In this document: piece by piece, positions 1 to 47,047 of the stretch
Numbering within the stretch: position 1 is the first letter of the stretch
How the letters are laid out: the number at the start of each line of letters is the position of its first letter
Assembly: GCA_025361165.1 (NCBI GenBank)
Contig: JANYAU010000093.1
Span: forward strand, 1 to 47,047
Direction: 5' to 3'
DNA: 47,047 bases
DNA from: Betaproteobacteria bacterium
GTDB taxonomy: Bacteria > Pseudomonadota > Gammaproteobacteria > Burkholderiales > Thiobacteraceae
Made by a program: the position numbers and the translations under genes
The notes under the pieces: generated by a model
The model's input: only the letters and a program-made list of their open reading frames with translations
Told to the model about the DNA's origin: nothing
Databases searched by the model: none

Positions 1-76
1 CACGCTGGGCGACGTTTTTGATGCGCTCGGTCGTGCCGACCGAGGTGCCGCCGTATTTTTGTACGATCAGAGCCAT
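1..76 (-). CDS. lysC: Aspartate kinase, N-terminal fragment (runs off the window edge)
   Basis: Reverse strand translates as MALIVQKYGGTSVGTTERIKNVAQR, the characteristic aspartokinase N-terminus. Confidence 0.93.
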   Translation of the reverse strand, partial: MALIVQKYGGTSVGTTERIKNVAQR

Positions 77-377
77 GCGTGTTCCAAAAAAAGGACAAAT
101 TATACCGAAATTGAACACTATAGAGGAATTGGCGGGAACCGCGACGAAGCTTCGTGCAAGTTGTCGATCTCATGACGATTTAGTTTTGGGAGTGATCACC
201 CTACACGCTACGCAGTAAAAAAACCTTAACCACCTGAAGCCATTGATTCATAGGGACGGCAACTTAGGCGCTGCTATGCTAAAATTCACAAAATAGTAAT
301 GAATCGAACCTGGCATTACATTTGCATGTCAAAGCCATAGAACATGTATCTGTAAACTGTTGGAAAAGGAAATATCC

Positions 378-683
378 ATGAAATTGCTGGAAAAGGTAGT
401 AAATCCGCGGGATGTCCGGCGCAAGCTTGGTCTCAATCAACAAGATTTCTGGACCAAGATTGGCGTCACCCAGAGCGGTGGTTCGCGCTACGAAAGTGGA
501 CGTAAAATGCCCAAGCCGGTGAAAGAATTGCTGCGCTTGGTGCATGTGGAGCAGATCGATCTCAGCCGCCTCAAACGCGAAGATCTCGAAATTATTGAGT
601 ATCTGAAAGACGCTCACCCCGACCTGTATAAAAGCTTGAAAAAAGCGGCCAAAGGCGGGCGTAAGGGTTCCGAAGCGGAATAA
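378..683 (+). CDS. XRE/Cro-like helix-turn-helix DNA-binding protein
   Basis: ORF MKLLEKVVNPRDVRRKLGLNQQDFWTKIGVTQSGGSRYESGRKMPKPV...; HTH pattern; SD-like aaaggaaa before ATG 378 (supplied ORF starts at 360). Confidence 0.75.
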   Translation: MKLLEKVVNPRDVRRKLGLNQQDFWTKIGVTQSGGSRYESGRKMPKPVKELLRLVHVEQIDLSRLKREDLEIIEYLKDAHPDLYKSLKKAAKGGRKGSEAE

Positions 684-702
684 GGGCAATCGTCGGAGTT
701 AG

Positions 703-1566
703 CTACGGAGTAATCCGTACTGCTAACCCCAACTGTTCGATACGCCGTCCCAAATCTTCCAGCCACGCTTGTGGCAGGGCAGAGAGTCGCGGTGCTTCCG
801 GTTGATGGCTCTGGCGTGCGATACCGTAAAGTAATACGCCCTTGAGCTTTACTCCTTGCGCGATCAAGCGCGAAAGAAACGCTAAATAGGCTTGTTGTTC
901 CACGGACGAGGGCGGGATACCGTCGAGTGCAAACATACAGGTTTGCACCCAGCTCGGGCATAAGGATGCGGCAAGCGTTAGGTGTTCCGCGGTTTTCTTC
1001 AGCGACTGGCGCGTGTTGTTGATGCGTGCCATGCCTTCGGGCGCGGCGGAGTCGAGCTTATACCAGACTTCACCCCCCAGTTTGGCCAGGCGTTTCAATC
1101 CGAGTTGCACCGGTTCGCGCGAAATCAAACTGCCGTTAGTGATTAAGACGAGTTTGATCTTGCCGACGAGCGCGAAGCGCTTCATCACGCGGCCGATGAG
1201 TTGAATCACTTCCGGAAATTCTTTAGCGCTGGTCGGCTCACCATTGCCGGAGAGCGCGATATCGTTGAACCGGCGTGCATCTTCCGGTACCCGCGTTTGC
1301 ATAAAATCGCCTTGCAGAATATCGGTCAGCATCGCTGTCAGCTCGGTTTCTAATTGCTTGAGATCAATCCGCGGTGCGGCACCGCGCTTGAGATCCGGCA
1401 CCTGGCAGTAGATACAGCGCCAATTGCAGGCGTTGTTCGGGTTCAGATTAATGCCGACCGACACCCCGCCCGCACGGCGCGACACGACTGGGTAAACATA
1501 AGTCATATGCGAGGCGTCGCGGTCGTGGTCGCGGATCGAAAGTGAGATTTTGCTCGGCTTAGGCAT
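703..1566 (-). CDS. Radical SAM protein
   Basis: CNWRCIYCQ gives the CxxxCxxC 4Fe-4S motif; SGNGEPT motif; 287 aa, COG0731-like rather than typical QueE. Confidence 0.85.
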   Translation of the reverse strand: MPKPSKISLSIRDHDRDASHMTYVYPVVSRRAGGVSVGINLNPNNACNWRCIYCQVPDLKRGAAPRIDLKQLETELTAMLTDILQGDFMQTRVPEDARRFNDIALSGNGEPTSAKEFPEVIQLIGRVMKRFALVGKIKLVLITNGSLISREPVQLGLKRLAKLGGEVWYKLDSAAPEGMARINNTRQSLKKTAEHLTLAASLCPSWVQTCMFALDGIPPSSVEQQAYLAFLSRLIAQGVKLKGVLLYGIARQSHQPEAPRLSALPQAWLEDLGRRIEQLGLAVRITP

Positions 1567-1598
1567 AGTTGCATTCTAAAGCCTAATTCTCGAAATGT

Positions 1599-1604
1599 TA
1601 TACT
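1599..1604 (+). promoter_or_regulatory. Extended -10 promoter (TGtTATACT) upstream of queD-like gene
   Basis: tgttatact about 28 nt before ATG 1632. Confidence 0.4.
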
Positions 1605-1631
1605 GACAAGAATTATGAGTGGTTTGATTCA

Positions 1632-2081
1632 ATGTTAATTACCCGCAGACTCGAATTCGATGCCGGCCATCGTATTCCGCACCACAAGAGCCAATGCCGG
1701 CATCTGCACGGCCACCGTTACGCGCTGGAAATCACGCTTTCGGGCGAAGTGATTGAGACCGAGGGCGTGTCCGAGCAGGGTATGGTGATGGACTTTTCAG
1801 ACGTGAAAGACATTGCGCTGGAGAAAATCGCCAATGTGTGGGACCACGCGTTTCTGGTGTATCGCGGCGATAGCGAAGTGCTCGATTTTCTCAATAGCCT
1901 AGCCGGGCATAAGACCGTCGTGCTGGATAGCGTGCCCACCGCGGAGAATCTCGCGCTTGCTGCGTTCAAAATACTCGAGGCTGCGTATATCGATGTCTAT
2001 GGCGACCATCTGCGGCTCGAACGCGTGCGCCTGTACGAAACACCCAACAACTGGGCCGACGCCGTGCGCGGCCAGATCTAA
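1632..2081 (+). CDS. queD: 6-carboxytetrahydropterin synthase / PTPS family (QueD-like)
   Basis: [28 protein letters not shown]: family zinc-binding His residues and Cys. Confidence 0.88.
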
Positions 2082-2092
2082 GGAATAGCAAA

Positions 2093-2641
2093 ATGAATTT
2101 GGATAAAGTTACTTCCGGCCGCGATGTGCCGAACGACATCAATGTCATCATCGAAATCCCGATGCACGGCGATCCGATTAAATATGAAGTGGACAAAGAA
2201 ACCGGTGCCATGTTCGTCGATCGCTTCATGTCCACCGCCATGCACTATCCCTGTAATTACGGTTATGTGCCGCACACGCTATCGGAAGACGGTGACCCGG
2301 TGGATGTGCTGGTGGTAACGCCGGTGGCGCTGATTACCGGTGTGGTGGTGCGCTGCCGCCCGGTCGGCATGCTCAAGATGACGGACGAGGCGGGGATCGA
2401 TGCAAAAATCATCGCTGTGCCCGTCGATAAATTATGCGTCCTCTACAAAGATATCCAAAAGCCGGATGACTTGTCGTCGCTCCTGCTCAGGCAAATTTCG
2501 CACTTCTTCGAACACTACAAAGATCTGGAACCCAATAAATGGGTGAAGGTGGAAGGTTGGGTCGATGCGGATGCTGCAAAAGCGGAAATCATGGCTGGCG
2601 TTGCGCGCTATCAACAGGCCTCGCCGAAACCGAATTTCTAG
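2093..2641 (+). CDS. ppa: Inorganic pyrophosphatase
   Basis: [18 protein letters not shown]..., [10 protein letters not shown] signature. Confidence 0.95.
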
Positions 2642-3748
2642 TTATTGCGCGAAAAAATCCTTCACTCTATCCATCCACCCCTTGGCGCGCGGGTTATTGT
2701 CTTGGCCTTGGCTGATGGCCTCTAACTCGTGCAGCAATTCCTTCTGCCGCGCGTTGAGATTGATCGGGGTTTCGATCACTACGTGGCAATAGAGATCGCC
2801 GTATTGTTGGCTGCGTACGCCTTTAATGCCTTTGCCGCGCAGGCGGAATACTTTGCCGGTTTGGGTTTCTTCCGCGACTTTTATTTTGGCCTGGCCGTCT
2901 AAAGTGGGGATATCGATTTCGCCGCCGAGCGCGGCGGTGGTAAAGCTCACTGGCATTTCGCAGTGCAAATCGTCGTGATCGCGTTTGAACACCGGATGCT
3001 CTTTGATCTGGATCATCACATACAGATCGCCGGGTGGTCCGCTGTTGATGCCATGCTCGCCTTCGCCGGAGAGGCGAATGCGGTCGCCTTCGTCCACGCC
3101 GGCGGGGATTTTTACCGACAAGGTTTTATGCTGTTTCACCCGGCCCGCGCCGTGGCACGCGGTACAGGGATCGGCGATGGTTTTGCCGCTGCCGTGACAA
3201 GTGGGGCAGGTCTGCTGAATCGAGAAAAAGCCCTGCTGCATGCGTACTTGGCCGTGGCCGCCACACATGCTGCACGTGGCCGCTTGGGTGCCGGGCTTAG
3301 CGCCGGTGCCTTCGCAGGTCTCGCACACTTCCATGGTGGGAATGCGGATTTTGGTTTCGGTGCCGCGCGCGGCTTCTTCGAGAGAAATTTCTAAGTTGTA
3401 GCGCAGGTCGGCACCGCGATAGACATTGGTGCGGCGTCCGCCGCCGCCACCACCGAAGATGTCGCCGAAAATGTCGGAGAAGGCATCGGCGAAATTACCG
3501 AAGCCTTGTCCGCCGCCGCTGGCATCCATGCCGGCATGGCCAAATTGATCGTACTGCGCGCGCTTGTTGCCGTCGGACAATATCTCATAGGCTTCTTTCG
3601 CCTCTTTGAATTTGTCTTCGGCTTCGTGGCTATCCGGATTGCGATCCGGATGGTGTTTCATGGCGAGCTTGCGGTATGCCTTTTTGATATCGTCTTCGGC
3701 AGCGTCGCGGTTGACGCTCAGCACTTCGTAATAATCGCGTTTGGACAT
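2642..3748 (-). CDS. dnaJ: Chaperone DnaJ
   Basis: J-domain with HPD, G-rich region, four CxxCxGxG-type zinc repeats. Confidence 0.97.
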
Positions 3749-3759
3749 TTAGATCACTC

Positions 3760-3827
3760 GCCACAGAGCACACAAAGGGCACAGAGCTTAACAGAGTCGC
3801 CTCTGGGTTCTCTGTGCCCTCGGTGGC
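3760..3827. repeat. Imperfect inverted repeat between dnaK and dnaJ (CCACAGAG...GGGCACAGAG family)
   Basis: AGGGCACAGAG (3776-3786) perfectly complementary to CTCTGTGCCCT (3810-3820); outer gccac/gtggc. Confidence 0.8.
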
Positions 3828-3837
3828 AGAAGATAAA

Positions 3838-5757
3838 TTATTTCTGGTCTTTTACTTCTTCGAATTCGGCGTCCACCACGTCTTCATCCGTTTTGCCGCC
3901 AGCGCCAGCGCCCGCGGCACCGCTTGCACCGGCTTGCGCCGCCTGCGCCTGCATTTGCTCGGCGAGTTTGTGCGAGGCAGTTCCCAGCGCTTGCGTCTTG
4001 GCTTCGATGGTTTCTTTGTCGTTGGACTTGAGTGCTTCCTCGGCGTCCTTGATCGCGGTTTCGATGGCGCTTTTTTCATCGGCACTGACTTTATCGCCGT
4101 GTTCAATCAAGGTCTTTTTCACCGAGTGGATCAGCGCATCGCATTGATTGCGCGCATCGACCAGTTCGCGCTGCTTGTGATCTTCCTCGGCATGCGTTTC
4201 GCCGTCACGCACCATGCGCTGGACTTCCTCGTCGGAGAGACCGGAGTTGGCTTTGATGGTGATTTTGGCTTCTTTACCGCTGGCTTTGTCTTTGGCCGAG
4301 ACATGCAGAATGCCGTTGGCGTCGATGTCGAAGGCCACTTCGATCTGTGGCATGCCGCGTGGCGCAGGCGGAATGTCGCCCAGGTTGAACTGACCCAAGC
4401 TCTTATTCGCAGCCGCCATTTCGCGCTCGCCTTGCAGCACCTGAATGGTCACCGCCGTTTGATTGTCGTCCGCGGTGGAGAACACTTGCTGCGCCTTGGT
4501 CGGAATCGTGGTGTTCTTCTGGATCAGCTTGGTCATGACGCCGCCCAGGGTTTCGATGCCGAGCGACAAGGGCGTCACGTCGAGCAACAGCACGTCTTTG
4601 ACTTCGCCTTGCAACACGCCGCCTTGGATCGCCGCACCGACGGCGACTGCTTCATCCGGATTCACATCGCGGCGCGGCTCTTTGCCGAAGAACGCTTTCA
4701 CTTTTTCTTGCACTTTCGGCATGCGCGTCATGCCGCCGACCAGGATCACATCTTCGATATCGGAGATCTTAATGCCCGAATCTTTGATCGCCATCTGGCA
4801 GGGGCCGATGGTACGCTCGATCAATTCCTCCACCAGGCTTTCGAACTTGGCGCGGGTGATCTTCACGTTCAAGTGTTTCGGGCCTGATGCATCGGCGGTG
4901 ATGTAGGGCAGATTCACTTCGGTTTGCTGCGCCGAAGACAACTCGATCTTGGCTTTTTCTGCCGCTTCTTTCAGGCGTTGCAGCGCGAGCATGTCTTTTC
5001 TCAAGTCGATGCCTTGCTCTTTCTTGAACTCATCCGCCAGGTAGTCGATCACGCGCTGGTCGAAGTCTTCGCCGCCCAGGAAGGTATCGCCGTTGGTGGA
5101 CAGCACTTCGAACTGATGCTCGCCTTCGACTTCGGCGATTTCGATAATGGAAATATCGAAGGTGCCGCCGCCCAGGTCGTACACGGCGATTTTGCGGTCG
5201 CCTTCTTTCTTGTCCATGCCGAAGGCCAGCGCGGCCGCGGTTGGCTCGTTGATGATACGTTTAACTTCCAGGCCGGCGATGCGCCCGGCGTCTTTGGTGG
5301 CTTGGCGCTGCGAATCGTTGAAATAAGCGGGCACGGTGATCACAGCCTCCGTGACTTCTTCACCGAGATAATCCTCCGCGGTTTTCTTCATCTTGCGCAG
5401 CACTTGGGCGGAAATTTCCGGCGGGGCCATTTTCTTGCCGCGCACTTCCACCCAGGCATCGTTGTTGTCCGCCTTCACGATGGTGTAGGGCACGAGGCTC
5501 ACGTCTTTTTGCACCATGGGTTCATCGAAGCGGCGGCCGATTAGGCGCTTCACCGCGAACAGCGTGTTCTTGGGGTTGGTGATCCCTTGGCGTTTGGCGG
5601 ACGCGCCAACCAGAATTTCGTCGTTGTCGGTATAGGCAACGATAGATGGCGTGGTGCGCGCGCCTTCCGCGTTCTCGATTACTTTAGGCTTGCCGCCTTC
5701 CATGATCGCGACGCAAGAGTTGGTCGTACCCAGGTCAATGCCGATAATTTTTCCCAT
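3838..5757 (-). CDS. dnaK: Chaperone DnaK (Hsp70)
   Basis: [21 protein letters not shown]..., full-length 639 aa. Confidence 0.98.
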
Positions 5758-5795
5758 GATTGCTTTCCTCTAAAAAGATAATTGCTTGTTCTGTT

Positions 5796-5824
5796 AAGTG
5801 GGGCGCGCGGTAGGGTTTTTCAAG
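5796..5824 (-). promoter_or_regulatory. Sigma32 (RpoH) heat-shock promoter of dnaK
   Basis: Reverse strand CTTGAAA-N14-CCCCACTT, consensus CTTGAAA-N11..16-CCCCATNT. Confidence 0.8.
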
Positions 5825-5833
5825 CACCCTAGT

Positions 5834-6355
5834 TCAGATTTGCGGCGCTTTGGCCACCGAAACCAAGGCCGGGCGCAGCACCCGCCCATGCAAGACATAA
5901 CCTTTTTGCATCACCATCACCACCGTATTCGGCTCGGCATCGGCTTCCACCATGGCCATCGCCTGATGTTGATGCGGGTCGAATTTTTCGCCCATGGGGT
6001 TAATTTCCTGAATTTGAAATTTGCCGAACACCGTTGCCAGTTGCTTTAAGGTCAATTCAACGCCGCTCTTTAGCGTTTCCAAACTGGCATCCGTGGCAAG
6101 CGTCGCCTCTAGTGCGTCTTTCACTGCGAGTAGCTCGCCGGAAAAGCCCTCGATGGCGAACTTACGCGCACTCTCCGCTTCTTGATGGCCGCGGCGGCGG
6201 ATGTTTTCGGTCTCGGCCTTGGCGTACATCCAAGCATCGTAATGTTCTTGGGCCTTGAGTTCGGCTTCCTTCAGCAGTTCTTCTAAGCTGGGCATAACTT
6301 CCACTTGCGGCGCAGCCGCAGGGTTTTCGGGTAGGGTGTTTTCTTGATTCGACAT
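5834..6355 (-). CDS. grpE: Nucleotide exchange factor GrpE
   Basis: GrpE core ([25 protein letters not shown]); start set to MSNQ because the longer ORF start would overlap the heat-shock promoter. Confidence 0.93.
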
Positions 6356-6379
6356 GCAATTCTCCAAAGTCTCCGAGGC

Positions 6380-6407
6380 ATATTGGGCTGTGTATCCGCA
6401 TTTCAAG
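6380..6407 (-). promoter_or_regulatory. Sigma32 (RpoH) heat-shock promoter of grpE
   Basis: Reverse strand CTTGAAA-N13-CCCAATAT. Confidence 0.7.
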
Positions 6408-6442
6408 AGCAGGATATGAATGAACTGCGGTGGGATAGCGCG

Positions 6443-7540
6443 CTAGTTTTTCGAACCTAAGGCCAGGGCGCGGCTCCGCGATGATTCTGCAGCTTGGTTG
6501 AGTTGTACGGGGTCTTCCGCTAGCCAGCCTTGCAGATTGCTTAGCGCAATGTCGGTGAGCGCGCGGATCCAATCCGGGCGTTCGTTGAGGCAGGGAATAT
6601 AGTGAAATTCTTTGCCACCGCTGGAAAGAAATGCTACGCGGCATTCCATCGCGATTTCTTCCAGGGTTTCCAGGCAATCGGAAACAAAACCCGGGCAGAC
6701 CACGTCCACGCGTCCGGTGCCCTTGCGCCCCAAATCCTCCAGCGTGGCTTGGGTGTAAGGCTTGAGCCACTCGGCGCGGCCGAAACGCGATTGGAAGGTA
6801 AGCACGAATTGCTCCGGCTTGAGTCCCAATTGTTCCGCAAGCAAGCGCCCGGTCTTTTGGCATTCGCAGTGGTAGGGGTCACCCTTATCGAGGGAGAAAC
6901 GCGGCACGCCGTGGAAACTCATCACCAGTTTGCCCGGTCGGCCGTTTTGCATCCAGTAATCATTGATGCTTTGCGCCAGCGCGGCGATATAGCCTGGGTC
7001 GTCATGGTAATGCTTGATTACACGCAGGGCCGGCAGGTTGCGCGTTTTTTCCAGCGCGGCGAATACCGCATCCAGCGCACTGGCAGTGGAACTGGCCGCA
7101 TATTGCGGGTAGAGCGGAATGACGAGCAGGCGGTCGCAGCCTTGCGCTTTGAGTTTCTTGATGACGCTCTCTACGCTGGGCGTGCCATAACGCATGGCGT
7201 AATCAACCGCGAACGGCGTACGGGTACGCTCGCCAAGATAACCTTGCAGCAGCTTGGTTTGCTTTTGCGTATGTACCAGCAGGGGCGAGCCATCTTGAGT
7301 CCAAATCTGCGCGTATTTCGCCGCGGATTTTTTCGGGCGGGTATTGAGAATAATCAGATTTAGAATCGGCCACCAAGCCAAGCGTGGAATCTCGATCACG
7401 CGCGGGTCGGACAAAAATTCTTTGAGATACGGCCGCAGCGCCGCGGCCGTGGGTGCGGCGGGTGTGCCGAGATTGATCAATAACACCCCGATTTTGGGGA
7501 TCGTTCCGTGGGTGTAGGGCGGCTCAGGGTGGAAAGGCAT
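6443..7540 (-). CDS. hemH: Ferrochelatase
   Basis: [28 protein letters not shown] motifs. Confidence 0.95.
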
Positions 7541-7593
7541 GGCGAATTGTAAGCGATGCAATTACCGATTACCTAATCACCCAATCACTTGTG

Positions 7594-8619
7594 TTAGTGA
7601 TACGACAGCGCGCTCGACAACAGCTTGGCGGTGATGTCCACAATCGGAATCACGCGGTCATAAGCCATGCGCGTCGGGCCGATCACGCCGACGGTGCCGA
7701 TCACTTGGCCGTTCACTTCATACGGTGCAGTGACCACGCTGCATTCGTCGAGCGGCATCGCGCCCGACTCGCCGCCGATGAAGATTTGCACGCCTTCGCC
7801 GTGCTGGCCGACGGCGAGTAATTGCATCAGCGCGGTTTTTTGCTCGAAGATGGCGAATAGCTTGCGCAGTTGGTTCATATTGCTGGAGAGGTCGTGCACG
7901 TTGAGGAGTTTGCCTTCGCCGGTGATGATGTACTGATCCTGAGATTCGTTGCTCGCCTCGGTGCTGGCTTCGAGCGCGGCGGTCATGAGCGTGGTCATGT
8001 CTTGGCGGATTTGCTTCAGTTCATCGTGTATCGAGTCTTTGACCTGATCTAAGGTGCGTCCCGCGTAATGCCGGTTGAAGAAGTTCGCCGCCTCGATGAG
8101 CTCGGTGGCGGTATAGGTTTGGCCCGGCATCAAGATGCGGTTTTGCACCGTGCCGTCGGTAGAAACCAAAATCATCAGAATGCGTTGTTCGGAGAGATTC
8201 AGGAATTCGATATGACGAATCGCGCTGGAACGCTTGGAGGCCAGCACCACGCCCGCGAACTGGGTGAGATCCGACATTAGGCGCGCAGCGGAGGTGATTA
8301 AGCGTTGCGGTTCGGAAGCATCAAGCTGATTTTCAAACTGCTGGATCTCACTCGACGGCAGTTTTTGCACCGTGAGCAGCGTGTCAATAAACAAGCGGTA
8401 GCCGCGCGGCGTGGGAATGCGCCCGGCGGACGTGTGCGGGCTCACGATAAATCCTAATTCTTCCAAGTCCGCCATCACATTGCGGATGGTCGCAGGGCTC
8501 AAATCCAACCCGGAATATTTGGAGAGGGTGCGCGAACCCACCGGCTGACCTTCGGCTATGTAGCGTTCGACCAGAGTTTTCAGCAGCAGTTGGGAGCGTT
8601 TATCGAGCATGGGATTCAT
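7594..8619 (-). CDS. hrcA: Heat-inducible transcription repressor HrcA
   Basis: [54 protein letters not shown]. Confidence 0.95.
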
Positions 8620-8677
8620 TGTACTGATTTCGGCGATTTAGGGTAGTACCGTTCGCGACAACGGCAGCCGCGGCAGC

Positions 8678-8683
8678 TATAAT
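8678..8683 (+). promoter_or_regulatory. -10 box (TATAAT) upstream of nadK
   Basis: TATAAT 10 nt before ATG 8693, implying a near-leaderless mRNA. Confidence 0.45.
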
Positions 8684-8692
8684 CCCGGCATC

Positions 8693-9571
8693 ATGCGTTT
8701 TCCCTTCGAAACGGTTGCCCTAGTCGGCAAATACAATGTCCACGAGATCAGCGGTCCCATCGTCCGTCTCGCCCAGTTTCTGGAGCAGAAGGGCTGCAAG
8801 GTCTTAATCACTGTGCAAACGGCCGACCGCATGGGGATCCCCGGTTTCGACACCGCGCGCCTCGCGGATATCGGCAGGGTCGCGGATTTGGCTATCGTGC
8901 TCGGTGGCGACGGCACCATGCTCAATGTCGCGCGCGTGCTCGCGGATTACGATATCGCCGTGGTCGGTGTGAACCAAGGGCGGCTCGGTTTTCTCACCGA
9001 TGTCTCGGTCGACACCATGTTTGAAACGCTGGAAGAAATACTCGCCGGCAAATTTACCAGCGAAAACCGCTTCCTGCTGGATGTCGTCGTCGAGCGCGAG
9101 GGCGAAGGCGACGCCGTGTTTCATGGCCGCGCTTTCAACGATGTCGTGGTGAGCAAGGGCGCGACCGGGCGCCTGATCGAAACCGAAGTGTTTATCGATG
9201 GCCAATTCGTATATAGCCAGCGTTCTGACGGCATAATCATCGCATCGCCCACCGGCTCCACCGCGTATGCGCTTTCCGCCGGCGGGCCGATTCTGCATCC
9301 GACGCTGGAAGCAATGGTGCTGGTGCCGATCTGTCCGCACACGCTCAGCAACCGGCCCATTGCGGTGCATAGCCATGCTGAAGTCGAGGTGCTGGTGATT
9401 CATGCCGACGATTGCAATGCCAACTTCGATGGCCAGCGCCGCCTGGAGTTGAAACCCGGCGATCGGGTGCGCGTGCGCCGCTCGGATAATTCGCTGTTGC
9501 TGCTGCGCCCGCCTGGGCATAGTTATTACGACATGCTGCGGGAAAAACTCCACTGGGGCGAAAAACTGTAG
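8693..9571 (+). CDS. nadK: NAD(+) kinase
   Basis: LGGDGTMLNVAR, GVNQGRLGFLTD, SPTGSTAYALSAGGPI motifs. Confidence 0.95.
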   Translation: MRFPFETVALVGKYNVHEISGPIVRLAQFLEQKGCKVLITVQTADRMGIPGFDTARLADIGRVADLAIVLGGDGTMLNVARVLADYDIAVVGVNQGRLGFLTDVSVDTMFETLEEILAGKFTSENRFLLDVVVEREGEGDAVFHGRAFNDVVVSKGATGRLIETEVFIDGQFVYSQRSDGIIIASPTGSTAYALSAGGPILHPTLEAMVLVPICPHTLSNRPIAVHSHAEVEVLVIHADDCNANFDGQRRLELKPGDRVRVRRSDNSLLLLRPPGHSYYDMLREKLHWGEKL

Positions 9572-9591
9572 GGGCGAGGCAGGCCTCGCCC
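9569..9591. repeat. Palindromic repeat TAGGGGCGAGGC-AG-GCCTCGCCC overlapping the nadK stop
   Basis: GGGCGAGGC/GCCTCGCCC perfect 9-bp arms; near-identical copy at 18612-18634. Confidence 0.8.
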
Positions 9592-9610
9592 AACCCGGAA
9601 CCGACCCACC

Positions 9611-11275
9611 GTGCTGCTTAATCTCTCCGTCAAAGATTTCGTCATCGTCGATCGCATCGAACTCGAATTCGCGTCGGGTTTTACTGTACTCACCGGCGAG
9701 ACGGGTGCGGGCAAGTCGATCCTGATCGACGCCCTCGCCCTGGTGCTGGGTGATCGAGGCGAGGCCTCGGTAGTGCGCGCCGGTTGCGAGCGCGCCGAAA
9801 TCGCTGCGCAATTCGATATCGCCCAACTCAAACCTTTGCAAACTTGGCTCGCCGAAAATGATTTGGCGAATGACGACGGCGAGTGCCTGCTGCGCCGCGT
9901 AGTGGACAGCACCGGCCGCTCGCGCGCCTTCATCAACGGTCACGCTAGCACCTTGCAACAACTGCGCGAGGCGGGCGAATGGCTGGTCGATATACATGGC
10001 CAGCACGCGCATCAATCGTTGCTGCGTTCGGCTGCGCAACGCGCCTTGCTGGATGGTTATGGCGGTTTGACCGATGCCGCGCGCCAAGTCGCCGAAGCCT
10101 ATCGCGCTTGGCAAGAACTGAAACACCAGCGCGAAGCGGGCGAGAGTAATGCCTTGGCTCTGGCGCAAGAGCGCGAAGATATGGTGTGGCGGGTGCAAGA
10201 CCTGGACGCGCTGCAATTCACTGCAGAAGAATGGCAAGCACTCCTGGCTGAACATGCGCGGCTGTCCAACGCCGCTAGCCTCATCGACGGCGCGCGCTAC
10301 GGCGTAGAAACCCTGTCGGAGAACGACGCCTCTCTCATCGCCCAACTATCGAGCCTGATCGTGAAGCTCAATCAATTGCGCGAATACGATAGCGGCTTGA
10401 AAGAAACCATCGATTTGCTGGAGCCCGCCGAAATTCAATTGCAAGAAGCGGCGCATAGTCTCAACCATTATTTACTCAAGCTCGATCTCGACCCGGAACG
10501 CTTGAACGATTGCGAACAACGCCTCAACGCCATCCACAGCGCGGCGCGCAAATATCGCGTCAGCCCCGAGCAATTGCCGGAATTGCTGGAAACCGCGAAG
10601 GCGCGCTTGGCCGCGCTGATCGAAACCGCGGACCCCGAAGCGTTAGCGCGCAAAGAGCAGGAAGCCCAAACCCAATTCGACGGGCTAGCAAAAAAATTGT
10701 CGGCCAGCCGCAAGCAAGCGGCAAAAAAACTCAGCCAAAAAGTGAGCGCCACCTTGCAACAACTTGCCATGGCCGGCGGCGTATTCGAAGTCGGCTTAAG
10801 TCCGGTTGAGGAAGGCGCGAGCTTCGGCTATGAGAATGTCGAGTTGCTGGTTGCGGCCCACCCCGGCACGCCGCCCAAGCCGCTGGCCAAAGTCGCCTCC
10901 GGCGGCGAGTTGTCGCGCATCAGTCTCGCCATCCAAGTTGCCACGATTGACGTGGCAGCGGTGCCCACGCTGATTTTCGACGAAGTGGATGTCGGTATCG
11001 GCGGCGGGGTGGCCGAGATTGTCGGCGGTCTGCTCAAAGACTTGGGTGCGCAGCATCAAGTGCTATGCATTACCCACCTGCCGCAAGTTGCCGCCCAGGG
11101 CCATCAGCATTGGCGCGTAGCGAAAGAAAGCAAAAACGGCGCGACCTTATCGCGGATTGAAACCTTGGATAAAAAAGCGCGCATCGAAGAAATCGCGCGC
11201 ATGTTGGGTGGGGTGGAGATTACCGCGAAGACAAGAGCGCATGCAGCGGAGATGCTCGGGGTCAGTGGGAAATAG
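9611..11275 (+). CDS. recN: DNA repair protein RecN
   Basis: MLLNLSVKDFVIVDRIELEF..GETGAGKSILIDAL; FDEVDVGIGGGVAEIVG. Confidence 0.96.
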   Translation: MLLNLSVKDFVIVDRIELEFASGFTVLTGETGAGKSILIDALALVLGDRGEASVVRAGCERAEIAAQFDIAQLKPLQTWLAENDLANDDGECLLRRVVDSTGRSRAFINGHASTLQQLREAGEWLVDIHGQHAHQSLLRSAAQRALLDGYGGLTDAARQVAEAYRAWQELKHQREAGESNALALAQEREDMVWRVQDLDALQFTAEEWQALLAEHARLSNAASLIDGARYGVETLSENDASLIAQLSSLIVKLNQLREYDSGLKETIDLLEPAEIQLQEAAHSLNHYLLKLDLDPERLNDCEQRLNAIHSAARKYRVSPEQLPELLETAKARLAALIETADPEALARKEQEAQTQFDGLAKKLSASRKQAAKKLSQKVSATLQQLAMAGGVFEVGLSPVEEGASFGYENVELLVAAHPGTPPKPLAKVASGGELSRISLAIQVATIDVAAVPTLIFDEVDVGIGGGVAEIVGGLLKDLGAQHQVLCITHLPQVAAQGHQHWRVAKESKNGATLSRIETLDKKARIEEIARMLGGVEITAKTRAHAAEMLGVSGK

Positions 11276-11294
11276 CAAGACGTCTCGACGCTGT

Positions 11295-11720
11295 TTACGA
11301 ACGGTGGGGGCAATTCGCCTTCGTACAATCCACATACAAATACAGCGAGTGTTCGCGAATGGCGAAGCCGCGGTCTTTGGCTACCACCTCTTGGCGTTTT
11401 TCGATTTCGGGATCAAAGAACTCTTCCACCCGGCCGCATTGCAGGCAGACCAAGTGATCGTGGTGGCCGCCTTGGTTGAGTTCGAACACGGCTTTGCCGC
11501 TCTCGAAATGGTGGCGAATCAATAGCCCGGCTTGTTCGAATTGGGTGAGCACGCGGTAGACGGTGGCGAGCCCGATATCTTCATGTTCGTTCAGCAATAC
11601 GCGATAAATATCTTCGGCGGTGAGGTGCCGCTCGCTGCTGGCCTCGAATAAGCTCAGGATTTTGAGACGCGGCAGCGTGGCTTTGAGACCGACGTTTTTG
11701 AGTTCGCTGGGGTCGCTCAT
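11295..11720 (-). CDS. fur: Ferric uptake regulator Fur
   Basis: [53 protein letters not shown]; start set at MSDPSELKN within longer ORF. Confidence 0.95.
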
Positions 11721-11812
11721 GAGGGTGCGTCCGAAAGAGGGAGTTGCATATGATACGAGCTTTGCCAGAGGGTAGCCAGGGCGCTTACCTGCCACAAAAG
11801 GATTGCCCGCGC

Positions 11813-11818
11813 TATAAT
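11813..11818 (+). promoter_or_regulatory. -10 box (TATAAT) upstream of bamE
   Basis: TATAAT 28 nt before ATG 11847; weak TGCCAC -35 at 17-nt spacing. Confidence 0.45.
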
Positions 11819-11846
11819 GGCGCGTCCCATAACGTTCCCACTCCCT

Positions 11847-12326
11847 ATGCGCCGTCTTGCCCCACTGGTTTTGTTGTTTCTCGCTGCGTGTTCCAGCACT
11901 TCGTTCACGTCCTATTTGCCGACGCCTTACAAGCTGGATATTCAGCAGGGCAATGTGATCACCCAGGACATGATGGCGAAATTGAAGCCGGGCATGACCA
12001 AATCGCAGGTGCGCTTTATCCTCGGCTCGCCGCCGATTACCGATATGTTCCACACCAACCGTTGGGACTATGTCTATATCCTCAAAGCGGGCGGCAAGGT
12101 CAAAGAGGAACGCAAGCTCACGCTGTTTTTTGATAACGATCAACTGACGCGCGTGGCGGGCGATGTGGTCCCCGCAACCAAGGAAGATAAAGCGGCAGAA
12201 GATGCAAAGCCGGCCAAGGCACCGACCGAGATTGTATTACAGAAATTCGACCCCAATGCGCCGCCCATTCCGCCGGAGGATGAAAAAGGTTTCTTCGGAC
12301 GCTTGTTGGAAAAGATCGGGTTTTAA
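11847..12326 (+). CDS. bamE: Outer membrane assembly lipoprotein BamE
   Basis: Lipobox [37 protein letters not shown]. Confidence 0.92.
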
Positions 12327-13152
<826 letters not shown>

Positions 13153-13161
13153 TCGGCTCCT

Positions 13162-13198
13162 AAGAAGCGGAAAAGGCTTGTCGGCCTTCCCGCTTCTT
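13162..13198 (+). promoter_or_regulatory. Hairpin at the 5' end of the carA leader (attenuator-like)
   Basis: AAGAAGCGG..AAGG / CCTT..CGCTTCTT stem followed by weakly T-rich sequence, before the GTG start of carA. Confidence 0.5.
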
Positions 13199-13226
13199 TG
13201 TGTATCTAGCGTTCGGAGCCCTAATC

Positions 13227-14363
13227 GTGTCGTTGCCTCGTCTACCCGCCATTCTCGCCCTTGCCGATGGCAGTATTTTCCGGGGCATTTCTATTGGTGC
13301 CGAGGCGGCGACTTCCGGCGAAGTGGTGTTTAACACCGCGCTCTCCGGCTATCAAGAAATTCTCACCGATCCTTCCTACTGCCAGCAGATCGTTACACTA
13401 ACCTATCCGCATATCGGCAATACCGGCACCAACGCGGAAGATGAAGAGGCTGCCAAGATATTTGCGAACGGCTTGGTGATTCGCGATTTGCCGCTGATGG
13501 CGAGTAACTGGCGCAATCAGGAAGGCTTGAGTGATTACCTGAAGCGCCACAACATTCCCGCGATTGCCGATATCGATACCCGTAAGCTCACGCGCATCCT
13601 GCGCGAAAAGGGCGCGCAGAATGGCTGCCTGATGGCGGGCAAAATCGACGAAGCGGCAGCGCTAGCGAGTGCACGCGCTTTCCCCGGATTAGCCGGCATG
13701 GATTTAGCCAAGGTAGTGAGCTGCACGAAATCTTATGCATGGGCGGATTCCACTTGGGTGCGCGGCCAGGGTTTTGCCCAGCACGCCGACCTCAAGTATC
13801 ACGTCGTCGCCTACGATTACGGCATCAAGCGCAATATTTTGCGTATGCTGGTGGAGCGTGGCTGCAAGGTCACGGTGTTGCCAGCACAGGCATCAGCTCA
13901 AGAAGCGCTGGCTTTGAAACCGGATGGCATTTTCTTGTCCAATGGCCCGGGCGATCCGGAACCTTGCGACTACGCAATTAGCGCGATTCGAGAATTGTTG
14001 ACCAGCGGCATTCCCATTTACGGTATTTGTCTGGGCCACCAATTACTGGCGCTGGCCTCGGGCGCGAAAACCATCAAAATGAAATTCGGCCATCACGGCG
14101 CGAATCACCCGGTGCAAGATTTAGATACCAAGCGCGTGATGATCACTAGCCAGAACCACGGTTTCGCGGTGGACGCGGCGACCCTATCCGCCAATGTTCG
14201 GGTTACCCACGTGTCCTTGTTCGATGGCAGCTTGCAAGGCTTCACTCGCACCGACGTGCCGGCATTTAGTTTTCAAGGTCACCCCGAGGCGAGCCCGGGG
14301 CCGCACGATGTGGCGTATTTGTTTGATCGCTTTGTTGATTTGATGAAAGAGCGAAAAGCTTGA
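13227..14363 (+). CDS. carA: Carbamoyl-phosphate synthase small subunit
   Basis: [62 protein letters not shown] start. Confidence 0.96.
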
Positions 14364-14435
14364 ACCGCGAAGGACGCGAAGGAGCGCTAAGTAATTCAAA
14401 AGCATTCCTTCGCGAACCTTTGCGTCCTTAGCGGT
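14364..14435. repeat. Long imperfect inverted repeat in the carA-carB gap (ACCGCGAAGGACGCGAAGG family)
   Basis: Left arm ACCGCGAAGGACGCGAAGG vs reverse complement of right arm ACCGCTAAGGACGCAAAGG. Confidence 0.8.
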
Positions 14436-14446
14436 GAAAAAGATTT

Positions 14447-17400
14447 ATGCCAAAACGCACTGACATACACAGCATTCTCATCATCGGCGCTGGCCCGATT
14501 ATTATCGGCCAGGCGTGCGAGTTCGACTATTCGGGCGCGCAGGCGTGCAAGGCGCTGAAGGCGGAGGGCTATCGCGTCATCCTGGTGAATTCCAATCCGG
14601 CCACCATCATGACCGACCCCGGCATGGCGGATGTGACTTATATCGAACCGGTCACTTGGCGTTTCGTGGAAAAAATCATCGAAAAAGAGCGGCCCGATGC
14701 GCTGTTGCCGACCATGGGCGGCCAAACCGCGCTCAATTGCGCGCTCGATCTTGCTCGGCACGGCGTGCTGGAAAAATATGGCGTGCAGATGATAGGCGCG
14801 TCGCGCGAAGCGATCGACAAAGCCGAGGACCGCGAAAAATTCAAGCTGGCGATGGAAAAGATCGGCCTGGAGTGCGCGCGCGCGGCGATTGCGCACAGCC
14901 TGGAAGAGGCGCTGCAAGTGCAGGCCATGATCGGCTACCCGACGGTCATCCGCCCCTCGTTCACCATGGGCGGCATGGGCGGCGGCATCGCCTATAATCC
15001 GGAAGAGTTCGTGACGATTTGCGAGCGCGGGCTGGCCGCATCGCCCACCAAAGAATTGCTGATCGAAGAAGCGGTGATCGGCTGGAAAGAATTCGAGATG
15101 GAGGTGGTGCGCGACAAAGCGGACAACTGCATCATTATCTGCGCCATTGAAAATTTAGACCCGATGGGCGTGCATACCGGCGACTCGATCACGGTCGCGC
15201 CGGCGCAGACGCTTACCGACAAGGAATACCAAGTCATGCGCAACGCCTCGATCGCTGTGTTGCGCGAGATCGGGGTGGAGACTGGCGGCTCCAACGTGCA
15301 GTTCGCCATCAATCCTGCGGATGGGCGCATGCTGGTAATCGAAATGAACCCACGCGTGTCGCGCTCCTCCGCCTTGGCATCGAAAGCCACCGGTTTCCCG
15401 ATTGCAAAAGTCGCAGCCAAGCTGGCGGTCGGTTACACCCTGGACGAATTGAAGAACGACATCACCGGCGGGCGCACCCCAGCTTCGTTCGAACCTTCCA
15501 TCGATTACGTGGTGACCAAGGTGCCGCGTTTTGCCTTCGAGAAATTCAAGCAGGCCAATGATAGGCTCACCACGCAAATGAAATCGGTGGGTGAAGTCAT
15601 GGCGATCGGCCGCACCTTCCAAGAATCCCTGCAAAAAGCGCTGCGCGGTTTGGAAGTCGGCGTCGATGGCTTCGACGAAAAGACCCAAGACCGCGATACG
15701 CTGGAAGCGGAAATGGGCAACCCCGGCGCCGAGCGCCTGTGGTATGTGGCGGATGCTTTTCGCAATGGCATGTCGGTGGACGAAGTGCATGCCATCACCC
15801 ATATCGACCCCTGGTTCTTGATTCAAATCGAAGACCTGGTGCGTCGCGAGCAAGCCTTGGCTGGCCACAAATTGGAAGACCTGTCGCACGACGAATTGCG
15901 TGAACTGAAGCGTTGCGGTTTCTCCGACCGCCGCTTGGCGAAATTGCTCAGCACCGATCAACATGCAGTGCGCAAGCGCCGCTGGGATTTGGCGATTCAT
16001 CCGGTATACAAGCGGGTGGATACCTGCGCCGCCGAATTCGCCACCGATACCGCGTATCAATATTCGACCTATGAGGAAGAGTGCGAAGCCAATCCCACCA
16101 GCCGCAAAAAGATCATGGTGCTAGGTGGTGGGCCCAATCGCATCGGCCAAGGCATCGAGTTCGATTATTGCTGCGTACATGCCGCGATGGCGATGCGCGA
16201 GGACGGTTTCGAGACCATCATGGTCAATTGCAATCCGGAAACCGTGTCCACCGACTACGATACCTCCGATCGCTTGTATTTCGAGCCACTGACGCTGGAA
16301 GACGTGTTGGAAATCGTGCGCATCGAAAAGCCAGTAGGCGTGATCGTGCAATTCGGCGGGCAAACGCCGTTGAAATTGGCGCGCGATCTGGAAGCGAACG
16401 GTGTACCGATTATCGGCACCACGCCAGACGCCATCGACTGCGCCGAAGACCGCGAGCGCTTCCAAAAGCTGCTGCATGAGTTGAAGTTGCTGCAACCGCC
16501 GAATCGTACCGCGCGCAGTGGTGAGCAAGCGCTCAAGCTGGCCGAGGAAATCGGTTATCCACTGGTGGTGCGTCCATCGTATGTGCTGGGCGGGCGGGCG
16601 ATGGAAATTGTGCACGAGAAAGCCGATCTCGAACGCTATATGCGCGAGGCGGTGAAGGTCTCGAATAAATCGCCGGTGCTACTGGATCGCTTCTTGAACG
16701 ACGCCATCGAAGTCGACGTGGATGCGATTTGCGACGGCGCGGACGTGCTCATCGGCGGCATCATGGAGCACATCGAAGAAGCGGGAGTGCATTCGGGGGA
16801 CTCGGCATGCTCATTGCCGCCGTATAGCCTGAGCCCGGCACTGCAAACCGAATTGCGTGCGCAGACGGTGCGGCTAGCGCATGCGCTCAACGTCGTGGGC
16901 TTGATGAATATCCAATTCGCGATCCAAGGCGAAACGGTGTTCGTGCTGGAGGTTAATCCGCGCGCTTCGCGCACTGTGCCCTTCGTCTCCAAGGCCTGCG
17001 GTTTGCCGCTGGCGAAAATTTCCGCGCGCTGTATGGCGGGCCAGACGCTTAAATCTCAAGGGGTCTTGCATGAAGTGATTCCACCGTATTTTTCGGTGAA
17101 GGAAGCGGTGTTCCCCTTCATTAAGTTTCCGGGCGTGGATCCGATTTTAGGGCCGGAGATGAAGTCCACCGGCGAAGTGATGGGCATAGCAGATTCCTTC
17201 GGCGAAGCCTTTCTCAAATCCCAAATCGCCGCCGGGATCAAGTTACCGGCATCAGGCAAAGTCTTCATCAGCGTGAAACCTTTGGACAAGCCGCGCGTCG
17301 TAGAAGTTGGCCGCGCCTTGCTGGAGTTGGGCTTTACGCTGTGCGCCACGCGCGGCACGGCCAATGTGATGCAAGCCGAGGGCTTGACGGTGCAAGTGGT

Positions 17401-17656
17401 GAACAAAGTGCCGGAAGGCCGCCCGCATATCGTGGACATGATTAAGAGTAAGGAGATCGCGCTCATCATAAACACCGTAGAAGACAAGCGCGCGATTCAG
17501 GATTCGTTTGCGATTCGCGCTGCGGCCGAGCAGTTTCGCGTCACTTACTACACCACATTAGCCGGTGCGCGTGCCGCAGTTAATGGTATGCAGCACATGA
17601 ACGAATTAAACGTATTTGATCTCCAGGGCTTGCATGCGAGCCTCAACGCCCGCTAG
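14447..17656 (+). CDS. carB: Carbamoyl-phosphate synthase large subunit
   Basis: 1069 aa, [30 protein letters not shown]; duplicated ATP-grasp halves. Confidence 0.98.
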
Positions 17657-17678
17657 CCCACCCTGATAAAAGGAGTGC

Positions 17679-18158
17679 ATGATGAGTAAAGTTCCCTTGA
17701 CCGTGACCGGCGCTGAAAAACTGCGCGTCGAGTTACACACGCTCAAGACGGTAGAGCGTCCAAAAGTGATCGCTGCCATCGCCGAAGCGCGTGCGCACGG
17801 CGATTTGTCGGAGAACGCCGAATACGATGCGGCGAAAGAACGGCAGAGTTTTGTCGAAGGCCGCATTGTGGAGTTAGAGTCCAAGATATCCAACGCGCAG
17901 ATCATCGACCCTAAGCTCCTGGATGCCGAGGGCAATGTGGTATTCGGCGCGACTGTGGATTTGGAAGATATGGCATCCAACCAGAAAGTCACTTACCAAA
18001 TCGTGGGCGACGACGAGGCCGATCTCAAACAAGGCAAAATTTCCATCAGCTCGCTGATTGCGCGCGCCTTGATTGGCAAATACCCCGGCGATGTGGCCGA
18101 AGTGCAAGCGCCCGGCGGCGTGCGCGAGTATGAAGTGCTGGACGTGAAATATATCTAG
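17679..18158 (+). CDS. greA: Transcription elongation factor GreA
   Basis: [51 protein letters not shown]. Confidence 0.97.
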
Positions 18159-18164
18159 CGGCCG

Positions 18165-18614
18165 ATGAAAAACCTATCCGTCAGCCTTGCGCTTATCGCC
18201 ATTACCCTGTGGGTCGGCAGCCTCTGGGCGATTGGCGGGATTGCCGCGCCCACGTTGTTTTCCGCTTTGCCCGACAAACAACTGGCAGGCATGCTCGCCG
18301 GGAAACTATTCACGATCGTCGCCTATGTCGGCATCGCGTGTGGCGTTTACTTGCTAATTTTCCGCCTCGCCACCGAGGGGACGCGTGCCTTCAAGCAATG
18401 GTTCTTTTGGATCGTATTGTCGATGCTGGTGCTGACCCTCATCGGCCATTTCGGTATTCAACCGATTATTCAGCACTTGAAAGTGCAAGGCGGTACAGCG
18501 GAGGTGATGCAGAGTATGGTGGCTAGCCGTTTTGCGCGCTGGCACGGCATCGCCAGCATTTTGTACCTGATTCAAAGCCTGCTGGGCTTAGCGCTGGTCT
18601 TAAAAAATCGGTAG
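18165..18614 (+). CDS. DUF4149-like integral membrane protein
   Basis: Four hydrophobic segments, GSLWAIGGIAAPTLFSALPDKQLAGMLAGKLF. Confidence 0.7.
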   Translation: MKNLSVSLALIAITLWVGSLWAIGGIAAPTLFSALPDKQLAGMLAGKLFTIVAYVGIACGVYLLIFRLATEGTRAFKQWFFWIVLSMLVLTLIGHFGIQPIIQHLKVQGGTAEVMQSMVASRFARWHGIASILYLIQSLLGLALVLKNR

Positions 18615-18634
18615 GGGCGAGGCATGCCTCGCCC
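18612..18634. repeat. Palindromic repeat TAGGGGCGAGGC-AT-GCCTCGCCC overlapping the stop of the DUF4149-like gene
   Basis: Near-identical to 9569-9591. Confidence 0.8.
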
Positions 18635-18647
18635 GCACTGCCTGCAT

Positions 18648-18944
18648 TCAGCGCGGCAAAACCAACTTTGCTTCTGCAGCGCGTTTATATACCACTAAGG
18701 TCTTCCCGATGTGCTGCACCGGCGCGGCGGCCAGGGTTTCGCAAATGGTATTCAGCATGACGTCGCGTTCGTCGCGTTCGTCGTTCATTACTTTAATCTT
18801 GATGAGTTCATGCGCTTTGAGGGCGGCGGCGATTTCCTTGGAAACGGCAGCGCTCAAACCGGCATCGCCTATCATCACGACCGGGTTAAGATGGTGTGCT
18901 TGGGCGCGCAAGAATCGTATCTGGATCGGGTTCAACTTTTTCAT
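18648..18944 (-). CDS. yhbY: YhbY-type CRM-domain RNA-binding protein
   Basis: RFLRAQAHHLNPVVMIGDAGLSAAVSKEIAAALKAHELIKIKV. Confidence 0.9.
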   Translation of the reverse strand: MKKLNPIQIRFLRAQAHHLNPVVMIGDAGLSAAVSKEIAAALKAHELIKIKVMNDERDERDVMLNTICETLAAAPVQHIGKTLVVYKRAAEAKLVLPR

Positions 18945-18960
18945 GGCGGCAGTTTAATCG

Positions 18961-19581
18961 ATGAAGCGCACTAAAACCAGCAAAGCCTGGATGCAAAAGC
19001 ATGTTAGCGACCCGTATGTACAGCAGGCCAAACTGCACGGTTACCGTGCGCGCTCGGCTTATAAACTGTTAGAGATCGACGCCAAAGAGCGGCTGCTTAA
19101 GCCAGGCATGCGGGTGGTGGACTTGGGGTCCGCACCGGGTGGCTGGTCGCAGGTGGCGGCACAGAAGGTGGGGCCATCCGGTAAGGTGTTTGCGCTGGAT
19201 TTACTTGAGATGGTCGGCTTGCCTGATGTCATCTTCATTCAGGGCGATTTTACCGAGGCAACGGTGCTGGCTGAGCTTAGCGCTAAACTAAACAGCCAAG
19301 CGGTCGATCTTGTTATCTCGGATATGGCCCCCAATATAAGTGGCATTGCGCTGTCGGACCAGGCAAAAAGCTACTATTTGGCTGAACTTGCACTGGATTT
19401 TGCCGTCCATCATTTGAAACCGGGTGGAGGCTTGCTGGTTAAAGTGTTTCAGGGCGGTGATTTCGATACTTACTTGAAATCCTTGCGCGAGCGCTTTAAA
19501 CAAGTGGAGATACGCAAGCCGGATGCCTCGCGCAACCACAGCAAAGAGGTGTATCTGGTGGGTAAGGATATGAATATTTAA
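18961..19581 (+). CDS. rlmE: 23S rRNA (uridine-2'-O-)-methyltransferase RlmE (FtsJ/RrmJ)
   Basis: [38 protein letters not shown]. Confidence 0.96.
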
Positions 19582-19659
19582 TGGTAGAGGCGTATCGCAC
19601 GCCACGGGAATTAGGGTTAGAATGAGTCCAAATTGTCATTTCCTCGTTAAGGAACAGTC

Positions 19660-21552
19660 TTGAACAACACTTTCAAAACTATCGCTATTTGGCTTGTCAT
19701 CGGGCTGGTGCTCATGACGCTGTTTTCGCAATTCACGGCCAAGCGCAACACGGCTGCTTCAGTGGATTTTTCGTCTTTCATGCAAGACGTGAAGGGCAAA
19801 CAAATTGCCGAGGTGCAAATCGACGGCAACACGGTGCGCGGCAAGCGCCAGGACGGCAGCCGTTTTGTGACCTATGCGCCCAACTATATTTGGCTGGTCG
19901 ATGATTTGCTCAAAAGCGGCGTGAAAATCGAAGCCAAGGCGCCGGAAGAGCAATCCTTGCTCACCAATATTTTCATTTCCTGGTTCCCGATGCTGTTGTT
20001 GATCGGCGTATGGGTATTCTTCATGCGCCAGATGCAAGGCGGCGGGCGCGGCGGCGCGTTTTCGTTCGGCAAGAGCCGGGCGCGCATGCTCGACGAATCC
20101 ACCAACGTCATCACCTTTGCCGATGTGGCGGGTTGCGACGAGGCAAAAGCAGAAGTCTCCGAGTTGGTCGAGTTCCTGCGCGATCCGGGCAAGTTTCAAA
20201 AACTCGGCGGCCGCATTCCGCGCGGTGTGCTGATGGTGGGCAGCCCCGGTACCGGCAAGACGCTCTTGGCCAAAGCCATTGCGGGCGAAGCTAAGGTTCC
20301 TTTCTTCTCCATCTCCGGTTCCGATTTCGTGGAAATGTTTGTCGGCGTGGGTGCGGCGCGGGTGCGCGATATGTTCGAGCAGGCGAAGAAAAGCGCGCCC
20401 TGCATCGTTTTCATCGACGAGATCGACGCCGTGGGCCGCCAGCGTGGTGCAGGCTTGGGTGGCGGCAACGACGAACGCGAACAAACACTGAACCAATTGC
20501 TAGTAGAAATGGACGGCTTCGAAGGCACCGCCGGCGTGATCGTGATCGCTGCCACCAACCGCCCCGATGTGCTCGATCCGGCACTGTTGCGTCCGGGTCG
20601 TTTCGATCGCCAAGTGGTGGTGCCGCTGCCGGATATCCGCGGCCGCGAGCAAATTCTCATGGTGCACATGCGCAAAGTACCGATCGCCCCGGATGTGCGC
20701 GCTGACGTGATCGCGCGCGGCACGCCGGGCATGTCCGGCGCCGATCTGGCTAATTTGGTCAACGAATCGGCATTGTTCGCTGCGCGTAGCAACAAACGCC
20801 TGGTGGACATGGAAGATTTTGAACGCGCTAAAGACAAGATTCTCATGGGCGCCGAGCGCCGCTCGATTGTGATGCCCGAGCACGAACGTCGTAATACGGC
20901 TTATCACGAATCGGGTCACGCGGTGGTGGCGCGGCTTCTGCCCACGACCGACCCGGTGCATAAAGTCACCATCATTCCGCGCGGGCGCGCACTGGGCGTG
21001 ACCATGCAGTTGCCGACCGAAGATCGCTATAGCATGGATCGCGAGCACCTCCTGCAAAACATTTCGGTGTTGTTTGGCGGGCGTATCGCGGAAGAGATTT
21101 TCATGCACCAAATGACCACCGGCGCTTCGAATGACTTCGAACGCGCAACTGAAATGGCGCGGCGCATGGTGACGCAATGGGGTATGTCCGATGCCCTCGG
21201 GACGATGGTGTATGGCGACAACGACGGCGAAGTTTTCCTCGGGCGTTCTATTTCTACGCACAAGAACGTGTCGGAAGCGACGATGCTGAAAGTCGATATG
21301 GAAATCCGCCGCATCATCGACGAGCAATATGCGCTGGCGCGGCGCTTGATCGAAGAAAACCGCGACAAGGTCGAGACCATGGCCAAAGCGCTGCTCGAAT
21401 GGGAAACCATCGACGCCGACCAGGTGAACGACATCATGGAAGGCCGTGCGCCGCGCCCGCCTAAGCCAACGCAACCGCCGGCTCCGCCCTCGCAAAGCAA
21501 TACACCCAGCGCACCACCTGCGCCGACGACCACGCCGGCGGAAGAAGTTTAA
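19660..21552 (+). CDS. ftsH: ATP-dependent zinc metalloprotease FtsH
   Basis: TTG start; [24 protein letters not shown], 630 aa. Confidence 0.97.
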
Positions 21553-21565
21553 CGGCAGTACTGAA

Positions 21566-21615
21566 GACTGAGGTTTAAGGATTGAGAGGGAAAAGCCTCT
21601 CGGTCTCACTCAGTC
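21566..21615. repeat. Nested inverted repeat between ftsH and folP
   Basis: GACTGAG (21566-21572)/CTCAGTC (21609-21615) and inner GAGAGG/CCTCTC (21584-21601). Confidence 0.65.
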
Positions 21616-21626
21616 CTCCATCCTCT

Positions 21627-22454
21627 ATGTTCTCTTGCGGCCGTTTTACCTTCTCCCTCTCCCGCCCGCTTATCATGGGCATCGTCAATGTCACGCCCGA
21701 TTCGTTTTCCGACGGCGGCCATTTCCGAGATGCCAAACACGCCATTGAATATGCTCTCCAACTGATAGAACAAGGCGCGGATCTGCTCGACATCGGCGGG
21801 GAATCTACCCGGCCCAATGCGGCCCCGGTACCGGAAAAAGAGGAGCTGGCGCGCGTGTTGCCGGTGCTGGAAGGCCTGCGTGATACGGGCGTGGCGCTGT
21901 CAATCGATACCCAAAAACCTGCTGTCATGCGTGCCGCTATCGAAGTGGGTGCGGATATGGTGAACGACGTGAACGCACTGCAATCACCCGGTGCGCTGGC
22001 GGCGGTGGCGGATTCAACTGTCGCGGTGTGCTTGATGCATAAGCAGGGCGACCCGCAAACCATGCAACAGCTCCCTTTGTATTACGATGTGGCGGCCGAA
22101 GTGCGGGCTTTTCTGCAAGCGCGGCTGCAAGTCGCACAGGCAGCGGGCATTGCGCGCGAGCGCTTGGTAATTGATCCCGGGTTTGGTTTCGGCAAGAATC
22201 TTGAGCATAATGTCACCCTGCTCAGACAATTTCATGCACTGACCGATCTCGGCGTGCCGGTGTTGGCGGGCCTGTCGCGTAAATCCATGCTCGGCAAACT
22301 CGCTGGTCTGGAAGTGCATGAACGGGTGCATGCCAGTGTCGCGGCCGCGGTGCTGGCGCTGATGAAGGGTGCGAAGATAGTCAGGGTGCACGATGTGAAG
22401 GCGACGCATGATGCGCTTGCAATCGTTAACGCAATAGAGGGATGGCATGAGTAG
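21627..22454 (+). CDS. folP: Dihydropteroate synthase
   Basis: [42 protein letters not shown]; start set at MFSCGRFTF. Confidence 0.95.
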
Positions 22455-23808
22455 AAAATATTTCGGCACTGACGGCGTGCGCGGGCGGGTAGGCGAAGCG
22501 CCGATTACGCCTGATTTTGTGATGCGGCTGGGCTACGCTGCAGGGCGTATTTTGGCGGGCGGTGACCGGCGCGTGCGCGGCGAACGGCCTAGCGTCATCA
22601 TCGGCAAGGACACGCGTATTTCCGGCTATATGTTGGAATCCGCGCTCGAAGCGGGCTTATCGGCGGCGGGGGTAGACGTGCTGCTGGTGGGGCCGATGCC
22701 GACGCCGGCAGTGGCGTATCTCACGCGTGCCCTGCGCTGCCAGGCGGGCGTTGTCATTTCCGCTTCGCACAATCCTTATCCCGACAACGGCATCAAATTT
22801 TTTGGCCCGAGCGGCATGAAACTGGCGGACAAAGTCGAGCGCGCGATCGAAGCCGGTCTTGACGAACCCTTGTACTGCATGCCCTCAGATAAGCTGGGCA
22901 AAGCGCGGCGTATTGATGATGCCGACGGACGCTATATTGAGTTCTGTAAAAGCACGTTTCCGAATGAACTGGATTTGCGCGGCATGCGCATCGTGTTGGA
23001 TTGCGGCCACGGCGCGACTTACCACATCGCGCCGTCTGTGTTCCACGAGCTGGGCGCGGAAGTCATTGCCATCGGCGTCAAACCGGACGGGCTCAACATC
23101 AATCTCGACTGCGGTTCGACGCATCCCGAAGCTTTGCAGCGTGCGGTGCGCGAAAACCAAGCCGATCTCGGCATTGCCTTCGACGGCGACGGCGACCGGG
23201 TGATGATGGTCGATGCCGACGGCACGCTCTACGACGGCGATCTCATGCTCTATATCATCGCGCATTATCGCGCTAAGCAGGGTTTGCTCAAGGGCGGTGT
23301 GGTGGGCACAGTGATGAGCAATCTCGGCCTGGAACACGCCTTCGACAAAAATAAAATCCCGTTTGCGCGCGCCGCGGTGGGCGACCGCTACGTGCTAGAG
23401 GTGCTGGAAGAGAAAGGCTGGCAATTGGGCGGCGAATCCTCCGGTCATATTATTTGCCGTGACAAACACAGTACCGGCGACGGCATTATTTCTGCATTGC
23501 AAGTGCTGCATGCGCTACGCGCCGGCAAGCGCACACTGAAAGAAGCGGCCAAGGACGTCACCGTCTATCCGCAAGTGTTGATCAATGTGCCGATCAACAA
23601 GGGCTTTGATTTCCGCGATAGTATTCCGGTGCAAGCGCTGTTGGTCGAGGCCGATACCACGCTCAGAGGCAATGGCCGCGTGCTGTTGCGCAACTCCGGC
23701 ACCGAGCCGGTGTTACGCGTGATGGTGGAAGGCAAGGATTCCAGCGTGGTACAGCAGTGGGCGAAGAGACTCGCCGCGTGTATAGAAGAGTCTGCGCAAA
23801 TCGCCTAA
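22447..23808 (+). CDS. glmM: Phosphoglucosamine mutase
   Basis: [30 protein letters not shown]; overlaps the end of folP. Confidence 0.97.
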
Positions 23809-23810
23809 TT

Positions 23811-23839
23811 TTCCGCCTCCTGTTGCAAGGGAGGCGGAA
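23811..23839. terminator. Bidirectional hairpin between convergent glmM and glnE
   Basis: TTCCGCCTCC-N9-GGAGGCGGAA perfect 10-bp stem. Confidence 0.65.
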
Positions 23840-26503
23840 TTACCCCAGCAAAGTACCCCACAAGGTTTTTACGCCGGCTATATGCCGCGCCACATGCTCA
23901 GGCGCTACGCGTGCTTCACGCTTTCCCTGCATGCGCTGATGGTGTTGCAGGGTTCTGAATTCGCGATAGGCGGCACGCACCGCTTCCGCCGTTTCTTGCG
24001 CGACTAAATCATATTCCGCCGCGCGCGCAAGCAGCGCCAGGTTGCCAATATTGTCGGCAAGGCTGGGGTAGGCATGCGCGTGCGCTAGCACCAAATATTG
24101 CACTAAGAATTCGATATCGATAATTCCACCCGGATCGTGCTTCAGGTCGAACCAGGCGCTCTTGTTGGGATGCGCATCGCGCATTTTTTCGCGCATGGCA
24201 GATACTTCTTGGCGCAGGGCCGCGGCATCGCGTGACAGACAGACGATCTTGCGCCGGATGCGCTCGAACGCTGTGCCGATGTGTGCGTCACCCGCAACGA
24301 AGCGTGCCCGGGTGAGCGCTTGATGTTCCCAAACCCAGGCTTTTTCTTGCTGATACTGTTCGAATGCCGCGATAGAGCTGACCATTAATCCGGATGCGCC
24401 ATCCGGTCGTAGACGTAAATCGGTTTCATACAGAATGCCCGCGGGGGTGAGGGTGGTAAGCCAGCTATTGATGCGTTGCGCTAGCCGCGCATAATTTTCC
24501 GGCGCGGCGTCATCAGCGTCATCGTACAGAAATACAATGTCGAGATCAGAAGCATAACCGAACTCCTTACCCCCCAATTTGCCGTAGCCGATGATAGCGA
24601 AACCTGGCGTATCCCTATGCTTGCGTGTGAGCGAAGCCCAAGCTAAGCGCAGCACTTCTTTCAAAATACATTCGGCTAAGGCAGTGAGCTCGTCGCTGTG
24701 TATCTCAATCGGCAGCACGCCTTCCAAATCTTGCGCCAAGAGATGAAATGTCTGCGCATGTTTGAAGTGGCGCAAGGTATCCATCTCGCGCTCGGTGCCA
24801 GGAAAATCGTTCAATTCTTCGCGTAAGCGCTGGGCGAGCAGTGGCCAATCGCGCTTTTCCATCAGTGCGTGCGTGTCAAGCAACTCGTCGAGCAGCAGCG
24901 GGTGCTGCGTTAAATAATCCGCTGCCCAGGGGCTCGCGCTACAAACCCGTGCAACATGGGTGAGGGTGTTGGGATATTCGGCCAGGAGCGCAAGATAGGA
25001 TTCGCGGCGACTGATGGCTTCCATGAGGGTGATCATGCGCGCGAGTGTTTCGCTGCCTGCGCCATGGTGCGCGGCTTCTACAATGATGCGCGGCATCAAG
25101 GCATCGAAGCGTGCACGGCTTTCGGTGGGTAGATTGCGATAGCGCTGGCTGTGTTTCACGCGATCAAGTTGTCCGGCGGCCGCAGCGGAATCGGTATAGC
25201 CTAATTGCGCCAGGGCTTCGCTGGCGTCTTCTTCTTTATTCCAGGGCGACGCTTCATCGATAGCTTGCTCGCCGGTGGAAAAAATTTGTTCGAAATACGT
25301 TTCGACCAAGGTGCGCTGAGTATCGAGCAGGCGTTTAAATTCCTCCCAATGACTTGCGCCCATGGCTTGCGCAATCAACGCACGGTCAGTGTCCGAAACA
25401 GGTAAAGCTTGGGTTTGCGCATCATCGAGATACTGTAGGCGATGCTCTAGATTACGTAACAGCGTATATGCCGCATGCAGCTCCCGCACCGTTTTCGCTG
25501 GTAGCAGATTGCGTGCGCCAATGGCATCCAGCGTGGCGCGCGTGGGGCGCAATTGCAGCCCGGCTTCCTTTCCGCCGCGAATCAATTGAAATACTTGGGC
25601 GATGAACTCGACCTCGCGAATGCCGCCGGGGCCGAGTTTGATGTTGTCCGCCAGCTCGCGCCGTGCGACTTCGCGCCGGATTTGCGCGTGCAGGCCGCGC
25701 ATCGAAGCGAATGCACCGTAGTCGAGATATTTGCGATAGACAAAAGGGCGTACCAATTCGTTCAAGCCCGTGGCATCGCCGCTCAGGGCGCGGCCTTTGA
25801 TCCACGCGTAGCGTTCCCACTCGCGGCCCTGGGTGAGGAAATACTGTTCCAGCATGGCGAAGCTCGATACCACCGGGCCGCTCTCGCCATACGGCCGCAA
25901 TCTTAAATCCACGCGAAACACGTAGCCCTCGGGCGTAAGTTCGGACAGCGCTTGAGTGAGCTTCTGGCCGAGCAGGGTAAAGTATTCGTGGTTGGAACGC
26001 GTAGTGGGGCCGCTGCTTGCGCCGTCTTCCGGATAGAGGTAAATCAAATCTACATCGGACGAGACATTGAGTTCACCGCCGCCCAGCTTGCCCATGGCGA
26101 CCACGATCAAATTTTGCTGCTTACCGGACTCTTCGCCGATGGGTGCGCCATAGCTTTGTTGCAGCCAGTGATCGAGATGCCCTAGCGCTTCTTGGATCGC
26201 CAATTCGGCCAACTGGGTGATGCTGGTCATGACTTCGCCCAGATCGGCGCGCCCAGATAAATCGCGTACCATCAGCCGCAACACTACGCGCTTCTTTAAC
26301 GCCCGCAGTGCGCGTTTCAGGCTGGTTTCGTCGCTGATAGCCTGTGCGGCGAGGAAGGCTTGCATCTCGTCACGTTCGAAGGGGCGCTCCAGTCCGGCGT
26401 GCAATTCGTCGCGCAAAGCCGGCTCGGCGGCGAGCAACCGCTGGCCATAACGAGTATGGCGCAGTGCGGCATCAATCAAGGTATCAAGCGCAGGCATCGG
26501 CAA
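23840..26503 (-). CDS. glnE: Bifunctional glutamine synthetase adenylyltransferase/deadenylase
   Basis: GKLGGGELNVSSDVDLIYLYP and GYGKLGGKEFGYASDLDIVFLYD duplicated nucleotidyltransferase motifs. Confidence 0.96.
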   Translation of the reverse strand: MPMPALDTLIDAALRHTRYGQRLLAAEPALRDELHAGLERPFERDEMQAFLAAQAISDETSLKRALRALKKRVVLRLMVRDLSGRADLGEVMTSITQLAELAIQEALGHLDHWLQQSYGAPIGEESGKQQNLIVVAMGKLGGGELNVSSDVDLIYLYPEDGASSGPTTRSNHEYFTLLGQKLTQALSELTPEGYVFRVDLRLRPYGESGPVVSSFAMLEQYFLTQGREWERYAWIKGRALSGDATGLNELVRPFVYRKYLDYGAFASMRGLHAQIRREVARRELADNIKLGPGGIREVEFIAQVFQLIRGGKEAGLQLRPTRATLDAIGARNLLPAKTVRELHAAYTLLRNLEHRLQYLDDAQTQALPVSDTDRALIAQAMGASHWEEFKRLLDTQRTLVETYFEQIFSTGEQAIDEASPWNKEEDASEALAQLGYTDSAAAAGQLDRVKHSQRYRNLPTESRARFDALMPRIIVEAAHHGAGSETLARMITLMEAISRRESYLALLAEYPNTLTHVARVCSASPWAADYLTQHPLLLDELLDTHALMEKRDWPLLAQRLREELNDFPGTEREMDTLRHFKHAQTFHLLAQDLEGVLPIEIHSDELTALAECILKEVLRLAWASLTRKHRDTPGFAIIGYGKLGGKEFGYASDLDIVFLYDDADDAAPENYARLAQRINSWLTTLTPAGILYETDLRLRPDGASGLMVSSIAAFEQYQQEKAWVWEHQALTRARFVAGDAHIGTAFERIRRKIVCLSRDAAALRQEVSAMREKMRDAHPNKSAWFDLKHDPGGIIDIEFLVQYLVLAHAHAYPSLADNIGNLALLARAAEYDLVAQETAEAVRAAYREFRTLQHHQRMQGKREARVAPEHVARHIAGVKTLWGTLLG

Positions 26504-26578
26504 GAAGCATCTTTTGGTAAGATAGCAGGAACCTAATTCTATGCGGTTTAGCCTAGAACAAGAACTATTGGAGGCCTT

Positions 26579-28546
26579 ATGGCAAACATCGAATCTGTAT
26601 TGAACGAAAATCGCTTATTCCCCCCGAGCGAGGCTTTCAAAAAAAATGCGACTGTTTCCGGCATCGCGGCGTATCAGGCTTTGTGTAAAGAGGCAGAGCA
26701 GGATTACGAAGGATTCTGGGCCAAACGTGCGCGCGACTGGATTCAATGGCACAAGCCGTTTACGCAGACCTTAGACGAGCACGACGCACCGTTTTATAAA
26801 TGGTTCTACGATGGCGAGCTGAATGTCTCCGCCAACTGTCTCGACCAGCATCTGCAATCGCAACCGAATAAAACGGCGATCATCTTCGAAGCTGACGATG
26901 GCAAAGTCACTACCGTCACTTACAAAATATTGCATCAGCGCGTGTGCCAATTCGCGAACGGCTTGAAATCCATCGGCGTGCAGTTGGGTGACCGCGTCAT
27001 CATCTACATGCCAATGAGCATCGAGGCGGTGGTGGCGATGCAAGCCTGTGCCCGCATCGGCGCGATACATTCGGTGGTGTTCGGCGGCTTCTCCGCGAAG
27101 AGTCTGCATGAACGCATCATCGACGCCGGCGCGAAAGTGGTGATCAGCGCCGACGAAGGCTTGCGCGGCGGCAAAAGCGTGCGCTTGAAAGATGCTGTGG
27201 ATGAAGCGATCGCTATGGGCGGCTGCACGACGCTCGAAAAAGTCGTGGTGTATAAGCGCACCGGCAATACGGTCCACTGGAACGCCCAGCATGATGTGTG
27301 GTGGTGTGATCTCACCCAAGGTCAGTCTGAAGTATGCGAGCCGGCCTGGGTGAATGCCGAACATCCTCTGTTCATTCTTTACACCTCCGGATCCACCGGC
27401 AAACCCAAAGGCGTGCAACATGCCAGCGCTGGTTATTTGCTGGGCGCGATCCTGTCCATGAAGTGGGTCTTCGACTACAAACCGGACGACATCTACTGGT
27501 GCACCGCCGACGTGGGTTGGATCACCGGTCACACTTATGTCGCCTATGGGCCCTTGGCGCTGGGCGCGACCCTATTCATGTTCGAAGGCATTCCCACTTA
27601 TCCGCATCCGGGCCGGTTTTGGGAATTGATCCAGAAACACAAAGTGACGACGTTTTACACCGCGCCCACCGCGATCCGCTCCTTGATCAAACTCGGTTCC
27701 GATTTGCCCAGGCAATACGATCTCTCCTCGTTGCGCTTGCTCGGTACCGTGGGCGAGCCGATCAACCCCGAAGCGTGGATCTGGTATCACGAAGTCGTGG
27801 GCCAAGCCCGCTGCCCCATCGTCGATACCTGGTGGCAAACCGAAACCGGCTGCAACATGATCTCGCCCTTGCCGGGTGCGGTGCCGACCAAACCTGGCTC
27901 ATGTACCTTGCCGCTACCGGGCATTCAAGCCGATATCGTCGATGAACACGGCGGCCCGGTGGAAAAAGGCCAAGGCGGTTATCTCGTCATCAAGCGCCCC
28001 TTCCCCTCGCTGCTGCGCACACTATGGGGTGACCCGGAGCGCTTCAAGAAAACCTATTTCCCGCCGGAAATGGGCGGCAAAACCTATCTCGCCGGCGACT
28101 CGGCGCACCGCGATCAAGACGGCTACTTCTGGATCATGGGCCGCATCGATGACGTGCTGAATGTCTCCGGCCATCGTTTAGGCAGCATGGAAATCGAATC
28201 CGCACTGGTGGCCAATGCGCTGGTGGCGGAAGCTGCCGTGGTCGGCAAGCCGCATGAGATCAAAGGCGAAGCGGTCGTGGCTTTTGTAGTGCTCAAAGGC
28301 ATACGCCCCGAAGGCGATGCTGCGAAAAAAATCGTCGCCGAATTGCGCGATTGGGTCGCAAAAGAAATTGGCCCCATCGCCAAACCGGACGAAATTCGCT
28401 TCGGCGACAATCTGCCTAAAACGCGCTCGGGAAAAATCATGCGGCGCTTGTTGCGGGCCATCGCCAAGGGTGAGGAGATCACGCAGGATATTTCGACGCT
28501 GGAAAATCCGGCGATTCTAGAGCAGTTGAAACAAACGGTCGTTTAG
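26579..28546 (+). CDS. acs: Acetyl-CoA synthetase
   Basis: [46 protein letters not shown]. Confidence 0.97.
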
Positions 28547-28582
28547 TCTTAAGCGACAAGGCGACTTCCCCCTGGGGAGTTG

Positions 28583-28616
28583 CGAGCCCCTTTTGCCACA
28601 TTGGAAAAGGGGCTCG
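28583..28616. terminator. Bidirectional hairpin between convergent acs and bactofilin
   Basis: CGAGCCCCTTTT-N10-AAAAGGGGCTCG perfect 12-bp stem. Confidence 0.75.
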
Positions 28617-28623
28617 ATTGAGA

Positions 28624-29217
28624 TTAGCGCCGGCCTACCGAATTTCGCGCAAATCCTAACGACTCGGGCGTGATCTCAGGCGGGGCGGCTTCGTGTTTTG
28701 GCAAGCTAGTCTGCGTTGCGTTGACGGGATCCGCAGCACGGGAGGTTGCGGTGGCCTCGGTGAGCAAACCAATATCACCTGAAATGACGCCGCCTTGCTC
28801 TATGGTTACCGTGCCGTAACGAATCTTGCCCTTTACTTTCCCGGTCGAGCGGATGACGAGATGTTCGCGGACGGTGAGTTCGCCATCGAATAGCCCGCCC
28901 ACTTCCGCGATGTCGATTTCCGCTTTGCCGACGAACACGCCGCTCTCCGAGATGCGGATTTGGCGGCTATTCATTGCGGCTTCTACCCGGCCTTCCACCA
29001 CCAAGATGTCGCAGTTGGTGATTTCAGCACCTTGCAGTTTAATATTCGGCCCGACGATCAATTGGTTTCCTTCTTCTTTCACTGCTGGTTTGGCTGCCTC
29101 CGGTTGCGTAAGGGGTAGCGGCGCAGTACTTGGCAGTTCGCTTTTCGGTGCTTCGGGTGTTGGCGCGCGGGGAATGTTCGACCTGAAGGGTTCGGACTGC
29201 ATATACTTTTTCAACAT
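28624..29217 (-). CDS. Bactofilin family (polymer-forming) protein
   Basis: NQLIVGPNIKLQGAEITNCDILVVEGRVEAAMNSRQIRISESGVFVGKAEIDIAEVGGLFDGELTVREHLVIRSTGKVKGKIRYGTVTIEQGGVISGDI beta-repeat pattern. Confidence 0.88.
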   Translation of the reverse strand: MLKKYMQSEPFRSNIPRAPTPEAPKSELPSTAPLPLTQPEAAKPAVKEEGNQLIVGPNIKLQGAEITNCDILVVEGRVEAAMNSRQIRISESGVFVGKAEIDIAEVGGLFDGELTVREHLVIRSTGKVKGKIRYGTVTIEQGGVISGDIGLLTEATATSRAADPVNATQTSLPKHEAAPPEITPESLGFARNSVGRR

Positions 29218-29365
29218 GGGACGACTTCTCCTCGGTGATGTTTCGGTTAGGTATGTGCATTGCGATGCCGGATCGCATTGCTCCTAAGCGCATCGCAAGA
29301 TATATGCCATTGCATACCGTGCAAGCGATTCAGCTGCTTGGCGAAATCGCCCAGTGTTTACGCGC

Positions 29366-29500
29366 GATTTTTACCTAAATTTGTCGCTGCTCGACGACAG
29401 CTTTTTCTGTGTGTTGACGCCTGGCTCTTAAGAAACAGACGGATAGTCTGGATACAGCGTGTCGTCGATTAGCGACGTGCTTTAGCGGTAGGTAAAAATC
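29366..29500. other. 135-nt long inverted-repeat element in the bactofilin-rpsF gap (structured RNA or MITE-like)
   Basis: GATTTTTACCTA (29366-29377) / TAGGTAAAAATC (29489-29500) perfect; inner GTCGCTGCTCGACGAC / GTCGTCGATTAGCGAC with one mismatch and one G-U. Confidence 0.6.
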
Positions 29501-29710
29501 ATTTTCGAGCTACACCCGTGAGCGAAGATAGGCAGCGCCTATTTCATGCATGACGACGTGTGGCGATGGCGTGTTGCCTAAATGCGTGAATTGCTTGTCA
29601 CGCAAGAAGTGGTGCCCACCATGAGAAAAATATAGGCAGTAGCAACCGTATTACTTTATGTACCCCTGATTTGACGCCAGCGCGCAGCATCCGGGAGGCC
29701 TAGCGCGAGT

Positions 29711-29739
29711 TTGCAAAATACCCGGTAAATCAGTATAAT
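29711..29739 (+). promoter_or_regulatory. Sigma70 promoter of the rpsF operon (TTGCAA-N17-TATAAT)
   Basis: TTGCAA 29711-29716, TATAAT 29734-29739. Confidence 0.75.
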
Positions 29740-29795
29740 GCGCGGCTTTCCCAGTCTAGGCTTAAAGGGTCTAGCCGTGAAAAGCCATTTAACCT

Positions 29796-29823
29796 TGCCT
29801 CACCGTTAAGCACGCGGGAGGCA
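29796..29823 (+). promoter_or_regulatory. Putative S6:S18 autoregulatory leader motif
   Basis: TGCCTC-ACCG...CGG-GAGGCA: closing stem with CACCG element just upstream of rpsF. Confidence 0.6.
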
Positions 29824-29842
29824 TTACCCAGAAGGAGAGTGC

Positions 29843-30238
29843 ATGCGTCATTATGAAATCTGTTTTATCGTCCATCCGGACCAGAGCGAGCAAGTGCCGG
29901 GCATGATCGAGCGTTATAAAGCGACGATCGCCACCCGTAGCGGCGTGATTCATCGCCTCGAAGATTGGGGCCGCCGCCAACTCGCATACCCTATCCAGAA
30001 AATCCACAAGGCGCATTACGTGCTCATGAATATCGAGTGCGATCAAGTCACTTTGGACGAGCTGGAGCATGCCTTCAAATTCAACGACGCTGTGTTGCGC
30101 CACCTCATCATTAAGATGGACGGCCCAATGACTGAGCCTTCGCCGATGATGCGCGAAGAGAAGCCGCGCGAAGAGAGGCCTCGGCCGGTAGTAACGGAGC
30201 GAGTTGTAACCGAGGAGGCGGCAGCTCCTGGAGCGTAA
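29843..30238 (+). CDS. rpsF: 30S ribosomal protein S6
   Basis: [48 protein letters not shown]. Confidence 0.97.
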
Positions 30239-30542
30239 TACGGGGCCTTGCAACCGGACGCAATTATGCGGCCGCTTGGAGACCCGAGGCGCGTTGCGCT
30301 TCAGCCCGGCAGGCGTGGCCTTGGTGGAATTCACCATCGCCCACCGCTCGGAGCAGAAAGAAGCGAATGTGCTGCGCAAAGTGGACTATGTGTTGCACGC
30401 CATCGCGGCAGAGGAAATGGCGCAGAAAATCGCCCAGCTCCCCGCCAAGTGCACGGTGAAAGCTACCGGATTTTTGGCAAAAGCCAGCCGTACCGATTCA
30501 GCGTTGGTGTTGCATGTGCAAAATATCGAATTGATCGAATAG
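30228..30542 (+). CDS. priB: Primosomal replication protein N (PriB); start uncertain
   Basis: [33 protein letters not shown]...[28 protein letters not shown] between rpsF and rpsR; no ATG/GTG/TTG in frame at or just before the NR-QL region, CTG 30228 after GAGGAGG proposed. Confidence 0.75.
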
Positions 30543-30551
30543 AGGTGAACC

Positions 30552-30779
30552 ATGTCACGTCAAATGTTTAAACGTAGAAGGTATTGCCGCTTTACCGCGG
30601 AAGGTATCAAACAAGTGGACTACAAAGATGTGAGTCTGCTGAAGGATTTCATCAACGAAAATGGCCGGATTATTCCGGCGCGGATTACCGGCACCAAGGC
30701 GCGTTTTCAACGCCAGCTGTCGGTAGCGGTGAAACGCGCGCGCTTCTTGGCGCTGATGCACTACACCGATCTGCACTAA
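30552..30779 (+). CDS. rpsR: 30S ribosomal protein S18
   Basis: [68 protein letters not shown]. Confidence 0.98.
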
Positions 30780-30789
30780 GGGGCGCGCG

Positions 30790-31239
30790 ATGCAAATTAT
30801 TCTCATGGAAAAAGTCGCCAATCTCGGCCAGCTTGGCGATGTGGTGAAAGTGAAAGATGGCTATGCGCGCAATTTCCTGATTCCTCAGGGCAAAGCGCGG
30901 CGTGCCACGGAAACCAACTTGCAAGCCTTCGAGGCGCGCCGCGCCGAGTTGGAAAAGCAGCAAGCCGAGCATTTGGTGCAAGCCCAAGCGCGCGCCGAGA
31001 AGTTGGAAGGCTTCATGCTGCAGATCACGCAGAAGGCGGGTCCGGACGGCAAACTGTTCGGCTCCGTGACCAACGTCGATATTGTCGAGGCGCTCAAGGG
31101 CCAAGGCTATGAAGTGACTAAAGCCGAAGTGCGCATGCCGCTTGGTCCGCTTAAGCAGATCGGCGATTATCCGATCACTTTAGCGTTCCATACCGACGTC
31201 ACCGCGGCCATTACTGTCTCGGTACTGGGCACAGCGTAA
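30790..31239 (+). CDS. rplI: 50S ribosomal protein L9
   Basis: [36 protein letters not shown]. Confidence 0.97.
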
Positions 31240-31259
31240 TAGTGCGGTTGTTTTGCATG

Positions 31260-31284
31260 AAAAGGGCCGCTTAGCGGCCCTTTT
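31260..31284 (+). terminator. Rho-independent terminator after rplI
   Basis: AAAAGGGCCGC-TTA-GCGGCCCTTTT perfect 11-bp stem ending in T run. Confidence 0.9.
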
Positions 31285-31354
31285 CGTTTGTCCGGCCAGC
31301 GACTTATAGTAAGCGGCTATTCTGTGCTAACCTGCTTTTTTCCGGCGGTGCTCC

Positions 31355-32725
31355 ATGGGCGATAATCAACTTGACGCGATCAAACTTCCCCCGCATTCGG
31401 TGGAAGCCGAACAATCGGTACTGGGCGGGCTGCTGCTCGAAAACCACGCGTGGGAGCGCATCGCCGATCTCATCACCGAACAAGATTTCTACCGCCACGA
31501 TCATCGCCTGATTTACCGTCATATCACCCGGCTACTCGATGCGAGTAAACCGGCGGATGTGGTGACGGTGTCGGAATCGCTCGAATCCAGCAAAGAATTG
31601 ACTACCGTTGGCGGGCTTGCTTATCTCGGCGCGCTGGCGCAAAACACACCGAGCGCCGCCAACATCCGGCGCTATGCCGAGATCGTGCGCGACCGCGCCA
31701 TTCTGCGCGGCTTGGTGGAAGTCGGTACGAGTATCGCCGATTCCGCCTATAGCCCGATGGGCCGTTCGGCCAGCGAATTGCTTGACCAAGCCGAAGGCAA
31801 AATATTCGAGATCGCCGAGGCCGGTTCGCGCGGCAAGCAAGGCTTCATGGAATTGCAGCCGCTGTTGACGCAAGTGGTGGAACGCATCGACATGTTGTTT
31901 CAGCGCGACAATCCGAGCGATATTACGGGCATCCCCACCGGCTTCACCGACTTGGACCAAAAAACGTCCGGCTTGCAGCCGGGCGATCTGGTGATCGTCG
32001 CTGGTCGTCCGTCGATGGGTAAGACCGCTTTCTCGCTCAACATCGCCGAGCATGTGGCGCTGGAATCGGGCCTGCCGGTTGCGGTGTTCAGTATGGAGAT
32101 GGCCGGCACACAGCTCGTGATGCGGCTGATGGGTTCGGTGGGTAAGCTCGATCAGCATAAAGTACGTACCGGCCGCTTGCAGGACGACGATTGGCAGCGC
32201 TTAACCTATGCGGTAGGTAAGCTCAATGATGCGCCTTTATATATCGACGAATCGGCGGCTTTAACTGCGCTGGAACTGCGCGCAAGGGCGCGGCGTTTAC
32301 ACCGCCAATGCGGCAAGCTGGGCTTGATCGTGATCGACTATATCCAACTTATGTCCGCCACCCGCCAAGGTGAAAACCGCGCCACCGAAATCTCGGAAAT
32401 TTCGCGCTCCTTGAAGGCGCTGGCGAAAGAGCTCGATGTGCCGGTGATTGCACTCTCGCAGTTGAATCGCAGCCTGGAGCAACGCCCTAACAAACGGCCG
32501 GTGATGTCCGATCTACGCGAATCGGGCGCTATCGAACAAGACGCGGATTTGATCCTGTTCATTTACCGCGACGAAGTGTACAACCCGGAAACGCCGGAAA
32601 AAGGCATATCCGAAATCATCATTGGCAAGCAGCGTAACGGTCCCATCGGCACCGTGCGCTTGGCCTTCCTCGGCGAATACACGCGCTTTGAAAATCTGGC
32701 GCATGGAAGCTATCAAGATCATTAG
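31355..32725 (+). CDS. dnaB: Replicative DNA helicase DnaB
   Basis: PHSVEAEQSVLGGLL; GRPSMGKTAFSLNIAEH; LRESGAIEQDADLILFIYRDEVY. Confidence 0.97.
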   Translation: MGDNQLDAIKLPPHSVEAEQSVLGGLLLENHAWERIADLITEQDFYRHDHRLIYRHITRLLDASKPADVVTVSESLESSKELTTVGGLAYLGALAQNTPSAANIRRYAEIVRDRAILRGLVEVGTSIADSAYSPMGRSASELLDQAEGKIFEIAEAGSRGKQGFMELQPLLTQVVERIDMLFQRDNPSDITGIPTGFTDLDQKTSGLQPGDLVIVAGRPSMGKTAFSLNIAEHVALESGLPVAVFSMEMAGTQLVMRLMGSVGKLDQHKVRTGRLQDDDWQRLTYAVGKLNDAPLYIDESAALTALELRARARRLHRQCGKLGLIVIDYIQLMSATRQGENRATEISEISRSLKALAKELDVPVIALSQLNRSLEQRPNKRPVMSDLRESGAIEQDADLILFIYRDEVYNPETPEKGISEIIIGKQRNGPIGTVRLAFLGEYTRFENLAHGSYQDH

Positions 32726-32760
32726 CCATAACCAGCAGAGGTCGTGGTAAAAAGCACAAT

Positions 32761-33828
32761 ATGACTCGCCCGATCCAGGCTATCGTTCATCCGTCCGCTC
32801 TCGTTAATAATCTGCTCGTCGCGCGCCAAGCCGCGCCCACCGCCAAAATTCTCGCGGTAGTCAAAGCCAACGGTTATGGCCATGGTCTACTACGGGTAGC
32901 GAAAGCCTTGGAGGAATGCGATGGCTTCGCCGTGCTCTCGCTGGAAGAAGCGGTGCGATTACGCGAGGCCGGTTTTGCGCAAACGATCTTGTTGTTGGAA
33001 GGGGTGTTCGAGGAAGTAGAACTGGCGGTGGTCGCGGAGCATCAGCTCAGCGTAGTCATCCATACCCAAGAACAAATAGAATGGCTGAAACGCGCGTGGT
33101 CGCCGGTGCGGATCGACGTTTTTCTCAAACTGAATACCGGCATGAACCGGCTGGGTTTCTCACCGGAGGCTTTTCCGCAAGCGCTGGCGGCGCTCCAAAC
33201 CTGTCCGGTGCTGGGCCGGATCACGCTCATGACACACTTTGCCTGCGCTGATGAAGCGGCGGGTGTGAGCGAACAGTGCGCACGATTTAATGCATTAACA
33301 CAAGCGCTGGCTTTGCCGACGTGCCTGGCCAACTCCGCCGCCTTGCTGCGCAATCCGGAGACGCATGGTACTTGGGTGCGGCCTGGTATCATGCTCTATG
33401 GCGCTTCGCCCTTCGCTGAGCAGCGTGCGGCGGATTTGGGACTCGAACCCGCGATGAGTTTGGTGTCGAAAGTGATCGCCGTGCAACGCGTAAAGGCCGG
33501 GGCGCGCGTGGGTTACGCTGGCGCCTACACGGCGGAAAGCGATAAGCGCATCGGCGTGGTTGCCTGCGGCTATGCCGATGGTTATCCACGTCATGCGGGT
33601 AGCGGCACGCCGATTTTGGTCGATGGCGTGCGTACCCAAACCCTGGGCCGGGTGTCGATGGATATGCTGTACGCCGATCTTACGCAATTGCCCAATGCGG
33701 GTATCGGTAGTCCGGTCACGCTCTGGGGCGAGAATTTACCCGTTGAGGAAGTGGCGCGCGCCGCAGGCACCATCAGCTATGAATTGTTATGCGCGCGCGC
33801 GGAACGCGTACCATTCGTCGAAGCTTAG
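32761..33828 (+). CDS. alr: Alanine racemase
   Basis: AVVKANGYGHGLLRVA; YADGYPRHAGSGTPILVDG; GRVSMDML. Confidence 0.96.
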   Translation: MTRPIQAIVHPSALVNNLLVARQAAPTAKILAVVKANGYGHGLLRVAKALEECDGFAVLSLEEAVRLREAGFAQTILLLEGVFEEVELAVVAEHQLSVVIHTQEQIEWLKRAWSPVRIDVFLKLNTGMNRLGFSPEAFPQALAALQTCPVLGRITLMTHFACADEAAGVSEQCARFNALTQALALPTCLANSAALLRNPETHGTWVRPGIMLYGASPFAEQRAADLGLEPAMSLVSKVIAVQRVKAGARVGYAGAYTAESDKRIGVVACGYADGYPRHAGSGTPILVDGVRTQTLGRVSMDMLYADLTQLPNAGIGSPVTLWGENLPVEEVARAAGTISYELLCARAERVPFVEA

Positions 33829-33904
33829 CTACTCTTGCGTTACAGTGGTTTGCGCTTCTTGCGCGCCCTGATATTGTTTAACGAATGCTTTCTTAAGGTT
33901 GCTC

Positions 33905-35266
33905 ATGGCGAAAGCCAAATCCATTTATACCTGCACCGAATGTGGCGGCCAAAGCTTGAAGTGGCAGGGCCAATGCCCGCATTGCAACGCTTGGAATACG
34001 CTGCTGGAAACCATTTCCGAGGCAACGTCCAGCGGCGTCGGCAATCGCTATAGCGCGCTGGCCGCGGACGGCAAGCTGCAAACCCTGGCCGAGGTGGAGG
34101 CGTTAGAAGTACCGCGTGCGCCGACCGGCGTGGCGGAGTTGGATCGGGTGCTGGGCGGCGGTTTGGTGGAAGGCGCGGTGGTGCTGATCGGCGGCGACCC
34201 CGGCATCGGCAAATCGACGCTGTTGTTGCAAGCGCTGGCGCATATGAGCACGTCGCAAAAAGTGCTGTATGTGAGCGGCGAAGAATCGCCGCAGCAGATC
34301 GCATTGCGCGCCAAGCGGCTTGCTCTCAATGCCAGCGCGGTGGGCTTGCTGGCCGAAATAAATTTGGAAAAGATCATCTCCCTGCTCAAACGCGAGCAGC
34401 CCAAAGTGGCGGTGATCGATTCGATTCAAACCGTGTATTCCGAAGCGCTGCAATCCGCGCCGGGTAGCGTGGCGCAAGTGCGCGAGTGTGCGGCGCAGTT
34501 GACGCGCTACGCCAAGCAGGCCGGTACCTCGATGATTTTCGTCGGCCACGTCACCAAGGAAGGCGCGCTCGCCGGGCCGCGCGTGCTGGAACATATGGTG
34601 GATACGGTGCTGTACTTCGAGGGCGAGACCAGTTCCAGTTTTCGCTTGGTACGTGCGTTTAAAAATCGCTTCGGTGCGGTGAACGAACTGGGTGTGTTCG
34701 CTATGACCGAAAAAGGACTGCGCGAAGTGAGCAACCCCTCGGCCTTGTTTCTGTCACATCACGTGCAAGAAGTGCCGGGCTCTTGCGTCATGGTGACGCA
34801 AGAGGGTACACGGCCCTTGCTGGTAGAAATCCAAGCGCTGGTAGACGAAGCCCACGCGCCCAATCCACGCCGGCTGAGCGTGGGTTTGGAGCAAAATCGT
34901 TTGGCGATGCTGCTGGCGGTGCTGCACCGGCATGCGGGCATTGCTTGTTTCGACCAGGATGTGTTCGTGAACGCCGTGGGCGGGGTGCGTATCACCGAGC
35001 CGGCGGCGGATTTGGCGGTGCTGCTGGCGATCGTGTCCTCACTCAAAAATAAACCGCTGCCCGAAAAAATGGTGGTGTTTGGCGAGATCGGTCTGGCGGG
35101 CGAGGTGCGGCCAGTGCAGCGTGGCCAGGAGCGCTTGAAAGAAGCGGCTAAACTTGGCTTCACACGTGCCGTTATTCCAAAAGCAAATAAGCCCAAGCAG
35201 ACGATCGCAGGCATGGAGATCGTTGCAGTGGGGCGCCTGGAAGAAGCGGTTGCGAATTTTCGGTAA
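33905..35266 (+). CDS. radA: DNA repair protein RadA
   Basis: YTCTECGGQSLKWQGQCPHCNAWNT; GGDPGIGKSTLLLQ; KNRFG motif. Confidence 0.97.
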   Translation: MAKAKSIYTCTECGGQSLKWQGQCPHCNAWNTLLETISEATSSGVGNRYSALAADGKLQTLAEVEALEVPRAPTGVAELDRVLGGGLVEGAVVLIGGDPGIGKSTLLLQALAHMSTSQKVLYVSGEESPQQIALRAKRLALNASAVGLLAEINLEKIISLLKREQPKVAVIDSIQTVYSEALQSAPGSVAQVRECAAQLTRYAKQAGTSMIFVGHVTKEGALAGPRVLEHMVDTVLYFEGETSSSFRLVRAFKNRFGAVNELGVFAMTEKGLREVSNPSALFLSHHVQEVPGSCVMVTQEGTRPLLVEIQALVDEAHAPNPRRLSVGLEQNRLAMLLAVLHRHAGIACFDQDVFVNAVGGVRITEPAADLAVLLAIVSSLKNKPLPEKMVVFGEIGLAGEVRPVQRGQERLKEAAKLGFTRAVIPKANKPKQTIAGMEIVAVGRLEEAVANFR

Positions 35267-35412
35267 ATCTTCTACAATGACAACGTAATTTTCCATATAT
35301 TTCATATTGCGGAAAATCACAAGATAACAAATGATTAACTGTTAAAACGCGGTTTTCCTCATGCACACTGGGGAGAGGAAGCCCCGCATTATTATCAAGG
35401 TGGTAAAGGAAC

Positions 35413-36222
35413 GTGGAGGCCACTCAAACCATCGCGCCTGAATGGCGCCCGATTCCGCCGCGTGCGACGCAGCTTGCTTATGCTGCGCGCAGCGATACTG
35501 GTCGCGTGCGCAGCAGTAATGAGGATAGTCTAGAATTCGACCTAGAAACGGGGCTGATGGTGCTGGCGGACGGCATGGGCGGTTGCAATGGCGGCGAAAT
35601 CGCGAGCGCGATGGCGATCAATATTGTTTCGGGCGAGTTTCGACAATTACCTTTAACGTTGCCATCAGACGAAGTGGCGTCAGCCGGTCTGAGTAGTGCG
35701 GCGATGCGCTTGTGTACCGCGATTGCCAAGGCTAATCGCGAGATATATCAGCATGGGCTCATGCAGCCGCAACTTTCCGGCATGGGCACGACACTGGTTG
35801 CAGCCTTGTTTTTAGGCGCGCGCGTGACGATTGCCAGCATCGGCGATTCGCGGGTGTATCGCTTGCGGCAGGGGCACTTCGAGCAACTCACGGTGGATCA
35901 CACTGTGGTGCAAGAGCAAGTTGAGTATGGATTGATTACGCCGGAACAGGCCCGGCTCGCTGGCAGCCGCGGGTTGATCACCCGGGCACTGGGCGTGGAA
36001 GCGGGTGTGGAAGTCGATGTGCAAGAGCAGCCGATACTGCCCGGCGATGTGTTTTTGCTATGCTCCGACGGCTTGTTCGATATGTTGGACGACACGGAAA
36101 TTCAGTTCGTGATTGACCATGCCGGCGGCGACTTGGAAACTGCGGCGGAGCACCTGATTGATGCCGCTAACCACAAAGGCGGTTACGATAATATTTCGGT
36201 GATTTTGGCGCGGGCAGCGTAG
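35413..36222 (+). CDS. PP2C-family Ser/Thr protein phosphatase (module 1)
   Basis: SNEDSLEF, LADGMGG, GDSRVYRLR, LLCSDGLFDML, GGYDNISVI metal/catalytic motifs intact; GTG start. Confidence 0.93.
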   Translation: MEATQTIAPEWRPIPPRATQLAYAARSDTGRVRSSNEDSLEFDLETGLMVLADGMGGCNGGEIASAMAINIVSGEFRQLPLTLPSDEVASAGLSSAAMRLCTAIAKANREIYQHGLMQPQLSGMGTTLVAALFLGARVTIASIGDSRVYRLRQGHFEQLTVDHTVVQEQVEYGLITPEQARLAGSRGLITRALGVEAGVEVDVQEQPILPGDVFLLCSDGLFDMLDDTEIQFVIDHAGGDLETAAEHLIDAANHKGGYDNISVILARAA

Positions 36223-36260
36223 GCTGCGCTTCCGCCACCCTATCTGGCGACGGAAGTGAT

Positions 36261-37016
36261 ATGTCTAAACTGATTATTTACGACCAGGACGGTGCCGCGG
36301 TGCGAGAGCAGCAACTCGATCGCGAGCGCGTCAAGATCGGCCGTCGCGCCGATAGCGACATCCCGCTCGAACATATATCCGTGAGCGGCGAACATGCGCT
36401 CATTACCACCATCCGCAATGACTCTTTTCTGCAAGATCTCGGCAGTACCAATGGCGTGCGCGTGAATGGCAAACTGGTCAAGAACCATCACTTGCAGAAT
36501 GGCGACGAGATCAATATCGCCATCTTTAATCTTAAATATGTGTTCGAACCTTGGGTGATGCCGGAGAGTTCCTGGCCCGACACCGTGACCAACACCCTCA
36601 AGCAATCGGTGATGGCCGCCGCAGGCGCCAATGCGACGCTGCTAGAAATGGGCGTGGATGATAACTTTGATCTGACCCGCGAAATGACCGGCAACCGGAT
36701 GTTCGATAGTCCTGCCGTAGGCAAGGAAGCGACTGCGGTAGCAGAAAGATCGCGGCCCGGCATGCTACGTTTGATGGGCGGGGGGGCGGGAGCGGGTAAG
36801 CAATTGGAGCTGACCAAGCCGGTACTCACATTGGGTAAGCCAGGCATTCAAACTGCGGTGATTGGGAAAAAATCGGCGGGGTACTTTTTGACTTATGTCG
36901 AAGGGGTGAGTTATCCCTTAGTCAATGGTGTCGAAGTTGGCGCGACGCCGTATCCTCTGCAAGATCACGACATTGTCGAGGTGGCGGGGACCCGCCTGGA
37001 GTTTTTTTATAAGTGA
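36261..37016 (+). CDS. FHA-domain protein (module 1), N-terminal FHA plus degenerate C-terminal FHA-like repeat
   Basis: KIGRRADSDIPLEHISVSGEHALI..DLGSTNGVRVNGKLV; C-term VLTLGKPGIQTAVIGKKSAGYFLTYVEGVSYPLVNG. Confidence 0.9.
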   Translation: MSKLIIYDQDGAAVREQQLDRERVKIGRRADSDIPLEHISVSGEHALITTIRNDSFLQDLGSTNGVRVNGKLVKNHHLQNGDEINIAIFNLKYVFEPWVMPESSWPDTVTNTLKQSVMAAAGANATLLEMGVDDNFDLTREMTGNRMFDSPAVGKEATAVAERSRPGMLRLMGGGAGAGKQLELTKPVLTLGKPGIQTAVIGKKSAGYFLTYVEGVSYPLVNGVEVGATPYPLQDHDIVEVAGTRLEFFYK

Positions 37017-37042
37017 GCAGTGAGCGGTAAACTAAGCGCCGC

Positions 37043-37462
37043 TTATGGCTTGACCTTGCCGCGCGAGGCCAATTCTGCGCGCACGCCATTATATATTGGC
37101 CCCCACACCGGATGGCCGATTTCAGTAGCTTCTAATTTAAAGCCCGGATCAATTTCGAACGCACGGCGGAATTCGTCGCGGCATTGCTTTTCTTGATTCG
37201 ACGAGCAGTAAATGAAGGCAAGGTATTTGTGGGCCGCAACTTGGTCGGAATTGAACGTGAGCCCCAGATGAAGCGCCTCTTGTAGACTTTTCTGGGCCGT
37301 GCTCAAGTTACCATCCTCATATTGCCGAATGCCGGTATTCAGGGTTTGCTCGGCCTTGCGCGGCGCAAGTTTGTCGATGCCGATCTCGCGCGCAGTTTGC
37401 GAGGCACAGCCAGTGACGAGTAATACAGCGGCGGCCACTATCAGCCAGCGGAACAGTTTCAT
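37043..37462 (-). CDS. TPR-containing lipoprotein, TssQ-like
   Basis: MKLFRWLIVAAAVLLVTGCAS lipobox; NTGIRQYEDGNLSTAQKSLQEALHLGL TPR; GHPVWGPIYN C-term motif recalled from T6SS-associated TssQ lipoproteins. Confidence 0.7.
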   Translation of the reverse strand: MKLFRWLIVAAAVLLVTGCASQTAREIGIDKLAPRKAEQTLNTGIRQYEDGNLSTAQKSLQEALHLGLTFNSDQVAAHKYLAFIYCSSNQEKQCRDEFRRAFEIDPGFKLEATEIGHPVWGPIYNGVRAELASRGKVKP

Positions 37463-37473
37463 GGTTTGCTCTC

Positions 37474-39036
37474 TCAATTTTGGAACTTGTATTTTATTTT
37501 ATGCGTGCTGCCGGGTGCGAGATCAATGGTCTTTGAATACGGGCTAAAGGTTGCGTTGACGATCAGAATAGTGTGTTTGCCAGAAGATAATTTCAAATCA
37601 TGCAGAGGCGGGGTAACGCCGAGACGCTGGCCGTCGACGAAGACCTCGCCCCAGGGACTGATGGCCAGCGTGACAGAGGCGTCGCCCATGGCAGTAGGCT
37701 TAGAAATCGTTTCGGATTTTTTCGCGGTATTGATTTTGGCTTTTTCGTTTTTCGTTTTGGTTTTTTCCGTGGCCTGGGTTAAAACCGGCTTGTCCGCCGG
37801 GGTTGCCTCGTGTTTGGTATCGCTAACCTCTTTTGGCGCATCGGCTATGGCAAGTACTGGCGCAGCGGGTTGCGCCGCCGGTGCCGCCTGCTGTGCCATG
37901 CCGGGGCTAAGACTCGTTGCGGGTGGGGCTGCTTGGCTTGACGTTGTGGTCGGCGGCGCGGGTTGTTGTTTGGTCTTGCTCAAAACAACGACTGCAGCAA
38001 AGGTGACAATCATCGCCGGGATTGCGGCATAAAGCATAAAGCGTTGCGTGTTCCACCAACCATCGCGCGAAGCGAGCCCGTTTACGGTGCCAGAGGCGTT
38101 GGCGTTGAGGGGCACTAAGCTGGGCATAATTTGGGTGGTGTCGCCCAAATTCTCGCGCAGCTGCTTGCGGCGCTCCATGCTCTCTTCCGGCTTAGGTTGT
38201 TCACCGGAGGCCGAGATATCCATGGTTTTGTAGCGCTTAAGATCGCGCGCCATTTCCTTGGCATTTTGGTAGCGTTTGTCCGGATGCTTAGCCAGCGCTT
38301 TGAGCACGATAAAGTTAATCGAGTCGGGGATGTTCTGGTTGAAGGCTTTGGGCGGGATCGGCTCATCGTTCAGAATCTGATACATGATGGCGCTGATATT
38401 TTCGCCCGCGAATGGTGTTTTTCCGGCGAGCATTTCATACAGCACCACGCCGAGCGAAAAAATATCGGAACGGCCATCGACGGCTTGCCCCACCACTTGC
38501 TCCGGCGACATGTACTTGGGCGAACCCATCACCATCCCGGACATGGTGCGCGAGGCGGAAGACATTTGCGCGATGCCGAAGTCGGTGATTTTTACCAAGC
38601 CGTTTTTCATCACCATTACATTGGCCGGCTTGACGTCGCGATGGACGATGCCATGTTCGTGCGCAAATCCCAAACCATCGGCGACTTGCGAGGCGATATG
38701 CGTTATTTTTTCGATCGGCAGTACGACACCGGAGTCGAGAATTTCACGCAGTTCCTTGCCTTCCAGGAACTCCATCGCCATATAGGCCACGCCTTCAGTG
38801 CGGCCGACGTCGTAGACAGTGACGATATTGGGATGGTTGAGTTTGCCGGCAGACTGCACTTCACGTTGGAAGCGCTTCTCGAAATTGGCCAGCTCCTCTT
38901 TGGAGAGGTCGAGGTTGATGGTTTTGATCGCGACCGTGCGGTCGATGAGCGGATCTACGGCCTTGTAAACGACGCCCATGGCGCCCTGACCGATCTCCTC
39001 GACGATCACGTAGCGGCCGAGTTTCTCGATGACCAT
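37474..39036 (-). CDS. Transmembrane Ser/Thr protein kinase with C-terminal PEGA domain
   Basis: IGQGAMGVVYKAVD, VAIKTI, HRDVKPANVMV, DFGIAQ; TM MLYAAIPAMIVTFAAVVVL; PEGA-like ISPWGEVFVDGQRLGVTPPLHDLKLSSGKHTILI. Confidence 0.93.
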   Translation of the reverse strand: MVIEKLGRYVIVEEIGQGAMGVVYKAVDPLIDRTVAIKTINLDLSKEELANFEKRFQREVQSAGKLNHPNIVTVYDVGRTEGVAYMAMEFLEGKELREILDSGVVLPIEKITHIASQVADGLGFAHEHGIVHRDVKPANVMVMKNGLVKITDFGIAQMSSASRTMSGMVMGSPKYMSPEQVVGQAVDGRSDIFSLGVVLYEMLAGKTPFAGENISAIMYQILNDEPIPPKAFNQNIPDSINFIVLKALAKHPDKRYQNAKEMARDLKRYKTMDISASGEQPKPEESMERRKQLRENLGDTTQIMPSLVPLNANASGTVNGLASRDGWWNTQRFMLYAAIPAMIVTFAAVVVLSKTKQQPAPPTTTSSQAAPPATSLSPGMAQQAAPAAQPAAPVLAIADAPKEVSDTKHEATPADKPVLTQATEKTKTKNEKAKINTAKKSETISKPTAMGDASVTLAISPWGEVFVDGQRLGVTPPLHDLKLSSGKHTILIVNATFSPYSKTIDLAPGSTHKIKYKFQN

Positions 39037-39072
39037 GTAATTTAAGGAATATGCCGGCAAGTTAGGAGACCT

Positions 39073-39101
39073 AAAGTAGTTTTTATCGGCAACCGTGTCA
39101 A
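39073..39101 (-). promoter_or_regulatory. Sigma70-like promoter of the kinase gene (TTGACA-N17-TACTTT)
   Basis: Perfect -35 TTGACA on reverse strand with 17-nt spacer; weak -10. Confidence 0.45.
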
Positions 39102-39171
39102 GTTACTGAACCCCAGCGTGCCTCAAGTTTTGCTACACGCCACCCGTTAAACGGGAGACTGCGCATTGAGT

Positions 39172-39188
39172 TTGGCACAAAAACTGCT
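39172..39188 (+). promoter_or_regulatory. Sigma54 (RpoN)-like promoter upstream of second PP2C-FHA module
   Basis: TTGGCACAAAAACTGCT: GG and GC dinucleotides at -24/-12 spacing vs consensus TGGCACGN4TTGCW. Confidence 0.55.
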
Positions 39189-39332
39189 ATTTTAAGTAAA
39201 AATCCTTGTGGGGTATAAGGTATTCTAGCTGCATGAACAAAAGTTAAATTATGCCAGCAACGGCAACGGTAACATTTCAAAACGCGTTATACAAATAAGC
39301 CTGCGGTTGCCTAGCGGGAGAGAGTGCGATCG

Positions 39333-40145
39333 ATGAAGCTCAAGCATGCGCTTACCATAGCCAGCGCGACCGACGCGGGCCTGGTTAGAAATTTCAATGA
39401 GGACAGCGTTACGGCCGACGAAGATTCCGGCCTCGTAGTGCTGGCCGACGGCATGGGTGGCTATAAAGCCGGCGATGTGGCGAGCGGTATGGCGACCATG
39501 ATTATTGGCAACGAACTCAAAGAAAAGTTTGCCAAAGGGGTGGGAAAGTCCAACGGTGTGGACTTAGAGACTGAGTTATTGCGCGATGCGGTGAGCCGTG
39601 CCAACCAAGCCATCTATCATGCGGCACACAATAAAACACAGTTTCAGGGTATGGGCACCACCGTTGTCATCACGCTGTTCCGCGATAATATTGTGACTAT
39701 CGCGCACGTTGGCGATTCACGCTTGTACCGTTTACGTAACGACAAATTGGAGCAACTTACGGTAGACCATTCCTTGTTGCAAGAGCAGGTGCAACTGGGG
39801 CTGATATCGACCGAAGACGCCCGGGTTTCGCATAATCGCAATTTGGTGACGCGCGCCTTGGGCGTGAACCAGACGATAGCCGTGGACGTGCGCCAAGAGC
39901 GCTCACAGCCGGGTGACATTTACTTGCTATGTTCCGATGGCTTGAACGATATGGTGGATGACGCCGATATCGAGCTCGCGATGGTGTCGATCAAGGAGAA
40001 TATTCCCTTGTTGGTACAGCAGTTGGTGCTGATGGCCAACGACAACGGCGGTCACGACAATATTTCGGTCGCAGCCATTAAAGTGGAAAAACCGTTTCCG
40101 CTGCGCACCGGATTTTTTTCGCGCTGGTTCAGCGCTCACGCTTAA
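39333..40145 (+). CDS. PP2C-family Ser/Thr protein phosphatase (module 2)
   Basis: FNEDSVTADEDSGLVVLADGMGGYKAGDVASG, GDSRLYRLRNDKLEQLTVDHS, LLCSDGLNDMV, GGHDNISVAAI; start at ATG 39333 or upstream in frame. Confidence 0.93.
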   Translation: MKLKHALTIASATDAGLVRNFNEDSVTADEDSGLVVLADGMGGYKAGDVASGMATMIIGNELKEKFAKGVGKSNGVDLETELLRDAVSRANQAIYHAAHNKTQFQGMGTTVVITLFRDNIVTIAHVGDSRLYRLRNDKLEQLTVDHSLLQEQVQLGLISTEDARVSHNRNLVTRALGVNQTIAVDVRQERSQPGDIYLLCSDGLNDMVDDADIELAMVSIKENIPLLVQQLVLMANDNGGHDNISVAAIKVEKPFPLRTGFFSRWFSAHA

Positions 40146-40161
40146 ACGAGGTTTTTAAGGT

Positions 40162-40857
40162 ATGGCAAAGCTAGTTTTGAGTTTGAACGGGTCGGTGATC
40201 GGCAATTATTTCCTAGAAAAGGAGCGCTTTTCCATCGGGCGCAAACCAACGTGTGACATTCAGATCAACGACCAGGGTGTGTCCAAGGAGCACGTGGTCA
40301 TTCTCACCGTGGGTAACGATCAAATTTTGGAAGACTTGGGGTCCACTAATGGTACCCAAGTAAACGGACAAGACACTAAACGCCAGATATTGCAGAATGG
40401 CGACGTGATCGAGGTCGGGCGCTACCGCGTAAAATTCGTCAGCCAAAAAGCCATGCCGGATATGGATTTCGACAAGACATTGATGATCCCCGCGTTTGAC
40501 CGCACTAAGCTCAGGCAAGAGGAGGCGGACAAGCGCGGGCCAGACACAGAAAGTATATCCACGGCGGTCGCCAATGCGCGCAACGTCAAAACCATCTTTC
40601 CGCTAGGCGCGGTACACGGGATCAGTGGCGAACTTGCGGGGCAAGAAATCGAATTGGTGCGCGCGATCACTGCTTTGGGTAAACCTGGCAGCAGCGCCAT
40701 TATTAGCCGTCGCCCGGCGGGCTATTTTATTACGCATGTCGCCGGCAAGAAACATCCCATCGTCAACGGCAAAAGCATCGGCGATAGTCCGTTCCCGCTG
40801 GATAATCTGGATCAACTTGAAGTGGGCTTGGACAAACTTCAGTTTTATCTAAAGTAA
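40162..40857 (+). CDS. FHA-domain protein (module 2), same two-part architecture as module 1
   Basis: FSIGRKPTCDIQINDQGVSKEHVVI..DLGSTNGTQVNGQD; C-term ITALGKPGSSAIISRRPAGYFITHVAGKKHPIVNGKSIG. Confidence 0.9.
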   Translation: MAKLVLSLNGSVIGNYFLEKERFSIGRKPTCDIQINDQGVSKEHVVILTVGNDQILEDLGSTNGTQVNGQDTKRQILQNGDVIEVGRYRVKFVSQKAMPDMDFDKTLMIPAFDRTKLRQEEADKRGPDTESISTAVANARNVKTIFPLGAVHGISGELAGQEIELVRAITALGKPGSSAIISRRPAGYFITHVAGKKHPIVNGKSIGDSPFPLDNLDQLEVGLDKLQFYLK

Positions 40858-40863
40858 ATCGCG

Positions 40864-41598
40864 TTATGCGGTAAATACCCGGCCATTCTCGTCGCGGCTA
40901 TCCGGCCCTATCAAGTAGAGATAAAGCGGCATGAGGCTTTCCATAGTGGGAAGCTGTTCACGGTTTTCGGCGGGATGGCTGATGAGGCGTTGCGGTGAAC
41001 GCACCGGGCCGGGTACGATGGCATTCATCCGCAAGTGCGGATGGGGCGTGAGTTCTTCCGACCAAATTTTTACTACGGTTTCTACCCCTGCTTTCGATAC
41101 AGCGAACGCGCCCCAGTACGCAGTGGGCGCATGGCCATGGGTCTCCGAGGTAAATACTACTGCGCTGTCCGGCGCGCGCGTCAGTAAAGGCAAGCATGCG
41201 CGCGTCAGCGCAACCGGAGCGGCAAGATTGACGCGTAAAGTCCCCATCCATTGATCCAGTGTTTGTAATGCTAAAGGGACTAAACCCTCAAAGCGTGCAG
41301 CGTTGTGCAAAATGCCGTCGAGCCGCCCGAGCTGGTCGAAGACTGTCTGCGCCATCGCCTTGAATTGTTCATCACTGGTTTGCGCTAAATCCAGTTTGAG
41401 CGCCATGGGCTCCGGGTATCCGGCGTTGACGATTTCGTCGTATACCGCGTCAAGCCGTTTTTGATTGCGACCCAAGAGCAACACGGTAGCACCGTGGTGG
41501 GCGTAGGTGATGGCGGCAGTTTTTCCGATGCCTTGACCAGCGCCGGTGACGAGGATCACGCGGTCCTTTAGCAGATCGGGAGCGGGGGTGTAGTTCAT
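40864..41598 (-). CDS. YciK-like SDR-family oxidoreductase
   Basis: ILVTGAGQGIGKTAAITYAHHGATVLLLGRN; YWGAFAVSKAGVETVVKIWSEEL. Confidence 0.85.
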   Translation of the reverse strand: MNYTPAPDLLKDRVILVTGAGQGIGKTAAITYAHHGATVLLLGRNQKRLDAVYDEIVNAGYPEPMALKLDLAQTSDEQFKAMAQTVFDQLGRLDGILHNAARFEGLVPLALQTLDQWMGTLRVNLAAPVALTRACLPLLTRAPDSAVVFTSETHGHAPTAYWGAFAVSKAGVETVVKIWSEELTPHPHLRMNAIVPGPVRSPQRLISHPAENREQLPTMESLMPLYLYLIGPDSRDENGRVFTA

Positions 41599-41705
41599 TG
41601 CGTTTTTATCCAAAAAATGAGCGCGCATTGTAGCTGGTTCCACTGCCGAGTGCGTAGGGGTAGGCCTCAAGAAAGGGCTCGTGCGGCGGGAGCGAGTTCG
41701 ACGTT

Positions 41706-42998
41706 TTATGTCGCGCTAGCGCTTAATACCCGGCGCGCACTATCGATCCCGCTGCGCACCGCGGCTTCCAGCGTGGCGGGATACGCCGAGGCTGTGTAAT
41801 CTCCGGCAAGCCAGAGACCCGGTAGCGGTGTCTGATTGTTCGGGCGAGCTAAATTCGGCGTACAAGCGAAGGTCGCGCGCTTTTCGGCGATCACTTGCGT
41901 CCAGTGCGGTGGCCCCACTAAACCTAATTTCCCTTGTAACTCTTTGGCTACTATCGAAGCTAATTCTGCATGACTCAGTTTTTCATGTGCGCCCTCGGCG
42001 CTAATCACTACCGCCATCAAGCCCGGTTGATTAGTGAGCGCGCCGCGATCGAATACCCATTGGCTGAGGGTTTGCGTTAGCCCCAGCATCGGGAAGCGCA
42101 GGCGTACCGTCGCATCGTATTGCAAATAGACGGTATAGATGGGCTGATAGCGCAGCGCATTGATTTGAGCGATAGCCGCGTGTAAGGGTGCAAGATGTCC
42201 GAGTAAATTTGCGACGCGGTGTGCGGGAACTGCGCAGATCACATGTGAAAAACTTTCCGCATCCTGTGCATGGTGTAGCATGAAGCCTTCTGCTGCAACC
42301 TCGATGCGTTGAATGCGCTGATTGAGACACAAGGTGCCGATGTGAGCATGTAGGTAGCGCGCGGCGGCATCGGGAAACAAACGGCCTAAATCGACGCGCG
42401 GCAGCAACAGGCGGCTGTCGTCGCGCACCCCGAAAAACGCATCACGCAAAACGTTGACGAATACTTGCGCTGCGGCGCTCTGCGGCGGCGTATTGAGTGC
42501 GGCAAGGCATAAAGGGTGCCATAAGTAATCGTTAAGCGCAGTGCTTTGCCGATGTTTGGCTAGCAAGGCTGCGACTGTGAGATCAGGTGCGACGGTGAAT
42601 TGCGCATGCTTGAGTGCTGACAGAAAACGCACGGCAGAGAATTTGTCGCGTAATGAAATGCCCCGGCTGCGCAGCAGCCCTGCTGCCAAATGCCAAGGAG
42701 CAGGTAAGCGTGCGGCGCGCAGATAAAATTCGGGCTCAACTTGCAGCGTGAGTGGCGAGGCGTAACAAGCGTCGCGGATTACGACGCCGACTTGTGCCAA
42801 TAAGCGCAGGGTTTCGCGATAAACACCAAGGAAAATATGCTGACCATTGTCGAGGGCCAGACCGTTTATTTCAACGCGCCGCGCCCGCCCGCCAAGCTGC
42901 GCCGCGCTTTCAAATAGGGTGACCGGAATGTGCTGCTCGGCAAGCGTGACCGCGGCGGCGAGTCCCGCCCAACCGCCACCAATGATGGCAACTTGCAT
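41706..42998 (-). CDS. hpnE: Hydroxysqualene dehydroxylase HpnE (FAD amine oxidase family)
   Basis: VAIIGGGWAGLAAAVTLAEQHIPVTLFESAAQLGGRARR; LWLAGDYTASAYPATLEAAVRSG; adjacent to hpnD/hpnC. Confidence 0.9.
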   Translation of the reverse strand: MQVAIIGGGWAGLAAAVTLAEQHIPVTLFESAAQLGGRARRVEINGLALDNGQHIFLGVYRETLRLLAQVGVVIRDACYASPLTLQVEPEFYLRAARLPAPWHLAAGLLRSRGISLRDKFSAVRFLSALKHAQFTVAPDLTVAALLAKHRQSTALNDYLWHPLCLAALNTPPQSAAAQVFVNVLRDAFFGVRDDSRLLLPRVDLGRLFPDAAARYLHAHIGTLCLNQRIQRIEVAAEGFMLHHAQDAESFSHVICAVPAHRVANLLGHLAPLHAAIAQINALRYQPIYTVYLQYDATVRLRFPMLGLTQTLSQWVFDRGALTNQPGLMAVVISAEGAHEKLSHAELASIVAKELQGKLGLVGPPHWTQVIAEKRATFACTPNLARPNNQTPLPGLWLAGDYTASAYPATLEAAVRSGIDSARRVLSASAT

Positions 42999-43003
42999 AA
43001 TAT

Positions 43004-43837
43004 TTAGCGGAACATCCACGTGCGCCAAGCGATCCACAATTTGCGCAAGGGCGTGAGCGAAATGCGCCGATCGAGCATGTGGTAGCCATCATTTTCAATT
43101 TCATTCAGCAGCGTTTGATAGATCGCAGCCATCACCAGTCCCGGGCGTTGGCCGCGGCGGTCTGTTGGGGGTAATTCGGATAGCGCTTGCTGATAGAAAG
43201 TACGGGCGCGCGCGACTTGGTACGCCATTAAGGCGCGAAACGCCGCGCTGGAATGCCCGGCGAGAATATCGCTGTCCTTCACCCCGAATTGCGCCAGCTC
43301 GTCTTGCGGCAGATAAATACGGTTGCGCCGCGCGTCTTCGCCTACGTCACGGATGATGTTGGTGAGCTGAAACGCCAGCCCCAGATCGTGCGCGTATTTC
43401 AGCGTGTTGCGCTCGCTGTAGCCAAAGATGGCTGCGGCGAGTTGCCCCACCACGGCGGCAACGCGGTAACAATACAGTTGCAGCGTTTTGAAATCGGCAT
43501 AGCGCACGTGTTGTAAATCCATTTCCATGCCATCGATGATTTCTTCGAATTGCTCTCGCGCCAAATCGTAGCTGCGAATTGCCGGCAGCAAAGCCTGGCT
43601 TACCGGATGGCTGGGTTGACCGGCAAAGGTACGCGCCAACTCCACGCGCCACCATTCCAGTTTGGTGCGAGCGAGCGTGGCGTCGCTGCATTCATCGGCG
43701 ATGTCATCCACCTCGCGGCAAAATGCATAGAGTGCGGTGATGGCTGCGCGCCGTTCCCGAGGCAAAAACAGAAAGCTGTAATAGAAGCTGGAGCCGCTTT
43801 TAGCTGCTTTTTCTTGGCAGTATTCGGCCGGCGTCAT
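43004..43837 (-). CDS. hpnD: Presqualene diphosphate synthase HpnD
   Basis: SGSSFYYSFLFLPRERRAAITALYAFCREVDDIADE; LGLAFQLTNIIRDVGEDARRNRIYLPQDEL. Confidence 0.92.
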   Translation of the reverse strand: MTPAEYCQEKAAKSGSSFYYSFLFLPRERRAAITALYAFCREVDDIADECSDATLARTKLEWWRVELARTFAGQPSHPVSQALLPAIRSYDLAREQFEEIIDGMEMDLQHVRYADFKTLQLYCYRVAAVVGQLAAAIFGYSERNTLKYAHDLGLAFQLTNIIRDVGEDARRNRIYLPQDELAQFGVKDSDILAGHSSAAFRALMAYQVARARTFYQQALSELPPTDRRGQRPGLVMAAIYQTLLNEIENDGYHMLDRRISLTPLRKLWIAWRTWMFR

Positions 43838-44664
43838 TTAATGCTTACGGCGCGATATAGCATGTAGAGCCAGTCGGCAGGCTTCAATACCGGTCGCGCA
43901 TGAAACACGTCGCCGTGCGCCGCATGTAGTTTTTTCAAAATCCGTTCCCCTCCCATAATGATCAAGCGCATTTCGAGCCCAATGCGGCCTTGGAGTTGTT
44001 TGCCCAAGGGTGCGCCGGCTTGCAGTAGTTTGCGGGTGCGCTCAATTTGAAATTGCATGAACGGCCACCATAGCCCGCTCATCTCACCGCGCGCCAGGTG
44101 TTGTTCGGTGATGCCGTATTGTGCCAGCTCATCTTGCGGCAGGTAAATGCGCCCCTTTTGATAATCGATGGCGATGTCCTGTAAAAAATTGATGATCTGC
44201 AAGGCGGAGCAGATGCCGTCAGAAAGCGCGAGTTGGCGCACATCGGTTTCGCCATATAAGTGCAATAGCAGCCGGCCGATGGGATTGGCGGAGCGACGGC
44301 AGTAGTCCATCACCTCGCCGAAATCGGCATAGCGGGTTTTGCTGACGTCTTGGCTAAAGGCGTCGAGCAGATCGTGAAAATACTGAATCGGGAGTTGGTG
44401 GGTCTGAATCACTTGGGCTAAGTCGTGAAACAATGCTTGTTCGCCCGGCTCGCCGCGCTCGATGCGTATCAGCTCGGTACGAAACCGGTCGAGCTTTGCC
44501 AGCCGTGTCTCGGGCGCGTCTTCACCTTCGTCGGCGAAATCATCAGCCTGCCGCGCAAAGGCATAAATGAGCCTAACCGGGTAGCGCAAGTGGCGTGGTA
44601 ACAGGATCGATGCAACGGGGAAGTTTTCGTAGTGCTGGATGGCGTATTCCACCGGGGGCTCCAT
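43834..44664 (-). CDS. hpnC: Squalene synthase-type protein HpnC
   Basis: HYENFPVASILLPRHLRYPVRLIYAFARQADDFADEGE; LQIINFLQDIAIDYQKGRIYLPQDEL; start set at MEPPVEY. Confidence 0.92.
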   Translation of the reverse strand: MEPPVEYAIQHYENFPVASILLPRHLRYPVRLIYAFARQADDFADEGEDAPETRLAKLDRFRTELIRIERGEPGEQALFHDLAQVIQTHQLPIQYFHDLLDAFSQDVSKTRYADFGEVMDYCRRSANPIGRLLLHLYGETDVRQLALSDGICSALQIINFLQDIAIDYQKGRIYLPQDELAQYGITEQHLARGEMSGLWWPFMQFQIERTRKLLQAGAPLGKQLQGRIGLEMRLIIMGGERILKKLHAAHGDVFHARPVLKPADWLYMLYRAVSIK

Positions 44665-44700
44665 AAAATGCGCGTAATTTGAGCGACTTAGGTGGTAAAA

Positions 44701-44729
44701 ATGACGCGGAGGCGCGAATCGAATAAAAT
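44701..44729 (+). promoter_or_regulatory. Promoter of tRNA-Leu (ATGACG-N17-TAAAAT)
   Basis: -35/-10-like boxes with 17-nt spacer, -10 ends 12 nt before the mature tRNA. Confidence 0.5.
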
Positions 44730-44741
44730 ACACCATTTTTA

Positions 44742-44827
44742 GCGAAAGTGGCGGAATTGGTAGACGCACTGGATTTAGGTTCCAGCGGGTAACCCCCGTG
44801 GGGGTTCGAGTCCCCCCTTTCGCACCA
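44742..44827 (+). tRNA. tRNA-Leu, anticodon UAG, CCA encoded
   Basis: GCGAAAG/CTTTCGC acceptor, anticodon loop TTTAGGT (TAG 44776-44778), long variable arm, GGGGGTTCGAGTCCCCC T-arm, ACCA end. Confidence 0.96.
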
Positions 44828-44853
44828 GATCAATTGATTTTAAGGATAGAACC

Positions 44854-46161
44854 ATGCAGGCACAAGTTGAAAGCATTGGGCAATTAGAGCGGCGCATTCG
44901 CATCTCTATCCCCCTCGCTCAAATCGAAGCAGAGGTGGCAAACCGCCTAAAGCGCATCGCGCGTAGTGCGAAAATCCACGGCTTTCGTCCCGGCAAAGTG
45001 CCGATGAAGATTGTGGCTCAGCAGTACGGCGGCCAAGTGCGCCAAGAAGTGATCTCGGAGGCGGGCAGTCAGCGTATTAGCGATACCTTGCGCGAGCAGC
45101 AAATCAAGATCGCGGGATTACCCCGCATCGAGGCGGCGGCGGATGCCGCCAGCAGCGAGCAATTAGAGTTCACAGCGACCTTCGAGGTTTATCCGGAAGT
45201 GGTGGTCGGTAGCATCGCCAGCGCCAAAATTGAGCGTCCAACGGTTCAAGTCACCGAGAGCGATGTCGATAGTACGATTGATATCTTGCGTAAACAGCGG
45301 GCGACTTTCGCCCTTGTGGAGCGTGCTGCACAGAGCGGTGACCAAGTCGATATCGACTACACCGGCACCGTGGATGGCCAGCCCTTCGCGGGGAATGAGG
45401 CTAAAGGATATGTCGTCACCCTTGGCGAAGGCCGGACATTGGCTGACTTCGACCGCCCGATCGAGGGCATGCAAGCAGGCGAATCCAAGACCTTCGACAT
45501 GACCTTCCCCGCTGATTACCACGGCAAGGAAGTGGCGGGCAAAACCGCGAAATTCGAGGTCAAGGTAAACCGAGTGTTGGCCCCCCAGTTACCGGAGATT
45601 GGCCCGGAACTTGCTCAATCGTTAGGTGTGACGGACGGTGATGTGGCCAAGATGCGTGCTGAAGTGCGTACCAATATTGAACGCGAGATTGAAAAACGGA
45701 TCGATAACAAGGTGAAGGAGCAAGTCATGCAAGCGTTGATTGCGGCCACGCCTTTATCAGTACCGCGCGCCTTGATCGACGCTGAACTGGAACGCTTGAT
45801 ACAGCGCGCGCGCCAAGATTTGCAAGGGCGCGGTATTGCAGCCGACGATATGCCGCTACCAAGGGATTTATTTGAAGCGCAAGCGCAGCGTCGTGTGACC
45901 TTGGGGTTGATTCTCGCTGAAGTGGTCAAGGCGAACGATTTGAGAGCACAGCCGGAGCAAGTGCGTAAGCAAGTTGAGGTGTATGCCGAGAGTTATGAAA
46001 AGCCCGAGCAAGTAGTGGCTTGGTACTATGAAAACCCTACTCAGCTCGCGGAAGTGGAGTCATTGGTGCTGGAGCAGAATGTGGTAAGCTGGGCCTTGAA
46101 ACAAGCGCAAGTGGAAGATAAAGCCACTCCTTTTGATGAGCTGATGGGAATCAATAAATGA
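44854..46161 (+). CDS. tig: Trigger factor
   Basis: [53 protein letters not shown]-like [14 protein letters not shown]. Confidence 0.96.
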
Positions 46162-46808
46162 TCGATCGTTTTATGACTTTCGCTGATCGCAGCGGCTTCG
46201 ACCCGCAGATGCTCGGTTACATTCCGATGGTGATTGAGCAGAGCGGACGCGGCGAGCGGGCTTACGATATTTACTCGCGGCTGCTGAAAGAACGCGTGGT
46301 GTTCTTGGTTGGACCGGTAAATGATGCAACGGCGAATGTGATTGTCGCGCAGCTATTGTTCCTGGAGTCGGAAAATCCGGACAAAGACATTAGTTTTTAT
46401 ATCAACTCGCCCGGCGGCTCGGTGTCGGCGGGTTTGGCGATTTACGACACCATGCAGTTCGTGAAACCCGATGTCAGCACGCTGTGTACCGGCATTGCCG
46501 CCAGCATGGGCGCGTTTCTACTGACGGCAGGCGCCAAGGGTAAGCGTTTCTGTCTACCCAATTCGCGGGTGATGATTCATCAGCCGTCCGGCGGCTTCCA
46601 AGGTCAAGCCTCTGATATCGAGATTCAGGCCAAGGAAATTCTTTACTTGCGCGCGCGGCTCAATGAAATTTTGGCTATGCACACGGGCCAGCCGGTGGAC
46701 GTAATTGAACGCGACAGCGACCGCGACTTTTTCATGAGCGGCGATCAAGCGGTGAGTTATGGTTTGGTGGACAAGGTACTTGCCAATCGCGGTGAAACTT
46801 CGGTTTAA
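46158..46808 (+). CDS. clpP: ATP-dependent Clp protease proteolytic subunit
   Basis: [50 protein letters not shown]. Confidence 0.97.
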
Positions 46809-46833
46809 TGTCACTAAACCGTCATCTAAGGGT

Positions 46834-47047
46834 ATGGGTATGAACGACAAAACCGTCAGCAACGATAAGCTCCTTTACTGTTCCTTCTGCGGCAAAAGCC
46901 AGCATGAAGTGCGGAAGCTCATCGCCGGCCCGTCGGTATTTATTTGCGACGAGTGCGTTGATTTGTGCAACGACATCATTCGTGAGGAAATCCAGGGTGA
47001 CCAAGGCACGAAGGCGGGCGGCAGCGAGTTGCCGACGCCGGCCGAGA
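46834..47047 (+). CDS. clpX: ATP-dependent Clp protease ATP-binding subunit ClpX, N-terminal fragment
   Basis: [37 protein letters not shown]4 zinc-binding domain; start 46834 or 46840. Confidence 0.95.

Follow-up and report, generated by a model that had tools for sequence, protein, structure and literature searches.

The TagQRST-PpkA-PppA-Fha1 threonine phosphorylation pathway of the Pseudomonas aeruginosa H1 type VI secretion system (H1-T6SS) combines an envelope lipoprotein, a kinase, a PP2C phosphatase and an FHA protein. In Acidovorax citrulli, the outer-membrane protein TssW, encoded between ppkA and fha, binds and positions PpkA, and two-hybrid analysis showed that it binds the periplasmic domain of PpkA (PMC12607579). 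For the Bacteroidota T6SSiii, TssQ has been described as a helical protein of the inner membrane (PMC10781749). Here, a locus of a Thiobacteraceae bacterium was analyzed in a window of 47,047 nucleotides (contig JANYAU010000093.1). The locus looks like a complete outer-membrane-to-cytoplasm phosphorylation switch made of parts known from T6SS, a system that the bacterium appears to lack.

Gene content and conserved motifs

All six open reading frames were found in the order and on the strands given in the initial annotation: PP2C-1 and FHA-1 (+), a TPR lipoprotein and a kinase (−), and PP2C-2 and FHA-2 (+). HMM search of each protein returned the PP2C, FHA, TssQ_fam, Pkinase and PEGA matches, and the kinase and both phosphatases keep all of the catalytic motifs that had been read as intact.

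The Hanks-type Ser/Thr kinase (37474..39036, −; likely start codon ATG 39036) spans the membrane with one predicted transmembrane (TM) segment and carries a periplasmic PEGA domain at its C terminus. It scored 201 bits with the Pkinase profile and 25.6 bits with PEGA (cut-off 20.8; Pfam/NCBIfam profiles), and carries the motifs GQGAMG-16, VAIK-35, HRD-132, DFG-152 and SPE-177. The TM segment is predicted at about residues 334-352 (37981..38037, −), the most hydrophobic 19-mer past the kinase domain, and the profile match to PEGA, the only one in the genome, covers residues 464-520 (37477..37647, −). PEGA is a short, weak domain, and this counts against the explanation favored below. In the juxtamembrane segment, GDTTQIM (residues 298-304; 38125..38145, −) is a candidate autophosphorylation or FHA docking site, and the motif [DE]xTxx[LMIV] recurs in this segment in 28 of 37 non-redundant type-A kinases (shuffled sequences: mean 2.5, maximum 7).

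The lipoprotein gene (37043..37462, −; likely start codon ATG 37462), with the kinase-PEGA gene directly upstream, encodes a TPR-like outer-membrane lipoprotein, as judged by profile, alignment and structure model. The protein scored 108 bits with NF038027 (TssQ_fam; curated cut-off 65) and is thus a member of that family. It has a lipobox Cys19 with Ala at +2 and the invariant C86, C94 and HPxW motif, and the C-x7-C...HxxW pattern is present in 96/96 members. The AF2 model (pLDDT 87) is a helical repeat nearest to TPR folds; the fold search returned nothing but TPR-like matches, all above E 1e-3.

PP2C-1 (35413..36222, +) and PP2C-2 (39324..40145, +), the putative erasers of modules 1 and 2, are Stp1/IreP-type Ser/Thr phosphatases with NF033484 scores of 235.5 and 238.7 bits, respectively (cut-off 230). 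The motifs NED36, ADGMGG52, GDSR144, CSDGL217 and DNIS259 of PP2C-1 all have counterparts in PP2C-2. The region between the divergent kinase-lipoprotein and PP2C-2-FHA-2 genes (39037..39323), defined by the gene coordinates, presumably holds both promoters.

The putative readers, FHA-1 (36261..37016, +; PF00498, 71.6 bits) and FHA-2 (40162..40857, +; PF00498, 76.2 bits), each carry an N-terminal FHA domain and a C-terminal FHA-like half. The suggestion that this second half is degenerate was borne out: hhalign showed its homology to the first half (probability 96.5, E 7.8e-10), and it lacks the phosphothreonine-pocket Arg, Ser and His, whereas the N-terminal half retains the pocket (R27 and S41 in 25/25, H44 in 24/25). 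A PDB sequence search with the second half as query gave nothing meaningful. The FHA-2 AlphaFold model shows two beta domains, with the OdhI and GarA FHA domains as closest folds, and a disordered linker between the two (residues 97-144, pLDDT <50). Within this linker, Thr106 of DFDKTLMI (40477..40479, +) is a candidate phosphosite, the motif [DE]xTxx[LMIV] recurring in the linkers of 25 of 29 non-redundant module-2 FHA proteins (shuffled: mean 4.0, maximum 9). Because the conserved linker Thr and its motif are absent from FHA-1, the two proteins are probably not equivalent readers.

Lineages of the PP2C-FHA pairs and genomic setting

The two PP2C-FHA pairs are paralogous (45% identity between the PP2Cs and 34% between the FHAs), which upholds part of the proposal that the module was duplicated. 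A simple or recent duplication did not hold. Contig C56 of the genome carries a third pair at its edge, and in the PP2C and FHA trees modules 1, 2 and 3 form separate old lineages, with PP2C-1 falling in the module-1 clade, PP2C-2 in the module-2 group and FHA-1 in the module-1 clade at 99. PP2C-2 groups with the PP2C of the third pair and not with PP2C-1, so that the two PP2Cs of the locus are not each other's closest paralogs. Recent tandem duplication was rejected because the lineages are older than the family divergence.

The locus lies in a core-genome context (dnaB-alr-radA, module, SDR-hpnEDC), a single place kept in at least five families. The kinase and lipoprotein may form one sensor, while the PP2C-FHA pairs also serve other kinases in a wider phospho-network. 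In line with this, five Pkinase, four PP2C and four FHA matches were found in the genome, the third pair is located elsewhere and follows a CHASE2-like kinase in other families, and module 2 is separated from the kinase in one family (f48). We nevertheless consider the wider network unlikely, as the divergent layout of module 2 and kinase-lipoprotein is widely kept, across many families and also in Thiobacillus, Sulfuricella and Sulfuriferula.

TssQ-PEGA association and type VI secretion

In a survey of 300 genomes, drawn largely from one order and with related genomes counted more than once in the statistics, the TssQ family and PEGA occurred together in 78 genomes and one without the other in 14 + 14 (OR 77, p = 2.6e-42), and TssQ was independent of VipB/TssC (OR 1.1, p = 0.77). 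A gene for a PEGA protein, mostly directly upstream, adjoined 89 of the 96 TssQ loci. The catalytic head of this neighbor was a kinase at 38 loci, a nucleotidyl cyclase at 43 and another domain at 8; at cyclase-head loci, a PEGA-less kinase follows the lipoprotein as a rule. The other 7 of the 96 loci had no PEGA neighbor, and 5 of these were within about 20 kb of tssC. A second sample, overlapping the first and including Deltaproteobacteria, showed a PEGA neighbor at 78/80 TssQ loci, and a natural TssQ+PEGA fusion was found at one locus (L084, 8970-9764). In the literature that was searched, no relevant work turned up that linked PEGA to a protein kinase, or to a cyclase together with a lipoprotein. 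The resemblance to TssQ noted in the initial annotation is real at the family level, but its T6SS connection is not upheld: because the family tracks PEGA-domain membrane proteins, a TssQ match says little about T6SS. These patterns suggest that the outer-membrane lipoprotein goes with the PEGA sensor domain and not with T6SS.

The association could instead reflect inherited operon linkage alone, with no physical partnership, given that operon order is heritable and one order dominates the sample. This seems improbable to us: PEGA and the lipoprotein have stayed together through exchanges of the head between kinase, cyclase and other types, the two occur fused, and Deltaproteobacteria and further families of the class have the pair as well. 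The gene association and the fusion are our grounds for proposing that the lipoprotein works with PEGA. Whether TssQ/TssW-family lipoproteins and PEGA ectodomains form a general outer-to-inner-membrane signaling couple for varied heads, among them Ser/Thr kinases and class III nucleotidyl cyclases, is evenly balanced in our judgment; T6SS would then be a client rather than the origin, and the present locus would represent the stand-alone kinase form of the couple, equipped with two readers and two erasers.

Could the locus be the threonine-phosphorylation regulator of a T6SS that was lost or missed in assembly? The lipoprotein does exceed the cut-off of a family named as T6SS-associated, and the locus has components of such a pathway, a Ser/Thr kinase with a TM segment and a C-terminal periplasmic domain plus a Stp1-type PP2C. 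Three relatives in the genus have TssC, two of them also TssK, and some genuine T6SS loci run kinase-PEGA, TssQ, Fha and PP2C in that order (L094) or, as read by eye, place TssQ with an Fha-like gene on one side and a TssJ-like gene on the other (L272). However, the genome-wide tss search, made with PF05943 (TssC) and PF05936 (TssK), gave no match in the source genome, which is 93.65% complete and so about 6% incomplete. TssC was also not found in the relatives G135 (98% complete), G050 or G095 (99%), and where relatives have a T6SS, TssC is on a different contig. Furthermore, the FHA proteins lack T6SS_FHA_C, only PF00498 and Yop-YscD_cpl being above cut-off, and scored 32-46 bits against TIGR03354 (Fha/TagH; cut-off 120). 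Together with the independence of TssQ from TssC, these results leave the role of T6SS regulator unsupported and quite unlikely. They support the initial suggestion of a stand-alone switch, as does the gene-neighborhood survey, in which the identical layout recurred in many T6SS-free relatives. A phage-defense kinase system such as PD-T4-6 is very improbable: the kinase is matched by PADLOC models for PD-T4-6 (393 bits), but these also match Hanks kinases broadly and were judged non-specific, PADLOC gave no match for the lipoprotein or either FHA protein, and the radA to hpnEDC context is conserved core in many families, not a variable island.

Proposed switch and comparison with known systems

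The locus is probably a chromosomal, T6SS-independent trans-envelope phospho-switch with a lipoprotein-PEGA-kinase input, FHA readers and PP2C erasers. Gene content, conserved order, motif conservation, the absence of TssC/TssK and the lipoprotein-PEGA association support this switch. In the proposed mechanism, the outer-membrane lipoprotein would engage the periplasmic PEGA domain of the inner-membrane kinase, and an envelope signal passing through this contact may alter kinase activity or position. The kinase would phosphorylate acidic-x-Thr-x-x-hydrophobic sites in its own juxtamembrane segment and in the FHA-2 linker, the FHA domains would bind such phosphothreonines and relay the state to cytoplasmic targets, and both PP2Cs would reset it.

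A kinase-PP2C-FHA-lipoprotein switch is thereby separated from type VI secretion, the family name TssQ may be misleading for the majority of the family in this order, and the little-studied PEGA domain gains a testable partner. Should the lipoprotein and PEGA truly work as a pair, Betaproteobacteria, including the culturable Thiobacillus denitrificans and Sulfuricella, would use a single periplasmic input unit both for protein phosphorylation and for cyclic-nucleotide enzymes.

Among known systems, the Stk1/PknB PASTA kinases with Stp1 share the PknB-like kinase domain and PP2Cs above the Stp1/IreP cut-off, but the present kinase scored 365.9 against a cut-off of 450 and has PEGA instead of PASTA. 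The locus resembles PknB-GarA and OdhI in pairing a kinase with a short FHA protein of related fold; unlike GarA and OdhI, the candidate Thr of FHA-2 is in the linker after the FHA domain and not at the N terminus, an extra degenerate FHA half is present, and the FHA proteins reached 48-55 bits with the OdhI model (cut-off 200). The lipoprotein belongs to the NF038027 TssQ family by score, although the T6SS link implied by the name fails in this order, and by description it is a different protein from the Bacteroidota TssQ. The P. aeruginosa pathway follows the same lipoprotein/kinase/PP2C/FHA logic, but here TssC/TssK were not found and the lipoprotein is of another family, judged by name. 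By analogy, the nearest experimental parallel is TssW-PpkA-Fha of Acidovorax. The present locus differs from the A. citrulli T6SS in having no T6SS, short FHAs without T6SS_FHA_C, and two PP2C-FHA pairs flanking the kinase. It shares with TssW-PpkA-Fha and PppA an outer-membrane periplasmic protein, an inner-membrane kinase with a periplasmic domain, an FHA protein and a PP2C; the L094 and L272 gene orders match the place described for tssW, and from this position we infer that A. citrulli TssW may itself be an NF038027 member.

Gene content and setting of the locus

All six genes proposed in the initial annotation (window positions approximately 35413-40857) were present where they had been placed: PP2C-1 and FHA-1 (module 1) on the forward strand, a lipoprotein and a Ser/Thr kinase on the reverse strand, and PP2C-2 and FHA-2 (module 2) on the forward strand. 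They were assigned as two Stp1/IreP PP2C phosphatases, two FHA proteins, one TssQ-family (NCBIfam NF038027) lipoprotein and one PEGA-domain Ser/Thr kinase, the last being the sole PEGA match in the entire source genome. The catalytic residues were intact, as had been proposed, and the phosphothreonine-pocket residues were retained in the FHA domains. The second half of the FHA proteins, described earlier as degenerate, proved to be a genuine FHA relative with the pocket residues lost (hhalign 96.5), and AlphaFold models of the FHA proteins consisted of two beta domains joined through a disordered linker.

The locus was flanked by dnaB-alr-radA and SDR-hpnEDC in families f1, f15, f29, f34 and f46 (flanking genes identified by eye), and because these flanks are kept, it was assigned to the inherited core chromosome. 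A mobile island was rejected, the position being kept across the five families. Among the named organisms that carry it are Thiobacillus denitrificans RG, Sulfuricella sp. T08 and Sulfuriferula multivorans. The locus is real and conserved.

Association of the TssQ-family lipoprotein with PEGA domains

The most useful new point of the analysis is the association of the lipoprotein (window 37043-37462) with PEGA. The neighbourhoods of 96 TssQ genes were scanned with HMMs made for the present analysis, and a PEGA-domain protein was found near the TssQ gene in 89 of them, mostly encoded by the immediate upstream gene. The heads of these 89 neighbours were a kinase (38), a class III cyclase (43) or another domain (8). 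At the genome level, TssQ and Pfam PEGA co-occurred with an odds ratio of 77 (p = 2.6e-42), where the counts include related genomes and the p-value is therefore indicative only. A second collection, overlapping with the first in species, agreed at 78 of 80 loci, including those of Deltaproteobacteria such as Syntrophus, and three TssQ genes taken from other families within the class likewise had a PEGA neighbour. At one surveyed locus, L084, a TssQ-family domain and a PEGA domain share a single open frame (8970-9764). This fusion sits within a T6SS locus, where a kinase-PEGA protein and a separate TssQ lipoprotein are also encoded.

As a rule, the 43 cyclase-headed loci continue with the lipoprotein and then a PEGA-less kinase downstream, as in the operon at locus L045, where a cyclase-TM-PEGA protein is encoded together with a TssQ lipoprotein and a Ser/Thr kinase that lacks PEGA (8558-11420; 42 similar loci). 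Such an operon is a putative second-messenger version of the same lipoprotein-PEGA input pair. An FDSxxATMRLAA-like juxtamembrane motif is often present in operons of this type. The simplest reading is that the lipoprotein and PEGA would together form a periplasmic input unit, to which a variable cytoplasmic head is attached.

The lipoprotein carries Ala at position +2 of its lipobox (alignment A1). By the usual sorting rule, Ala at +2 directs a lipoprotein to the outer membrane, and this residue accordingly points to the outer membrane as the predicted site. The predicted structure is a TPR-like helical repeat. Cys86, Cys94 and an HPxW motif were strictly invariant in all 96 TssQ family members checked by pattern, which suggests a putative periplasmic disulfide and a putative functional site.

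Candidate phosphosites and ancestry of the PP2C-FHA pairs

An acidic-x-Thr-x-x-hydrophobic pattern, defined post hoc from inspection of the same sequences, recurred in the juxtamembrane segment of the kinase (28/37 non-redundant sequences vs 2.5 on average after shuffling) and in the linker of FHA-2 (25/29 vs 4.0), with segments cut automatically and some containing part of the FHA domain. It was not recurrent in FHA-1 (6/15 vs 3.7 shuffled). The motifs of the kinase juxtamembrane segment and the FHA-2 linker would be the phosphosites and, once phosphorylated, would be bound by the FHA domains. We infer that FHA-1 and FHA-2 may have distinct roles.

The two modules had been described as apparent duplicates; a simple duplication was not borne out. 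In quick tree searches run without bootstrap, the PP2Cs of modules 1 and 2 fell into separate groups, each covering several families, and PP2C-2 grouped not with PP2C-1 but with the PP2C of a third PP2C-FHA pair (SH-aLRT 95); FHA-1 and FHA-2 were likewise separated, at 99-100. The third pair is incomplete at a contig end of the source genome (L139; contig C56, 1-1480), where its neighbours, by eye, are genes for an S4-type RNA-binding protein (Hsp15-like) and for a dynamin-like GTPase. Orthologous loci were found both within the genus and in other families; in the latter, the pair comes after a CHASE2-like kinase of ~850 aa (by eye), as at L181 of family f15 (7067-11229). At L183 of the same family (9678-12193), a type IV pilin-like gene is found a short way downstream of the pair, a possible hint of a connection with pili.

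Apparent independence from T6SS and comparison with known systems

Neither of the T6SS structural proteins TssC and TssK had a match in the source genome (93.65% complete), and the T6SS_FHA_C domain was absent from both FHA proteins of the locus. TssC was present in three of six genus relatives, every time on a contig other than that of the locus; none was found in the relative G135 (98% complete) or in the same-family genomes G050 and G095 (99%). The proposal of a kinase, PP2C, FHA and lipoprotein set standing alone without T6SS thus held as far as tested. Among 300 genomes of the order, a TssQ-family gene scored over the cut-off in 92 and TssC in 71, and the two occurred together in 23, matching chance expectation (OR 1.1, p = 0.77); by coordinates, they lay within roughly 20 kb of each other in only about nine of the 92. 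The likening of the lipoprotein to T6SS-linked TssQ stands for family membership and, in this order, fails for the T6SS association.

Among T6SS loci, L094 has the order kinase-PEGA, TssQ, Fha, PP2C and ImpA_N, and at the surveyed locus L272 TssQ is flanked by Fha-like and TssJ-like frames (by eye). By gene position only, TssW of Acidovorax citrulli may be a TssQ family member. The nearest experiment to the present locus is the TssW-PpkA-Fha system of A. citrulli, in which TssW, located in the outer membrane, binds the kinase PpkA and determines its position (PMC12607579).
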